From positions 124,001 to 188,000 of the forward strand of contig NZ_ARQE01000002.1 in assembly GCF_000382705.1 (NCBI RefSeq): a DNA stretch of 64,000 nucleotides, in the 5' to 3' direction. Source of the DNA: Aureimonas ureilytica DSM 18598 = NBRC 106430 (GTDB taxonomy: Bacteria; Pseudomonadota; Alphaproteobacteria; Rhizobiales; Rhizobiaceae). The position numbers were made by a program, and so were the translations under genes. How positions within the stretch are numbered: the first letter of the stretch is position 1; every line of letters starts with the position of its first letter. Below are positions 1 through 64,000 of the stretch, piece after piece. Below the pieces are notes generated by a model that worked only from the letters and a program-made list of their open reading frames with translations, was not told the origin of the DNA and did not search any database.

Positions 1-445
<445 letters not shown>

Positions 446-473
446 TCCGACGCGACGCTGAAAACTGATCGAA

Positions 474-501
474 GGGGTCGCCGAAAGGCGGCCCTTTTTT
501 T
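474..501 (+). terminator. Rho-independent terminator after eno
   Basis: A GC-rich hairpin (GGGTCGCC, GAAA loop, GGCGGCCC, with one imperfect pair) is followed directly by seven T residues at 495-501. It lies 29 bases after the eno stop codon and reads in the same direction. Confidence 0.85.
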
Positions 502-536
502 GCGTTCGCGAAAGCTGTGGCAAGGATTCGTCAGGC

Positions 537-552
537 TTAACGGCGTTTTAAC
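537..552 (+). promoter_or_regulatory. CtrA-type box TTAA-N7-TTAAC
   Basis: TTAA at 537-540, seven bases, then TTAAC at 548-552 match the full CtrA consensus of alphaproteobacteria. The site is 35 bases upstream of the DivIC/FtsB-like start and just after the eno terminator, so it can only serve this gene. I see no convincing -10 element at the right distance. The site is therefore a candidate, not a proven operator. Confidence 0.5.
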
Positions 553-586
553 GGGGTCTTGCGAGAGTGGCGGGACGGAGAGTCAC

Positions 587-907
587 ATGCGCACCAAACA
601 ACGACGGAAATCCTGGTTCACGCCTTTGATCGTTCCCGCGATCACGCTTCCCTGCCTCGCCTATTTCGCGGCGCAGTCGCAGACCGGACGCTATGGGCTC
701 GAGGCGAGCGAAGAGATGAAGATCGAACTCGCCGCAAAGACGAAGAGCTACAACGACCTCGTTCTCACGCGTAAAGCGCTCGAACAACGCGTCAAGTTGC
801 TCAGTGATGGGACGCTGGAGCGTGATATGATCGACGAGCGGGCTCGTCGGGCTCTCAACATGTCCAACGAGACCGAGATCACCATTCTAGGAAACTGGAA
901 AGGATAA
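587..907 (+). CDS. FtsB/DivIC-family septum formation protein
   Basis: A 106-residue bitopic inner-membrane protein of the DivIC/FtsB family, which links the early and late divisome. It has a short basic cytoplasmic start (MRTKQRRKSW), one membrane segment around residues 11-28 (FTPLIVPAITLPCLAYFAA), then a periplasmic coiled coil of about 45 residues. It ends with the family-typical LERDMIDERARRALNMS region. The ATG at 587 is chosen over an upstream start at 500 because GGAG sits six bases before it and the membrane segment then falls at the N terminus as usual. Its place between eno and pdhA is common in Rhizobiales. A CtrA-type box lies just upstream. Confidence 0.88.
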   Translation: MRTKQRRKSWFTPLIVPAITLPCLAYFAAQSQTGRYGLEASEEMKIELAAKTKSYNDLVLTRKALEQRVKLLSDGTLERDMIDERARRALNMSNETEITILGNWKG

Positions 908-924
908 CTGGATTTCGGTTATAT

Positions 925-943
925 ATTGCCGCATTGCAGCAAT
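925..943. promoter_or_regulatory. Spaced dyad upstream of pdhA (possible operator)
   Basis: ATTGC at 925-929 and GCAAT at 939-943 form an inverted repeat with a 9-base centre, in an AT-rich patch 30-50 bases upstream of the proposed pdhA -35 element. No regulator can be named from the sequence, and short dyads arise by chance. Confidence 0.25.
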
Positions 944-975
944 TAACTGAAGTCAAGTTAAGCCCGCTCGATCCC

Positions 976-1003
976 TTGCCCTGCAGGTCGCTGTCGCTAT
1001 ACT
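976..1003 (+). promoter_or_regulatory. Probable sigma-70-type promoter for pdhABC
   Basis: TTGCCC (976-981) and TATACT (998-1003) are separated by 16 bases, giving a good -10 and a fair -35. Transcription would start near 1010, about 43 bases before the pdhA ATG. Confidence 0.5.
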
Positions 1004-1052
1004 GCGCGCCGATCGGTCCGCTTTCGCGGGCGTCGAGGACGAGGAATCACTG

Positions 1053-2147
1053 ATGGCAACGGGTAAGCAGAAGGCCGGCGTAGTCGACGTGGCCGAACAG
1101 GACGCGCAGTCCTCTGCCGAGATCGTCAAGACGCTCGAAAGCTTCGAGCCACCCGCTCCCCTGGAGTTTTCCCGCGACGAGGACATGCGCGCCTATCGCG
1201 ACATGCTCCTGATCCGTCGCTTCGAGGAAAAGGCCGGCCAGCTTTATGGCATGGGCCTGATCGGCGGCTTCTGCCATCTCTATATCGGCCAGGAAGCGGT
1301 CGTCGTCGGCATGCAGATGTCGATGAAGGAAGGTGATCAGGTCATCACCGGCTATCGCGACCATGGCCACATGCTGGCCACGGGCATGGAATCGCGCGGC
1401 GTCATGGCCGAGCTCACGGGTCGCCGCAACGGCTACTCGAAGGGCAAGGGCGGCTCGATGCACATGTTCTCCAAGGAGAAGAACTTCTACGGCGGCCACG
1501 GCATCGTCGGCGCCCAGGTTTCCCTTGGAACGGGCCTCGCCTTCGCCAACCGCTATCGCGGAAACGACTCGGTCTCGATCACCTATTTCGGCGACGGCGC
1601 GGCCAACCAGGGCCAGGTCTACGAGAGCTTCAACATGGCCTCGCTGTGGAAGCTCCCGGTCATCTACATCATCGAGAACAATCGCTACGCCATGGGCACG
1701 GCGATCAACCGCGCCTCGGCCGAGACGAATTTCGCTCATCGCGGCATCTCCTTCAAGATTCCCGGCATCCAGGTTGACGGCATGGACGTCCGCGCCGTGA
1801 AGGCGGCGGGCGACCTCGCGGTCGCGCATTGCCGCGAAGGCAAGGGGCCGATGATCCTGGAGATGATGACCTACCGCTATCGCGGCCACTCCATGTCGGA
1901 CCCCGCCAAGTACCGCACCCGCGACGAAGTGCAGAAGATGCGCGCCGAGCGCGATCCGATCGAGCAGGTTCGCCTCCGTCTCATGGAAGCGCACAATGCC
2001 TCCGAGGAGGATCTGAAGGCGATCGACAAGGAGGTGCGCGACATCGTCGCCGACGCCGCCGATTTCGCGCAGAACGATCCCGAGCCGGACGTGTCGGAAC
2101 TGTGGACCGACATCTACGCCGACGAAGTCCCGCAGGCTGCGGAGTAA
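1053..2147 (+). CDS. pdhA: Pyruvate dehydrogenase E1 component, alpha subunit
   Basis: This 364-residue subunit binds thiamine diphosphate and, with PdhB, decarboxylates pyruvate and acetylates the lipoyl arm. The thiamine-binding signature is complete: GDGAANQG near residue 182 through to the closing ENN about 30 residues later. The conserved regulatory-loop sequence YRYRGHSMSDP is near residue 280. The 50-residue alanine-rich start before the catalytic core is usual for rhizobial PdhA. The ATG follows a GAGGA element. The stop is only 9 bases before pdhB, so both are cotranscribed from the promoter near 976-1003. Confidence 0.97.
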   Translation: MATGKQKAGVVDVAEQDAQSSAEIVKTLESFEPPAPLEFSRDEDMRAYRDMLLIRRFEEKAGQLYGMGLIGGFCHLYIGQEAVVVGMQMSMKEGDQVITGYRDHGHMLATGMESRGVMAELTGRRNGYSKGKGGSMHMFSKEKNFYGGHGIVGAQVSLGTGLAFANRYRGNDSVSITYFGDGAANQGQVYESFNMASLWKLPVIYIIENNRYAMGTAINRASAETNFAHRGISFKIPGIQVDGMDVRAVKAAGDLAVAHCREGKGPMILEMMTYRYRGHSMSDPAKYRTRDEVQKMRAERDPIEQVRLRLMEAHNASEEDLKAIDKEVRDIVADAADFAQNDPEPDVSELWTDIYADEVPQAAE

Positions 2148-2156
2148 GAGGGCACC

Positions 2157-3578
<1,422 letters not shown>

Positions 3579-3753
3579 GGTCAGGGGCGCGCCGCACGAA
3601 GCGCGCCCGGCAACTTCAAGGAGGCGGCGCGGCGCGCCGTCTCCCGCCGCGCAACGGTGCGGGCAGAGCGGAGCCAAGCCTTTCGCCGCCCGGTTTTGCT
3701 AATTCTATGGATTCGATGCCCCGCCACGAGGGCGCTTGAGGAGATCCGGGCCG

Positions 3754-5166
3754 ATGCCGATCAACGTGACGATGCCGGCGCTCTCGCCGACCATGGAAGA
3801 AGGCAATCTCGCGAAGTGGCTGGTCAAGGAAGGTGACAAGGTTTCCTCGGGCGACGTGATCGCCGAGATCGAGACCGACAAGGCGACGATGGAAGTCGAA
3901 GCCGTGGACGAGGGCACGGTCGCGAAGATCCTTGTTCCCGCCGGCACCGAAGGCGTGAAGGTCAACGCCGTGATCGCGATCCTCGCCGCTGAAGGCGAAG
4001 ACGCCTCGGCCGCTTCGGCAGGTGGCGACAGCGCCAAGCCCGCTGCCTCGCAGGCCGCCGCCAGCGACGCCGCCGTGGTCGGCTCGCAGGCCGAGGCCAA
4101 GGACGCCAACCAGCGCGGCTACGAGCGTCCGGCCGAAACCGCATCCGCCAGCGAGGGCGGCCAGGGCGGTGCCTCGAAGGCAAGCGCCAGCAGTGGTTCG
4201 AGCCGCGTGTTCGCGTCCCCGCTCGCGCGTCGGATCGCCAAGGAACAGGGCGTCGACCTGTCAGGCGTGTCCGGCTCGGGGCCGCATGGTCGCATCGTGA
4301 AGGCCGATATCGAGCGCGCCGCGCAGGCGCCGAAAGCAGCGAAAGCCGAGAGCGCGGCGCCCGCGTCGCAGGCCACCGCCGCACCCGCTCAGGCCGCCGC
4401 GCCGGTCGCCAAGGCGTCCAACGACGACTCCATTCTCAAGCTCTTCCCCAAGGATTCCTACGAGTCGATCCCGCATGACGGGATGCGCAAGACGATCGCC
4501 AAGCGTCTCGTCGAATCCAAGCAGACCGTTCCGCATTTCTACCTTTCGGTGGATTGCGAACTCGACGCGCTGCTGGCCCTGCGCAAGCAGCTGAACACCG
4601 CCGCCCCCATGATCAAGGGCGAGGCGGGCGAGCGCCCGGCCTACAAGCTTTCGGTCAACGACATGGTTATCAAGGCCATGGCCTGCGCGCTGAAGGCCGT
4701 TCCGGATGCGAACGTGTCCTGGACCGACAGCGCCATGCTGAAGCACAAGCACGCCGATGTCGGCGTCGCGGTGTCGATCGAAGGCGGCCTGATCACCCCG
4801 ATCATCCGCCGCGCCGACGAGAAGACGCTCTCGGCCATCTCCAACGAGATGAAGGACCTCGCCAAACGCGCCCGCGCGCGCAAGCTGAAGCCCGAGGAAT
4901 ATCAGGGCGGAACGACGGCCGTCTCCAATCTCGGCATGTTCGGGATCAAGGACTTCTCGGCCGTGATCAACCCGCCGCATGCGACGATCCTGGCGGTCGG
5001 CGCGGGCGAAGAGCGGGCCGTCGTGAAGAGCGGCGCCGTGGCGATCGCCAACGTGATGACAGTCACGCTCTCAACCGACCACCGCGCGGTCGATGGTGCG
5101 CTCGGCGCCGAACTGATCTCGGCCTTCAAGCAGTTCATCGAAAACCCGATGAGCATGCTGGTCTGA
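3754..5166 (+). CDS. pdhC: Dihydrolipoamide acetyltransferase, E2 of pyruvate dehydrogenase
   Basis: The 470-residue E2 core enzyme transfers the acetyl group from the lipoyl arm to coenzyme A. It has one lipoyl domain (residues 1-77, lysine in [11 protein letters not shown]), a long Ala-rich linker, the E1/E3-binding domain ([17 protein letters not shown] to [12 protein letters not shown], about residues 150-190), a second linker and the acyltransferase domain with catalytic DHRAVDG near the C terminus. The ATG at 3754 is preferred to a TTG at 3736 because AGGAG lies 10 bases upstream and the lipoyl domain then starts at residue 1. A 175-base gap to pdhB holds GC-rich inverted repeats but no gene. 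Confidence 0.96.
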
Positions 5167-5198
5167 GCCACGGAACCTCGAGGGACAGGGAGCCGGCG

Positions 5199-5834
5199 AT
5201 GAAGACCATTCTCTGCTACGGCGACTCCCTGACCTGGGGTTACAATGCCGAAGGGCCGGGTCGTCATGCCCATGACGACCGCTGGCCCTCGGTCGTCGGT
5301 GCGCAGCTCGGCGCAGGCGTTCGCATCATCGCCGAGGGTCTGAATGGTCGCACCACGGCCTATGACGATCATCTGGCGCAGGCCGATCGGAACGGCGTGC
5401 GGCTTCTGCCGAGCCTTCTTGCCTCGCACGAGCCGATCGATCTCGTGGTTCTGGCGCTCGGGACGAACGATTTGAAGCGCCATACCGGCGGCGGCGCGGC
5501 CTATCAGGCCGCAGCCGGCATGGAGCGGCTGATCTCGATCGTCAGCGGATTTCGTTCGAGCTTCGGTTTTGCGATGCCTTCGATCCTCATCGTGTCGCCG
5601 CCGGCGCTCGTGCCGACCGACGACGCGGATTTTCGCGACATGTTCGGCGGAGCGATCGAGGAATCGCACAGGCTGAAGCCGGCCTATGAAAGGCTCGCGC
5701 AGCGCGCGCAGTGCGCCCATGTGGCGGCGAGCGATCATTGCGAGGCGACCCCGCTCGATGGGGTGCATCTCGACGCAGCGAATACACGGGCGCTTGGCCA
5801 AGCCATCGCCGCTGGATTGACCACTCTCCTTTGA
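5199..5834 (+). CDS. SGNH/GDSL-family hydrolase (arylesterase-like)
   Basis: A 211-residue cytoplasmic hydrolase. The catalytic serine is in CYGDSLTWGYN at residues 6-16, the oxyanion-hole block GTNDLKRH is near residue 95, and DGVHLD near residue 190 supplies the Asp-His pair. No signal peptide is visible. The physiological substrate is unknown; relatives hydrolyse aryl and short acyl esters. It sits between pdhC (32-base gap, with AGGGAG before the ATG) and lpdA. From memory, an arylesterase holds the same place in rhizobial pdh clusters, which suggests cotranscription but not necessarily a shared function. Confidence 0.88.
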   Translation: MKTILCYGDSLTWGYNAEGPGRHAHDDRWPSVVGAQLGAGVRIIAEGLNGRTTAYDDHLAQADRNGVRLLPSLLASHEPIDLVVLALGTNDLKRHTGGGAAYQAAAGMERLISIVSGFRSSFGFAMPSILIVSPPALVPTDDADFRDMFGGAIEESHRLKPAYERLAQRAQCAHVAASDHCEATPLDGVHLDAANTRALGQAIAAGLTTLL

Positions 5835-5883
5835 CCCATCGGCGCGCCTGCGCCCATTCTTTCTCCATCAGGGAGCCGCTCTT

Positions 5884-7335
5884 ATGGCCGACAGCTACGA
5901 CATTCTCATCATCGGCGGCGGTCCGGGCGGCTATGTCGCGGCGATCCGCGCCGCGCAGCTCGGCTTCAAGACCGCCGTGGTGGAGCGGGAGCACATGGGC
6001 GGCATCTGCCTCAACTGGGGCTGCATCCCGACCAAGGCGTTGCTGCGCTCGGCCGAAATCTTCCACTATGCCGAACATGGCGAGAGCTACGGGCTGAAGA
6101 TCGAGAAGCCGAGCTTCGACATCGGCGCCGTGGTGAAGCGCTCGCGCGGTGTGTCGGCGCAGCTGAACGGCGGCGTCGCGATGCTGATGAAGAAGAACAA
6201 GATCGACATCATCTGGGGCCAGGCCAAGATCACCAAGGCCGGGAAGGGCGCTCCGGTGGAAGTCGAGGTCGGTCCGTCGACCAAGCCCGCCGTTCAGCCG
6301 CAGAACCCGGTTCCCAAGAACGCGCTCGGCCACGGCACCTACAAGGCCAAGCACGTGATCGTCGCCACGGGCGCGCGTCCGCGCGTGCTGCCCGGCATCG
6401 AGCCGGATGGGGACCGCATCTGGACCTATTTCGAGGCGATGAAGCCGGCCTCCATGCCGAAGTCGCTGATCGTCATGGGCTCGGGCGCGATCGGCATCGA
6501 GTTCGCGTCCTTCTACCGCACGATGGGCGCCGAGGTGACGGTGGTCGAACTCCTGCCGCAGATCCTGCCCGTGGAGGATGCGGAAGTCGCCGCCGTCGCG
6601 CGCAAGCAGTTCGAAAAGCAGGGCATGAAGATCTTGTCGGACGCCAAGGTCGCCAAGGTCGCCAAGACCGGCGCGGGCGTCGAGGTGACGGTGGAGCAGG
6701 GCGGCAAGACCGAAGTGCTGAAGGCCGAGCGTCTGATTTCGGCGGTCGGCGTGCAGGGCAACACCGAAGGTCTCAATCTCGAAGGCGTCGGCGTCGCGAT
6801 CGAGCGCGGCATCGTCAAGATCGACGCGGTCGGCCGCACCAATGTCGAGGGCATCTATGCGATCGGCGATGTCGCCGGGGCGCCGATGCTGGCGCACAAG
6901 GCCGAGCACGAAGGCACGATCTGCGTCGAGGCGATCAAGGGCCTCCATGTTCACCCGATGAAGCGCGAGCAGATCCCCGGCTGCACCTACTGCCAGCCGC
7001 AGGTCGCCTCGGTCGGCTTGACGGAAGCGAAAGCCAAGGAGAGCGGACGCGAGATCAAGGTCGGCCGCTTCCGCTTCGTCGCCAACGGCAAGGCGATCGC
7101 GCTCGGCGAGCCCGACGGTCTCGTGAAGACGATCTTCGACGCCAAGACCGGCGAGCTCCTCGGCGCTCACATGGTCGGTGCGGAAGTCACCGAACTGATC
7201 CAGGGCTTTGTGGTCGCGATGGGTCTGGAAACCACGGAAGAGGACCTGATGCACACGGTCTTCCCGCATCCGACCCTGTCCGAAATGATGCACGAAAGCG
7301 TTCTCGACGCCTACGGCCGCGTCATTCACATGTAA
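5884..7335 (+). CDS. lpdA: Dihydrolipoyl dehydrogenase (E3)
   Basis: This 483-residue flavoprotein reoxidises the dihydrolipoyl arm of E2 with NAD+. The FAD-binding glycine motif is GGGPGGYVAA at residues 9-18. The redox-active disulfide is in GGICLNWGCIPTKALL, the NAD-binding fold starts at MGSGAIGIEFA, and the second FAD segment is YAIGDVAGAPMLAHKA. The C-terminal dimer-interface block FPHPTLSEMMHES carries the active-site histidine of the partner chain. There is no N-terminal lipoyl domain, unlike some bacterial E3 proteins. It closes the pyruvate dehydrogenase group. Confidence 0.97.
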   Translation: MADSYDILIIGGGPGGYVAAIRAAQLGFKTAVVEREHMGGICLNWGCIPTKALLRSAEIFHYAEHGESYGLKIEKPSFDIGAVVKRSRGVSAQLNGGVAMLMKKNKIDIIWGQAKITKAGKGAPVEVEVGPSTKPAVQPQNPVPKNALGHGTYKAKHVIVATGARPRVLPGIEPDGDRIWTYFEAMKPASMPKSLIVMGSGAIGIEFASFYRTMGAEVTVVELLPQILPVEDAEVAAVARKQFEKQGMKILSDAKVAKVAKTGAGVEVTVEQGGKTEVLKAERLISAVGVQGNTEGLNLEGVGVAIERGIVKIDAVGRTNVEGIYAIGDVAGAPMLAHKAEHEGTICVEAIKGLHVHPMKREQIPGCTYCQPQVASVGLTEAKAKESGREIKVGRFRFVANGKAIALGEPDGLVKTIFDAKTGELLGAHMVGAEVTELIQGFVVAMGLETTEEDLMHTVFPHPTLSEMMHESVLDAYGRVIHM

Positions 7336-7382
7336 GGCGGAAGAATCCCGGTTCCGACGCCGTTCGCAGCCCCTTTCTTGCC

Positions 7383-7411
7383 TTGACCGGCCACATTTTC
7401 GCCCATCTACC
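7383..7411 (+). promoter_or_regulatory. Possible promoter for the GlsB/YeaQ-like gene
   Basis: TTGACC (7383-7388), a 17-base spacer and TCTACC (7406-7411). The -35 is good, the -10 poor. It would give a leader of about 35 bases with AAGGAG before the ATG. Confidence 0.3.
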
Positions 7412-7454
7412 CTGAGGGCGAGCCAAACGGCCGCAGGTGATAAGGAGTTTCTGT

Positions 7455-7709
7455 ATGAACGGCGTCGGAATCATCATGTCGATCATCCTCGGCAGCTTGG
7501 CTGGATGGATCGCCGAAAAGATCATGAAGGCCAATGTTGGCCTCCTGACCAACATCATCCTGGGCATCGTCGGCGCCCTGTTCCTCAACTTCATTCTGGG
7601 CCTGCTCGGCGTCTACACGACTCCGTCCTACCTCGTTCAGTTCATCGTCGCCATTATCGGCGCCTGCATCCTGATCTTCCTCTGGCGCGCGATCCGCGGC
7701 CGGGCCTAA
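7455..7709 (+). CDS. GlsB/YeaQ/YmgE-family small membrane protein
   Basis: An 84-residue, very hydrophobic inner-membrane protein of the transglycosylase-associated (YeaQ/YmgE/GlsB) family. Three membrane segments are visible: GIIMSIILGSLAGWIAEK, NIILGIVGALFLNFILGLLG and VQFIVAIIGACILIFLW. It ends in a basic tail. Members are often linked to stress responses, but their biochemical role is not known. The ATG at 7455 is chosen over a GTG at 7437 because AAGGAG lies seven bases upstream. It may have its own weak promoter at 7383-7411. Confidence 0.85.
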   Translation: MNGVGIIMSIILGSLAGWIAEKIMKANVGLLTNIILGIVGALFLNFILGLLGVYTTPSYLVQFIVAIIGACILIFLWRAIRGRA

Positions 7710-7751
7710 GGTCTCGTTGCGTCCCGAGGTGGCCTATCCTAAATAGGGCTC

Positions 7752-8723
7752 ATGGTCACCGTTCTCGACACGCGCAAAGTGGCTGAGGCATCGCCTCGGC
7801 CACGCCATCCCGAAAAGGCTCACCGTCCTGACACGGAGGTGCTGCCGAAGCCCGACTGGATTCGCGTCAAGGCGCCGGTGACACCGGGCTATTTCGAGAC
7901 GCGCGAAATCGTCAAGTCGAACAAGCTGGTCACGGTCTGCGAGGAGGCCGGCTGCCCCAATATCGGCGGCTGCTGGGACAAGAAGCACGCGACCTTCATG
8001 ATCATGGGCGGGATCTGCACCCGCGCCTGCTCCTTCTGCAACGTCGCGACCGGCCTGCCGCATGCGCTGGACCCCGAAGAGCCGGCGAGCGTTGGGCGCG
8101 CCGTCGCGAAGATGGGCCTGTCGCACGTCGTCATCACGTCGGTGGACCGCGACGACCTGCCGGACGGCGGGGCCGAGCATTTCGTGCAGACCATCCGCGC
8201 CATCCGCGCCGCCGCGCCGGGCACGACGATCGAAATCCTGACGCCGGACTTCCTGCGCAAGCCGGGCGCTCTGGAGCGTGTCGTCGAGGCCAAGCCCGAC
8301 GTCTTCAACCACAATCTGGAAACCGTGCCGCGCAACTACCTGACGGTTCGTCCCGGCGCGCGCTATTTCCATTCGATCCGCCTTCTGCAGCGCGTGAAGG
8401 AGCTCGATCCGACGATCTTCACCAAGTCCGGCATCATGGTGGGCCTTGGCGAGGAGCGGAACGAGATTCTGCAGCTGATGGACGACCTGCGCTCGGCCGA
8501 CGTGGATTTCATGACGATCGGCCAGTATCTCCAGCCGACGCGCAAACACCATCCGGTGATCCGCTATGTGACGCCGGAGGAGTTCACCTCCTTCGAGACG
8601 GTCGGCAAGACGAAGGGCTTCCTCCTCGTCGCATCGAGCCCTCTGACGCGCTCCTCGCACCATGCGGGCGAGGATTTCGAGCGCCTGAAGGCCGCGCGCT
8701 TGGCCAAGCAAGCCGCAGCCTAA
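7752..8723 (+). CDS. lipA: Lipoyl synthase
   Basis: A radical-SAM enzyme of 323 residues that inserts two sulfur atoms into protein-bound octanoyl groups, making the lipoyl arms of PdhB and PdhC encoded just upstream. Both iron-sulfur cluster motifs are intact: the auxiliary-cluster [12 protein letters not shown] and the radical-SAM [13 protein letters not shown]. The C-terminal [15 protein letters not shown] holds the conserved RSSYHA-like serine ligand. Length is normal. The next gene starts four bases after the stop, implying translational coupling. Confidence 0.97.
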
Positions 8724-8727
8724 GACG

Positions 8728-9198
8728 ATGCCCAAGTTCGAAAGCAGCCGGATCGTCAAGCACACGCCGCGCGAGATGTTCGATCTCGTCGCGGATGTCG
8801 AACGCTACCCCGAATTCCTGCCGCTCTGCCAGAGGCTCGTCGTCCGCTCTCGCAAGGAGCGCGACGACAAGACCTTGCTCATCGCCGATATGACGGTGGC
8901 CTACAAGCTGATCCGCGAAACCTTCACGTCGCAAGTTCTCCTGAAGCCCTCGGATCTCGAGATCGACGTGAAATATATCGACGGACCGTTCCGCTATCTG
9001 GAAAATCGCTGGCTCTTCAAGCCGCATCCGGACGGTTGCGAAGTCGTGTTCTTCATCGACTACGAGTTCAAGAGCCGCACGCTCGGGCTCCTGATGGGGT
9101 CGATGTTCGACTTCGCCTTCCGACGCTTCTCGACCGCGTTCGAAGAACGGGCCGATCGGATCTACTCTTCTTCGCTGGCCGCGACGCAGCCTGGCTAG
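8728..9198 (+). CDS. COQ10/RatA-family START-domain protein (ubiquinone-binding)
   Basis: A 156-residue SRPBCC/START-fold protein. The start ESSRIVKHTPREMFDLVADVERYPEFLP is diagnostic for the COQ10/RatA family. Bacterial members are annotated either as coenzyme Q-binding chaperones or as the ribosome-association toxin RatA. In alphaproteobacteria next to lipA the COQ10-like role is more plausible, but sequence alone does not decide. It starts four bases after lipA and its 3' end overlaps the convergent pncC stop by four bases. Confidence 0.82.
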   Translation: MPKFESSRIVKHTPREMFDLVADVERYPEFLPLCQRLVVRSRKERDDKTLLIADMTVAYKLIRETFTSQVLLKPSDLEIDVKYIDGPFRYLENRWLFKPHPDGCEVVFFIDYEFKSRTLGLLMGSMFDFAFRRFSTAFEERADRIYSSSLAATQPG

Positions 9199-9698
9199 AG
9201 GCCGGGCTCCGCCTTGATCGCGGCCTCGAACAGTTCGAGCGCCACTCGAACGGACGCGGCGCGAACGGCGTCCCGGCCGATGGCTCCGAAGCGTTCGGCG
9301 CGATGGGTGACGCCCTTCGGCCCCGCCAACGCGAAATGAACGAGGCCAACCGGCTTGGTCTCGGACCCGCCGCCCGGCCCCGCGATCCCCGTAATCGACA
9401 CCGCGAAATCGACGCCAGCACGCATGCGCGCGCCCTCGGCCATTTCCCGAGCCACGACTTCGGACACGGCGCCATGCTCGTCCAGACTGCGAGCGGACAC
9501 GCCCAGGAGGTCCTGCTTGGCCTGATTGGAATAGGTGACGAAGCCGCGATCGAAGGCAGCCGACGAACCCTCGATCGCCGTGAGCGCGGCCGCGACGAGA
9601 CCGCCGGTGCAGGACTCGGCGGTCGCCAGCGTCAGATTTCGCGCGGTGGCGAGACCGACGATGCCGTGCGCCAGGGCGAGAACATCCGCGCCGATCAT
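9195..9698 (-). CDS. pncC: CinA-family nicotinamide-nucleotide amidohydrolase
   Basis: A 167-residue stand-alone CinA C-terminal domain. In PncC it deamidates nicotinamide mononucleotide to nicotinate mononucleotide in the pyridine nucleotide cycle. The family blocks ATAESCTGGLVAAALT, GFVTYSNQAKQDLLGV and SITGIAGPGGGSETKPVG are present. The N-terminal molybdopterin-like domain of full CinA proteins is absent. Its ATG overlaps the ispDF stop by four bases (ATGA type), so the two genes are cotranscribed. Confidence 0.9.
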   Translation of the reverse strand: MIGADVLALAHGIVGLATARNLTLATAESCTGGLVAAALTAIEGSSAAFDRGFVTYSNQAKQDLLGVSARSLDEHGAVSEVVAREMAEGARMRAGVDFAVSITGIAGPGGGSETKPVGLVHFALAGPKGVTHRAERFGAIGRDAVRAASVRVALELFEAAIKAEPGL

Positions 9699-10897
9699 AG
9701 GGACGTGTCGCGGTCGCCATAGACGACGCTAGCCGTCGCGATGGCCGCGATCCCCTCGCGCCGGCCGATGAAGCCGAGCATCTCGTTGGTCGTCGCCTTG
9801 ATGGAGATGCGCTCGGGCTCGAGGCCCGTCATCTCGCCGATCGCCGCGACCATGGCGGGGCGATGCGGACCGACCTTCGGCGCTTCGGCGATCAGCGTCA
9901 CGTCCACATTGCAGATACGCCCGCCCTTTTCCCGAACGATCTCCACCGCCCGGCGCACGAAGAGGCTGGAGGCCATGCCCTTCCATTGCGGATCGCTCGG
10001 CGGGAAATGCGTGCCGATATCGCCGGCGCCGCAGGTGGCCAGGAGAGCGTCGGTGAGGGCATGAAGGCCGACATCGGCATCGGAATGGCCGAGCAGGGCC
10101 TGATCATGCGCGATTTTCACGCCGCAAAGCGTGACGTGATCGCCCTCGACGAGCTGGTGAACGTCGTAGCCGTTTCCGGTTCTCACATCGATCATGCCGG
10201 ATGTACTCCTCAGTCTCGTGTCGGCGGCGACGATATCGTCGGCGAGGGTAAGCTTGACGTTCCCGATCTCGCCGGGAACGAGCGCGACGGGCAGGTTGCG
10301 CCATTCGAAGAGGGAAGCATCGTCCGTGAAGGACAGGCTCGTCTCCCGTGCGGCCGCTTCATGGGCTTCCAAGATCAGATCGAAGGGAAAGCCTTGCGGG
10401 GTCTGCGCGGCATAGAGCGACTTGCGATCGACGGTCCCGGCAATGAAACCGCCGTCCGCCATGCGCTTGATCGTGTCGCTGACGGGCACGCTCGGAATGG
10501 CGCCGATCTCCGGCGTGATCGCATCCATCACCGAGGCGATCACCTGACGGGAGACGAAGGGGCGCACGCCGTCATGAATCAGAACCGAATCCGGCCTGGA
10601 TGCCTGGAGTGCTTCCAGCCCTTTCAGGACGGAGGCCTGACGGGTGACGCTGCCGACCACGAGACGAACGCGGTCGCCGAAAGGCGAGAGAGCCGCCTGT
10701 GCCCGCTCGATATCGTCCGGGTGGACCAGAACGACGATGGATGAGAAGGCGAAGTCCCGCAGAAAGGCCTCGACCGTCCATTGCAGAACGGGTCGTCCTC
10801 CGATGCGACGGTACTGCTTCGGTCCCTCCACCGACTGACCGGCGCGCTCACCGCGCCCGGCGGCCACGATCACCACGGCCGTCTTACTCTGGTGCAT
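9695..10897 (-). CDS. ispDF: Bifunctional IspD/IspF isoprenoid enzyme
   Basis: A 400-residue fusion for two steps of the MEP isoprenoid pathway: the N-terminal half (to about residue 235) is MEP cytidylyltransferase, with VIVAAGRGERAG and GPKQYRRIGG. The C-terminal half is MECDP synthase, with metal ligands in GYDVH and GHSDADVGLHALTDA, and GDIGTHFP. The fusion is characteristic of alphaproteobacteria. The ATG at 10897 is preferred to an upstream start at 10948 because GAGGGG precedes it and the nucleotide-binding motif then starts by residue 7. It is divergent from dusB, with 150 bases of shared promoter region. Confidence 0.96.
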   Translation of the reverse strand: MHQSKTAVVIVAAGRGERAGQSVEGPKQYRRIGGRPVLQWTVEAFLRDFAFSSIVVLVHPDDIERAQAALSPFGDRVRLVVGSVTRQASVLKGLEALQASRPDSVLIHDGVRPFVSRQVIASVMDAITPEIGAIPSVPVSDTIKRMADGGFIAGTVDRKSLYAAQTPQGFPFDLILEAHEAAARETSLSFTDDASLFEWRNLPVALVPGEIGNVKLTLADDIVAADTRLRSTSGMIDVRTGNGYDVHQLVEGDHVTLCGVKIAHDQALLGHSDADVGLHALTDALLATCGAGDIGTHFPPSDPQWKGMASSLFVRRAVEIVREKGGRICNVDVTLIAEAPKVGPHRPAMVAAIGEMTGLEPERISIKATTNEMLGFIGRREGIAAIATASVVYGDRDTSL

Positions 10898-10961
10898 TCG
10901 CTTCCCCCTCGCACCCAGTCGGATTATCGCAGCCCCGTCGAGTTGCAAGGCCTAAGCCATC

Positions 10962-10975
10962 CTGCATACGTGCAG
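10962..10975. promoter_or_regulatory. Short palindrome in the ispDF/dusB divergent region
   Basis: CTGCA at 10962-10966 and TGCAG at 10971-10975 form a perfect inverted repeat with a 4-base centre, roughly 70 bases upstream of the predicted dusB transcription start. The half-site spacing does not fit the NtrC consensus, where the two TGCA elements are about nine bases apart. Confidence 0.2.
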
Positions 10976-11010
10976 TGCAACATTATCGGATCGATCCGCC
11001 CACCATATGC

Positions 11011-11038
11011 TTGTCTTTTGTGCATGCCCGGATATGGT
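11011..11038 (+). promoter_or_regulatory. Candidate promoter for the dusB-ntrBC operon
   Basis: TTGTCT (11011-11016), a 16-base spacer and TATGGT (11033-11038). The start point would fall near 11045, only a few bases before the chosen dusB ATG. This would make an almost leaderless message and fits the absence of a Shine-Dalgarno sequence there. Confidence 0.4.
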
Positions 11039-11047
11039 ACAGCGATC

Positions 11048-12115
11048 ATGGTCGAAAACGCGCCAAACGCATCACGTGCCGATATTCCGGGCGATTCGAT
11101 CCCGCCTCATCCGCTCGCGGACTTGGCGGGAGGCGCGTCTGCGGACCTGCGCGTCGTGCTCGCTCCGCTTTCGGGCATCACCGATGTTCCGTTCCGCAGC
11201 CTCGTCCGCTCCTTCGGAACGCGGCTCGTGTTCTCCGAAATGGTGGCGAGCGGCGAACTGGTAAGGGGTGATCGCGAAAGCCGCCTGCGCTCGGCAGCCG
11301 ATGGGGCGGGTGTTCATGCCGTGCAGCTCGCCGGCCGGGAAGCGGAGGCGATGCGACAGGCCGCGCGTGTCGTGGCCGAGGACGGCGCCGATCTCATCGA
11401 CATCAACATGGGCTGCCCCGCCAAGAAGGTTGTGGGCGGCGCGTCCGGCTCCGCCCTGATGCGCGACCTCGACCATGCCGAACGGCTGATCGAGGCGACG
11501 CTCGAAGGGGCAGGTGGCGTCCCAGTCAGTTTGAAGATGCGGCTCGGATGGGACCGCTCGACGATGAACGCCCCGGAGCTCGCTCGGCGAGCCGAGCGGG
11601 CCGGCATCGTCTGGGTCACCGTCCATGGACGGACCCGCGATCAGTTCTACGAGGGCGAGGCGGACTGGCAGGCCATCCGCGCCGTGAAGGAGGCCGTGAC
11701 GCTGCCCGTCGTCGCCAATGGCGATCTCGTCGCGCGCGACCAGCATTCGGCCATTCTGGCAAAGAGCGGGGCGGACGCGGTGATGATCGGGCGCGGCGCC
11801 TGTGGCCGGCCGTGGTTTCCCGCCCTCGTGGCCGGGACGGCGCCAGCCGACCTTCCGCGACGCTCCTTCGAAGCGCTCGTGTCGGCGCATTACGACGCGA
11901 TGCTCAAGCATTACGGCATCGGCCCCGGCCTTCGTCACGCGCGCAAGCATCTTGGCTGGTATCTCGAACGCGCGTCGGTTTCGCCGCAGGCGCGCGCGGA
12001 CCTCCTTCGCGAGAACAGCCATGAGCGCGTCGCAGCCGGCCTGCGAACCCTTCTTTCCGGCATCACGATCGGTGATGTCGATCCCGAACTGCAGCCTTTG
12101 CGGAAAGCGGCCTGA
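11048..12115 (+). CDS. dusB: tRNA-dihydrouridine synthase (NifR3/DusB type)
   Basis: A 355-residue flavoenzyme that reduces specific uridines of tRNA. The FMN barrel motifs are APLSGITDVPFR, DINMGCPAKKVVGG with the catalytic cysteine, TVHGRTRDQFYEG and the GDL/GRGACGRPW phosphate-binding end. The gene heads the nitrogen regulatory operon, as nifR3 does in Rhodobacter and Rhizobium. The reading frame is open far upstream, but the ATG at 11048 is chosen because family homology begins shortly after it and a promoter-like sequence ends just before it. No clear Shine-Dalgarno is seen. ntrB follows four bases after the stop. Confidence 0.93.
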   Translation: MVENAPNASRADIPGDSIPPHPLADLAGGASADLRVVLAPLSGITDVPFRSLVRSFGTRLVFSEMVASGELVRGDRESRLRSAADGAGVHAVQLAGREAEAMRQAARVVAEDGADLIDINMGCPAKKVVGGASGSALMRDLDHAERLIEATLEGAGGVPVSLKMRLGWDRSTMNAPELARRAERAGIVWVTVHGRTRDQFYEGEADWQAIRAVKEAVTLPVVANGDLVARDQHSAILAKSGADAVMIGRGACGRPWFPALVAGTAPADLPRRSFEALVSAHYDAMLKHYGIGPGLRHARKHLGWYLERASVSPQARADLLRENSHERVAAGLRTLLSGITIGDVDPELQPLRKAA

Positions 12116-12118
12116 CCC

Positions 12119-13264
12119 ATGACTTCCGGCGCCGACCACCCCATCTCGAGCAGCGAGATGGGCATCCTCAACGCCCTTCCGCATCCGGTCTTCGTGCTGG
12201 GTCCCGAGAACGGATTCGTGTTGGTGAACTCCGATGCCGAACAGTTCTTCTCGGCCAGCGCGGCGAGCCTGTCGCGACGCAATCTCGGCCATTTCATTCC
12301 CCATGACAGCCCGATCTTCGGCTTGATCGAGCAGGTGCGCCGGCACGATTCGCGGATCAGCGAGTATCGTGTGGACGTGTCGTCGCCGCGGCTCGGCGGC
12401 GAGCGGCTGGTGGATGTCTATGTGTCGAGCCTGGGAGAAACGCCCGGCCATGTCGTGGTCATGGTCCAGCTGCGCTCGATCGCCGACAAGATGGACCGGC
12501 AGCTGACGCATCGCTCGGCGGCGCGGACCGTGACGGGCCTTGCCGCGATGCTCGCGCACGAAATCCGCAACCCGCTGTCGGGCATCAAGGGCGCCGCGCA
12601 GCTTCTGGAAGCCTCGGCGAACGACGATGACCGCGTTCTGACCCGGCTGATCCAGGAAGAAAGCGACCGGATCGTCAAGCTGGTGGACCGGATGGAGGTC
12701 TTCTCCGATCAGCGCCCGATCGAGCGCTCGGCGGTCAACATCCACTCCGTTCTGGAGCATGTGAAGACGCTGGCCAAGAGCGGCTTCGCGCGGGGCATCC
12801 GCATTCAGGAAACCTACGATCCCTCGCTTCCGTCGGTTTATGCGAACCGGGATCAGCTCATCCAGGTCTTCATCAATCTCCTGAAGAACGCGAGCGAGGC
12901 CTTGGCGGGCCGGGAGAACGCCGAGATCCATCTCTCGACGGCGTTCCGGCCGGGTGTTCGCCTGTCGGTGCCCGGCACCAAGTCGCGCGTGACGCTGCCG
13001 CTCGAATTCATCGTGGAGGACAACGGCGTCGGCGTGCCGCAGGACATCCGCGAGCACATTTTCGACCCGTTCGTGACGACCAAGCCGAGCGGCACGGGCC
13101 TCGGGCTCGCGCTCGTCGCCAAGATCGTCGGCGACCACGGCGGAGTCATCGAGTGCGAATCCCAACCGGGCCGCACGAGCTTTCGAATCCTCATGCCCGC
13201 CTGGGCCGACCCGGGCAGCTTTGACACCTCGACCTCTCGGAATACGGGAAAGCGGACGCGATAA
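12119..13264 (+). CDS. ntrB: Nitrogen regulation sensor kinase NtrB
   Basis: A 381-residue cytoplasmic histidine kinase/phosphatase that, under control of the PII protein, phosphorylates NtrC. It has an N-terminal PAS domain ([21 protein letters not shown]), the phosphoacceptor His147 in [16 protein letters not shown], the N-box [10 protein letters not shown] and glycine boxes DNGVGVP and GTGLGLALV. No membrane segment is present, as expected for NtrB. It starts four bases after the dusB stop and its own stop overlaps the ntrC start by one base. The PII protein GlnB is encoded at 43866 in this window. Confidence 0.95.
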
Positions 13265-14712
13265 TGGCATCTTCCCAAATCCTCGTTGCCGACGACGACG
13301 CCGCGATCCGGACGGTTCTCTCGCAGGCCCTGATGCGCGCGGGCTTCGAAGTGCGCGTGACCTCGAACATCGCGACGCTCTGGCGCTGGGTCAGCGCCGG
13401 TGACGGCGATCTCGTCATCACCGACGTCCTGATGCCGGACGGCAGCGTCTTCGACACGCTGCCCAAGATGAAGAACACGCGGCCCGACCTGCCGATCATC
13501 GTCATGAGCGCGCAGAACACGTTCATGACGGCGATCAAGGCGTCGGAGAAGGGCGCCTACGACTACATTCCCAAACCCTTCGATCTGACCGAACTCATCT
13601 CGATCGTGCGGCGCGCCCTGGCCGAGCCGAAGAACGCGATGCGGCTCGCCAAGGCCGACGAGAATGGCGAGACCATTCCGCTCGTCGGTCGCTCGCCGGC
13701 CATGCAGGAAATCTACCGCGCGCTGGCGCGCATGATGCAGACCGACCTCACCGTGACGATCACGGGCGAGTCGGGCACGGGCAAGGAGCTGGTTGCCCGC
13801 GCGCTGCACGATTACGGCCGCCGTCGCAAAGGCCCGTTCGTCGCCATCAACATGGCGGCGATCCCGCGTGATCTCATCGAATCCGAGCTCTTCGGCCATG
13901 AGAAGGGCGCTTTCACGGGCGCGCAAACGCGCACGAGCGGGCGGTTCGAACAGGCCGAGGGCGGCACGCTGTTTCTGGACGAGATCGGCGACATGCCGAT
14001 GGAAGCGCAGACCCGCCTTCTGCGCGTGCTTCAGCAGGGCGAATACACGGTGGTCGGCGGGCGCACGGCGATCGCGACGGACGTTCGCATCGTCGCGGCG
14101 ACCAACAAGGATCTGCGCCAGCTGATCCAGCGCGGACTGTTCCGCGAGGACCTGTTCTACCGGCTGAACGTCGTGCCGCTTCGCCTGCCGCCGCTGCGCG
14201 AGCGCATCGAGGATCTGGCCGACCTGACGCAGCATTTCTTCGCGATGGTCCAGAAGGAGGGCCTGTCGCGCAAGACGCTGACGCCGGGGGCGCTCGACGT
14301 GATGCGGCGCTATTCCTGGCCCGGCAACGTGCGCGAGCTCGAAAACCTCGTGCGGCGTCTGTCGGCACTTTATCCGCAGGACGAGATCACGGCCGAGTTG
14401 ATCGAGCACGAGCTCGCCAACGATCACGCCAAGTCGCCGGGCGGTGACGGGGACTCCGGCAAGCCGATCGATCTCTCGGCCGCCGTGGAAAAGTACCTAG
14501 CCGACTACTTCTCCTCCTATGGCAACGACCTGCCACCGCCGGGACTTCATGGGCGCATCCTGCGGGAAGTGGAATATCCCCTGATCGCGGCCGCGCTTGC
14601 CGCCACGCGCGGCAATCAGGTAAAAGCGGCCGATCTTCTTGGCGTGAACAGAAACACGCTTCGCAAGAAAATCCGCGATCTCGACATTTCGATCGTTCGG
14701 TCCATCCGTTAA
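13264..14712 (+). CDS. ntrC: Nitrogen response regulator NtrC (sigma-54 activator)
   Basis: A 482-residue enhancer-binding protein. The receiver domain has the phosphoacceptor Asp54 in [10 protein letters not shown]. The central AAA+ domain has Walker A GESGTGKE, an intact sigma-54 contact loop GAFTGA and Walker [15 protein letters not shown] Fis-type helix-turn-helix ([21 protein letters not shown]) lies at the C terminus. All elements needed for sigma-54 activation are therefore present, in contrast to NtrX downstream. A likely target in this window is the sigma-54-type promoter before glnB-glnA. Confidence 0.96.
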
Positions 14713-14784
14713 GATTCGAACAATAGTCGTTGTATTTCCGCCACATTGTGTTGCAATCGTGTCACTTTCGTATAGGGTAGTGGC

Positions 14785-17037
14785 ATGATGGCGGCTTACA
14801 CGATCCCGAATGAGGCAGAAGCGCCGGCGCTGGGCGAGCGACGGCGCTTCATGCTGATTCCCGGCATTCTGGCGGTCGCCGGGGCGCTGATCACCGGCGC
14901 GATCTCCTTCGTCGTCCTGATGGGACTGACCTCGATCGCGCCCACCGATACGGTCGTGCGCATCGCGTCGCTGGTGAACGGCGTCTTCGTTCTTCTGCTC
15001 TGCGGGCTGATCGGGCGCGAAGTGCTGCGCATGACGCGCGCCCGGCGAACGGGCAAGGCCGCCTCGCGCCTTCATGTGCGCATCGTCATCCTGTTTTCGA
15101 TCGTCGCTGCCATTCCGGCGCTTCTGGTGGCCATCGTCGCCGGCATCACGCTCGATCTCGGGCTCGATCGCTGGTTCGAGATTCGCACGCGAACGATCGT
15201 CGAGTCCTCCACCAGCGTCGCCCGGGCCTATGTCAACGAGAACGCGCGCAACCTGCAGGGTTCGACGCTGTCCATGGCGTATGATCTCGGGGCACAGCGC
15301 CAGCTTTTCGACCTCGACCGATCGGGTTTCGCCGCGCTGATGACGGAACAGGCGAGGGGGCGTTCGCTTCTCGGGGCGCAGCTTCTGCGCGCCGACGGCA
15401 CGCCGTTCCTGCGCGCCGACATCCCGGTCGAGCGGCCGCTTCCGGTGCCGCCCGCCGACGCGCTGGAACAGGCAGCACAGGGCAATCTCGTCTTCATTCC
15501 GCCGGGGGTGACCAATCTGGTCGGCGCGGTGACGAAGCTCCGCGGCTTCGGCGACGTCTATCTCTACACGGTCCGGGTCGTGGACCCCGACGTCATCGCC
15601 GCGCTTCGCCTCATGGAAGACCGCACGGCGGAATATTCGGGCCTGGAGAAGAACCGCTTCAATCTCCAGATCGCCTTTGCGCTTCTTTATCTCGGCATCA
15701 CGCTGATCGTTCTCCTGTCCGCGATCTGGACCGGCATCGGTGTGGCGGATCGGCTCGTGCGACCGATCCGGCTCCTGATCGGGGCGGCGGACGAGGTCAG
15801 CGAAGGCAATCTCGACGTCTCGGTTCCGGTCCGCACGTCGGACGGCGATGTCGGCTCGCTCTCCAACACGTTCAACAACATGATCCGTCAGCTTCGCAGC
15901 CAGCGGCGTGAGCTGGTGAGCGCCAAGGACGTGATCGACGAGCGTCGTCGCTTCACCGAAGCGGTGCTTTCGGGCGTCACCGCCGGCGTCATGGGCGTCG
16001 ATGTCGACGGCTCGATCAGCATGTTGAACCCATCCGCCGAGCGCATTCTTGGAACCAGCTCCGCCGAGGCCGTCGGCGATCCGCTGGCCGCGCATTTCCC
16101 GCTGATCGGGGAGGTCTACGAGGCCGCCAAGCACTCGCGCCATCGCGAGCACCAGGAGCAGATCAAGCTGCGGGCGCGCGATCGCGAGAGGGTGCTGACC
16201 ATTCGCGTCACCTCCGAGGAAAGCGGCGAAGGGCACCAGCGCAGCGTCATCACGATCGACGACATCACCGATCTCGTGGATGCGCAGCGCTCCTCCGCCT
16301 GGGCCGATGTCGCGCGCCGCATCGCACACGAGATCAAGAACCCGCTGACCCCGATCCAGCTGTCGGCCGAGCGCATCCGCCGCCGTTACGGGAAGACGAT
16401 CGAGGGCGATCGCGAGGTCTTCGATCGCTGCATCGACACGATCATCCGGCAGGTCTCGGATATCGGCCGCATGGTGGACGAGTTCTCCACCTTCGCGCGC
16501 ATGCCCAAACCCAAGCTCGAGGACAAGGACCTGCGCGAAGCGCTTCGCGAGGCGGTCTTCATGCGCGAGATGGGTGAACACGGAATCCAGTTCGAGACGC
16601 AGTTCGGCGACGCGCCGCTTCTCGGCTCCTTCGACGTGCGACTTCTGTCGCAGGCCTTCGGCAATCTCGTGAAGAACGCCGTGGAAGCGATGGAAACGCT
16701 GGAGAACCACGAGGGCCGGATCGCGATTCGCGCCAAGCCGGGGCTCGACACGCATGTCATCGAGATCGAAGACAACGGAAAAGGCTTCCCGACGGAGAAT
16801 CGCGATCGCCTGCTCGAGCCCTATATGACGACGCGCGAAAAGGGCACGGGCCTCGGCCTGGCGATCGTTCGCAAGATCATCGAGGAGCACGGCGGCACGA
16901 TCGAACTCGACGATCGGCCGGACGGACAGGCCGGCGCGCTCGTGCGCATCCGGCTTCCGGCCTCCAGCCACCCGCATCAAACCGACCGGTCCATCGACGC
17001 TGGTCATCTATCCAATCAGACGAATGGTGAACACTGA
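14785..17037 (+). CDS. ntrY: Membrane nitrogen sensor kinase NtrY
   Basis: A 750-residue inner-membrane histidine kinase paired with NtrX. The N-terminal half has membrane helices near residues 20-45, 55-75 and 95-120, then an extracytoplasmic region closed by a helix near residue 295 (FALLYLGITLIVLLSAI). A HAMP domain (RLVRPIRLLIGAADEVSEG), a PAS domain (FTEAVLSGVTAGVMGVD) and the kinase core follow, with phosphoacceptor histidine in ARRIAHEIKNPLTPIQ, NLVKNAVEAM and GTGLGLAIV. A 72-base gap separates it from ntrC and may hold its own promoter. Its stop overlaps the ntrX start. Confidence 0.95.
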   Translation: MMAAYTIPNEAEAPALGERRRFMLIPGILAVAGALITGAISFVVLMGLTSIAPTDTVVRIASLVNGVFVLLLCGLIGREVLRMTRARRTGKAASRLHVRIVILFSIVAAIPALLVAIVAGITLDLGLDRWFEIRTRTIVESSTSVARAYVNENARNLQGSTLSMAYDLGAQRQLFDLDRSGFAALMTEQARGRSLLGAQLLRADGTPFLRADIPVERPLPVPPADALEQAAQGNLVFIPPGVTNLVGAVTKLRGFGDVYLYTVRVVDPDVIAALRLMEDRTAEYSGLEKNRFNLQIAFALLYLGITLIVLLSAIWTGIGVADRLVRPIRLLIGAADEVSEGNLDVSVPVRTSDGDVGSLSNTFNNMIRQLRSQRRELVSAKDVIDERRRFTEAVLSGVTAGVMGVDVDGSISMLNPSAERILGTSSAEAVGDPLAAHFPLIGEVYEAAKHSRHREHQEQIKLRARDRERVLTIRVTSEESGEGHQRSVITIDDITDLVDAQRSSAWADVARRIAHEIKNPLTPIQLSAERIRRRYGKTIEGDREVFDRCIDTIIRQVSDIGRMVDEFSTFARMPKPKLEDKDLREALREAVFMREMGEHGIQFETQFGDAPLLGSFDVRLLSQAFGNLVKNAVEAMETLENHEGRIAIRAKPGLDTHVIEIEDNGKGFPTENRDRLLEPYMTTREKGTGLGLAIVRKIIEEHGGTIELDDRPDGQAGALVRIRLPASSHPHQTDRSIDAGHLSNQTNGEH

Positions 17038-18398
17038 TGGCATCGGACATCCTGGTCGTCGATGACGAGGCCGATATCCGGGAACTCGTGGCCGGTCTCC
17101 TCGAAGACGAGGGACACGAGACGCGAACGGCCAGCAATTCGGACATGGCGTTGCAGGCGATCGCCGACCGCGCGCCCCGGCTGATCTTTCTGGACATCTG
17201 GCTGCAGGGCAGCCGGCTGGACGGGCTCGACCTCCTGGACGCGATCAAGGCCCAGCATCCGGAGATCCCGGTGGTCATGATCTCCGGCCACGGCAATATC
17301 GAGACCGCCGTCTCGGCCATCCGGCGCGGCGCCTACGACTATATCGAGAAGCCCTTCAAGGCCGACCGGTTGGTGCTGATCGCCGAGCGCGCGCTCGAAA
17401 CCTCGAAGCTGAAGCGCGAGATCATCGAGCTGCGTCGCCGCTCGTCGGACTCGCCCGAGCTCATCGGCAAGTCGCAGCCGATGAACCAGCTGCGCCAGAC
17501 GATCGAGCGCGTCGCGCCGACCAACAGCCGCATCATGATCCTCGGTCCTTCGGGCTCGGGGAAGGAAATGGTGGCGCGCGCCATCCACGGCGCCAGCGCC
17601 CGCGCCAAGGGACCGTTCGTCGTCCTGAACGCGGCGGCGATCACGCCCGAGCGGATGGAGATCGAGCTGTTCGGCACGGACACGCCGCCGGGCGTCGAGC
17701 GCAAGATCGGCGCGCTCGAGGAAGCCCATGGCGGCGTTCTCTATCTCGACGAGATCGGCGACATGCCGCGCGAGACGCAGAACAAGATCCTGCGCGTCCT
17801 GACCGACCAGACCTTCGAGCGCGTCGGCGGCACGAAGAAGGTGAAGGTCGACGTCCGCATCATCTCCTCGACCGCGCAGAACCTCGAATCGCTCATCGCC
17901 GAAGGCTCGTTCCGCGAGGACCTGTTCCATCGTCTGGCCGTGGTGCCGATCATGGTCCCGCCGCTGGCGGACCGCCGGGCGGACATTCCGCTCCTGATCG
18001 AAACCTTCATGAAGCAGATCGGCGAGCAGACCGGCATCAAGCCCAAAGCCCTCAGCCCCGAGGCGCTCGCCGTGCTTCAGTCGAGCGACTGGCCCGGCAA
18101 CATCCGTCAGCTGCGCAACAATATCGAGCGCCTGATGATCCTGTCGCGGCAGGACGACGCAGAGCACATCTCGGCAGACATGCTGCCGCGCGAGGTCAGC
18201 GACATGCTTCCGCGCACGCCGAGCCAGTCCGACGGGCGCATTCTGGCGCTGCCGCTGCGCGATGCCCGTGAGGTGTTCGAGAAGGAATATCTCGTCGCGC
18301 AGATCAACCGCTTCGGCGGCAACATCTCGCGCACGGCGGAGTTCGTCGGCATGGAGCGCTCCGCCTTGCATCGCAAGCTCAAGTCTCTCGGCATCTGA
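17037..18398 (+). CDS. ntrX: Response regulator NtrX lacking the GAFTGA loop
   Basis: A 453-residue NtrC-family regulator: receiver domain with Asp53 in IFLDIWLQGS, AAA+ domain with Walker A LGPSGSGKEMVARAIHG and Walker [14 protein letters not shown], and a C-terminal Fis-type helix ending SRTAEFVGMERSALHRKLK. Between the Walker motifs the segment is MEIELFGTDTPPGVERK, so the GAFTGA loop that contacts sigma-54 is missing. I recall this as a property of alphaproteobacterial NtrX, which is thought to act without sigma-54. It overlaps ntrY by one base and precedes trkA by 21 bases. Confidence 0.95.
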   Translation: MASDILVVDDEADIRELVAGLLEDEGHETRTASNSDMALQAIADRAPRLIFLDIWLQGSRLDGLDLLDAIKAQHPEIPVVMISGHGNIETAVSAIRRGAYDYIEKPFKADRLVLIAERALETSKLKREIIELRRRSSDSPELIGKSQPMNQLRQTIERVAPTNSRIMILGPSGSGKEMVARAIHGASARAKGPFVVLNAAAITPERMEIELFGTDTPPGVERKIGALEEAHGGVLYLDEIGDMPRETQNKILRVLTDQTFERVGGTKKVKVDVRIISSTAQNLESLIAEGSFREDLFHRLAVVPIMVPPLADRRADIPLLIETFMKQIGEQTGIKPKALSPEALAVLQSSDWPGNIRQLRNNIERLMILSRQDDAEHISADMLPREVSDMLPRTPSQSDGRILALPLRDAREVFEKEYLVAQINRFGGNISRTAEFVGMERSALHRKLKSLGI

Positions 18399-18419
18399 CG
18401 GCCGAGCGAAAGGAGCACC

Positions 18420-19796
18420 GTGCGGATCGTCATTTGCGGGGCCGGACAGGTCGGCTACGGCATTGCCGAGCGCCTGGCGGCCGAACAGAACGACGTGTCG
18501 GTGATCGACACGTCACCCGTGCTCGTCAATGCGCTGCGCGAGCGCATCGACGCGCGCGGCATCGTCGGCCACGGCGCCTATCCCGAGGTGCTGGCCGAAG
18601 CGGGCGCCGCCGAGGCGGACATGCTGATTGCCGTGACCTTGCACGACGAGGTCAACATGATGGCCTGTCAGGTCGCGCATTCGATCTTCAACGTGCCGCT
18701 GAAGATCGCTCGCGTGCGCGCGCAATCCTATCTGCAGCCGCATTGGCAGACGCTGTTCTCGACCGATCAACTGCCGATCGACGTCGTGATTTCGCCGGAG
18801 ATCGAAGTCGCGGAAATGGTCATGCGCCGAATCGCGCTGCCCGGCGCGGTGGATTCGGTCCGCTTCTCCAGCGGCACGATTGCGCTTCTCGCCATCGAGT
18901 GCCGCGAGGAATGCCCGATCCTCAACATGCCGCTCGGCCAGCTCTCCGCCCTGTTCCCAGACCTCGGCGCGACGGTCGTCGGCATTTTCCGCGACGAGGA
19001 CCTGTTCATTCCCAATTCGGCCGACCAGCTCTATGCGAACGACCTCGCCTATGTCGTCGTGGAGCAGGTGAATGTCAGCCGGACGCTGGTTCTCTTCGGG
19101 CACGAAGAGCCGGAGGCCGGGCGCATCGTGATCGCCGGCGGCGGCAATGTCGGTCTCGCCGTCGCGCGCTCCATGGAGCGGCAGAAGACGTCCAAGCGGC
19201 TCCGCGTCATCGAGGCCGACGGGCTGAAGGCGCACAAGCTCGCCGACGAGCTTCGGCGCACGACGGTCATCAATGGCAGCGCGCTCGATCCGTCGATCTT
19301 GAAGGAAGCCGATATCGGCGACGCCGATCTGATGGTTGCCCTGACCAACGACGATCAGGTCAACATCCTGTCGAGCGCGCTCGCAAAACGCCTCGGCGCG
19401 AAATCGAACCTCGTTCTCCTGAACGGGCGCACCTATCACGAGCTGTCGCGCAGCTTCGGGGTGGATTCGGTGATCGATCCGAAATCCGTCACCATCTCTC
19501 GCGTGCTCCAGCACGTGCGCCGTGGGCGCATTCGCGCGGTTCATTCGGTTCAGAACGGCGTGGCGGAAGTGATCGAGGTGGAGGCGTTGGACACCTCTCC
19601 CTTGGTCGGCCGTCCCTTGCACGAATTGAACCTGCCGGACGGCCTGCGCATCGGCGCCATCTCCCGGAACGGCATCTTCATTCGCCCGAACGCGCAGACC
19701 CGCATCCAGGCGAAGGATCATGTCGTCATCTTCGTGCGTTCGAGCGCCGTGCGGCAGGTCGAGCAGTTCTTCCGGGTCAGCCTGGAGTTCTTTTGA
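18420..19796 (+). CDS. trkA: Trk potassium uptake regulatory protein TrkA
   Basis: A 458-residue peripheral membrane protein that gates the TrkH/TrkG potassium channel in response to nucleotides. It is a duplicated RCK unit: two NAD-binding folds (VICGAGQVGYGIAERLA at residues 3-19 and VIAGGGNVGLAVARSM near 237), each followed by a TrkA-C domain. The start is GTG at 18420, supported by AAGGAG five bases upstream and a normal N terminus. No trkH is in the window. It follows ntrX closely and probably belongs to the same transcript. Confidence 0.95.
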   Translation: MRIVICGAGQVGYGIAERLAAEQNDVSVIDTSPVLVNALRERIDARGIVGHGAYPEVLAEAGAAEADMLIAVTLHDEVNMMACQVAHSIFNVPLKIARVRAQSYLQPHWQTLFSTDQLPIDVVISPEIEVAEMVMRRIALPGAVDSVRFSSGTIALLAIECREECPILNMPLGQLSALFPDLGATVVGIFRDEDLFIPNSADQLYANDLAYVVVEQVNVSRTLVLFGHEEPEAGRIVIAGGGNVGLAVARSMERQKTSKRLRVIEADGLKAHKLADELRRTTVINGSALDPSILKEADIGDADLMVALTNDDQVNILSSALAKRLGAKSNLVLLNGRTYHELSRSFGVDSVIDPKSVTISRVLQHVRRGRIRAVHSVQNGVAEVIEVEALDTSPLVGRPLHELNLPDGLRIGAISRNGIFIRPNAQTRIQAKDHVVIFVRSSAVRQVEQFFRVSLEFF

Positions 19797-19976
19797 CCGG
19801 TTAATCCTCGATCGCGACGATTTCGATTGGGCCGGTCCCGTCATCGGCTTGAAACGAATCGAAGGAATGGTCGAAATAGGCCGAGGGAGCAGACCGGAAC
19901 GCCTCCTTCGAACCAAAACAAGCACGTCCCGGCGCATCAACGCTTCGGGCAAGCCAAGAAGAGTGACGAACCGCCC

Positions 19977-20222
19977 ATGGCCGACCGCCTTCCCAATCTG
20001 CAGGACCTGTTTCTCAACACGGTCCGCAAGCAGAAGATTTCCCTGACGATTTTTCTCGTGAACGGCGTCAAGCTGACGGGCGTCGTCACCTCGTTCGACA
20101 ATTTTTGCGTGCTTCTTCGGCGCGATGGCCACTCGCAACTTGTCTATAAGCACGCCATATCCACCATCATGCCGTCGCAACCGGTCAACATGAACGACGG
20201 CGAAGAAGGCGGGAAGGTCTGA
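19977..20222 (+). CDS. hfq: RNA chaperone Hfq
   Basis: An 81-residue hexameric Sm-like protein that pairs small RNAs with messages. The Sm1 motif ([20 protein letters not shown]) and the Sm2 block with YKHAIST are intact, and a short acidic tail follows. The ATG at 19977 gives the standard family length; the frame is open upstream but without homology. The 180-base gap after trkA is long enough for its own promoter. The stop codon is followed directly by the TTG start of hflX, the usual hfq-hflX arrangement. Confidence 0.97.
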
Positions 20223-21602
20223 TTGACTGAACACGACAAGGCGTCCGGCTCGAAAGGGCCGATCGAACACAAACAGGTCGCGACCAGGGCAGGGGTCTTC
20301 GTCCCAGTGCTGCGCGAGCGCACGCGCCCGGACGAGGGAAGCGACCTCATCCGCCGCGCCGACGAGGATCGGCTGATCGAGGCCGAAGGTCTGGGCGCGG
20401 CGATCGACCTTCATGTCGTCGCCAAGGGCATCATTCCGGTTTCCAAGCCGCAGCCGGCGACCCTGATCGGCTCCGGCAAGGTCGAGGAATTGAAGGGCCT
20501 CGTCGCGGCGGAAGAGATCGGTCTCGTCATCATCGACCATCCTCTGACGCCCGTTCAGCAGCGCAACCTCGAAAAGGAGCTGAACGCCAAGGTTCTCGAC
20601 CGCACCGGCCTGATCCTCGAAATCTTCGGACGCCGCGCGCGCACGAAGGAAGGGCGGCTTCAGGTCGAGCTCGCGCACTTGAACTACCAGCGCGGCCGTC
20701 TCGTTCGAAGCTGGACGCACCTGGAGCGCCAGCGCGGCGGCGCCGGCTTCCTCGGCGGTCCGGGCGAAACGCAGATCGAGGCGGATCGTCGTCAGCTTCA
20801 GGACAAGATCAAGCGTCTGGAAAAGGAGCTGGAGCAGGTCCGCAAGACCCGCACGCTCCATCGCGCCAAGCGCAAGAAGACTCCGCATCCGGTGATCGCG
20901 CTCGTCGGCTACACGAATGCCGGCAAGTCGACACTGTTCAACAAGGTCACGGGCGCCGACGTCCTCGCCAAGGACCTGCTGTTTGCGACGCTCGACCCGA
21001 CGCTCCGCCGGATCACGCTGCCGCACGGAACGGAAGTGATCATGTCCGACACGGTCGGCTTCATCTCCGACCTGCCGACGCATCTCGTGGCGGCGTTCCG
21101 CGCGACGCTGGAAGAGGTGATCGAGGCCGACATCATCCTGCATGTGCGGGACATGTCCGACCCCGACAGCCTCGCCCAGTCGGCCGACGTGAACAAGATC
21201 CTGAAGGATCTCGACGTCGACGTGGACGACCCCGACCATGTGATCGAGGTCTGGAACAAGATCGATCGTCTGGACGAATCGGCGCGCGCGCATCTCGCAC
21301 AGACGGCCGCGTCGAACGGGAAGGGGCCTTCGATCCATCTGGCCTCCGCCCTGACAGGCGAAGGCGTGGATGGGCTTCTCGCCGAGATCGAACGCAGGAT
21401 TGCCGGCAAGGCGGAAGTCCTGGAACTCGACGTTCCGTCCGACAGCATGAACGTGCTGCCCTGGGTCTACGAGAACTCGATCGTCCGGGCTCGCGAGGAC
21501 CTCGAGGACGGCGGCGTCCATCTGGTTCTGGACGTGACCCGGCAAGCGCGGTCCGATCTTCAGCGCCTGGGCTCGCGCTATCCGAACCTCCGGATCGAAT
21601 AG
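20223..21602 (+). CDS. hflX: Ribosome-associated GTPase HflX
   Basis: A 459-residue GTPase that rescues or splits stalled ribosomes. It has the N-terminal HflX domain (ATLIGSGKVEELK, VIIDHPLTPVQQRNLEK), the glycine-rich GGAGFLGGPGETQIEADRR, a coiled linker and the G domain: GYTNAGKSTLFN, DTVGFISDLP and NKID. The proposed start is a TTG immediately after the hfq stop with GAAGG seven bases upstream. No ATG or GTG is available before the conserved region, so translation is probably coupled to hfq. It ends the long plus-strand run of genes. Confidence 0.93.
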   Translation: MTEHDKASGSKGPIEHKQVATRAGVFVPVLRERTRPDEGSDLIRRADEDRLIEAEGLGAAIDLHVVAKGIIPVSKPQPATLIGSGKVEELKGLVAAEEIGLVIIDHPLTPVQQRNLEKELNAKVLDRTGLILEIFGRRARTKEGRLQVELAHLNYQRGRLVRSWTHLERQRGGAGFLGGPGETQIEADRRQLQDKIKRLEKELEQVRKTRTLHRAKRKKTPHPVIALVGYTNAGKSTLFNKVTGADVLAKDLLFATLDPTLRRITLPHGTEVIMSDTVGFISDLPTHLVAAFRATLEEVIEADIILHVRDMSDPDSLAQSADVNKILKDLDVDVDDPDHVIEVWNKIDRLDESARAHLAQTAASNGKGPSIHLASALTGEGVDGLLAEIERRIAGKAEVLELDVPSDSMNVLPWVYENSIVRAREDLEDGGVHLVLDVTRQARSDLQRLGSRYPNLRIE

Positions 21603-21624
21603 ATCGTTTTGTGCTGACAGAAAC

Positions 21625-21646
21625 GGCCGCCGCATCGACGGCGGCC
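21625..21646. terminator. Hairpin between convergent hflX and mazG
   Basis: A perfect 8-bp stem GGCCGCCG/CGGCGGCC with a 6-base loop sits 22 bases after the hflX stop and 16 bases before the mazG stop codon. T-tracts on either side are weak, so it is a plausible but not certain bidirectional terminator. Confidence 0.6.
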
Positions 21647-21662
21647 GGATCTCGTTTCTCGT

Positions 21663-22532
21663 CTATTCTGGCTGAGATCGGCCGGACAGCTTGGCGCGCA
21701 CCCAGAGCGCTTCAAGCTCGTCCAGTGACCGTCCGGCCAGTTCGCGGCCGTCCTTTTCCGCTTCGCCCTCCATCAGCCGGAAGCGCTCACGGAACTTGCC
21801 GATCGTTCCGCGCAGGGCGGTGTCGGGATCAATCTCGAAGCGGCGACCAAGATTGACGAGGGTGAACAGGAGATCACCCAATTCGTCGCGCCGTTCCTCT
21901 GCAGTGGCCGCAGCTTCGAACTCGGCCGTCTCTTCCTTCAGCTTCTCGATGATGGGTTCGGGCTCGGTCCAGTCGAATCCGACCACCGCCGCTTTCTCCT
22001 GCAGCTTTCGCGCCTGGGTCAGCGACGGCAAGGCACCCGGCACGGTATCCAAAAGACTGCCGGAGGTCTCGGCGCGCACCGCCCATTCGACGGCCGCCGA
22101 TCCAGCGTCGACGGGCGTATCGAGCCGCTTCTGGCGCGCTTCGGCCCGCTCGCGCTTTTCGTCGGCCTTGATGCGCTCCCAATGTCCCTTGGCCGAGCGC
22201 GCGCTGCGCGCCGACGCGTCGCCGAACACATGCGGATGGCGCCGGATCATCTTGCGCGTGATACCTTCGACGACGTCCTCGAAGGTGAAAAGCCCGGCCT
22301 CGGCGGCCAGCTGGCTGAAATAGACCACCTGCAACAGGAGGTCGCCCAGCTCTTCCTTCAGGTCGTCGGGATCGCGCCGCTCGATTGCGTCCACGACCTC
22401 GAACGTCTCTTCGATCGTATAGGGCACGATCGTGTCGAAGCTCTGCTCGATGTCCCAAGGGCAGCCGGTGGCCGGGTCCCGAAGCGCGCGCATGATCTCG
22501 ACCAGGCGCTGGGTGTCTCGCGAGGGCTGCAT
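21663..22532 (-). CDS. mazG: Nucleoside triphosphate pyrophosphohydrolase MazG
   Basis: A 289-residue two-domain MazG that hydrolyses NTPs and dNTPs to monophosphates. The first domain has CPWDIEQSFDTIVPYTIEETFE with the metal-binding EExxE and later ELGDLLLQVVYFS. The second repeats the pattern with EELGDLLFTLVNLG-like sequence near residue 240. ATG 22532 is chosen over an upstream start at 22556 because GGAG lies six bases before it. It is the first gene of the minus-strand block and is separated from the next gene by the dif-like site. Confidence 0.95.
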   Translation of the reverse strand: MQPSRDTQRLVEIMRALRDPATGCPWDIEQSFDTIVPYTIEETFEVVDAIERRDPDDLKEELGDLLLQVVYFSQLAAEAGLFTFEDVVEGITRKMIRRHPHVFGDASARSARSAKGHWERIKADEKRERAEARQKRLDTPVDAGSAAVEWAVRAETSGSLLDTVPGALPSLTQARKLQEKAAVVGFDWTEPEPIIEKLKEETAEFEAAATAEERRDELGDLLFTLVNLGRRFEIDPDTALRGTIGKFRERFRLMEGEAEKDGRELAGRSLDELEALWVRAKLSGRSQPE

Positions 22533-22693
22533 TCCAAACTCCGTCCAGCAGGGCAAGCGTCTGGTTCCTGACGGCCTCTGTCGGAGCGGTCAAGGGATGA
22601 CGCCGTGCCGGCGTTCGACCGCGCCTTGAAAGGATGATGTCCGCGAACGGTAGGCGAGAGGCATCAACCTCGTACGCCGTGCCTGCTCGAACT

Positions 22694-22721
22694 AATACTC
22701 ATAATATGGATTATGGAACAT
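22694..22721. other. Candidate dif site (XerC/XerD recombination site)
   Basis: A 28-bp site with dif architecture: an 11-bp left arm AATACTCATAA (22694-22704), a 6-bp centre TATGGA (22705-22710) and an 11-bp right arm TTATGGAACAT (22711-22721). The inner CATAA/TTATG halves are perfect inverted repeats and match the XerC and XerD binding cores of known dif sites. It is the most AT-rich spot of the 270-base mazG-MBL gap, which otherwise holds no gene. Gene direction flips from mainly plus to mainly minus within about 1.1 kb. XerC/XerD genes are not in the window. Confidence 0.7.
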
Positions 22722-22803
22722 GCTTAGAGACGCTGGATATGCTCACGCTAACGCACTGACGCTGATTGGGGGAATGGCGTTGATGGACGCCGACGTCGGA
22801 CGA

Positions 22804-23613
22804 TCAGTCGAGGTCGAACTCGATCCGCATCCCGTCATAGGCCGGCGCAATATGCGCGGGCAGCGATTGGCGGAGCGTCTGATAGTCCAGCGGCGTGTGC
22901 ATATGCGTCAGGATCGCGGTCGGCACGCGCAGGCGTTCGATCCAGGCCAGCGCCTGATCCAGCGAGAGATGGCTCGGATGGCGGCGATATTGCAGAGCGT
23001 CGATGACGAGAAGCGTCGATCCCTCGATCGCCTCCTGCGCGGCCGACGGAAAGTCGCTCACATCGCTGCAATAGGAGATCGGCCCGATCCGAAACCCGAG
23101 CGACAGGATCGAACCGTGTTCCTGCTCGAAGGGTGTGACGTCGATCGCGCCCCCCTTGCCCTCGATCCGGATGGGCTGGAGCGGCGTCAGGGGGTGCCGC
23201 TGGACGATGGGCGGATAGGAACTGCCGGCGGGTGTCTGAAAGCAATAGCCGAACGCCTCCCGGAGACGCTCGAAGGTCGGATCGTCCGCGTAGAGATCGA
23301 TCTGCCGGCCGCTTTCTAGAAAGAAGCCGCGGATGTCGTCGAGCCCGTGGAAATGATCGGCATGCGGATGCGTGACCAGAACCGCGTCGAGGTGCCGGAC
23401 CTTCTCGCGCAGCATCTGCTCGCGGAAATCCGGCCCGCAGTCGATCACCACGACCGTGCGGCCTTCCGGACCGATCCGCTCGACCATGGCGGCGCAGCGG
23501 CCGCGCCGATTTCGAGGCTCGTTCGGATCGCAGGCGCCCCAATCTCCGGTGATGCGCGGCGTTCCTGGCGAACTGCCGCATCCCAGAATCGTCAGGCGCA
23601 GGCGATCGGTCAC
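22804..23613 (-). CDS. MBL-fold metallo-hydrolase (PhnP/RNase Z-like)
   Basis: A 269-residue metallo-beta-lactamase-fold hydrolase. The metal-binding motif is THPHADHFHGLDDIRG near residues 80-95, preceded by the strand VVVIDCGPDFREQM and followed by YCSDVSDFP and the late histidine in ILTHMHTPLDY. CGSSPGTPRI at the start is typical of the group that includes PhnP cyclic phosphodiesterase and tRNase Z. No phn genes are nearby, so the substrate is open. It lies 10 bases downstream of tatD and is likely the last gene of the tmk-holB-metG-tatD transcript. Confidence 0.88.
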   Translation of the reverse strand: MTDRLRLTILGCGSSPGTPRITGDWGACDPNEPRNRRGRCAAMVERIGPEGRTVVVIDCGPDFREQMLREKVRHLDAVLVTHPHADHFHGLDDIRGFFLESGRQIDLYADDPTFERLREAFGYCFQTPAGSSYPPIVQRHPLTPLQPIRIEGKGGAIDVTPFEQEHGSILSLGFRIGPISYCSDVSDFPSAAQEAIEGSTLLVIDALQYRRHPSHLSLDQALAWIERLRVPTAILTHMHTPLDYQTLRQSLPAHIAPAYDGMRIEFDLD

Positions 23614-23623
23614 AGAGCCTCCA

Positions 23624-24421
23624 TCAGCCGCGCTCGACGGAAACGCGGTTGAACAGCCTCAGGAAGTTCTCGGTGGTGGCCGCTGCGATCGTGTCGAGAT
23701 CGGTGTCCTTGACCTTCGCGAGAACCTCCGCCGTGTGACGAACGAAAGCCGGCTCGTTCCGCTTGCCGCGATGCGGCGGCGGAGCGAGATACGGCGCATC
23801 GGTCTCGACCAGCAGGCGCTCCATCGGCGTGTCGCGCGCGATCGCGCGGATCTCTTCCGACTTGTTGAAGGTCAGAATGCCGGAGAACGAGACATAGCCG
23901 CCGAGCTCCAGTCCGGCCTCCGCCAGGCGTCGGCCGGACGAGAAGCAATGGAGCACGAAGGGAAAGGCGCCGCGCTTCGTCTCCTCGGTCAGGATCGCTT
24001 CCATGTCCGCATCGGCGTCTCGCGCATGGATCACGAGCGGGAGGCCGGTTTCGCGGGCCGCCTCGATATGGCGCACGAAGACCGCCCGCTGCATCTCTGG
24101 CGGCGCGCGGTCGTAGAAATAGTCCAACCCCGCCTCGCCGATCGCCACGATCTTGGGATGCTGGCTGAGGCGGATGAGGTCTTCGGTCGGAACGTCTGGC
24201 TCGGCGGACACGCTGAGAGGATGCGTGCCGACGGAGGCGAAGACCTGCTGATAACGCTCGGTCAGCGCCAGAAGCGTCGGCAGCCGCGACACATAGGTCG
24301 AGATCGTCATCATCAACCCGACGCCGTTCTCGCCGGCGCGCGCGACGATTTCGTCCCGCTCCGGTTCGAACTCGGCAAAGTCGAGATGGCAATGGCTATC
24401 GACCAGATAGGGCCGTGCCAT
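23624..24421 (-). CDS. tatD: TatD-family metal-dependent DNase
   Basis: A 265-residue TIM-barrel metallohydrolase. The ligand motifs are VDSHCHLDF at residues 6-14, GEAGLDYFYD, VIHARDAD, LHCFSS and ETDAPYLAPPPHRGK. TatD proteins show 3'-5' exonuclease activity and are linked to DNA repair; they are not part of Tat export. The ATG at 24421 shares one base with the metG stop codon (TGATG), which sets the start. It is followed by the MBL hydrolase 10 bases on. Confidence 0.93.
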   Translation of the reverse strand: MARPYLVDSHCHLDFAEFEPERDEIVARAGENGVGLMMTISTYVSRLPTLLALTERYQQVFASVGTHPLSVSAEPDVPTEDLIRLSQHPKIVAIGEAGLDYFYDRAPPEMQRAVFVRHIEAARETGLPLVIHARDADADMEAILTEETKRGAFPFVLHCFSSGRRLAEAGLELGGYVSFSGILTFNKSEEIRAIARDTPMERLLVETDAPYLAPPPHRGKRNEPAFVRHTAEVLAKVKDTDLDTIAAATTENFLRLFNRVSVERG

Positions 24422-25968
24422 CACGCCGCTCCCGAATCCGCCTCGACGAAGCGCGGGAAGACGCCAGTGGGTGCCGGGAGAACGTGGTTCGCGAGAAGCA
24501 CCGTACCCTGATCGAGCGCGGAGAAACTGCGCTCTTCCACGCCGACGCCGAGAAGGTCGAGGAGCTTGCCGCAGGAGTCCGGCATGACCGGTTGCAGGAG
24601 GATCGCGACGCGGCGCACGACTTCCGCCGTCACATAGAGAACGGTGCCCATGCGAGCCGGATCGGTCTTGCGCAGGACCCACGGTTCCTGAGCCGCGAAA
24701 TAGCGGTTCGTTTCCGAAACCGTCGCGACCACTGTGGCGAGGAACGCGTGGAGCTCCTGGCGGTCGATCGCCGCGCGGCACTGCTGGAGAAGCTGGCCGC
24801 TCTGGTCGAGAATCGCATGATCCGCCTCGGTGAACTCGCCCGGCTCGGGCACCCTGCCCTCGCAGTTCTTCGCGATCATCGACAGCGAGCGCTGCGCCAG
24901 ATTGCCGAGATCGTTGGCGAGCTCGGAATTCATGCGAGCGACGATCGCCTCGTGCGAATAATTGCCGTCCTGGCCGAACGGCACTTCGCGCAGGAGGAAG
25001 TAGCGGAACGGGTCGAGGCCGTAGGTGTCCACGAGCGCGATCGGATCGATCACGTTGCCGACCGACTTCGACATTTTCTCACCACGGTTGAACAGGAACC
25101 CGTGGACGAAGATGCGCTTGGGGAGATCGATGCCGGCCGACATCAGGAAGGCCGGCCAGTACACCGCATGGAAGCGCACGATGTCCTTGCCGATCACGTG
25201 AAGATCGGCCGGCCAGAAGCGGCTTCGCTCGCCGGCTTCGGGATAGCCCGTCGCGGTCAGGTAATTGGTGAGCGCGTCCACCCAGACATACATGACGTGG
25301 CGCTCGTCGCCTGGGACCGGAATGCCCCAGTCGAACGTCGTTCGCGAGATCGACAGATCGCGCAGTCCCGACTTCACGAAGGACACGATCTCGTTGCGGC
25401 GTTCGGTCGGCGCGATGAAGTCCGGATTCGCGTCGTAATGCGCGAGCAGCCGCTCGCCGAAATTGGAGAGGCGGAAGAAATAGCTTTCCTCCTCGACCCA
25501 TTCGACCGGCGTGCCCTGCGGGCCCAAACGCTTGCCGTCGTCGGTGAGGCGCGTCTCGTCCTCGGCGTAATAGGCCTCGTCCCGCACCGAGTACCACCCG
25601 GCATAGGAGCTTTTGTAGATGTCGCCGGCCTCCACCATCCGCTGCCAGATCGCCTGGCTCGCCTTGCGATGGCGCTCTTCCGTGGTGCGGATGAAGTCGT
25701 CGTTGGAGCTTCCGACGCGGCGGCCCATCTCCTGGAATTCGCCGGAATTACGCGAGGCCAGTTCGATCGGTTCGATCCCGAGGTTTCGGGCCGTCTGGAG
25801 CATCTTGATGCCGTGCTCGTCGGTTCCGGTCAGGAACAGGACGTCATACCCATCGAGGCGCTTAAAACGGGCGATCGTGTCGGTCGCGATCAGCTCGTAG
25901 GCGTGCCCGATATGCGGGCGACCGTTGGGGTAGGAGATCGCGGTGGTCAGATAGAAGGTCTCAGCCAT
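24421..25968 (-). CDS. metG: Methionyl-tRNA synthetase
   Basis: A class I aminoacyl-tRNA synthetase of 515 residues that charges tRNA-Met. The HIGH motif is in [11 protein letters not shown] at residues 15-25 and KMSKS is in [11 protein letters not shown] near residue 300. The length shows no C-terminal tRNA-binding appendix. The connective-peptide region ([17 protein letters not shown]) has no cysteine knuckle, so this is the zinc-free subgroup. It follows holB after 86 bases and is translationally coupled to tatD. Confidence 0.97.
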
Positions 25969-26054
25969 ATCGATCGTCCTGCCTACGGGAATCGGTCAAC
26001 TCAGGCCGGAATAGCTCATCCTGGGGCCACCCTCAACAAAGCGATCGCAATCCC

Positions 26055-27104
26055 TTAGCGGTTCTTCGCCCGCACATCCGCAAGGCCGGATGCGAAGGTG
26101 ACAAGGGTCTGCTTGCGATCGAGGTTGAAGGCGGCCGCTTCCGCCCATCGCGCGGCCTCGCTGCGCCAGAATTCGGCGAGCGCGCTGGCGAGCTTGAGGT
26201 TTCCCGCCGACAAGGCCGTCTTGGCCTCGCGCGACAGTCGATCGAAGAGCCCGTCCCGCACCAGCCCCCAGGCTTCCTCGCGTCCCTTCACGGACAGGGC
26301 GTCGGCGACGGAATGGACATGCCGCCAATCCGTGCGCGTGGCGTCGTAGAGCCGATCCACTTCCTGCGCGATCTCCAGCCCGCCGGAAATCATCTGGTGG
26401 AAGGCGGTGCGCAAACTGCCGCCGGAGAGTTTCGCCGCCGCAACGACCGAAGCGGCGTCTTCCCCAGGCAGGCTCCCGGCCAGCCCGCGCGCGACGTCTT
26501 CGTCCGAAAGCGGCGCGAAGCGGAGCGTGCGGGCGCGCGAGCGAATGGTGGGCAGAAGCCGACCAGGCATGTGGTTCACGATCAGGAAGATCGAGCGCTC
26601 GGGCGGCTCTTCGAGAATCTTCAAAAGCGCATTGGCCGCGTTGCGGTTCATGTCGTCGGCCGGGTCGATCAGGGCGACGCGCCAGTTTGCGGCCGCCGTG
26701 CTTCGAAAGAAATGGTTCAGACGGCGGATTTCGTCGACTGTGATCTGCGTGCGAAACCCCTCGCCACGGTCGGCCGGCGGGCGCCTTATATGCAGGAAGT
26801 TCGGATGGCTCCCTTGCGCGATCTGACGCACCACCGCGTGCTCGGCGCGAAACGCGGGCTCACCTCCGTTCGACGCGTCGAGCACCTCTTCGCCGCCGAT
26901 CAGCCGCCGCGCGAAGGCAAAGGCCGTGGTGGCCTTGCCGACGCCCTCCGGCCCCTGAAAAAGCCAGGCATGATGGAGCCGCCCCGCGCGAAGCGCGTCG
27001 GTCAGTTCCGCCCATTCGGAGCCACGACCGATCAGATCCAGCCGTTCGGCCGGCGTCGGAATCCCCTCGATGTCGTCGTGGCCGGGGACGACCGTCACCG
27101 TCAT
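26055..27104 (-). CDS. holB: DNA polymerase III delta' subunit
   Basis: A 349-residue clamp-loader subunit. It has a P-loop (FQGPEGVGKATTAFAFA), the sensor region FRTQITVDEIRRLNHFF, DPADDMNRNAANALLKILEEPP and TIRSRARTLRF. The usual SRC arginine-finger motif reads SRA here; the arginine is kept. Like other alphaproteobacterial delta' proteins it has an N-terminal extension with LIGRGSEWAEL. The ATG at 27104 overlaps the tmk stop by four bases. The tmk-holB-metG-tatD-MBL order is common in alphaproteobacteria. Confidence 0.93.
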   Translation of the reverse strand: MTVTVVPGHDDIEGIPTPAERLDLIGRGSEWAELTDALRAGRLHHAWLFQGPEGVGKATTAFAFARRLIGGEEVLDASNGGEPAFRAEHAVVRQIAQGSHPNFLHIRRPPADRGEGFRTQITVDEIRRLNHFFRSTAAANWRVALIDPADDMNRNAANALLKILEEPPERSIFLIVNHMPGRLLPTIRSRARTLRFAPLSDEDVARGLAGSLPGEDAASVVAAAKLSGGSLRTAFHQMISGGLEIAQEVDRLYDATRTDWRHVHSVADALSVKGREEAWGLVRDGLFDRLSREAKTALSAGNLKLASALAEFWRSEAARWAEAAAFNLDRKQTLVTFASGLADVRAKNR

Positions 27105-27802
27105 GCCACGTCGCCCTTGGCTTCGGTGTCCTCCTCCGAAGAACTGGCGATCCGTTCGAGGACAGCCGCGCGAATGTCGGCTTCCACGGTTTCCGCGTCC
27201 CGGTTGGCGTCGATCACCACGCATCGTTCGGGTTCGCGTGCCGCGATCTGCAGGAAGGCCGCACGCCGTTGCTCGTGGAGCGTCTTGGGCTCGCTTTCGA
27301 AACGGTCGGCCAGTGCATCCCCTCGGCGTAGACTGGCGCGTCGCAGGCCCACTTCGGCTGGTATGTCGAGAATGACGGTCAGGTCGGGCGCGACGCCTTC
27401 CAGCGTCGCGGCTTCCATCACGGCCAGCGCCTCGGGCGCGACGCCGCCGACACTGCCCTGATAGACCCGCGTCGAATCGTGAAAGCGATCGCACAGCACG
27501 ACCTCACCCCGCCGAAGCGCCGGCAGGATCACGCCTTCGATATGGTCCCGGCGACCGGCCGCAAACAGCAGGGCCTCGGTCTCGGCGCCCAGATCCTTCG
27601 CGCGGCCGGACAAAAGGATTTCGCGCAGCGCGTCGGCAGCGGGCGTTCCCCCGGGCTCGCGCGTCAGGCAGACCATGTGGCCTCGCTCGCGCAGAGTGGC
27701 GGCGAGCTTGGCGATCTGGGTCGTCTTGCCGCTGCCTTCGCCCCCTTCGAACGTGGCGAAGAAGCCGCGTTTCAGCCCGCGCGAGCGCGACGGCGATGTC
27801 AT
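27101..27802 (-). CDS. tmk: Thymidylate kinase
   Basis: A 233-residue kinase that phosphorylates dTMP to dTDP. The P-loop is FEGGEGSGKTTQ near residue 17, the DRX motif is CDRFHDSTRVYQG, and the lid segment LRRASLRRGD follows. The start at 27802 is chosen because its ATG overlaps the carboxypeptidase stop (ATGA); a second ATG at 27817 would add five residues and cannot be excluded. It is coupled to holB by a four-base overlap. Confidence 0.94.
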   Translation of the reverse strand: MTSPSRSRGLKRGFFATFEGGEGSGKTTQIAKLAATLRERGHMVCLTREPGGTPAADALREILLSGRAKDLGAETEALLFAAGRRDHIEGVILPALRRGEVVLCDRFHDSTRVYQGSVGGVAPEALAVMEAATLEGVAPDLTVILDIPAEVGLRRASLRRGDALADRFESEPKTLHEQRRAAFLQIAAREPERCVVIDANRDAETVEADIRAAVLERIASSSEEDTEAKGDVA

Positions 27803-29001
27803 AGGTTGCGTATCCATCCGAACGCCAATTCCTGAACCGCACCTAGCGCCCGCGCCGCGAACGTGCCTTCGGGAACGTCTTCGCCCACGAAAACGTCCCG
27901 CTGCAAGGCGGGCTTGCCCTCGATCGTGACCTCCATGGTCCCGATGCGCGTGCCCTTCGTGAGCGGCGCCCGCAAGGGGCCGTCATACCGAAGCGTCGCC
28001 GACACGAGATCGGTGCGCTTGCGCGGAACGTAGAGATCGACCGGCCCGTCTACAACGGCCGAAACCTCACCGATCGTTCCGCCGAAGACCTGCGCGCGGC
28101 CGACCGCCTGTCCCGAGGCGAAGATCGTGCGGCGCTCGAAATTGGCGTTCGCCCAATCGAACAGGCGCACGGTCTCCTTGACCCGCGCGGCGTCGCTCTC
28201 GAAGCCGAACAAGGACAGGATCGTCTGCCGTCCGTCCTTTCCGATCAGGCCGACGATCGAGTAGCCCTCGCCCTCAGCGAAGCCCGTCGCCAATCCGCCG
28301 GCGCCGATACCCAGCCGAAGCAGCGGGTTGCGATTGCGTTGCAGGATGCGATTCCATTCGAAGTCCGGTTCGGCGTAGAGCGCGACGCGTTCGGGATAGG
28401 CGCGGACGACGTGGCGACCGAGAACGGCCATATCGTGCGCGCTCGTCCGCTGCCCCTCCTCCGGCAGGCCGGTCGCGTTGACGAAGCGCGAGCGGGTCAG
28501 CCCGAGCGCGCTCGCCCGTTCGTTCATGCGCTCGGCGAAGGCGCGCTCCGAGCCGTCCATCCCCTCGGCGAGGATGATAGCGGCGTCGTTCGCGTTCTGG
28601 ATCACCAACCCCTTGAGGAGCGCATCGACCGGCACGCTCGAGCGCACCGACGCGAACATCGTGGCGGTGCGCGAAGGCGCGCCGCCCGTCCGCCAGGCAT
28701 TGTCACTGACCGGAAAGGTCTGCTCCGGGCTCAGGCTGCCCTTTACGAGCGCGTCGAGCACGATGTCGGCGGTCATCAGCTTGGCGAGCGAAGCTGGCGC
28801 GAAAGTCTGATCGCCGTTCTTTTCCAGAAGAACGCTGCCCGTCTCGACATCCATCACATAGGCGCTGCGAGCGGCCGTCTCCGTGAAGAACGGCGCGTCC
28901 TGTCCCTGTGCCAGCGCGGAGGACGGCAGAAGCGCAAAGGCCAGCCCCGCGAAGGCGCGAAGACCCATGACACGACGGCGCGAAGCGGACGCGCGATCCA
29001 T
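27799..29001 (-). CDS. PBP-type D-alanyl-D-alanine carboxypeptidase family protein with altered motifs
   Basis: A 400-residue exported S11-family protein (DacA/DacF-like) that would trim peptidoglycan pentapeptides. A signal peptide (GLRAFAGLAFALLPSSALAQG) precedes the domain. The SxxK motif is intact (Ser71, Lys74 in PASLAKLMT). The SxN position reads Asn136-Ala-Asn138 and the KTG position reads Ala238-Thr-Gly, so two of three catalytic motifs are altered. A C-terminal beta domain follows. It may be a weak or non-canonical carboxypeptidase. The start at 29001 gives the best signal peptide, although its ribosome site is weak. It is coupled to tmk. Confidence 0.88.
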   Translation of the reverse strand: MDRASASRRRVMGLRAFAGLAFALLPSSALAQGQDAPFFTETAARSAYVMDVETGSVLLEKNGDQTFAPASLAKLMTADIVLDALVKGSLSPEQTFPVSDNAWRTGGAPSRTATMFASVRSSVPVDALLKGLVIQNANDAAIILAEGMDGSERAFAERMNERASALGLTRSRFVNATGLPEEGQRTSAHDMAVLGRHVVRAYPERVALYAEPDFEWNRILQRNRNPLLRLGIGAGGLATGFAEGEGYSIVGLIGKDGRQTILSLFGFESDAARVKETVRLFDWANANFERRTIFASGQAVGRAQVFGGTIGEVSAVVDGPVDLYVPRKRTDLVSATLRYDGPLRAPLTKGTRIGTMEVTIEGKPALQRDVFVGEDVPEGTFAARALGAVQELAFGWIRNL

Positions 29002-29038
29002 CCGACGAAAAAGGAATTGCAGCGAAGAAATGGGGTCT

Positions 29039-30265
29039 TCAGTCGTCGCGCAGGGCGAAGGCGTCCCGGAACCCGGCCGCCCAGAGCTGGCGAAGACTGA
29101 CATCGACGTTCCGCCCATCCGCGACAACCAACGCGAAGGACGAACCCTCCGTGCTTTTCTGTTCGACGAGATCGCCATAGCCGGATGCCGCCTTTTCGAG
29201 CGTCAGGAGTTGGGCGACATCATCGATCCGGCCGATTTCGATTCGGTTTCCAGCCGCACTGGACGGAGCGATCGAGGCGATGGCCTTCATCGCGTCGGAC
29301 GAGAGAGCCGGGGCCGAGGCGTAGGACATCGTGATCTTCGGCAGCACGACGCCGGGCGGCGTCGAACCGTCATAGGTGTCGATGAGATCCTCGATCGAGG
29401 CTGGCTTCGGCGCGGCTTTGACGACCGCTTTCGCGGCCGGCTTGGCGGCCGGTTTCTCGACGGGCTTCGTGATGGCGGCGACGGCCACGGGCTTCGTGAT
29501 CGCGGCGACCGCCACCGGCTGTTCGACCTTGCGAGGGCTGAACGCGGCCGTCAGGAAGGACGGCCAGATCGAGGGTTCCTCGCGGGAGGCGACCATGACG
29601 CCGGTTGCGAGGCCGGCATCCTCCGGCTTCACGCTGCCGGGCTGGTAGGAGGCCATCAGCATCGGCGTGTCGTCCCCTTCGAGCGGGGCGCGGCCGACGT
29701 AATCGACCTTCACGTCGGCGATGCCGTCGTTCTGAAATCCGAGGAGCTGCGCGGCGCGGGACGAGACGTCCATCACGCGCTCGTGCACATAGGGTCCGCG
29801 ATCGTTGACGCGAACCATGATCGACGCGCCATTCTCGCGGTTGGTGACGCGCGCATAGGACGGAAGCGGAAAGGTCGGATGCGCGGCCGAGAGATGGTAC
29901 ATGTCGTAGACTTCGCCATTGGCCGTCAGACGACCATGGAAGTTCGCGCCATACCAGGACGCCGTGCCCACCTTCGAATAGCCGGGCTGCTCCTTGGGAT
30001 AATACCACTTGCCCTTGACCATGTAGGGCTTGCCGGTCTGATCGCGGCCACCGCCCTTGGGTACGGTCTTGAGGCGCGTCACGCGCGGGCTCGCCTTCAC
30101 GCCGAAAACGTTGGAGCTGAAGATCGGCGCATCGTCCTCGGGCGCCAATTCCTCATGCGTCGAGGACGAAGTCGATTGGCAGCCCGACAGCGCCAAGCCG
30201 ACGAGGCAAACCGCCGAGACGAGCAGGACCTTCCGGCCGCGACACGTGGCTTCGGTTTTGATCAT
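29039..30265 (-). CDS. rlpA: RlpA-like lipoprotein (septal ring lytic transglycosylase family)
   Basis: A 408-residue outer-membrane lipoprotein. The lipobox LALSGC places the acylated cysteine near residue 29. The double-psi beta-barrel domain has GTASWYGANFHGRLTANGE, YDMYHLSAAH and VRVNDRGPY with the catalytic Asp. A Pro/Ala/Lys-rich linker containing an exact two-copy repeat (VAVAAITKP) leads to a C-terminal domain that looks like a diverged SPOR peptidoglycan-binding domain. The start at 30265 is set by the lipoprotein signal. A 217-base gap upstream holds its promoter region and no gene. It lies 37 bases before the carboxypeptidase. Confidence 0.88.
   Translation of the reverse strand: MIKTEATCRGRKVLLVSAVCLVGLALSGCQSTSSSTHEELAPEDDAPIFSSNVFGVKASPRVTRLKTVPKGGGRDQTGKPYMVKGKWYYPKEQPGYSKVGTASWYGANFHGRLTANGEVYDMYHLSAAHPTFPLPSYARVTNRENGASIMVRVNDRGPYVHERVMDVSSRAAQLLGFQNDGIADVKVDYVGRAPLEGDDTPMLMASYQPGSVKPEDAGLATGVMVASREEPSIWPSFLTAAFSPRKVEQPVAVAAITKPVAVAAITKPVEKPAAKPAAKAVVKAAPKPASIEDLIDTYDGSTPPGVVLPKITMSYASAPALSSDAMKAIASIAPSSAAGNRIEIGRIDDVAQLLTLEKAASGYGDLVEQKSTEGSSFALVVADGRNVDVSLRQLWAAGFRDAFALRDD
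29462..29520. repeat. 27-base tandem repeat inside rlpA
   Basis: Two neighbouring copies encode VAVAAITKP in the low-complexity linker of the RlpA-like lipoprotein, with few differences at DNA level. Copy number could vary by slippage without frameshift. Confidence 0.7.
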
Positions 30266-30482
30266 CAAGACTGTCGTCCCCCGAAAGGATGCGCCGCGTC
30301 GCATCCGAACACTTCCTCATTCCCTCGCTCTAAAAACTTACGAAGAATTTAAGATCGGGATCAAGTTCTCTCGTTCGCAATCAAACCGCGCCTTGCGATT
30401 CCAAGCGTTCGAGCGCGGGTTATCCCCAGGATAGAGGCGGACGCCCCGCGCTCGCGGAGCGTTTGCGCCGCTCCTGTGGCGC

Positions 30483-31622
30483 TCACGCCGCCTTGCGCGC
30501 GTCCTCGCCCCGCTTCCAGCGCGCGGTGGTGGTCGCGGCGAAGTCGGCGAAGGTGCGGGTCTCGATCGCATGGCGCATCTCGGCCATAAGCTGCTGATAG
30601 TAAGCCAGATTGTTCCAGGTCAGCAGCATACCGGCGAGCGGTTCGTCCGCGCGCACGAGATGATGGAGATAGGCGCGGGCGTAATCGCGCGTCGCCGGGC
30701 AGTCCGACGTCTCGTCCAAAGGTCGCGGGTCCTCCGCGTGACGAGCGTTCTTCAGATTGACGCGGCCATCGCGCGTGAAGGCGAGGCCGTGCCGCCCTGC
30801 CCGCGTCGGCATGACGCAGTCGAACATGTCGATGCCGCGCGCGACCGACTGGAGGATGTCGTCGGGCGTGCCGACACCCATCAGGTAGCGCGGCTTTTCC
30901 GTCGGGAGCGAAGGGAGTGTTTCTTCCAGCGTCGCCAGCATGACCTCCTGTGGCTCGCCGACGGCCAGACCACCGACGGCATAGCCCTTCAGGTTCATCG
31001 CCGCCAAACGCTCGGCCGAGCGAATGCGCAAGTCCGGCTGGTCGCCGCCCTGAACGATGCCGAACATCGCCTTGCCGGGCTGCGTGCCGAAGGCCACCGC
31101 CGAGCGTTCGGCCCAGCGAAGCGACAACTCCATCGCCCGCTCGATCTCGGTCCGGTCCGCGGGCAGACGGATGCACTCGTCGAGCTGCATCTGGATGTCC
31201 GCGTCGAGGAGGCCCTGAATCTCGATCGACCGCTCCGGGCTCAGTTCGTGAACCGACCCGTCGACATGCGACCGGAAGGTCACGCCCTTTTCGCTCATCT
31301 TCCGAAGGCTGGCGAGCGACATGATCTGGAAGCCGCCGGAATCGGTGAGGATCGGATGGGGCCAGCGGGCGAACTCGTGCAGACCGCCGAGACGCGCGAC
31401 GCGCTCGGCGCCCGGCCGCAGCATCAGGTGATAGGTGTTTCCCAGGATGATGTCGGAGCCGAGCTCGCGCACCTGATCGAGATACATGGCCTTCACGGTT
31501 CCCGCCGTGCCGACCGGCATGAAGGCGGGCGTGCGGATCGTGCCGCGCGGCATCGTGATCTCGCCGCGACGCGCCTTGCCGTCCGTCGCGAGGAGCCGAA
31601 ATCCGAACTCGGGTGACGTCAT
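30483..31622 (-). CDS. tgt: tRNA-guanine transglycosylase with degenerate zinc site
   Basis: A 379-residue TIM-barrel enzyme that exchanges guanine 34 for preQ1 in GUN-anticodon tRNAs. Catalytic elements are present: Asp94 in [24 protein letters not shown] and the nucleophile block [17 protein letters not shown]. The zinc-binding CxCxxC of the family reads Ser306-Asp-Cys308-Pro-Ala-Thr311, so two of three cysteine ligands are missing although the flanking DPRPLDE and RAYLHHL align without gaps. Its ATG overlaps the queA stop by four bases, so queA-tgt form one operon. Confidence 0.95.
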
Positions 31623-32701
31623 GTCTCAGCCTTCGGACGCTCCAGAAGGCAGGCGTCCCCATAGGAATAGAAGCGATAACCGGTCTCGATCGCGTGGGCG
31701 TAAGCGTCCTGCATCCGCTGCAAGCCGCTGAACGCGGAGACCAGCATGAACAGCGTCGAGCGCGGCAGATGGAAGTTCGTCAGAAGCGCATCGACGGCGC
31801 GGAAGCGGTAACCCGGCGTGATGAAGATATCCGTCGCGGCGTGAAACGGCTCGATCCGTCCACTTGCCGCCGCGCTTTCGAGAACGCGCAACGAGGTCGT
31901 GCCGACCGCAACGATGCGCCGTCCCTCGTCGCGAGCGGCAGCCAGCCGGGCAGCGGTATCCGGGTCGATCGTGCCGAACTCCTGATGCATCTTGTGCGCC
32001 GAGGTATCGTCAGCCTTCACCGGCAGGAATGTCCCCGCCCCGACATGCAAGGTCACATATTCGAACGTGACGCCGGCGGCGCGAATGGCCTCGAAAAGCG
32101 CTGGCGTGAAATGCAGGCCTGCGGTCGGCGCGGCCACGGCGCCTTCGTGCCGGGCATAGATCGTCTGATAGTCGGCACGGTCCTGCTCGTCCTCCGGGCG
32201 CTTCGAGGCGATATAGGGGGGCAGCGGCAGATGGCCGACAAGCGCGATAGCGGCGTCGAGGTCCGGCCCCGCGCATTCGAAACGAAGCGTCGTTTCGCCG
32301 CCTTCGCCGCGTTCCTCGACATCGGCCGCGAGCGTCGAGCCGTCTTCGCCGCGAAAGACGATCCGGTCGCCTTCGGAAACGCGCTTGGCGGGCCGCAGGA
32401 AGGCCTTCCAGCGCCCGGCGTCGAGCCGCATATGCAGCGTCGCCTCGATCTGCGCGACGCCCTGTCCGTCCGGCAGGCCTTCACGACGCCGCTCGCCGTT
32501 CAGCCGCGCCGGAATGACCTTCGTGTCGTTGAACACGAGAACGTCGCCCGCCCGCAAAAGCGAGGGAAGATCGCCGACGTGACGGTCTCCCAACGCGCCC
32601 TCGGGCGGCACGTGGAGAAGACGTGCCGATTCACGCGGAAGAGCGGGTCGCAGGGCGATCCGCTCTTCCGGGAGGTCGAAATCGAATAGATCGACCCGCA
32701 T
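31619..32701 (-). CDS. queA: S-adenosylmethionine:tRNA ribosyltransferase-isomerase
   Basis: A 360-residue enzyme that builds epoxyqueuosine on preQ1-modified tRNA, the step after Tgt. Family blocks are [16 protein letters not shown] at the start, [35 protein letters not shown] and the C-terminal [13 protein letters not shown]. The preQ1 synthesis genes (queCDEF) are not in the window. It is coupled to tgt by an ATGA overlap and lies 13 bases after the cytoplasmic cyclophilin gene. Confidence 0.96.
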
Positions 32702-32714
32702 CTTTCAGCGAACC

Positions 32715-33185
32715 TTAGAGGTCGGCGGCGACGCGCATCGTGGTGATCGAGTCGGGATCACGCACCGGCTCGCCACGCTTGATCTGGTCGACGACGTCCA
32801 TGCCCTCGATGACCTCACCCCAGACCGAATACTGGCGATCCAGCCACGGCGCGCGCTCGAAGCAGATGAAGAACTGCGAGTTGGCGGAGTTCGGGTTGGC
32901 CGTGCGGGCCGCCGAAACCGTTCCGCGCTTGTGCGGCTCGGCCGTGAACTCGGCCTTGAGGTCCGGCTTGTCGGAGCCGCCCGTGCCGGTGCCCGTCGGA
33001 TCACCGGTCTGCGCCATGAAGCCGTCGATCACGCGGTGGAAGACCACGCCGTCGTAGAACTTCTCGCGAGCGAGTTCCTTCACGCGGGCCACGTGACCCG
33101 GCGCCAGGTCGGGCCGGAGCTTGATGACCACACGGCCCTTGGTGGTTTCGAGGACGAGGGTATCTTCCGGGTTTTCGAAGGTCAT
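32715..33185 (-). CDS. Cytoplasmic peptidyl-prolyl cis-trans isomerase (cyclophilin)
   Basis: A 156-residue cyclophilin without a signal peptide. The catalytic core has FYDGVVFHRVIDGFMAQTGDPTG with the arginine, then SANSQFFICFERAPWLD and YSVWGEVIEGMDVVD. The start at 33185 is preceded by AGGAGG, seven bases away; an upstream start at 33272 lacks support. It is a close paralogue of the exported cyclophilin immediately upstream, with long identical DNA stretches. Probably part of a queA-containing transcript. Confidence 0.93.
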   Translation of the reverse strand: MTFENPEDTLVLETTKGRVVIKLRPDLAPGHVARVKELAREKFYDGVVFHRVIDGFMAQTGDPTGTGTGGSDKPDLKAEFTAEPHKRGTVSAARTANPNSANSQFFICFERAPWLDRQYSVWGEVIEGMDVVDQIKRGEPVRDPDSITTMRVAADL

Positions 33186-33285
33186 GCCTTCCTCCTGGTC
33201 AAACGACGAATGGCCTGGACCGGCCAGGCCATTCCGATACGCTTCCTTGGCCGATCCCCCTCGCGCTTGCAAGGGGAGCCGGCTT

Positions 33286-33828
33286 TTACTGGCCGTCGAC
33301 GACCTTCACGGTCACCATCTTGTCGGGGTTCGTGACCTGACCATTGCGGGCTTCATCACCCTTCTTGATCTTGTCGACGACGTCCATGCCCTTGGTCACT
33401 TCGCCGACCACGGTGTACTGCCCGTTGAGGAAGTCGCCGTCGCCGAGCATGATGAAGAACTGGGAATTGGCCGAGTTCGGGTCCTGCGCGCGGGCCATGC
33501 CGATGGTGCCGCGCTTGAACGGCTCCTTGGAGAACTCCGCCTTCAGGTCGGGACGCTTGGAGCCGCCCATGCCGGTGCCGGTCGGATCGCCGGTCTGCGC
33601 CATGAAGCCGTCGATCACGCGGTGGAAGACCACGCCGTTGTAGAAACCTTCGTTGGCGAGAGCCTTGATCTGTTCGACATGCTTGGGCGCTAGGTCGGGC
33701 CGAAGCTTGATGTCGATCTCGCCCTTATCCGTGGTGATCACCATCGTCTCGGCATTCTGAGCGAAGCTCGGAAGCGCGGAGGAGGCCAGAACCATTGCGG
33801 CGAGGCCGATCGAGGCAAACAACTTCAT
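33286..33828 (-). CDS. Exported peptidyl-prolyl cis-trans isomerase (cyclophilin)
   Basis: A 180-residue cyclophilin with a clear signal peptide (MKLFASIGLAAMVLASSALP, cleavage after SFA), so it acts in the periplasm. The core FYNGVVFHRVIDGFMAQTGDP and SANSQFFIMLGDGDFLNGQY is intact. GAGGG precedes the ATG at 33828. The tandem pair with the cytoplasmic copy downstream points to a local duplication followed by gain or loss of the export signal. Confidence 0.93.
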   Translation of the reverse strand: MKLFASIGLAAMVLASSALPSFAQNAETMVITTDKGEIDIKLRPDLAPKHVEQIKALANEGFYNGVVFHRVIDGFMAQTGDPTGTGMGGSKRPDLKAEFSKEPFKRGTIGMARAQDPNSANSQFFIMLGDGDFLNGQYTVVGEVTKGMDVVDKIKKGDEARNGQVTNPDKMVTVKVVDGQ

Positions 33829-33847
33829 ACCAAACTCCCTCTTCGGC

Positions 33848-34360
33848 TCAATGCCGAACGAACTTCTCACGTAGCGCCTCGGCGACCGGAGCCGGCACGA
33901 AACCGGAAACGTCGCCGCCGAGGCGGGCGATCTGACGAACCAATGTGGCCGTTATGGGCCGCGTCTCGACCGAGGCCGGCAGAAACACGGTTGCGATCTC
34001 GGGTGCCAGCCGGCCGTTCATGCCGCTGAGCTGCATCTCGTAATCCACATCGCCCGAGTCGCGAACGCCTCGAATCAAGGCTGTGGCGCTATGTCGGCGC
34101 GCCTCCTCCACGGCGAGACCATCGAAGAAACTCACGGTGATGTCGGCCTCCAGCCGCGCCATATCCGCGACGTGCCGCACGAGGCCCGCTCGCTCCTCGG
34201 CCGTGAAAAGCGGCGTCTTGCCGGGGTGAACCCCGATCGCGACGACCACGCGGTCGAAGAGCTGGCAGGCCTGCGACAGGATATCGAGATGGCCGTTCGT
34301 CAGCGGGTCGAAGGACCCCACGAACAAGCCGGTGCGCACCATTCGCCGCTCGCTAACCAT
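33848..34360 (-). CDS. coaD: Phosphopantetheine adenylyltransferase
   Basis: A 170-residue enzyme for the fourth step of coenzyme A synthesis (4'-phosphopantetheine plus ATP). The nucleotidyltransferase motif TNGH is in [14 protein letters not shown], and the C-terminal [20 protein letters not shown] block is present. Two starts are possible, 34360 and 34342; 34360 is preferred because GGGGAG lies about nine bases upstream. It lies 19 bases before the exported cyclophilin gene. Confidence 0.93.
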
Positions 34361-34540
34361 TGCATCAAACTCCCCGCATGGAACCCGGCCGGCGAGCCCG
34401 CGACTTCGCATTTCACAAACCATTCGCTCGCAGGATGACCATGTCGGGAACGGGTGGTGAAGGCGGATCAACAAAAGCCGCGCAGCTCTTGGGAACGAAC
34501 TAACAAACTCTTACGTTTTGGCGATGAATTCGGAGATACG

Positions 34541-34672
34541 ATGATGTTGGTTTTTGCCCTGTCTCTCGCGATGATTGCCTCTCTCGTCACCGCGACCGCC
34601 GTTGCGATCCACAACGAAGCCGACAAGTCGCGCGTGAAAGTCGCCGCGCGCTCGCGTCGTATTCTTCGCTAA
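34541..34672 (+). CDS. Small predicted single-pass membrane protein
   Basis: A 43-residue open frame: a hydrophobic helix of about 22 residues (LVFALSLAMIASLVTATAVA) and then a strongly basic tail (KSRVKVAARSRRILR). GGAG lies five bases before ATG 34541. A longer reading from a GTG at 34454 (72 residues) is possible but has a poor ribosome site. It is the only plus-strand gene in the minus-strand block between mazG and gyrA. I do not recognise it. The positive-inside tail suggests a real membrane peptide, but chance is possible. Confidence 0.45.
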   Translation: MMLVFALSLAMIASLVTATAVAIHNEADKSRVKVAARSRRILR

Positions 34673-34705
34673 GTCGAGGCGGGCTTTAAACGCCGAAGAC
34701 GGCGC

Positions 34706-37480
34706 TTACGCGCCGCCCTCCTCTTCGCCGTTCGTGTCGATCGCATCGCCATCGGCTTCGATTGCGGCGACTTCTTCCGGTCCCTGATCGGGAATACGCT
34801 CGACCGACACGACCTTTTCGTTCTCGGCCGTGTTGAAGATCGTGACGCCCTTCGTCGCCCGGCCCGCGATGCGGATGCCCTCGACCGGCACGCGGATCAT
34901 CTGGCCGCGATCCGAGATCAAGAGAATCTGGTCGCCCGCCTCGACCGGGAAGGCCGCGACGAGCCGTCCGATGTCACCCAGACGCGAGATGTCGGTCGCG
35001 CGAATGCCCTTGCCGCCTCGCCCGCTGGTGCGGAACTCGTAGGACGACGAGCGCTTTCCGAAGCCGAACTCGCTGAGCGTCAGCACAAACTCTTCGGCCG
35101 CGCTCAGGAACGCGTAGCGCTCCGACGAGAGCGACACTTCCTCGACGGTTTCTTCCTCGACGCTGGCTTCGCTCGCGGCCAACTCGCCATCGACGGCCCG
35201 GCGCATCCGCAGATAGGCCGCGCGCTCGGCCGCCGTCGCGTCGACATGCCGCAGGATGGCCATCGAGATCAGACGATCGCCCTCGGCCAGGTTCATGCCC
35301 CTGACGCCGATGGAATTGCGGCCGGCGAAGACGCGCACTTCCGGAACCGAAAAGCGAATGCACTGGCCGCTCGCGGCCGTCAGAAGAACGTCGTCATTCT
35401 CCGAACAGGTGGCGACGGCGAGAATTTCGTCCTCCGCCTCTTCCAGCTTCATCGCGATCTTGCCGTTGCGATTGACCTGAAGGAAGTCGGCCAGCTTGTT
35501 GCGGCGAACCGTGCCCTTGGTCGTCGCGAACATCACGTTCAGCTCGGCCGCCGTTTCCTCGTCGTTCGGCAACGGCAGGATCGAGGTGATGCGCTCGCCC
35601 TTTTCGAGCGGCAGCATGTTCACGAGAGCCTTGCCGCGCGACTGCGGCGTCGCCAGCGGAAGCCGCCAGACCTTCTCCTTGTAGACGATGCCGCGTGAGG
35701 AGAAGAAGAGAACCGGCGTGTGCGTGTTGGCGACGAACAGGCGCGTGACGGAATCCTCGTCACCCTTCAGCGCCATGCCCGACCGGCCCTTGCCGCCGCG
35801 CCGCTGCGCCCGGTAGGTCACGAGCGGAACGCGCTTGATGTAGCCGCCATGGCTGACGGTCACGACCATGTCCTCACGCGGGATCAGGTCTTCGTCGTCG
35901 AGATCGCCCGCGCCTTCCAGCAACTCGGTGCGGCGCGGCGTCGCGAACTCGGCCCTGACGGCGGCCAGTTCGTCCTTGATGATCTCGCGCACGCGAACGC
36001 GCGAGGACAGGATCTCCAGATATTCGCGGATCTCGTTGCCGATGCCGTTCAGCTCGTCGCCGATCTCGTCCCGCCCGAGCGCTGTCAGGCGCTGGAGGCG
36101 CAGATCGAGAATCGCGCGGGCCTGGGTTTCGGACAGCCGATAGGTGCCGGCATCGCTGATCCGATGTCGCGGATCGTCGATGAGGCGAATGAGCGGCGCA
36201 ACATCCTTCGCCTCCCATTCGCGCTCCATCAACTGTTCGCGCGCCGTCGTCGGATCGGGCGCGTGGCGGATCAGCTTGATGATCTCGTCGATATTGGCAA
36301 CCGCGATCGCGAGGCCGACGAGGACATGCGCCCGTTCGCGCGCCTTGCGCAGGAGATACTTGGTGCGGCGATGGATCACCTCCTCGCGGAAAGCGACGAA
36401 GGCCGACAGCATGTCGAGAAGGTTGAGCTGCTCCGGCTTGCCGCCGTTCAGCGCCACCATATTGGCGCCGAAGGTCGTCTGCAGCGGGGTGAAACGGTAG
36501 AGCTGATTGAGGATGACGTCCGAGGATGCGTCGCGCTTCAGCTCGACCACGACGCGATAGCCCTCGCGATCGCTTTCGTCACGAATGTCGGAAATGCCCT
36601 CGACCCGCTTTTCGCGGACCAGATCGGCCATCTTCTCGATCATCGTCGCCTTGTTCACCTGATACGGGATCTCGGTGATGACGATGGATTCGCGATCGCC
36701 GCGCATCTGCTCCACATGCACCTTGCCGCGCATGAGAATGGAGCCGCGCCCGGTGGAATAGGCGGAAAGAATCCCCGCCCGCCCGATCACGAGGGCGCCG
36801 GTCGGGAAGTCCGGCCCGGGAATGAATTCCATCAGCTCGTGAAGCTGAAGCGACGGATTGTCGATCAGCGCCACGCAGCCGTCGATCAGCTCGCCGAGAT
36901 TGTGCGGCGGAATGTTGGTGGCCATGCCGACGGCGATGCCGCCCGAGCCGTTCAGGAGAAGATTGGGCACGCGCGCCGGAAGCACGACCGGCTCCATCTC
37001 GCGCCCGTCGTAATTCTCCTGGAAGTCGACCGTTTCCTTGTCGATATCCGTGAGGATGGCGTCCGACACCTTTTCCAGGCGGCATTCGGTATAGCGCATG
37101 GCGGCGGCGGGATCGCCGTCCACGGAGCCGAAATTGCCCTGCCCGTCGATCAGCGGCGCGCGCAGGGCGAAATCCTGCGCCATGCGCACCAAGGCGTCGT
37201 AGATCGAAGCGTCGCCATGCGGATGGTACTTGCCCATCACCTCGCCGACGACGCCGGCGGACTTGCGGAAGGGCTTGTTGTGGACGAGGCCCATCTCGTG
37301 CATCGCGTAGAGAACGCGCCGATGCACGGGCTTCAGACCGTCGCGCACGTCCGGCAGCGCGCGACTGACGATTACGCTCATCGCGTAATCGAGATAGGAC
37401 CGCTGCATTTCCTCGACGATGGAAACCGGCTCGATGCCGCTGGGCCGCTCTGGCGGCTGATCTTGCTTAGTATCGGACAA
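34706..37480 (-). CDS. gyrA: DNA gyrase subunit A
   Basis: A 924-residue subunit that cuts and rejoins DNA with GyrB. The active-site tyrosine is Tyr130 in AAMRYTECR. The quinolone-determining loop reads [10 protein letters not shown] with alanine at position 91 where E. coli has Ser83. The GyrA box QRRGGKG, needed for DNA wrapping, is present, which distinguishes it from ParC. An acidic insertion of about 50 residues lies within the C-terminal propeller and the tail is acidic. The start is a TTG at 37480; no better start precedes the conserved [21 protein letters not shown]. Confidence 0.97.
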
Positions 37481-37509
37481 GGATAAGTTCCCAAACTCAA
37501 CGTAAACGA

Positions 37510-37539
37510 CTTATAGCGCGCCGCAGCCCGGATTGGCAA
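37510..37539 (-). promoter_or_regulatory. Probable gyrA promoter
   Basis: Read on the minus strand: TTGCCA (37539-37534), an 18-base spacer and TATAAG (37515-37510). Transcription would start near 37503, giving a leader of about 23 bases. Confidence 0.55.
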
Positions 37540-37796
37540 ATCTCGCGCGCGCGATTATTCTAGCAAAAACAATAGCTTGTACGGGCTGACGCACATTTCG
37601 CATTCCGTCTCGCCGGGAAGTGGCCGACAAGGCGCTCAAACGGGAGGCGGAACACTCGCAAACCGCCTTGCCCGGCCGTCTGCGAGGAAGCCCTTGTCAC
37701 GCTGTTCCCGTCGCATGTCGCCGTTGCAAGCGTCCTCAAGGCTTGCCCTTGCCGTGCAACGACCCTTAGGGAGAAGCGGAATGCGGAAGGGCTGAC
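37540..37796. other. Rest of the gyrA/marC divergent gap, no gene seen
   Basis: Together with the gyrA promoter this is a 316-base gap. It contains no open frame with a plausible start and ribosome site, no tRNA and no rho-independent terminator that I can see. AAGGG before position 37797 is the ribosome site of the marC-family gene. Confidence 0.5.
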
Positions 37797-38435
37797 ATGA
37801 TCGAAACCTTGCTGAACGGCTTTGCGACCCTGTTCGTGATCATGGACCCGTTGGGTCTCGCGCCGCTGTTTCTCGGCCTCACACCCGGACTGTCGACCGC
37901 CGACCGCCGCCGCCTCGCCTTTCGCGCCTGCCTGATCGCTTTCGCGATCCTGGCGGTCTTCGCGCTTATTGGCATTTCCGTTCTTCAGGCGCTCGGCGTG
38001 TCGCTCGGCGCGTTCCGCGTCGCCGGCGGCCTGTTCCTGTTCTGGATCGCCTTCGAACTCGTGTTCGAGAAGCGCAAGACCCGAAAGGAAAAGGACGCCG
38101 AAGCGGCGATGACGGAGCACGATGTCTTCGAGATCGCGGCGGTGCCGCTGGCCATCCCGCTGATGGCGGGTCCGGGCGCGATCTCGGCCGTGATTCTTCT
38201 GTCGGGCGCCCTGCCCGGCCCGACGGGCCAGGCGAGCCTGCTTCTCGTGATCGCCAGCGTGATCGGCGTCACCTATGCGATCCTCGCCGTCGCCAACCGC
38301 TTGGATCGGTTCCTGGGGCAGACCGGCCGCGCCGTCGTCACGCGCCTTCTCGGCGTGCTTCTGGCGGCGCTGGCGGTTCAGTTCGTGGCGGACGGCATCG
38401 CCTCGCTCGTCGCGGGCAGCCGTCTCGCCAGCTGA
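37797..38435 (+). CDS. MarC-family integral membrane protein
   Basis: A 212-residue inner-membrane protein of the MarC/UPF0056 family with six predicted membrane helices. Recognisable blocks are FVIMDPLGLAPLFLGLT near the start, FRVAGGLFLFWIAFELVF, and PLAIPLMAGPGAISAVILLS. The family has no proven transport substrate, and its former link to multiple antibiotic resistance was not upheld. The stop lies 16 bases from the convergent ssb stop with no room for a separate terminator. Confidence 0.9.
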   Translation: MIETLLNGFATLFVIMDPLGLAPLFLGLTPGLSTADRRRLAFRACLIAFAILAVFALIGISVLQALGVSLGAFRVAGGLFLFWIAFELVFEKRKTRKEKDAEAAMTEHDVFEIAAVPLAIPLMAGPGAISAVILLSGALPGPTGQASLLLVIASVIGVTYAILAVANRLDRFLGQTGRAVVTRLLGVLLAALAVQFVADGIASLVAGSRLAS

Positions 38436-38451
38436 GGGCTCAGGCGCCCGA

Positions 38452-39021
38452 TCAGAACGGGATTTCGTCGTCCATGTCGTTGGACGGGCGTCCGCCGCCA
38501 CCGCCACCTCCGCCGCCGAAACCGCCGCCGCCGCCGCGGTTTCCACCGCCGCCACCGCCCGAGCGCCCGCCCGAGCCACGGTCGTAACCGCCACCCCCGC
38601 CACCGCCGCCGCCACGATCGTAGCCGCCGCCGCCTTCATAGAAACCGCCGCCGCCACCACCTTCGCCGCGACCGTCGAGCATCTGAAGCTCGCCGCGGAA
38701 GCGCTGGAGAACGATTTCGGTCGTGTAGCGTTTCTGGCCGGATTGCTGGTCGTCCCAGGCGCGCGTCTGGAGCTGGCCCTCGATGTAAACCTTGGCGCCC
38801 TTCTTGAGATATTGCTCGGCGACCTTCACCAGACCGTCGTTGAAGATCACGACGCTATGCCACTCGGTGCGCTCCTTGCGCTCGCCCGAGGCCTTGTCCC
38901 GCCATGTTTCGGAGGTCGCGATGCGCAGATTGGCCACGGCGTCCCCGGAGTTCAGCCGCCGGATTTCCGGGTCGGCCCCCAGATTGCCGACGAGGATGAC
39001 CTTGTTGACGCTTCCCGCCAT
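38452..39021 (-). CDS. ssb: Single-stranded DNA-binding protein
   Basis: A 189-residue SSB. Residues 1-110 form the OB fold ([52 protein letters not shown]). A glycine-rich linker of about 65 residues with repeated GGGGYDRGG units follows, then the acidic protein-interaction tip DMDDEIPF. The ATG at 39021 is set by homology. The gene is divergent from uvrA. The LexA-type box in that gap is much nearer to uvrA. Confidence 0.96.
38497..38665. repeat. Glycine-codon-rich repeats in the SSB linker
   Basis: A run of GGN glycine codons (seen as CCG/GCC repeats on the plus strand) broken by a twice-repeated GGGYDRG unit encodes the flexible linker of SSB. Such tracts can change length by slippage in steps of three. 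Confidence 0.7.
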
Positions 39022-39176
39022 TCTTCTTCTCCGTTTGAACGCTCGTCGCGCGAACACTAGGGCGATGGGCCGGCGAGCGAAAGCGCCACGCCGAGACCAT
39101 CCCCAACTCCGATGCCCGACCCGACCGCCGCCGCGAGATTTGCGAGCTCGATTGCCGTAAGGGACGGGTTCGTATA

Positions 39177-39191
39177 GAACAAATTAGGAAC
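39177..39191 (+). promoter_or_regulatory. LexA-type SOS box before uvrA
   Basis: GAAC (39177-39180), seven bases, GAAC (39188-39191): an exact match to the alphaproteobacterial LexA direct repeat GAAC-N7-GAAC. It lies 95 bases upstream of uvrA and overlaps the -10 region of a possible promoter (TTGCCG at 39152, TATAGA at 39173, spacer only 15). Confidence 0.75.
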
Positions 39192-39286
39192 ACTAGCCAA
39201 GTTGCGCCAGACCCCGGTTCGAAACCTTTGATTCCCGACGAGATGTCCCGATATGGGGCCAAGATCGGACAGACTGCGGCGACCCC

Positions 39287-42140
<2,854 letters not shown>

Positions 42141-42163
<23 letters not shown>

Positions 42164-43637
42164 GATCGGCTTTCGCGAACTCCTCGAGTTCGCGGTGGAC
42201 GGCGGGAAGGCAGTTCGGGAGGTCCTCGGAAATGAGGCCCGGCCCGAACGTCTCGGCCGCGCGTCCGTGCATCCAGACGCCGAGACAGGCCGCCTCGAAG
42301 CTCGGCAGGCCTTGTGCCAGTTGCGCCGCGATCAGTCCGGTCAGAACGTCGCCGGTTCCGGCGGTCGCAAGCCAGGCTGTGCCCGTCGCATTGATCGCCG
42401 CGCGCCCGTCGGGCGCGGCGATCACCGTGTCCGCCCCCTTCAGTACAACGATCGCGTTGGCGCGCCGGCTGGCAAGGCGGGCCTGATCGACCTTGGACAG
42501 CGCCTTGTCCGAGGCCAGGTCGGGGAAGAGGCGCGCAAACTCTCCGAAATGCGGCGTCAGCACGAGCGCAACCTCTTCCACCCTCGCCGCTTCGGCTGCC
42601 TGAAAGAGCGTCTCCGGTTCGTCCTTGAACGAGGTCAGCCCATCCGCGTCGAGCACCAGCCGACGTCCGGCCGAAAGCACCTCGCCTACCATCTTCCTCG
42701 CTCGCTCGCCGATGCCGAAGCCCGGCCCGAGGACGAAGACGTTCAATCTCTTGTCCTCGAGAAGGCCGGGGAGATCGTCGCCCTCGCAGCGTTTCAGCAT
42801 GATGCCGGTCAGATTATGCGCATTCACCAGAAGCGCGGATGCCGGCGAGAACAGACTGACCAGTCCGGCTCCGCCTCGCAGCGCCGCCATGGCGGCAAGC
42901 CGCGCCGCGCCCGTCTGCGCCATTCCGCCGGAAAACACGACGGCGTGCCCGCGATCGTATTTGTGGTGAGCGGACAGCGGCGCGGCGGCGTAACGCCGCC
43001 AAAGCGCGGGCTCGTTGGCGAAGATCGGCGGCGCGTCCTCGGTCGCGGCCTCGATGGCGCCCGGTGGCATCGGAAGCTCGGCGACGATGACCGCGCCGCA
43101 AAGATCGCGCCCGGGCAGGAGAAGATGACCGGGCTTCCGCCGAACGAAGGTGACGGTCAGATCGGCGCGAAGGGCCTGTCCCCGCAGCTGCCCCGTTCGA
43201 CCGTCGACGCCACTCGGCACGTCGATCGACACGACCGGGAGGCCGGACGCCGTGGCCCTGTCGATCGCCAGCGCCTCCACTCCCTCGACGTCGCGGTCGA
43301 GCCCTGCCCCGAGCAGTCCGTCGAGAATCAGATCGCAATCGGTCGCATCGAACGCGCCAAGGGATTCGCCCTCGAACACATTCGCGCCCCAACCGCTCTC
43401 CCGCAGATGTTCGACGGCGGCGAGCGCGTCTTTTCCGTTGTTCCCTTTGCCGACCAGGACCGCCACGCGCCGCGAATTCGGGAAGCGCGCGAGTATCGCG
43501 TCTGCGACGGCACGACCTGCCGCCGCGATCAGGACCTCCATGGAAATGCCCCCTCGAAGGGCAGATTCGTCCGCTCGCTTCATCTCCTGGGGCGTCCAAA
43601 GGCGGCAAGGGTCCCGATGCGAGGCAAGCTTGTTCAT
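42141..43637 (-). CDS. nnr: Bifunctional NAD(P)HX epimerase/dehydratase
   Basis: A 498-residue repair enzyme for hydrated NADH and NADPH. The N-terminal YjeF domain ([52 protein letters not shown]) epimerises NAD(P)HX. The C-terminal ribokinase-like domain dehydrates it, with [14 protein letters not shown] and the signature [17 protein letters not shown] start six codons upstream at 43655 is also possible; 43637 is preferred because AGGA lies about ten bases before it. The place next to glnB is common in Rhizobiales. Confidence 0.93.
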
Positions 43638-43682
43638 TTTTTGTGCGTCCTGCATAAAAATTTCACAGTCGTTTGCCCATAA

Positions 43683-44204
<522 letters not shown>

Positions 44205-44260
44205 TAGCCGTCAGGCTTTCGAGACACACAAGTTCAGTCGTTCAATCAGGAAGGACCGGT

Positions 44261-45670
44261 ATGACTTCGGCCAACGACATTCTGAAGCAGATCAAGGACA
44301 ACGACGTCAAGTTCGTGGACCTGCGCTTCACCGACCCGCGCGGCAAGCTGCAGCACGTCACGATGGACGTGTCGATGATCGACGAAGACATCTTCTCCGA
44401 AGGCACGATGTTCGACGGCTCCTCGATCGGTGGCTGGAAGGCCATCAACGAGTCCGACATGATCCTGATGCCGGACCCCGACACCGCGCATATGGACCCG
44501 TTCTTCGCGCAGTCGACCATGGTCATCATCTGCGACATTCTCGATCCGGTCTCGGGTGAGAGCTACAACCGCGATCCGCGCTCGATCGCCAAGAAGGCGG
44601 AAGCCTATCTCGCTCAGTCCGGCATCGGCGACACCGCCTATTTCGGTCCGGAAGCCGAGTTCTTCATCTTCGACGACGTCCGCTACAAGGCCGACCCGTA
44701 CAACACGGGCTTCAAGCTCGACTCGACCGAACTGCCGTCGAACGACGACAGCGAGTACGAGACCGGCAATCTCGGCCACCGTCCGCGCGTCAAGGGCGGC
44801 TACTTCCCGGTGCCGCCGATCGACAGCTGCCAGGACATGCGCTCCGAAATGCTGACCGTCATGGCCGAGATGGGCGTGAAGGTCGAGAAGCATCACCATG
44901 AGGTGGCGGCTGCGCAGCACGAGCTCGGCGTCAAGTTCGACACGCTCGTGAAGAACGCCGACAACATGCAGATCTACAAGTACGTGACCCATCAGGTCGC
45001 GAACGCCTACGGCAAGACGGCGACCTTCATGCCGAAGCCGATCTTCGGCGACAACGGTTCGGGCATGCACGTCCACCAGTCGATCTGGAAGGGCGGCAAG
45101 CCGACCTTCGCCGGCAACGAGTATGCGGGCCTGTCCGAGAACGCGCTGTTCTACATCGGCGGCATCATCAAGCACGCGAAGGCCATCAACGCCTTCACGA
45201 ACCCCTCGACCAACTCCTTCAAGCGCCTGGTCCCCGGCTACGAAGCTCCGGTTCTGCTCGCCTATTCCGCGCGCAACCGCTCGGCCTCCTGCCGTATTCC
45301 GATCGGCCAGTCGCCGAAGGCCAAGCGCGTCGAGGTTCGCTTCCCCGATCCGACCGCGAACCCCTACCTCGCCTTCGCGGCCATGCTGATGGCCGGCCTC
45401 GACGGCATCAAGAACAAGATCCATCCGGGCGCCGCCATGGACAAGGATCTCTACGACCTGCCGCCGGAAGAGCTGAAGGAAATCCCGACCGTCTGCCGCA
45501 GCTTGCGCGAAGCGCTCGAGTCGCTGGACGCGGACCGCGACTTCCTGAAGGCCGGCGGCGTGTTCGACGACGACCAGATCGATGCCTTCATCGAGCTCAA
45601 GATGACCGAAGTTCTGCGTTTCGAAATGACGCCGCACCCGGTCGAGTTCGACATGTACTACTCGATCTGA
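44261..45670 (+). CDS. glnA: Glutamine synthetase type I
   Basis: A 469-residue dodecameric enzyme that makes glutamine from glutamate and ammonia. Signature blocks are [18 protein letters not shown] near residue 48, [37 protein letters not shown] and the adenylylation-site tyrosine in [10 protein letters not shown] near residue 400. The site means it is switched by GlnE in response to GlnB. It is the second gene of the glnB-glnA operon and is followed by a strong terminator. Confidence 0.98.
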
Positions 45671-45694
45671 TCCCTCGGATCGGACTCCAAGGAG

Positions 45695-45719
45695 AAAGGC
45701 CCCGTTCGGGGCCTTTTTT
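45695..45719 (+). terminator. Rho-independent terminator after glnA
   Basis: Stem AGGCCCC/GGGGCCT with a small G-TTC loop, preceded by A residues and followed by six T residues. It lies 25 bases after the glnA stop and only five bases before the convergent hydrolase stop, so it may serve both directions. Confidence 0.9.
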
Positions 45720-45723
45720 CGTT

Positions 45724-46632
45724 TCAGCGCACGAGCATCCAGTTCAACGTCTCGCGCCAGTCGATCATGCGGATCGGCGTGCCGTGATTGCCGTCGTCGA
45801 AGATGACCATGCGGATCGGATAGACGGGCTGGCGCGCGCGCACGCTCTCGAAAAACGCGCGCTGGCGCTCCAGAGCGTAGACCTTGTCCCGCGTTCCATG
45901 CGCCAGAAAGATCGGGAGATCGCGCCTGCTGGCCTTGCGCATCGCGTCGAACCGGCTCCGATCGGTGTTCGCGCCAAGGAGCACGAGCCCGTCGATGGCA
46001 CCCGCGACGGGCTTATCCGCGAGCATCGTCCAGCACAGCTCGCCCCCCATGGAGCCGCAGGCGAGAACGATACGTCCGCTTGCATTTTGCGCTCGCAAGC
46101 TGCGGACGAGCGCGCCGACGCGGCCTGCATCCTCGGCTCCCAGACGCCCCCCATCGACCGTCACATAGGCGCCGCCCGCGCGCGTCAGGAGGTTTTTCAG
46201 CCTGTTGAAATTGCCGCCGAAGGTCCAGTCGTTCATCCCGAGACGACGGTCGCCGTTGCGACCGTGAACGAAGAGGACGATCGCCTTGGCGGTGTGGACA
46301 TTGCCGACGCGGGTCCACGCGAGCGGTCCGTCCGCCGTCGTCAGGGTTTCCTCCACCACAAGCCCAGAGGAGAGACGCTCCACATAAGCGCCTTTCACCC
46401 GGCGCTCTGCGATCTCGTCTCGCTGGTCGATGTCGCGCGCTTCCGAATAGGGCACATCCATCAACGCGCCCCCTTCCAGGACGGCAGTCGGTTCAGGATA
46501 GGAGAAGAGCGCGTCCTTGAACGGCGGCAGCGTTACCGGCGCGCGGGCGAAGGCCGGACCCATCCCGAACGCGAGAAAGCCGCCCATGAGGAGGCCGAGC
46601 CCCCTCGCCGCCATATGGCTCCTCGCATTCAT
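45724..46632 (-). CDS. Exported alpha/beta-hydrolase-like protein
   Basis: A 302-residue protein with a signal peptide (GLGLLMGGFLAFGMGPAFA). The hydrolase fold is supported by strand-plus-loop AIVLFVHGRNGD, the nucleophile elbow ACGSMGGELCW, the block IFLAHGTRDKVY with a candidate acid, and a C-terminal histidine in DDGNHGTPI. GGGGGAG precedes the ATG at 46632. The substrate is unknown. It sits between glnA and parE, divergent from parE, with a LexA-type box in the shared gap. I cannot link it to nitrogen metabolism. Confidence 0.8.
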   Translation of the reverse strand: MNARSHMAARGLGLLMGGFLAFGMGPAFARAPVTLPPFKDALFSYPEPTAVLEGGALMDVPYSEARDIDQRDEIAERRVKGAYVERLSSGLVVEETLTTADGPLAWTRVGNVHTAKAIVLFVHGRNGDRRLGMNDWTFGGNFNRLKNLLTRAGGAYVTVDGGRLGAEDAGRVGALVRSLRAQNASGRIVLACGSMGGELCWTMLADKPVAGAIDGLVLLGANTDRSRFDAMRKASRRDLPIFLAHGTRDKVYALERQRAFFESVRARQPVYPIRMVIFDDGNHGTPIRMIDWRETLNWMLVR

Positions 46633-46725
46633 ACGCTCTCCCCCGCTCATTGCATCGCCCCGTTCGACATCGGCGGCGTCCTTGTTCATAAACGACCCGA
46701 CCGGCGCGCCTAGCTCGCACCGTGA

Positions 46726-46740
46726 GAACACTTGAAGAAC
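46726..46740 (+). promoter_or_regulatory. LexA-type SOS box before parE
   Basis: GAAC (46726-46729), seven bases, GAAC (46737-46740): a second exact alphaproteobacterial LexA repeat, 76 bases upstream of the parE ATG and 93 bases from the divergent hydrolase start. Either gene, or both, could be controlled. Confidence 0.65.
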
Positions 46741-46816
46741 ATCGCGCAAATCGATACGTCCCATTCATGCAGTGCCCAGACTTCCGAACCCTGATGCAGA
46801 AAGGGGCCGACCGCCT

Positions 46817-48850
<2,034 letters not shown>

Positions 48851-48861
48851 GGACCCTCGCC

Positions 48862-49455
48862 ATGATCCGCTTCCCCGAGATCCTGCTCGCCTCCACGCTC
48901 ATGGCCGGCATGCTGGCGCCAGGCTTCGCCTTTGCGCAGGCCGACGGCGAGCCGGCGCCCGCCACGCCTCCTGCGGCATCGAGCGAGGCGGCCCCCGCTC
49001 CGGCAGCGCCCACCCCGGCACCTGCCGAACCCGCCCCCGCCCAGCCGCAGGACGAGGCGACGCGCAACGCCAAGACGCTGTCGGCCATCGCCAATCTCGA
49101 CCCGCTGATCGGCGACGTTCAGCTCGTCGGCCCCTGGACGGATGGCGAGCGGCATGGCGTCTGGCGAACGGTGATGACGCAGCCCGATCACGAGAATGGG
49201 GGGAACCGGTTCTTCGTTCAGCAGATCGAGCAGTCCGGCGACACGTCCCGCGTTTCCTCGTCTGTCGAGATCACCGAGATCGCGGAGGTGAAGGGCGCCG
49301 TGGTCGGCTATCGCGCCGATGCGCCCGCCGAGGGGCAGGAAAGCAATCTGACGCTCTTCTTCGACATCCTGCCGCTCGACGGCGAAGTCACCGACACCTA
49401 CGAACTCTTCATCGCGCCGAACACACCCTACCGGTTCGGCCCGGCCTCGAATTGA
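48862..49455 (+). CDS. Secreted protein of unknown function with Pro/Ala-rich linker
   Basis: A 197-residue exported protein: signal peptide to about residue 25 (ILLASTLMAGMLAPGFAFAQ), a linker of about 38 residues made almost only of Pro, Ala and Glu, then a globular domain of about 130 residues with no cysteine. Phrases such as VQLVGPWTDGERHGVWRTVM, RFFVQQIEQSGDTS and TLFFDILPLDGEV suggest a beta-rich fold. I do not recognise the family. It starts 11 bases after parE and is probably in the same transcript. The linker suggests attachment near the envelope surface or peptidoglycan. Confidence 0.75.
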   Translation: MIRFPEILLASTLMAGMLAPGFAFAQADGEPAPATPPAASSEAAPAPAAPTPAPAEPAPAQPQDEATRNAKTLSAIANLDPLIGDVQLVGPWTDGERHGVWRTVMTQPDHENGGNRFFVQQIEQSGDTSRVSSSVEITEIAEVKGAVVGYRADAPAEGQESNLTLFFDILPLDGEVTDTYELFIAPNTPYRFGPASN

Positions 49456-49522
49456 GCCAAGGAGAGCGCAGGTTGCGCGGGCCGTTCGCGGCGACCATCC
49501 ACAAGCGAAACGGCCCGATTGC

Positions 49523-49551
49523 TTGACAACTCGCCTTGTCAAGACTATGGC
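49523..49551 (+). promoter_or_regulatory. Strong sigma-70-type promoter for the rhlE-like gene with inverted repeat at -35
   Basis: A consensus -35 TTGACA (49523-49528), a 17-base spacer and TATGGC (49546-49551). The -35 is part of a perfect inverted repeat, TTGACAA (49523-49529) and TTGTCAA (49536-49542), which could be an operator. Transcription would start near 49558, giving a leader of about 60 bases. Confidence 0.65.
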
Positions 49552-49575
49552 GCACGTAACCTATGCGTGGGGACT

Positions 49576-49587
49576 TGTCTCGAGACA
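49576..49587. promoter_or_regulatory. Perfect 12-bp palindrome in the rhlE-like leader
   Basis: TGTCTCGAGACA lies about 20 bases downstream of the predicted start point and shares the TTGTC core (one base earlier) with the inverted repeat at the promoter. It may be a second operator half or chance. Confidence 0.3.
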
Positions 49588-49619
49588 GCTCCTCTCCGAC
49601 CGAAAGACATAGCGATCTC

Positions 49620-51185
49620 ATGCACTTCTCTGAACTAGGCTTGAGCGCGAAGGTTCTTTCCGCTGTCGAGGCGGCAGGCTACTCGCAACCGACCCCCATC
49701 CAGGAACAGGCCATCCCGCACGCGCTCGCGCGAAAGGACGTTCTGGGCATCGCCCAGACCGGCACGGGCAAGACAGCGTCCTTCGTGCTCCCGATGCTGA
49801 CCCTGCTGGAGCAGGGTCGCGCCCGCGCGCGCATGCCGCGCACGGTCATCATGGAGCCGACGCGAGAGCTCGCGGCGCAGGTCGAAGAGTCCTTCGTCAA
49901 ATACGGCGCCAACCAGCGCCTGAACGTCGCGCTTCTCATCGGCGGCGTGTCGTTCGAAGAGCAGAACAAGAAGCTGGAACGCGGCGTCGATGTTCTGATC
50001 GCGACGCCGGGTCGCCTGCTAGATCATTTCGAGCGCGGCCGTCTCCTGATGACCGGCGTCGAAATTCTCGTCATCGACGAGGCCGATCGCATGCTCGACA
50101 TGGGCTTCATCCCGGACATCGAGCGCATCTGCAAGCTGATCCCCTTCACGCGGCAGACCTTGTTCTTCTCGGCAACCATGCCGCCGGAGATCACCCGCCT
50201 CGCCGATCAGTTCCTGCAGAACCCGGTTCGTGTCGAAGTCGCCAAGGCCTCCTCCACGGCCAAGACCGTGGAGCAGCGTCTGGTCGCGACGCGCAAGGAA
50301 GACTACGCCAAGCGCGATGCGCTTCGCCGCGTCATCCGCAGCCAGGGCGAAGAGATCACCAATGCGATCATCTTCTGCAATCGCAAGCGCGACGTCTCGC
50401 TCCTGTTCCGCTCCATGGAGAAGCATGGCTTCTCGGTCGGCGCGCTGCATGGCGACATGGACCAGCGCTCGCGCACGATGACGCTGCAGGCCTTCCGTGA
50501 CGACAAGATCACCTTCCTTGTGGCGTCCGACGTCGCCGCGCGCGGTCTCGACATTCCGATGGTGAGCCACGTCTTCAATTTCGACGTGCCGATCCATGCG
50601 GAGGATTACGTCCACCGCATCGGCCGCACGGGCCGTGCGGGACGATCGGGCAAGGCCTTCACGCTCGTCTCGAAGCCGGATCAGAAGTTCCTCGATGCCA
50701 TCCTGTCAATGACCGGCCAGGAAATCGAATGGTTCGACGGCGATCTTTCCACGATCTCCGCAGCCGCCGACGACGGCGGCGAGCGCGAGGAGCGTCGTGG
50801 ACGCCGCAGCGAGCGCTCGGAGCGCTCCGAAGGCGGTCGCTCCAAGTCGCCCCGTTCGCGCTCGCGCAGCCGTGGCGAGCGATCGCCCGACGCGGTGGAC
50901 ACGCAGACGGTGGATGCGGAGATCGACGTCGTCGAGGCCGCTGAGCGCTCCCTTGCCAATCTGGAAAGCGACATGACGATTTCGGCCGAAGAGACCCCGT
51001 TCCCGCGTCGTGACCGCGAACGGGATCGCCCCTCGCGCGACAGCGGACGTCGCGGCGGCAGCCCGTCGCCCTACAACAGCGATCGTCGTGGTGGGCGCTC
51101 GTCCCAGTCGGACGAACCGACTCCTGTCGGCTTCGGTGACGACATCCCCGCCTTCATGCTGATCCGCACCAGCGCGAGCAGCTGA
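49620..51185 (+). CDS. rhlE: DEAD-box RNA helicase, RhlE type
   Basis: A 521-residue RNA helicase. All motifs are visible: PTPIQEQAIP (Q), QTGTGKTASF (I), PTRELAAQV, ATPGRLLDH, VIDEADRMLDMGF (II), FSATMPPEI (III), HGDMDQRSR, DVAARGLDIP and HRIGRTGRAG (VI). The last 140 residues are a low-complexity tail rich in Arg, Ser, Glu and Gly (for example GRRSERSERSEGGRSKSP). The ATG at 49620 matches the family start; an ATG at 49563 would add 19 residues without homology. It has its own promoter and a terminator. Confidence 0.93.
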   Translation: MHFSELGLSAKVLSAVEAAGYSQPTPIQEQAIPHALARKDVLGIAQTGTGKTASFVLPMLTLLEQGRARARMPRTVIMEPTRELAAQVEESFVKYGANQRLNVALLIGGVSFEEQNKKLERGVDVLIATPGRLLDHFERGRLLMTGVEILVIDEADRMLDMGFIPDIERICKLIPFTRQTLFFSATMPPEITRLADQFLQNPVRVEVAKASSTAKTVEQRLVATRKEDYAKRDALRRVIRSQGEEITNAIIFCNRKRDVSLLFRSMEKHGFSVGALHGDMDQRSRTMTLQAFRDDKITFLVASDVAARGLDIPMVSHVFNFDVPIHAEDYVHRIGRTGRAGRSGKAFTLVSKPDQKFLDAILSMTGQEIEWFDGDLSTISAAADDGGEREERRGRRSERSERSEGGRSKSPRSRSRSRGERSPDAVDTQTVDAEIDVVEAAERSLANLESDMTISAEETPFPRRDRERDRPSRDSGRRGGSPSPYNSDRRGGRSSQSDEPTPVGFGDDIPAFMLIRTSASS

Positions 51186-51212
51186 GCGGACAGCAGCTAT
51201 TCAGTCGAAACG

Positions 51213-51247
51213 AAAAAGGCCGGCTCTCCAGGAGAACCGGCCTTTTT
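51213..51247. terminator. Bidirectional terminator between rhlE and sufA
   Basis: Five A residues, stem GGCCGG/CCGGCC extended by a partly paired loop, and five T residues. The symmetrical A and T runs suit both convergent transcripts. The gap to the sufA stop (51327) holds nothing else. Confidence 0.85.
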
Positions 51248-51326
51248 CATGTGCGGAAAGCCAAGGGAGAGGCGTCCGACGTCAAAGAAACTCGCAGCGG
51301 TCTGGCGGCCGCGCGTCTTTCTGCGC

Positions 51327-51704
51327 TCAGGCGTCCGCCGTTTCGAGCTTCCGGGCGTCCGCCGGCTTCAGCTCGACCGACTCGCCACAGCCGCAAGCCG
51401 AGGTCTGGTTGGGGTTGTTGAACACGAAGCCCGAGCGCAGCACGGTTTCTTCGTAGTCCATGCGCGTTCCCAGAAGAAACAGAACGGCCTCGGGCGCCAC
51501 GAAGACGCGCGCGCCGTCATGCTCGACGACATCCTCGCCCGGCTTAGCGGCATCCGCCAGACCGATCGTGTATTCCATTCCCGCGCAGCCGCCCTTCTTG
51601 ACGCCGACGCGGATGCCTTGCGCCGAGCCGCCGGAGGTCGACACGATAGAGCGCACGCGCTCCGCAGCGGCGTCCGTCATCGTCATTACAGCGAAGCGTC
51701 CCAT
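51327..51704 (-). CDS. sufA: Iron-sulfur assembly scaffold, SufA/IscA family
   Basis: A 125-residue A-type carrier that passes iron-sulfur clusters to target enzymes. The three ligand cysteines are present: one in VKKGGCAGMEY and two in SACGCGESV near the C terminus. The core begins at MTMTDAAAERVRSI. It is the last gene of the suf cluster, 72 bases after sufT. Confidence 0.94.
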   Translation of the reverse strand: MGRFAVMTMTDAAAERVRSIVSTSGGSAQGIRVGVKKGGCAGMEYTIGLADAAKPGEDVVEHDGARVFVAPEAVLFLLGTRMDYEETVLRSGFVFNNPNQTSACGCGESVELKPADARKLETADA

Positions 51705-51776
51705 GGCCTTCTTCCTTTCGTCCAGCAGAATGTGGGACGGGCTGCGGCGAGGCGCAACCCATCCCGATCCCTGCTC

Positions 51777-52202
51777 TCAATACCAGCCGACGGCGACCTG
51801 AGCCTCTTCGCTCATCCGCTCCGGCGTCCAGGGTGGATCGAAGACCAGCTCGACCTTGACGACCTGAATGCCTTCGACGCTGCCGACGGCATTCTCGACC
51901 CAGCCCGGCATCTCGCCGGCCACCGGGCATCCGGGCGCCGTCAGCGTCATGTCGATCGCGACGTTCCGGTCGTCATCGATGTCGATCTTGTAGATCAAGC
52001 CGAGTTCGTAGATGTCGGCCGGAATCTCGGGGTCGTAGACCGTCTTCAGCGCGGAGATGATGTCGTCGGTGAGACGCGTCAGTTCCTCGGCGGGGATGGC
52101 CGATTGCGCGGCGGGATGGGCGAGTGCCTGGTTGGCCTCCGCCCGATCCGTCACCGCCGTCTCCTCGGGCCGCCCGGAGGCGTCGTGAGGGTTGTTTTCC
52201 AT
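51777..52202 (-). CDS. sufT: SUF system protein SufT (MIP18/DUF59 family)
   Basis: A 141-residue protein with a 40-residue variable start and a DUF59 domain: LKTVYDPEIPADIYELGLIYKI, then LTAPGCPVAGEMPGWV with the conserved cysteine, and VFDPPWTPERMSEEAQ. SufT helps maturation of iron-sulfur proteins when demand is high. It lies 11 bases after sufS and 72 bases before sufA, so it is in the same operon. Confidence 0.94.
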   Translation of the reverse strand: MENNPHDASGRPEETAVTDRAEANQALAHPAAQSAIPAEELTRLTDDIISALKTVYDPEIPADIYELGLIYKIDIDDDRNVAIDMTLTAPGCPVAGEMPGWVENAVGSVEGIQVVKVELVFDPPWTPERMSEEAQVAVGWY

Positions 52203-52213
52203 CGTTTGATTCC

Positions 52214-53467
52214 TCAGGCGAAGAAGCGCCGGGCCTTTTCCAAGGCGTCCGCCAGACTATCGACTTCCGCGCGTGTGTTGTAGAGCGCAAAGGACGCCCT
52301 GCAGGTCGAGGTCGCGCCGAAGCGCTTGAGCAGCGGCTGCGCGCAATGCGTGCCCGCGCGCACGGCGACGCCTTCGCGATCGATCACCATGGCCACATCG
52401 TGCGAATGGATGCCTTCGAGGTCGAAGGACAGGATCGCGCCCTTGCCGGGCGCCGTCCCGTAGATCCGCAGCGAATTGATCGCCGACAGCCGTTCGGTCG
52501 CATAGGTGAGAAGATCGTGCTCATGCGCCGCGATGCGCTCGCGCCCTAAATTCATCATGTAATCGAGCGAGGCGCCGAGACCGATCGCCTGAACGATCGG
52601 CGGCGTGCCGGCCTCGAAACGATGGGGCGGCGCATTGTAAGTGACCTTGTCCTCGGTCACCTCGATGATCATCTCGCCGCCGCCATTGAAGGGACGCATC
52701 GACTCCAACCGCTCGCGGCGGCCGTAGAGAACGCCGATCCCGGTCGGCCCATACACTTTGTGCCCGGTGAAGATGTAGAAGTCGCAGCCGATGTCCTGCA
52801 CGTCGACGGTCAGGTGAACGGCGCCCTGGCTCCCATCCACCAGCACCGGGATGCCGCGCTCACGCGCAAGCGCGCAAACGTCCTTGACCGGCGTCACCGT
52901 GCCGAGCACGTTCGACATATGGGTGATCGCGATGAGTTTCGTGCGCGGTCCGATCGCCTTCTGGAAGTCCTCGAGCGCGATCGAGCCATCGTCGGCGACC
53001 GGAACGAAGACGAGCTTGGCGCCACGTCGCTCGCGCAGGAAGTGCCAGGGCACCAGATTGGAATGGTGCTCCATGATCGTGAGCACGATCTCGTCGCCCT
53101 CGCCGATCTCCTGCTCGAACCCGTAGGAGACGAGATTGACGGCTTCGGTCGCGGAACGCGTGAAGATGATCTCGTCGGCCGCCGGCGCGTTCAGGAACCG
53201 GCGGACCGTTTCGCGGGCCTTTTCGAAGGATTCCGTCGCGGCGTTGGAGAGGAAATGCAGGCCGCGATGGACATTGGCATATTCCTCGGCATAGGCGTAG
53301 CGCACCGCGTCCAGCATGGCGTTGGGCTTCTGGGCCGAGGCGCCATTGTCCAGATAGACGAGCGGCTTGCCGTGCACGGTTTTCGAGAGGATCGGGAAAT
53401 CCTGCCGAATGCGCTCGACGTCGTAAGGCTGCCGATCCAGGGTCGCAGAACTGAACGGGGCATTCAT
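52214..53467 (-). CDS. sufS: Cysteine desulfurase SufS (class II)
   Basis: A 417-residue PLP enzyme that releases sulfur from cysteine for cluster assembly. The PLP lysine is in FTGHKVYGPTG, the aspartate region is VDGSQGAVH, and the reactive cysteine is in VRAGTHCAQPLLKRFG near residue 375, in the class II context. The start MNAPFSS at 53467 (GGAAG upstream) is chosen; the frame is open further up but overlaps sufD. No sufE is adjacent; another sulfur carrier may be used. Confidence 0.96.
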   Translation of the reverse strand: MNAPFSSATLDRQPYDVERIRQDFPILSKTVHGKPLVYLDNGASAQKPNAMLDAVRYAYAEEYANVHRGLHFLSNAATESFEKARETVRRFLNAPAADEIIFTRSATEAVNLVSYGFEQEIGEGDEIVLTIMEHHSNLVPWHFLRERRGAKLVFVPVADDGSIALEDFQKAIGPRTKLIAITHMSNVLGTVTPVKDVCALARERGIPVLVDGSQGAVHLTVDVQDIGCDFYIFTGHKVYGPTGIGVLYGRRERLESMRPFNGGGEMIIEVTEDKVTYNAPPHRFEAGTPPIVQAIGLGASLDYMMNLGRERIAAHEHDLLTYATERLSAINSLRIYGTAPGKGAILSFDLEGIHSHDVAMVIDREGVAVRAGTHCAQPLLKRFGATSTCRASFALYNTRAEVDSLADALEKARRFFA

Positions 53468-53523
53468 CGCTTCCGGTCCTTCGGCTTGGCGCTCGCTCGG
53501 ATGCCGAACGAGCGCCGGGTCCA

Positions 53524-54768
53524 TCAGTGCCTGCTGTCGAGCCAGGCGTCGATCCGCGCTTCCAGCGCTTCCACCACGGACTCCTCCTCCAGCTCTTCGA
53601 CGACTTCGCCGACGAAGGCCTTCACGAGAAGCGAACGGGCGCGAGCCTCGGGAATGCCTCGGCTCATGAGGTAGAAGAGGTGATCGGCGTTGATCTCGCC
53701 CGCCGTCGCGCCGTGTCCGCACTGCACGTCGTCGGCGAAGATTTCCAGCTCCGGCTTGGCGGAGAAGTCACCCTCGTCCGACAGGAGCAGCGTGTTGCAC
53801 GCCAGACGCGCGTCGGTCTTCTGCGCGCCCTTGGCAACGCGGATCATGCCCTGGAACACGCCATGGCCGCCGAGCACGACATTCCGGAAGGTTTCCGTCG
53901 AGGTCGTGTGCGCGACATTGTGGTTCAGTGTCGTGGTAACGTCGACATGCTGGCCATCCTGAAGAAGGTTGACGCCGCGGATCTTGATATCCGCGCCCTC
54001 GCCTTCCGTGACCGCGTGAACTTCCTGCCGAACCACGGCGCCGCCGGCGTTCAGAACGAAGAGGCGCAGCTGCGAATTGGCATGGAGCGTCACGTTCAGC
54101 TGGCCGAGATGGCTCTCGTCCGCGCCCTTTTCCTGCACGACGATCCAGAGAAGATCCGCGCCATCGGCGATATCCAGCGTATAGACCGCCGTGGAGATCG
54201 CGCCCGCGCCGGCCGCCGGTGCGCGCTCCACGATCGTCGCCTTGGAGCCGGCGCCGATCGAGACATTGGCGAAGCTCTGACCGCCGACGGCGCTCGGCTC
54301 CGGGCGAAGCTCGACCGGCGAGGACAGCGCGAGGTCCGGCGCGATGGCGATATCGAGACCGCGCGCGCCCATGGCCTGGTTCAGCACCCGGATCGTGTCG
54401 AAGCCACGGTCGAGATGGTTCACCGTCTGAGACCAGCCCGCCTTCGTCCGCCCTTCCGAAAGGGTCAGGCCGGCGACGAGGTCGTTGCCCGCCGTCGCGC
54501 GGTCGAGTTCGACCACGACGGAATGCGGCAGGAGCGGCGAGAGATAGCTCGGCTGGCTAGCCGTTGCCGGCGCATCGTCCTGCTTCAAGCGGCCTAGAAG
54601 CGCGCGCAGGTCCGTATAGTGCCACGCCTCGACGCGGCGGCTGGGCAAGCCTTCCGCGCGCAGGACGTCCAACGCCTCACGCGCGGTCGAATCGATACCA
54701 CGCCCTTCGGCGCGATCGATGAGGGACAGCTCGGCCGCGGTGCGCGGCTGGGTCTTCGTTAGCGACAT
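53524..54768 (-). CDS. sufD: Fe-S cluster assembly protein SufD
   Basis: A 414-residue beta-helical subunit of the SufBC2D scaffold. The start is a variable helical region (PSRRVEAWHYTDLRALL); the C-terminal core has HNVAHTTSTETFRNVVLGGHGVFQG, VAKGAQKTDARLACNTLLLS and VQCGHGATAGEINADHLFYLMSRG with the conserved histidine. Its ATG overlaps the sufC stop by one base. It lies 56 bases before sufS. Confidence 0.95.
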   Translation of the reverse strand: MSLTKTQPRTAAELSLIDRAEGRGIDSTAREALDVLRAEGLPSRRVEAWHYTDLRALLGRLKQDDAPATASQPSYLSPLLPHSVVVELDRATAGNDLVAGLTLSEGRTKAGWSQTVNHLDRGFDTIRVLNQAMGARGLDIAIAPDLALSSPVELRPEPSAVGGQSFANVSIGAGSKATIVERAPAAGAGAISTAVYTLDIADGADLLWIVVQEKGADESHLGQLNVTLHANSQLRLFVLNAGGAVVRQEVHAVTEGEGADIKIRGVNLLQDGQHVDVTTTLNHNVAHTTSTETFRNVVLGGHGVFQGMIRVAKGAQKTDARLACNTLLLSDEGDFSAKPELEIFADDVQCGHGATAGEINADHLFYLMSRGIPEARARSLLVKAFVGEVVEELEEESVVEALEARIDAWLDSRH

Positions 54769-55523
54769 CAGGCCGCCTCGCCGATGATCTGCGCGTAGCC
54801 TTCGTTTTCGAGCTGCAGCGCGAGGTTCTTGTCGCCCGACTTGATGATCCGGCCCTTGTAGAGGACGTGGACCTTATCGGGCACGATGTAGTCGAGCAGG
54901 CGCTGATAGTGCGTGATGACGAGGAAGGAGCGATCGGCGCCGCGCAGCGCGTTCACGCCATCCGCCACGATCTTCAGCGCGTCGATGTCGAGGCCGGAAT
55001 CGGTCTCGTCGAGAACGCAGAGATGCGGCTGGAGCAGCGCCATCTGCAGGATTTCGGCGCGCTTCTTCTCACCGCCGGAGAAGCCGACATTGAGCGGACG
55101 CTTCAGCATGTCCATGTCGATCTTCAGATCGGCCGCCGAGTCCTTGACGCGGCGGATGAAGTCCGGCGTCGTCAGCTCGCTTTCGCCGCGCGCCTTGCGC
55201 TGCGAGTTGAGGGCCGTCTTCAGGAAGGTCATCGTGGCGACGCCGGGAATTTCCAGCGGATACTGGAAGGCCAGGAACACGCCGGAGGCGGCGCGCTCGG
55301 CAGCGTCCATCTCCAGAATCGACTCGCCATTGTAGAGAATGTCGCCCTCGGTGACCTCGTAGTCCTCGCGGCCGGCGATGATGTAGGACAGCGTGGACTT
55401 GCCGGAGCCGTTCGGACCCATGATGGCCGCGACTTCGCCGGACTCGACCGTCAGGTCCAGGCCGCGCAGGATTTCGGTTCCGGTCTCGGCGACCCGTGCG
55501 TGAAGGTTCTTGATTTCGAGCAT
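54768..55523 (-). CDS. sufC: Fe-S assembly ATPase SufC
   Basis: A 251-residue ABC-type ATPase that drives conformational change in the SufB-SufD scaffold. Walker A is MGPNGSGKSTLSYII, the signature is FSGGEKKRAEILQM, and Walker B is LCVLDETDSGLDID. No membrane domain is associated. Its stop overlaps the sufD start. Confidence 0.97.
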   Translation of the reverse strand: MLEIKNLHARVAETGTEILRGLDLTVESGEVAAIMGPNGSGKSTLSYIIAGREDYEVTEGDILYNGESILEMDAAERAASGVFLAFQYPLEIPGVATMTFLKTALNSQRKARGESELTTPDFIRRVKDSAADLKIDMDMLKRPLNVGFSGGEKKRAEILQMALLQPHLCVLDETDSGLDIDALKIVADGVNALRGADRSFLVITHYQRLLDYIVPDKVHVLYKGRIIKSGDKNLALQLENEGYAQIIGEAA

Positions 55524-55606
55524 CGTCGTTCTTCTGATGGGTGGATGGGATGAGCCGCACCCGGGGCGCGGCTTCCTTGAAAGCCTGGTGGAGCGTGGCG
55601 CTCCGC

Positions 55607-57151
55607 TTAGCCGACGCTGCCTTCCAGCGAGATGCCGATCAGCTTCTGCGCTTCGACCGCGAATTCCATCGGCAGCTGCTGGATCACGTCCTTGACGAAG
55701 CCGTTGACGATGAGCGCCACCGCTTCCTCTTCCGGGATGCCGCGCTGCATGCAGTAGAAGAGCTGGTCCTCGGAGATCTTCGAGGTCGTCGCTTCGTGCT
55801 CGAACTGCGCCGACGCGTTCTTGGCCTCGATATAGGGGACCGTGTGCGCGCCGCAGTCCTCACCGATCAGAAGCGAGTCGCACTGCGTGAAGTTGCGGGC
55901 GTTCGCCGCCTTCTTCATCGCCGTCACCTGGCCGCGATAGGTGTTGTTGGAATGGCCGGCCGAAATGCCCTTCGAGATGATGCGGCTCGACGTGTTCTTG
56001 CCGATATGGATCATCTTGGTGCCGCTATCGATCTGCTGGCGCCCGTTGGACACCGCGATCGAATAGAACTCGCCGCGCGAATTGTCGCCGCGCAGGATGC
56101 AGGACGGGTACTTCCAGGTGATGGCCGAACCCGTCTCCACCTGCGTCCAGGAGATGCGCGAATTCGCGCCCCGGCAGTCGCCGCGCTTGGTGACGAAGTT
56201 GTAGATGCCGCCCTTGCCGTCCTTGTCGCCGGGATACCAGTTCTGGACGGTCGAGTACTTGATCTCGGCATCGTCGAGCGCGACGAGTTCGACCACCGCC
56301 GCATGAAGCTGGTTCTCGTCGCGCTGCGGCGCGGTGCAGCCTTCGAGATAGGAGACGTAGGAGCCCTTGTCCGCGATGATCAGCGTGCGCTCGAACTGGC
56401 CGGTGTTGCGCTCGTTGATGCGGAAATAGGTCGAGAGCTCCATCGGGCAGCGAACGCCCGGCGGAATGTAGACGAAGGACCCGTCGGTGAAGACCGCCGA
56501 GTTCATGGTCGCGAAGAAATTGTCCGACATCGGAACGACCGTGCCGAGATATTTGCGCACGAGATCGGGATGCTCGCGGATCGCTTCGGAGATCGGCATG
56601 AAGATCACGCCGGCCTTCGACAGCTCCTTCTTGAAGGTCGTGGCGACGGACACGGAATCGAACACCGCATCGACGGCGACGCGGCCGCCATAGCTGCCCT
56701 CGGACGGAGGAACGCCCGAATCGTCCTCGCTGTCGAACTCGGAAGGCTCGTCGGCGCGACGCACGCCCGCGAGAATCTCCTGCTCCTTCAGCGGGATACC
56801 GAGCTTCTCATAGGTGCGCAGGATTTCGGGATCGACCTCCGCGAGCGAGGCCGGCCCGGACATGGATTTGGGCGCGGCGTAGTAGTGGATGTCCTGAAAG
56901 TCGATCTCGGGATAGTCGAGGCGCGCCCAGGAGGGATTCTCCATGGTCTTCCAGCGCTCGAAAGCCTGAAGGCGCCATTCCAGCATCCATTCCGGCTCGC
57001 CCTTCTTGCCCGAGATGAGACGGATGGTCTCCTCGGTCAGGCCCTTGGGAGCGACGTCCATCTCGATCTGCGTTTCAAAGCCGTACTTATATTGATCGAC
57101 GTCGATGCGGCGGACCTGATCGATGGTCTCCTGGACTGCTGGCATGTTCAT
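55607..57151 (-). CDS. sufB: Fe-S cluster assembly protein SufB
   Basis: A 514-residue scaffold subunit. The beta-helix has [22 protein letters not shown], the block [13 protein letters not shown], and [16 protein letters not shown]; the cluster-assembly cysteine is in [19 protein letters not shown]. The C-terminal [17 protein letters not shown] matches the SufB/SufD dimer interface. GGGAG lies just before the ATG at 57151. The 83-base gap to sufC has no gene. A 5-bp hairpin lies 13 bases upstream of the start. Confidence 0.97.
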
Positions 57152-57285
57152 TCTCCCTACTCGCCGGATTCAAAGTCCGGTGGTTGGTTAGTCGGTCGGC
57201 ATATATCGATTGTGCGCGACCGTTGAAATGGTGATCCGACCCGAAAAGTTGAAGATGCGTGACCAGATTGCCACCGACATCTTTT

Positions 57286-58458
57286 TCAGGCCGCTTTCGG
57301 GTCCTCGTCGCCGACGCTCCGCCGCCAGATGCGCTCGAAGGCGGTGGCGAAGGCGTCCAACTCGTCCAAGCTCGTTTCCAGGCCGAAGCTGACACGAATC
57401 GCGCCGGCCTTCGCGTCGATCGGCGCGCCGGCCGCCTCGAGGCTCGCGAGAACATGGCTGGGTCCCAGTTTGCCCGACGAACAGGCCGACCCGGCCGACA
57501 CGGCGATGCCCTGGAGATCGAGCGCGATCTGCAGCGTCTCGGCCTTGAGGCTCGGATGATGGATGGCCACGGTCTGCGGCAGCGTCGTCTCGGGCCGGCC
57601 GATGACGAGCTTGGGATCGAGCCGCGCCAAGCGGTCCACGAGATGACGGCGAGCGCCCGCAAGTTCCCCGGCGCGCTCGAGGCCCTGCAAGGCCGCATCC
57701 GCCGCCGCGCCGAAGGCGACGATCGCGGGCAGCGCCTCGGTGCCGGCTCGTTGGCGCGTTTCCTGCGCGCCGCCGGTCAGGAGCGGTTCGGGGCGCACAT
57801 CCTCGCTGCGCAGAACGAAGGCGCCGACGCCTTTTGGCGCCCCGATCTTGTGCCCGGAGAGGATCAGCGCGTCGGCAAGCGGCAGAAGCGTGTCGATCGG
57901 CAAGCGACCCGCAGCCTGCACGACATCGAGAACCAACCGAATGCCGTGTTCGCGGCAGATCGACGCGATCGCTTCGGCAGGCTGCAGAGTGCCCGTTTCG
58001 CTATTGGCGAGCGTCAACGCGAGCAGACCGGGACCTTCTTCCGCCCAGGCGCCAAGGGTCCTGAGATCGATGATTCCATCGCGATCGACGGGAAGGCGTG
58101 TCACATCCCCTTCCGCGAACCGACCGCCTTCCCGAAGGCAGGGATGATCCGTATCGAGTACGGCGAGACGCGGCAGGGTGATGGACTGTCCCGCATCCCG
58201 CCACGCGGGCGTCAGACAGGTCGCGGCGGCTTCGCTGGCGCCGCTGGTGAAGACGACCTGCGCCGGCGACGCGCCGACGAGAGCGGCCACCGAGGCTCGC
58301 GCCTTCTCGAGCGCGGCGCGCGCGCTGCGGCCTTCCGCATGGACGGAAGAGGGATTGCCGGTGATGTCGAGAGCGCGCACGAAAGCGTCGCGCGCTTCGG
58401 GCAGAAGCGGCGCGCTGGCATTGTAGTCGAGATAGATGCGTCGCCCGGAAGCCGTCAT
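57286..58458 (-). CDS. Class I cysteine desulfurase (IscS/NifS-like), first gene of the suf cluster
   Basis: A 390-residue PLP-dependent desulfurase. It begins RIYLDYNASAPL, has the PLP lysine in LSGHKIGAPKGVGAF and the reactive cysteine in SAGSACSSGKLGPSHVL near residue 330, in the class I context. It is thus distinct from SufS in the same cluster. It leads the operon: 134 bases separate it from sufB, and an Irr/ICE-like box lies 102 bases upstream. It may supply sulfur for clusters or for other pathways such as tRNA thiolation. Confidence 0.93.
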   Translation of the reverse strand: MTASGRRIYLDYNASAPLLPEARDAFVRALDITGNPSSVHAEGRSARAALEKARASVAALVGASPAQVVFTSGASEAAATCLTPAWRDAGQSITLPRLAVLDTDHPCLREGGRFAEGDVTRLPVDRDGIIDLRTLGAWAEEGPGLLALTLANSETGTLQPAEAIASICREHGIRLVLDVVQAAGRLPIDTLLPLADALILSGHKIGAPKGVGAFVLRSEDVRPEPLLTGGAQETRQRAGTEALPAIVAFGAAADAALQGLERAGELAGARRHLVDRLARLDPKLVIGRPETTLPQTVAIHHPSLKAETLQIALDLQGIAVSAGSACSSGKLGPSHVLASLEAAGAPIDAKAGAIRVSFGLETSLDELDAFATAFERIWRRSVGDEDPKAA

Positions 58459-58559
58459 CCCAAACCTTCGCCGACGGACGGAACCGAAATGGGTACGCGA
58501 AAATCGTTGTATTCGATCCGGTCCACGGACTACATAGCCCCCTTGAGGGAAGCGTGTAG

Positions 58560-58576
58560 TTTTGAATCGTTCTAAG
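58560..58576 (-). promoter_or_regulatory. Irr/ICE-like iron control element upstream of the suf cluster
   Basis: TTTTGAA, a 3-base centre TCG, and TTCTAAG match the rhizobial iron control element TTTAGAA-N3-TTCTAAA at 12 of 14 fixed positions. It overlaps a second, perfect palindrome GTTCTA-N4-TAGAAC (58569-58584). It lies between the divergent desulfurase and alpha/beta hydrolase genes; regulation of the suf operon by Irr is described in Rhizobiales. Confidence 0.6.
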
Positions 58577-58654
58577 CCTAGAACCTACGAGGCTGCCTAT
58601 CCTCCGTCAAGGTGCCGGCCTTCTCCGGCGCCGCTTCCTTGAGGTTTGCAAGCG

Positions 58655-59329
58655 ATGCCCGAAGTCATCTTCAACGGTCCGGCCGGACGCCTGGAAGGCC
58701 GCTATCAGGCGGCGAAGGAAAAGAACGCGCCGATCGCGCTCGTCCTTCATCCCCATCCCCGCTTCGGCGGCACGATGAACAACCAGATCGTCTACCAGCT
58801 CTTCTACATGTTCGTGGAGCGCGGCTTCACGACCCTTCGCTTCAACTTCCGGGGCATCGGGCGCAGCCAGGGCGAGTTCGACCATGGATCGGGCGAATTG
58901 TCCGACGCGGCGGCGGCCCTCGACTGGATTCAGGCCATCCACCCCGATTCCAAGAATTGCTGGGTGGCCGGCTATTCCTTCGGCGCCTGGATCGGAATGC
59001 AGCTCCTGATGCGCCGGCCGGAGATCGAGGGCTTCATGTCGATCGCGCCCCAGCCCAATTCCTACGACTTCTCGTTCCTTGCCCCCTGCCCCTCGTCCGG
59101 CCTCATCATCCATGGCGACAAGGACCGCGTGGCGCCGCCGAAGGACGTTCAGGGTCTGGTGGACAAGCTGAAGACGCAGAAGGGCATCCTGATCACGCAG
59201 AAGACGATCGAGGGCGCCAACCACTTCTTCACCGACCACACGCCCGAGCTGATGGGCGAATGCGCCGAGTATCTGGATCGCCGCCTCATCGGCGAACTGT
59301 CCGACGTGCGCCCCAAGCGCCTGAAGTAA
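58655..59329 (+). CDS. Alpha/beta hydrolase of the dienelactone hydrolase-like group
   Basis: A 224-residue cytoplasmic hydrolase. Diagnostic blocks are [32 protein letters not shown], the nucleophile elbow [10 protein letters not shown] (Ser near residue 109), [12 protein letters not shown] with the acid and GANHFFTDH with the histidine. The same group is found in many proteobacteria, often beside the cysteine desulfurase gene, with no known substrate. The ATG at 58655 has GAGG ten bases upstream. It is divergent from the suf cluster and 53 bases before tyrS. Confidence 0.9.
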
Positions 59330-59382
59330 CGCCCCGTTTCGCTCGCAGCCCAGTAGCGCTCGCCGCGACGAGAGAGAACACC

Positions 59383-60633
59383 ATGTCGAAGTTCAAGTCC
59401 GATTTCCTGCGCGTCCTCGACGAGCGCGGCTTCATTCACCAGATCTCGGATCCCGAGGGCCTGGACGCGCTCGCACTCAAGGGCCCGATCACCGGCTATG
59501 TCGGCTACGACGCCACGGCGACGTCGATCCATATCGGCAATCTCATCTCCGTCACCATGCTCTACTGGCTGCAGGAAACCGGCCACAAGGCGATCAGCCT
59601 CATGGGCGGCGGCACGTCCATGGTGGGCGATCCGTCGTTCCGCGACGACCAGCGCCGGCTTCTGACGGCCGAGCAGATTCAAACGAATATCGAGGGCATT
59701 CAGCGCGTCTTCGGCAACATCCTTCGCTATGACGGCCCGAACCCGGCGATCATGGTGAACAATGCCGACTGGCTGCTGCGGTTGAACTATGTCGAGTTCC
59801 TGCGCGATGTCGGCCGGCACTTCTCGGTCAACCGGATGCTGAGCTTCGATTCGGTGAAGCTGCGTCTCGACCGCGAGCAGTCGCTGAGCTTCCTCGAATT
59901 CAACTACATGATCATGCAGGGCTACGACTTCACCGAGCTGAACCGGCGCTACGGCACCGTGCTTCAGATGGGCGGGTCGGACCAGTGGGGCAACATCATC
60001 AACGGTGTCGACCTCAACCACCGCCTCGGTGGCCCGCAGCTCTACGCGCTGACGACGCCGCTGCTCACGAAGTCGTCCGGCGAGAAGATGGGCAAGTCCG
60101 CGTCCGGCGCGGTCTGGCTGAACAGCGACCTCTTCAGCCCCTACGATTTCTGGCAATATTGGCGCAACACCGAGGACGCCGATGTCGGTCGCTTCCTCAA
60201 GATCTTCACGCGCCTTCCGCTCGACGAGATCGCCCGGCTCGCCGCGCTCGGCGGGTCGGAGATCAACGAGGCCAAGAAGATCCTGGCGACGGAGGCGACC
60301 GCCATCGTCCACGGTCGCGCCGCCGCCGAGCAGGCGGCCGAGACCGCGCGCACGACCTTCGAGGAAGGCGCGCTCGCGGACAATCTGCCGACCGTCGAGA
60401 TCGCCCGAGCCGACTTGGCTGGCGGCATCGGCATTCTCTCGCTCCTGGTGAAGGCCGGTCTTGCCGCCTCCAACGGCGAAGCGCGCCGGCATGTCGCGGG
60501 CGGTGCCATCCGTCTCGCCGACCAGCCGATCACCGACGATCGCAAGCTGATCGGCGAGGAGGAGATCAAGGACGGCGTCGCCAAACTCTCGCTCGGCAAG
60601 AAGCGCCACGTTCTCGTCCGCATCGCGGACTGA
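59383..60633 (+). CDS. tyrS: Tyrosyl-tRNA synthetase
   Basis: A 416-residue class I synthetase that charges tRNA-Tyr. The HIGH-like motif is HIGN in [14 protein letters not shown], the tyrosine site includes [14 protein letters not shown] and [11 protein letters not shown], and the KMSKS motif is KMGKS in [13 protein letters not shown]. An S4 RNA-binding domain ([20 protein letters not shown]) ends the protein. GAGAGA precedes the ATG. The large upstream open frame is not needed. A terminator follows. Confidence 0.97.
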
Positions 60634-60658
60634 CGAAGCCTCGCTCGTTTGACGATCG

Positions 60659-60685
60659 AAAGGCGGCCTCTTCGGCCGCCTTTTT
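60659..60685. terminator. Bidirectional terminator between tyrS and the AsmA-like gene
   Basis: Perfect 8-bp stem AGGCGGCC/GGCCGCCT with a 5-base loop, flanked by A residues upstream and five T residues downstream. Its last base touches the stop codon of the convergent gene. Confidence 0.9.
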
Positions 60686-63600
60686 CATTGGTAGGAGAAG
60701 ATTTGCCGGAAGATGCCGGGCGCGATCACCGAGATCGGGTTGACCACGAGCGTCGGCGCCGAGAACGGTCCGTCGAGCCGATAGGTGATGCCGATCAACC
60801 CACCCTCGTTGCCATTGCCGAGGATCTGGCCGAGCACCGGAATGGCGCCGAACATGCGGTTGAGACCGTAGGCGGGCATGAAGGAGCCGGAAATGTCGAT
60901 CTGCCCCTTGGCATCGTAGAGCGTGCCGTTGAAGCTCGACCCGAAGACGGGGCCACGCACGATGCCGTCGGCGACCCGAAGCGTCGAGCCGGCATAGCTG
61001 AGCTTCGCCGAGGCCTGATCGAAGAAGGCGCGCTCGGTCTGAAGGTTCTGCCCCACGGCCTGCGACAGGCTCTTGGTTTCCTGCCCGCCCGACGATCCGA
61101 CGATCCGCGACAGGCGCGGCTCGTCCACGAGCGTGAAGTTCCTGATCTGGAGCGCACCGTCATAGGACGTGTCGGCGGTGCCCAGGAGATCGAGCGATGC
61201 CTGCCCGCCCTGCATATGCTGGTAAAGGCCGGTAAAGCCGAGAAGCGCGCCGAGATCGGCGCTGCGCAGCCGGATCGCCTGCAACTCGCCGCGCGGCGAA
61301 AGATCGCCCGACACGGCGCCGCCGCCGGCCGTACCGGACAGGTTCAGCGCGGCCATGCGACCTCGGACGCTGGCATAGTTCATCGCGAAGTCGCGAAGGA
61401 TCTGTCCGTTGAAGCCGTTTAGCGTCTCGACATCGGCGTTCACGTCGAAGGTGCCGCCGCCGACCTTCCGGTCCTTCTTGCCGACACCTGCCCTCAGTTC
61501 CGCGAGGATCGGCCGGGCGTCGAACTGGCTGCCCTTCACCTCGATGCCGTATCCGTTGCGATGCCGCGTCACCTTCACCGCGACCTCGTCGCCGGGGTTC
61601 AGGGACACGCGCGAGAGGTCGGCGGTCGAAAGACCCTGATTGTCCAAGGTCACGCTTCCATTGGCCGAGAAGCCCTCGCCCTTCAACGCCACGTCGCGAA
61701 GGCTGGTCTCTCCCCCGTTCTGGGCGAGCTGGAAGGAGAGCGTCGCCGGCACGCCCGCTCCCTTCTTCCAGGCGATGAACGGCAGGTCGAGCGTCGCGTC
61801 GCGCAGGTCGAGCGCTCCGTTGAGACCCGCTGCGGTCTGGGTCAATTCGGCCTTGGTCGAACCGCCGAGCACGCCCTTGAGGGCGGGCACGAATTCCGCG
61901 GCCTTCTTGGCGGGAATGGTGGCGGACACGTCGATCCGCCGCTCGCCGACCGGCTTCTCGCCAAAGGGCAGGAGGAAGGCGATCTGACCCGGCAATCCTT
62001 CGATGTCGCCATCGAGCGATCCGCTCGCCTGACCCGGAATGACGCGCACGACGCCATCGAGTTTGGAAACGCGCCGGCCCTGGATCGGCTGATTGGGATC
62101 GACCTTGTCGAGATCGGCTTCCACGCTCCAGGTCTCGACCTGCCGGTGCGCCGGGATCGCGTCGCCCAGCCGCAGACGCGCTTCGACTTTCACCGCAGCC
62201 TGTCCTGTCACCTTGTCGGGATCGAGATCGAGCGAGCGCAGCGCATGAATGGGCTCGGCGTCGGCGACCTCGAGCGCGTCGCGCAAGGGGCCGTTCGCAG
62301 CCAGGGCAAGGTCGATCTGAAGGTCTCTCTGGTCGCCTTCGTCGGGCTTGCGAAGCGAGACCGTGGCAGGGCCGAGCGTCAGATCCGGGTGCTCGGCCAT
62401 GCCCGCCTGATCGACGAAGATCGTCGTCGTCCCGCCGCGCGTTTCGAGCCGGCCTTCCGCCTTTTCGAGACGGGGCACCGTTCCGACCGTCGACAGATCC
62501 ATGTTCCGGAGTTCGAGATCGAGCTGAAGCTCGTCGTCGCGAGGCGAAGCGCCCGGCTTGAACGCTTCACCGAGCCGCGACCGGGCGACGTCGATGCGGA
62601 TCGCACCGGACGGCACGCGGCCCTCGTTCCCGACATGCCCGAGCACCCAGGACCGCGCCTTGCCCGACACGATGAACGGCCAGAAGGCTTTGACAGAGGG
62701 CGCGGACAGGTTGTCGGCGTTGAGGCGCAGCATGGTGAGATCGGTATCGGCGCGCCCGCGATAGATCGCGTTCCCCGTCAGCCGTCCCTTCTGCGTTTCA
62801 AGATCGAGCTTGGAAATCTCTGCGGACTGGGCGACGGGGTCGATCAGACCATCCACCCAGACGCTCGCCTCCAAGGGCTTATCGCTCCCTTCCGGCAGGC
62901 CGACCTTCGATCGCACCGTCTTGCTGCCGATGCGAAACTTCAGCCGGTCCGGATCGGTGGCGCCGTCCGTGACGACGGGCTCCACCGTTCCTTCGAGATC
63001 GAAACCCACATCCTCGAACCGCAAAGGGCTGGATAGGACCTGCACGCGATCTTCGCCTTCGCGGTACTCGACCCGCAAGGTCGAGGGTTCGATCTTGGTG
63101 TGGTTCAGACCGAGTTGAAGACGCCCCTCGCCGGAGCGGATCGTGAGGCCGAGAACCGCCATGCCCGTTTGGGCCTGCCGATGCATTCCGGCCTCCAGCG
63201 AGATCGCGGCGTCGCTGCCGAAGGGGCGCTCGTCCTTCGTGTCGCCATCGGCCGCGGGCGGAAGGATCTGCGCGAGATCGATCTCGCCGGAGCGCAGCGA
63301 CAGAGACTGGAGCCGGGCGCTGTCCGGGTCGAAATCGGCGGCGCCGCCGAGCGACAGCGAACGACCGGCGACATCGAATCTCGCATAGAGCGAGAGCGAT
63401 CCGTCGAGGCCCCGATGAAGCTCCGCCCGGTCGATATGCAGGTCCGGCACGCGCGCGAAGGCGCCGGTGAAGCCTTCGATGGTGATGTCCCCGAACGCCA
63501 CCGTATCGAAATGATAGGCTTGAAGAGCCTGGAGCTGACGTTCCAGCGTACGGATCGCGCTTTCCGCCGTACGCGAGATGCGCGATCGCATGGGCGCGGC

Positions 63601-64000
63601 CGGTTCGGGCGTCGCGGTTGCGGGCGATTGCGATACGGGCGTCGCCTGGTTCCTCTGGTAGCGCTCGCTCGGCGTTTCGCCGAAGGCCGCCAGATCGATC
63701 CGCGCCTTTTCGATTTCCAGCCGGCCGAACTCGAGAGACCCTCCGACGAGCGGCAGGAGACGGACGGCCACGGACACGCGTCCGATTTCGGAACTGAGCT
63801 CAGGCCGGTCGCGGCGATGAAGCGCGACATCGTCCCAGGACAGGGCGAGGATGCCGTCCTTGCGGATTTCGAAACGCTGCGCGCCGAGCGAGACGTCATA
63901 GGCCGGACCGAAGAGCCGACCGAGCGCCGCCTTGGTCTGCCCCTGCACGAAGGCTTCGCCGGTCGGCGTGCCCAAGAGCACGAAAAGCCCGAGCGCGGCC
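60685..64000 (-). CDS. Large AsmA/YhdP-like protein (DUF3971), 5' end outside the window
   Basis: At least 1105 residues of a very large envelope protein. The frame stays open to the edge, where AALGLFVLLGTPTGE looks like the end of an N-terminal membrane anchor; the GTG at 63981 is therefore not the real start. The rest is a long repetitive beta-rich region, with an AsmA-like C terminus (GLIGITYRLDGPFSAPTLVVNPIS, SGSFMPAYGLNRMFGAIPVLGQILG). Such proteins are thought to bridge inner and outer membranes and move phospholipids. A Pro/Ala/Thr-rich linker near the start is seen. It converges with tyrS. Confidence 0.88.
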   Translation of the reverse strand, partial: AALGLFVLLGTPTGEAFVQGQTKAALGRLFGPAYDVSLGAQRFEIRKDGILALSWDDVALHRRDRPELSSEIGRVSVAVRLLPLVGGSLEFGRLEIEKARIDLAAFGETPSERYQRNQATPVSQSPATATPEPAAPMRSRISRTAESAIRTLERQLQALQAYHFDTVAFGDITIEGFTGAFARVPDLHIDRAELHRGLDGSLSLYARFDVAGRSLSLGGAADFDPDSARLQSLSLRSGEIDLAQILPPAADGDTKDERPFGSDAAISLEAGMHRQAQTGMAVLGLTIRSGEGRLQLGLNHTKIEPSTLRVEYREGEDRVQVLSSPLRFEDVGFDLEGTVEPVVTDGATDPDRLKFRIGSKTVRSKVGLPEGSDKPLEASVWVDGLIDPVAQSAEISKLDLETQKGRLTGNAIYRGRADTDLTMLRLNADNLSAPSVKAFWPFIVSGKARSWVLGHVGNEGRVPSGAIRIDVARSRLGEAFKPGASPRDDELQLDLELRNMDLSTVGTVPRLEKAEGRLETRGGTTTIFVDQAGMAEHPDLTLGPATVSLRKPDEGDQRDLQIDLALAANGPLRDALEVADAEPIHALRSLDLDPDKVTGQAAVKVEARLRLGDAIPAHRQVETWSVEADLDKVDPNQPIQGRRVSKLDGVVRVIPGQASGSLDGDIEGLPGQIAFLLPFGEKPVGERRIDVSATIPAKKAAEFVPALKGVLGGSTKAELTQTAAGLNGALDLRDATLDLPFIAWKKGAGVPATLSFQLAQNGGETSLRDVALKGEGFSANGSVTLDNQGLSTADLSRVSLNPGDEVAVKVTRHRNGYGIEVKGSQFDARPILAELRAGVGKKDRKVGGGTFDVNADVETLNGFNGQILRDFAMNYASVRGRMAALNLSGTAGGGAVSGDLSPRGELQAIRLRSADLGALLGFTGLYQHMQGGQASLDLLGTADTSYDGALQIRNFTLVDEPRLSRIVGSSGGQETKSLSQAVGQNLQTERAFFDQASAKLSYAGSTLRVADGIVRGPVFGSSFNGTLYDAKGQIDISGSFMPAYGLNRMFGAIPVLGQILGNGNEGGLIGITYRLDGPFSAPTLVVNPISVIAPGIFRQIFSYQ

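Follow-up and report, generated by a model that had tools for sequence, protein, structure and literature searches.

Six Rhizobiales dif sites tabulated in 2009 (Carnoy and Roten, 2009, PMC2731167, Table 1) all have the same layout. Four of them, from Agrobacterium, Mesorhizobium and the two Brucella chromosomes, carry TTATGGAAC; the Bartonella and Bradyrhizobium sites differ. Each chromosome in that account has a distinct site, and divergence of the centre between non-homologous chromosomes has been proposed to prevent their fusion (Val et al., 2008, PMC2533119). A prediction of dif is available for 641 organisms (Kono et al., 2011, PMC3025954). For large replicons in general, an active XerCD site was reported on every enterobacterial replicon above 250 kb that was analysed (Fournes et al., 2025, PMC11724359), and a 2026 study (PMC13342612) reports dif sites mapped on pSymA and pSymB of Sinorhizobium meliloti together with a switch of KOPS at dif on most of the large replicons studied. 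A PMC search of limited coverage retrieved no paper on an Aureimonas dif site and none on a Rhizobiales dif site together with mazG.

The window analysed here is the whole 64,000-bp stretch, corresponding to positions 124001-188000 of contig C2 in a draft assembly of 5,087,183 bp in 44 contigs (genome G000). It contains a 28-bp element which is almost certainly the dif of the main chromosome, that is, the XerC/XerD site for dimer resolution. A preliminary description had put the element forward as a candidate chromosomal dif, and this proposal is supported by likeness to published sites, the sole exact core in the draft, retention of the site among related loci and the switch in KOPS polarity.

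The 28-bp element and its surroundings

The element has a 6-bp centre flanked by two 11-bp arms whose inner cores are ATAA and TTATG, which is the layout of a dif site (Table 1). The sequence, with the CATAA/TTATG cores given in the preliminary description, was confirmed at its position, as was its placement in a gene-free gap between mazG and an MBL-fold hydrolase gene. The element had also been placed at the point where gene direction flips; the flip was found instead between hflX (plus strand, ending at 21602) and mazG (minus strand, ending at 21663), ~1.1 kb to the left, and both neighbours of the gap are encoded on the minus strand. The organism is probably an Aureimonas: among the best 80 of 586 loci, A. 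ureilytica NS365 has the closest named MBL gene (78% identical), and the sites in the genome of that locus coincide in contig and position with those of G020, which belongs to the same genus.

Table 1. Coordinates of the proposed dif site, its flanking features and further dif-like sites (window positions unless a contig is given)
Feature	Position	Strand	Remarks
Proposed dif site, 28 bp	22694..22721	+	AATACTCATAA-TATGGA-TTATGGAACAT
Putative XerC arm	22694..22704	+	AATACTCATAA; arm assigned by analogy with the published alignment
Central hexamer, predicted strand-exchange region	22705..22710	+	TATGGA
Putative XerD arm	22711..22721	+	TTATGGAACAT; identical to the arm of the Brucella melitensis chromosome II dif and of the C8 site of the same genome
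Intergenic gap, 247 bp	22557..22803		between the mazG and MBL-hydrolase frames
mazG (flank)	21663..22556	-	nucleoside triphosphate pyrophosphohydrolase
MBL-fold hydrolase gene (flank)	22804..23613	-	usual neighbour of dif
hflX (flank)	20223..21602	+	
Last GGGNAGGG on the left pointing to dif	21318..21325	+	further left ones at 6241 and 20287
First GGGNAGGG on the right pointing to dif	24852..24859	-	further ones at 30795, 37137, 38209, 40514, 43302 and 59084
Dif-like site, contig C8	C8:32695-32722		AGACATCGTAATATGTCTTATGGAACAT; centre TATGTC; L003 1495-1522
Dif-like site, contig C7	C7:260087-260104	-	TAAGCGTGTAATTTACATTATGGAATTT; centre TTTACA; L187/L188
Dif-like site, contig C35	C35:6697-6715	-	ATATTGCGTAAGATTGCTTATGGAACTT; centre GATTGC; L191; contig of 7,172 bp

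A scoring matrix was derived from the six Rhizobiales sites tabulated by Carnoy and Roten (2009, PMC2731167). The 28-mer scored 35.2, the next-best place in the window (the reverse strand of the element itself excepted) scored 12.0, and the best score over 200 Markov-simulated 64-kb windows was 18.0. The exact core CATAA-N6-TTATG occurs once in the 5,087,183 bases of the draft. When up to one mismatch was allowed, the core was found at 7 places as against 19 for the reversed control; it is thus not over-represented, and the core alone gives no evidence for dif. This absence of over-representation is what speaks for a chance AT-rich match, a reading whose probability is nevertheless negligible in view of the score of the full 28-mer relative to the simulated windows and which is refuted by the conservation of the 28-mer in relatives described below.

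The pattern RTAA-N6-TTATGGAA was found at four places in the draft, on contigs C2, C7, C8 and C35, and its reversed control at none. The C8 site scored 22.9 with the same matrix, as against 35.2 for the window site, and no better dif match was found elsewhere in the whole draft with the patterns used; a better match elsewhere was one of the refuting results named in the preliminary description. The window site is a single copy on the chromosome only if C7 and C35 are non-chromosomal, as is presumed; C8 carries repABC. A gamma-proteobacterial (E. coli-type) dif pattern had no match in the window even at 3 mismatches, because the site carries TTATGGAAC and not TTATGTTAAAT.

KOPS-like polarity and the recombination machinery

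Motif polarity was assessed in a sample of C2 consisting of 1-308 kb complete and four stretches of 20 kb reaching to 528 kb, in a contig of 717,952 bp. The KOPS-like motif GGGNAGGG was distributed 23+/2- to the left of the site and 2+/38- to the right (Fisher P 3.6e-13), which made it the top switch of the 42 one-degenerate octamer families passing the filters (skew >=0.8, minimum of 25 occurrences). Of the 7,793 exact octamer pairs tested, the strongest was GGCGAGGG (P 1.3e-9), followed by GGGCAGGG (P 4.9e-9). The strand switch of GGCGAGGG at dif (25+/4- left, 7+/38- right) is slightly stronger than that of GGGCAGGG, which counts against the dif reading; we know of no KOPS motif with this sequence. 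KOPS-like motifs were thus observed to converge on the window site, as they do on a chromosomal dif. On contig C1, GGGCAGGG turns from mostly minus to mostly plus at ~282-286 kb (among the places listed of 551, all of these on C1). This point of divergence lies ~4-11 kb from parB, parA and rsmG, genes which were named by reading translations, and the parAB-rsmG region is the usual origin neighbourhood in this bacterial class. As the draft is in 44 contigs, the distance from origin to dif cannot be measured.

An extremum of GC skew at the site had been suggested as a check in the preliminary description. Over ~308 kb of C2 the mean GC skew was -0.0057 to the left and -0.0104 to the right, with no difference between the sides (Mann-Whitney P 0.40), and AT and G/T skew did not differ between the two sides either (P 0.33 and 0.43, respectively). 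A skew this flat cannot decide the question and KOPS polarity was therefore taken in its place; the skew result constitutes a failed confirmation, not a refutation. The element marks a probable chromosome terminus where the surrounding GC skew is too flat to reveal one. The suggestion that the locus lies halfway round the chromosome was weakly borne out by complete records of relatives, with percentages counted from record starts, which need not be origins: it agrees with Shinella sp. H4-D48 (1,871,136 of 3,477,580, 54%) and not with Mesorhizobium amorphae (4,125,203 of 6,268,270, 66%) or Jiella pelagia (5,279,040 of 5,577,574, 95%).

Twelve tyrosine-recombinase matches were found in the genome, ten of them weaker than a XerC-like and a XerD-like protein, both with near-whole profile coverage. 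Two scores count against the assignment of these proteins: that of the XerC-like protein on C1 with TIGR02224 (300.1, under the equivalog cut-off of 335.15) and that of the XerD-like protein on C3 with TIGR02225 (327.7 bits, under the equivalog cut-off of 329.6). With NF001399 the latter protein scored 371.7 against a cut-off of 279. A single FtsK_gamma domain was found on C1 (100.4 bits, over the cut-off). Judged by these profiles, the genome encodes predicted XerC, XerD and FtsK-gamma proteins.

We infer that the 28-mer is bound by XerC and XerD and that it undergoes strand exchange in dependence on FtsK. Where an odd number of crossovers had left sister chromosomes as a dimer, FtsK at the septum, loaded on GGGNAGGG with a set orientation, would pump DNA toward dif from both sides, and this pumping would bring two copies of dif together and activate XerD. 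The left arm would be bound by XerC and the right arm by XerD, and XerC would complete the exchange across TATGGA.

Conservation of the site in relatives

Relatives were sampled by a protein search with the MBL hydrolase as the query, and the best 80 of 586 confirmed loci were compared. Of these 80 loci, 76 have a dif-like 28-mer with a score above 30 downstream of the MBL gene. The four loci without a 28-mer beside the MBL gene are L030 (whose stretch is cut off ~0.56 kb beyond the gene), L031, L043 and L059; a matching site occurs elsewhere in each of these genomes. MazG lies within 1.5 kb of one such site in the genomes of L030 and L043 (L206 and L212); in L031 (A. frigidaquae) the site lies ~25 kb away, and in L059 (Limoniibacter) one of three sites lies ~113 kb away, on the same contig by number.

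This conservation bears on the origin of the site. XerCD-dependent integrated mobile elements (IMEX-like) use dif-like sites, and the presence of several dif-like sites in the genome would suit the view that the 28-mer is an attachment site left by such an element, not a resident dif. However, no second site is present in the window, where the next score is 12.0, the same position is filled in 76 of the best 80 loci, and KOPS polarity switches at the 28-mer, so that an attachment site of this kind is highly improbable and a resident dif is preferred.

MazG was found in 23 of the 80 loci, and the site lies between mazG and the MBL gene in all 23; in a further 53 loci the site is present and mazG was not found in the stretch compared. 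The MBL gene is therefore the more constant neighbour, which is partly owed to its choice as the query. The distance from the site to the MBL gene ranges from ~50 bp to ~2.7 kb. Both the variable distance and the 53 loci argue against the 28-mer being a palindromic operator through which mazG or the MBL gene is regulated, as does the occurrence of the exact core once in the draft; its near-palindromic form upstream of mazG is what such an operator would explain, and we regard this reading as very unlikely in comparison with a dif site. The gap beside the MBL gene can serve as an anchor for locating dif in Rhizobiales drafts.

Relative to the MBL gene, 75 of the 76 sites point the same way. At the MBL/mazG site of Aureimonas sp. 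Leaf427 (L075 6147-6174), the reversed orientation scores better (37.7 vs 32.3). In an alignment of 77 sites conservation ends at the 28-mer, with flanking columns at no more than 0.64 bits. Positions 13, 14, 17 and 26, which the search pattern leaves free, carry a single base in 99-100% of the sites; positions 8-11 and 18-25 are wholly or partly set by the pattern and were therefore not counted as conservation. Position 4 of the XerC arm is A in the window site and T in the other 76 of the 77, which counts against it. A plasmid-type Xer site (cer/psi), which would have accessory sequences next to its XerC arm on a small multicopy plasmid, was considered and rejected on the basis of the same 77 aligned sites, which have no strongly conserved flank within 30 bp, and of the large contig and the KOPS convergence.

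Within the genus, RTAA-N6-TTATGGAAC is present in 19 of 21 genomes; it was not found in G009 and G019, which counts against the dif reading. The pattern occurs at 30 places, comprising 15 with the MBL gene within 1.5 kb, four that are the sole site of their genome without the MBL gene, and 11 additional ones. The site has the MBL gene within 1.5 kb in 15 of the 21 genomes, and the hexamer TATGGA recurs in several of the same-genus sites beside that gene. These counts, together with the 76 of 80 loci, answer favourably the check on close relatives set out in the preliminary description. At the family level, RTAA-N6-TTATGGAA was found in 292 of 297 genomes, a figure that includes chance matches as the reversed control also matches many.

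Further dif-like sites and comparison with known systems

Contig C8 (254,624 bp) carries repC, identified by profile, preceded by repA and repB, identified by reading translations (80,017-83,928). Motif GGGNAGGG is distributed 6+/0- to the left of the C8 site, 12-/0+ between 33,592 and 79,959 and 33+/5- between 81,243 and the contig end (left of the site compared with site to repC, Fisher P 0.003). As the motifs diverge from repABC and converge on the site, the C8 site probably serves a second replicon as its dif. On C7 the motif is distributed 13+/1- in the 60 kb to the left of the site, with one minus to the right, a pattern weakly consistent with dif. The C7 centre TTTACA is common to sites in G013 C3 and G020 C95. 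The C35 site shares its hexamer and homologous flanks with G014 C56 (92% over 476 bp). Homology also links G014 C56 to G011 C15 (79% over 3030 bp), with hexamers that differ. For the other sites that share a hexamer (TTTACA, TATGTC), no flank homology was found within ~1.5 kb.

Of the same-genus genomes compared, G013 has the most similar MBL gene, and its site beside the MBL gene and mazG has the same XerC arm and hexamer as the window site. One site is present on each of its contigs of 3743, 489, 436 and 311 kb, with four hexamers, and the motifs converge on all four: within ~40 kb they are distributed 5+/0-, 5+/0-, 6+/1- and 13+/2- to the left and 0+/6-, 1+/9-, 2+/8- and 1+/4- to the right, the MBL/mazG site being the one with 5+/0- and 0+/6- (40 kb per side). 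The exact pattern RTAA-N6-TTATGGAAC was not found on the five smaller contigs (101 to 9 kb). RP-C occurs once in G013 (on C2), and in four of five multi-site relatives (not in G017), so that the sites can each mark a replicon only if some of the replicons are of other types.

Both G000 and G013 have four sites with four different hexamers. The XerC core is GTAA in 7 of the 11 additional same-genus sites and in none of the 19 MBL-linked or sole sites (P 1.6e-4). It is conceivable, if on balance doubtful, that up to four large replicons in Aureimonas share a single XerCD/FtsK set, with the hexamer as a barcode for each dif and a secondary XerC core that is often CGTAA or TGTAA, not CATAA, and that a dif with an unused hexamer lets a repABC plasmid pass ~250-300 kb without fusion to the chromosome. 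The further sites make the idea of one dif and one hexamer per large replicon testable in Aureimonas.

Repeats of hexamers within genomes were counted in 150 rows listed from the 297-genome family search and 12 same-genus rows, with 70 genomes kept, 48 of which have two or more sites; eight small genomes were excluded by hand, six of them with rows (G112, G096, G186, G245, G110 and G298; 1.2-2.4 Mb). Identical centres formed 1 of 130 within-genome pairs (in G207) vs a shuffle mean of 5.1, and 2.5% of shuffles were as low, a comparison confounded by the presence of just one chromosome-type site per genome. This hints at avoidance of hexamer repeats within genomes, against which stand the three identical centres of the excluded G112. 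Reverse-complement pairs numbered 6 vs 2.5 in shuffles, 4% of which were as high, and there may be a slight excess of these. Among the listed rows, G301, G128, G254, G225, G263 and G207 combine a GATAGA site with a second site bearing the reverse complement TCTATC. In G112 (a 1.2-Mb genome) the three identical dif-like sites lie within ~10 kb on C1, two in one orientation and one reversed.

The main text of the 2026 study (PMC13342612) does not contain the word 'Aureimonas', and Fournes et al. (PMC11724359) cover Enterobacteriaceae. The polarity switch of GGGNAGGG at dif is shared with the chromosomes and large extrachromosomal replicons that these two papers describe, a Xer site being present on enterobacterial replicons above 250 kb. 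Compared with the sites tabulated by Carnoy and Roten (2009, PMC2731167), the window site shares with the dif of the Agrobacterium C58 circular chromosome, Mesorhizobium loti and Brucella melitensis chromosome I the 28-bp layout, the ATAA/TTATG cores, the XerD arm TTATGGAAC and an intergenic position, and differs from these three in its centre (TATGGA vs GATATA or GATAGA) and in the outer part of its XerC arm (AATACT). It has an identical XerD arm to the dif of B. melitensis chromosome II (AAATCAGATAATATGTATTATGGAACAT) and a centre one base away (TATGGA vs TATGTA); however, that site belongs to a secondary chromosome, whereas the window contig is read as chromosomal. The proposed dif of the window is therefore a site of a known kind, and the multi-site pattern fits published ideas.
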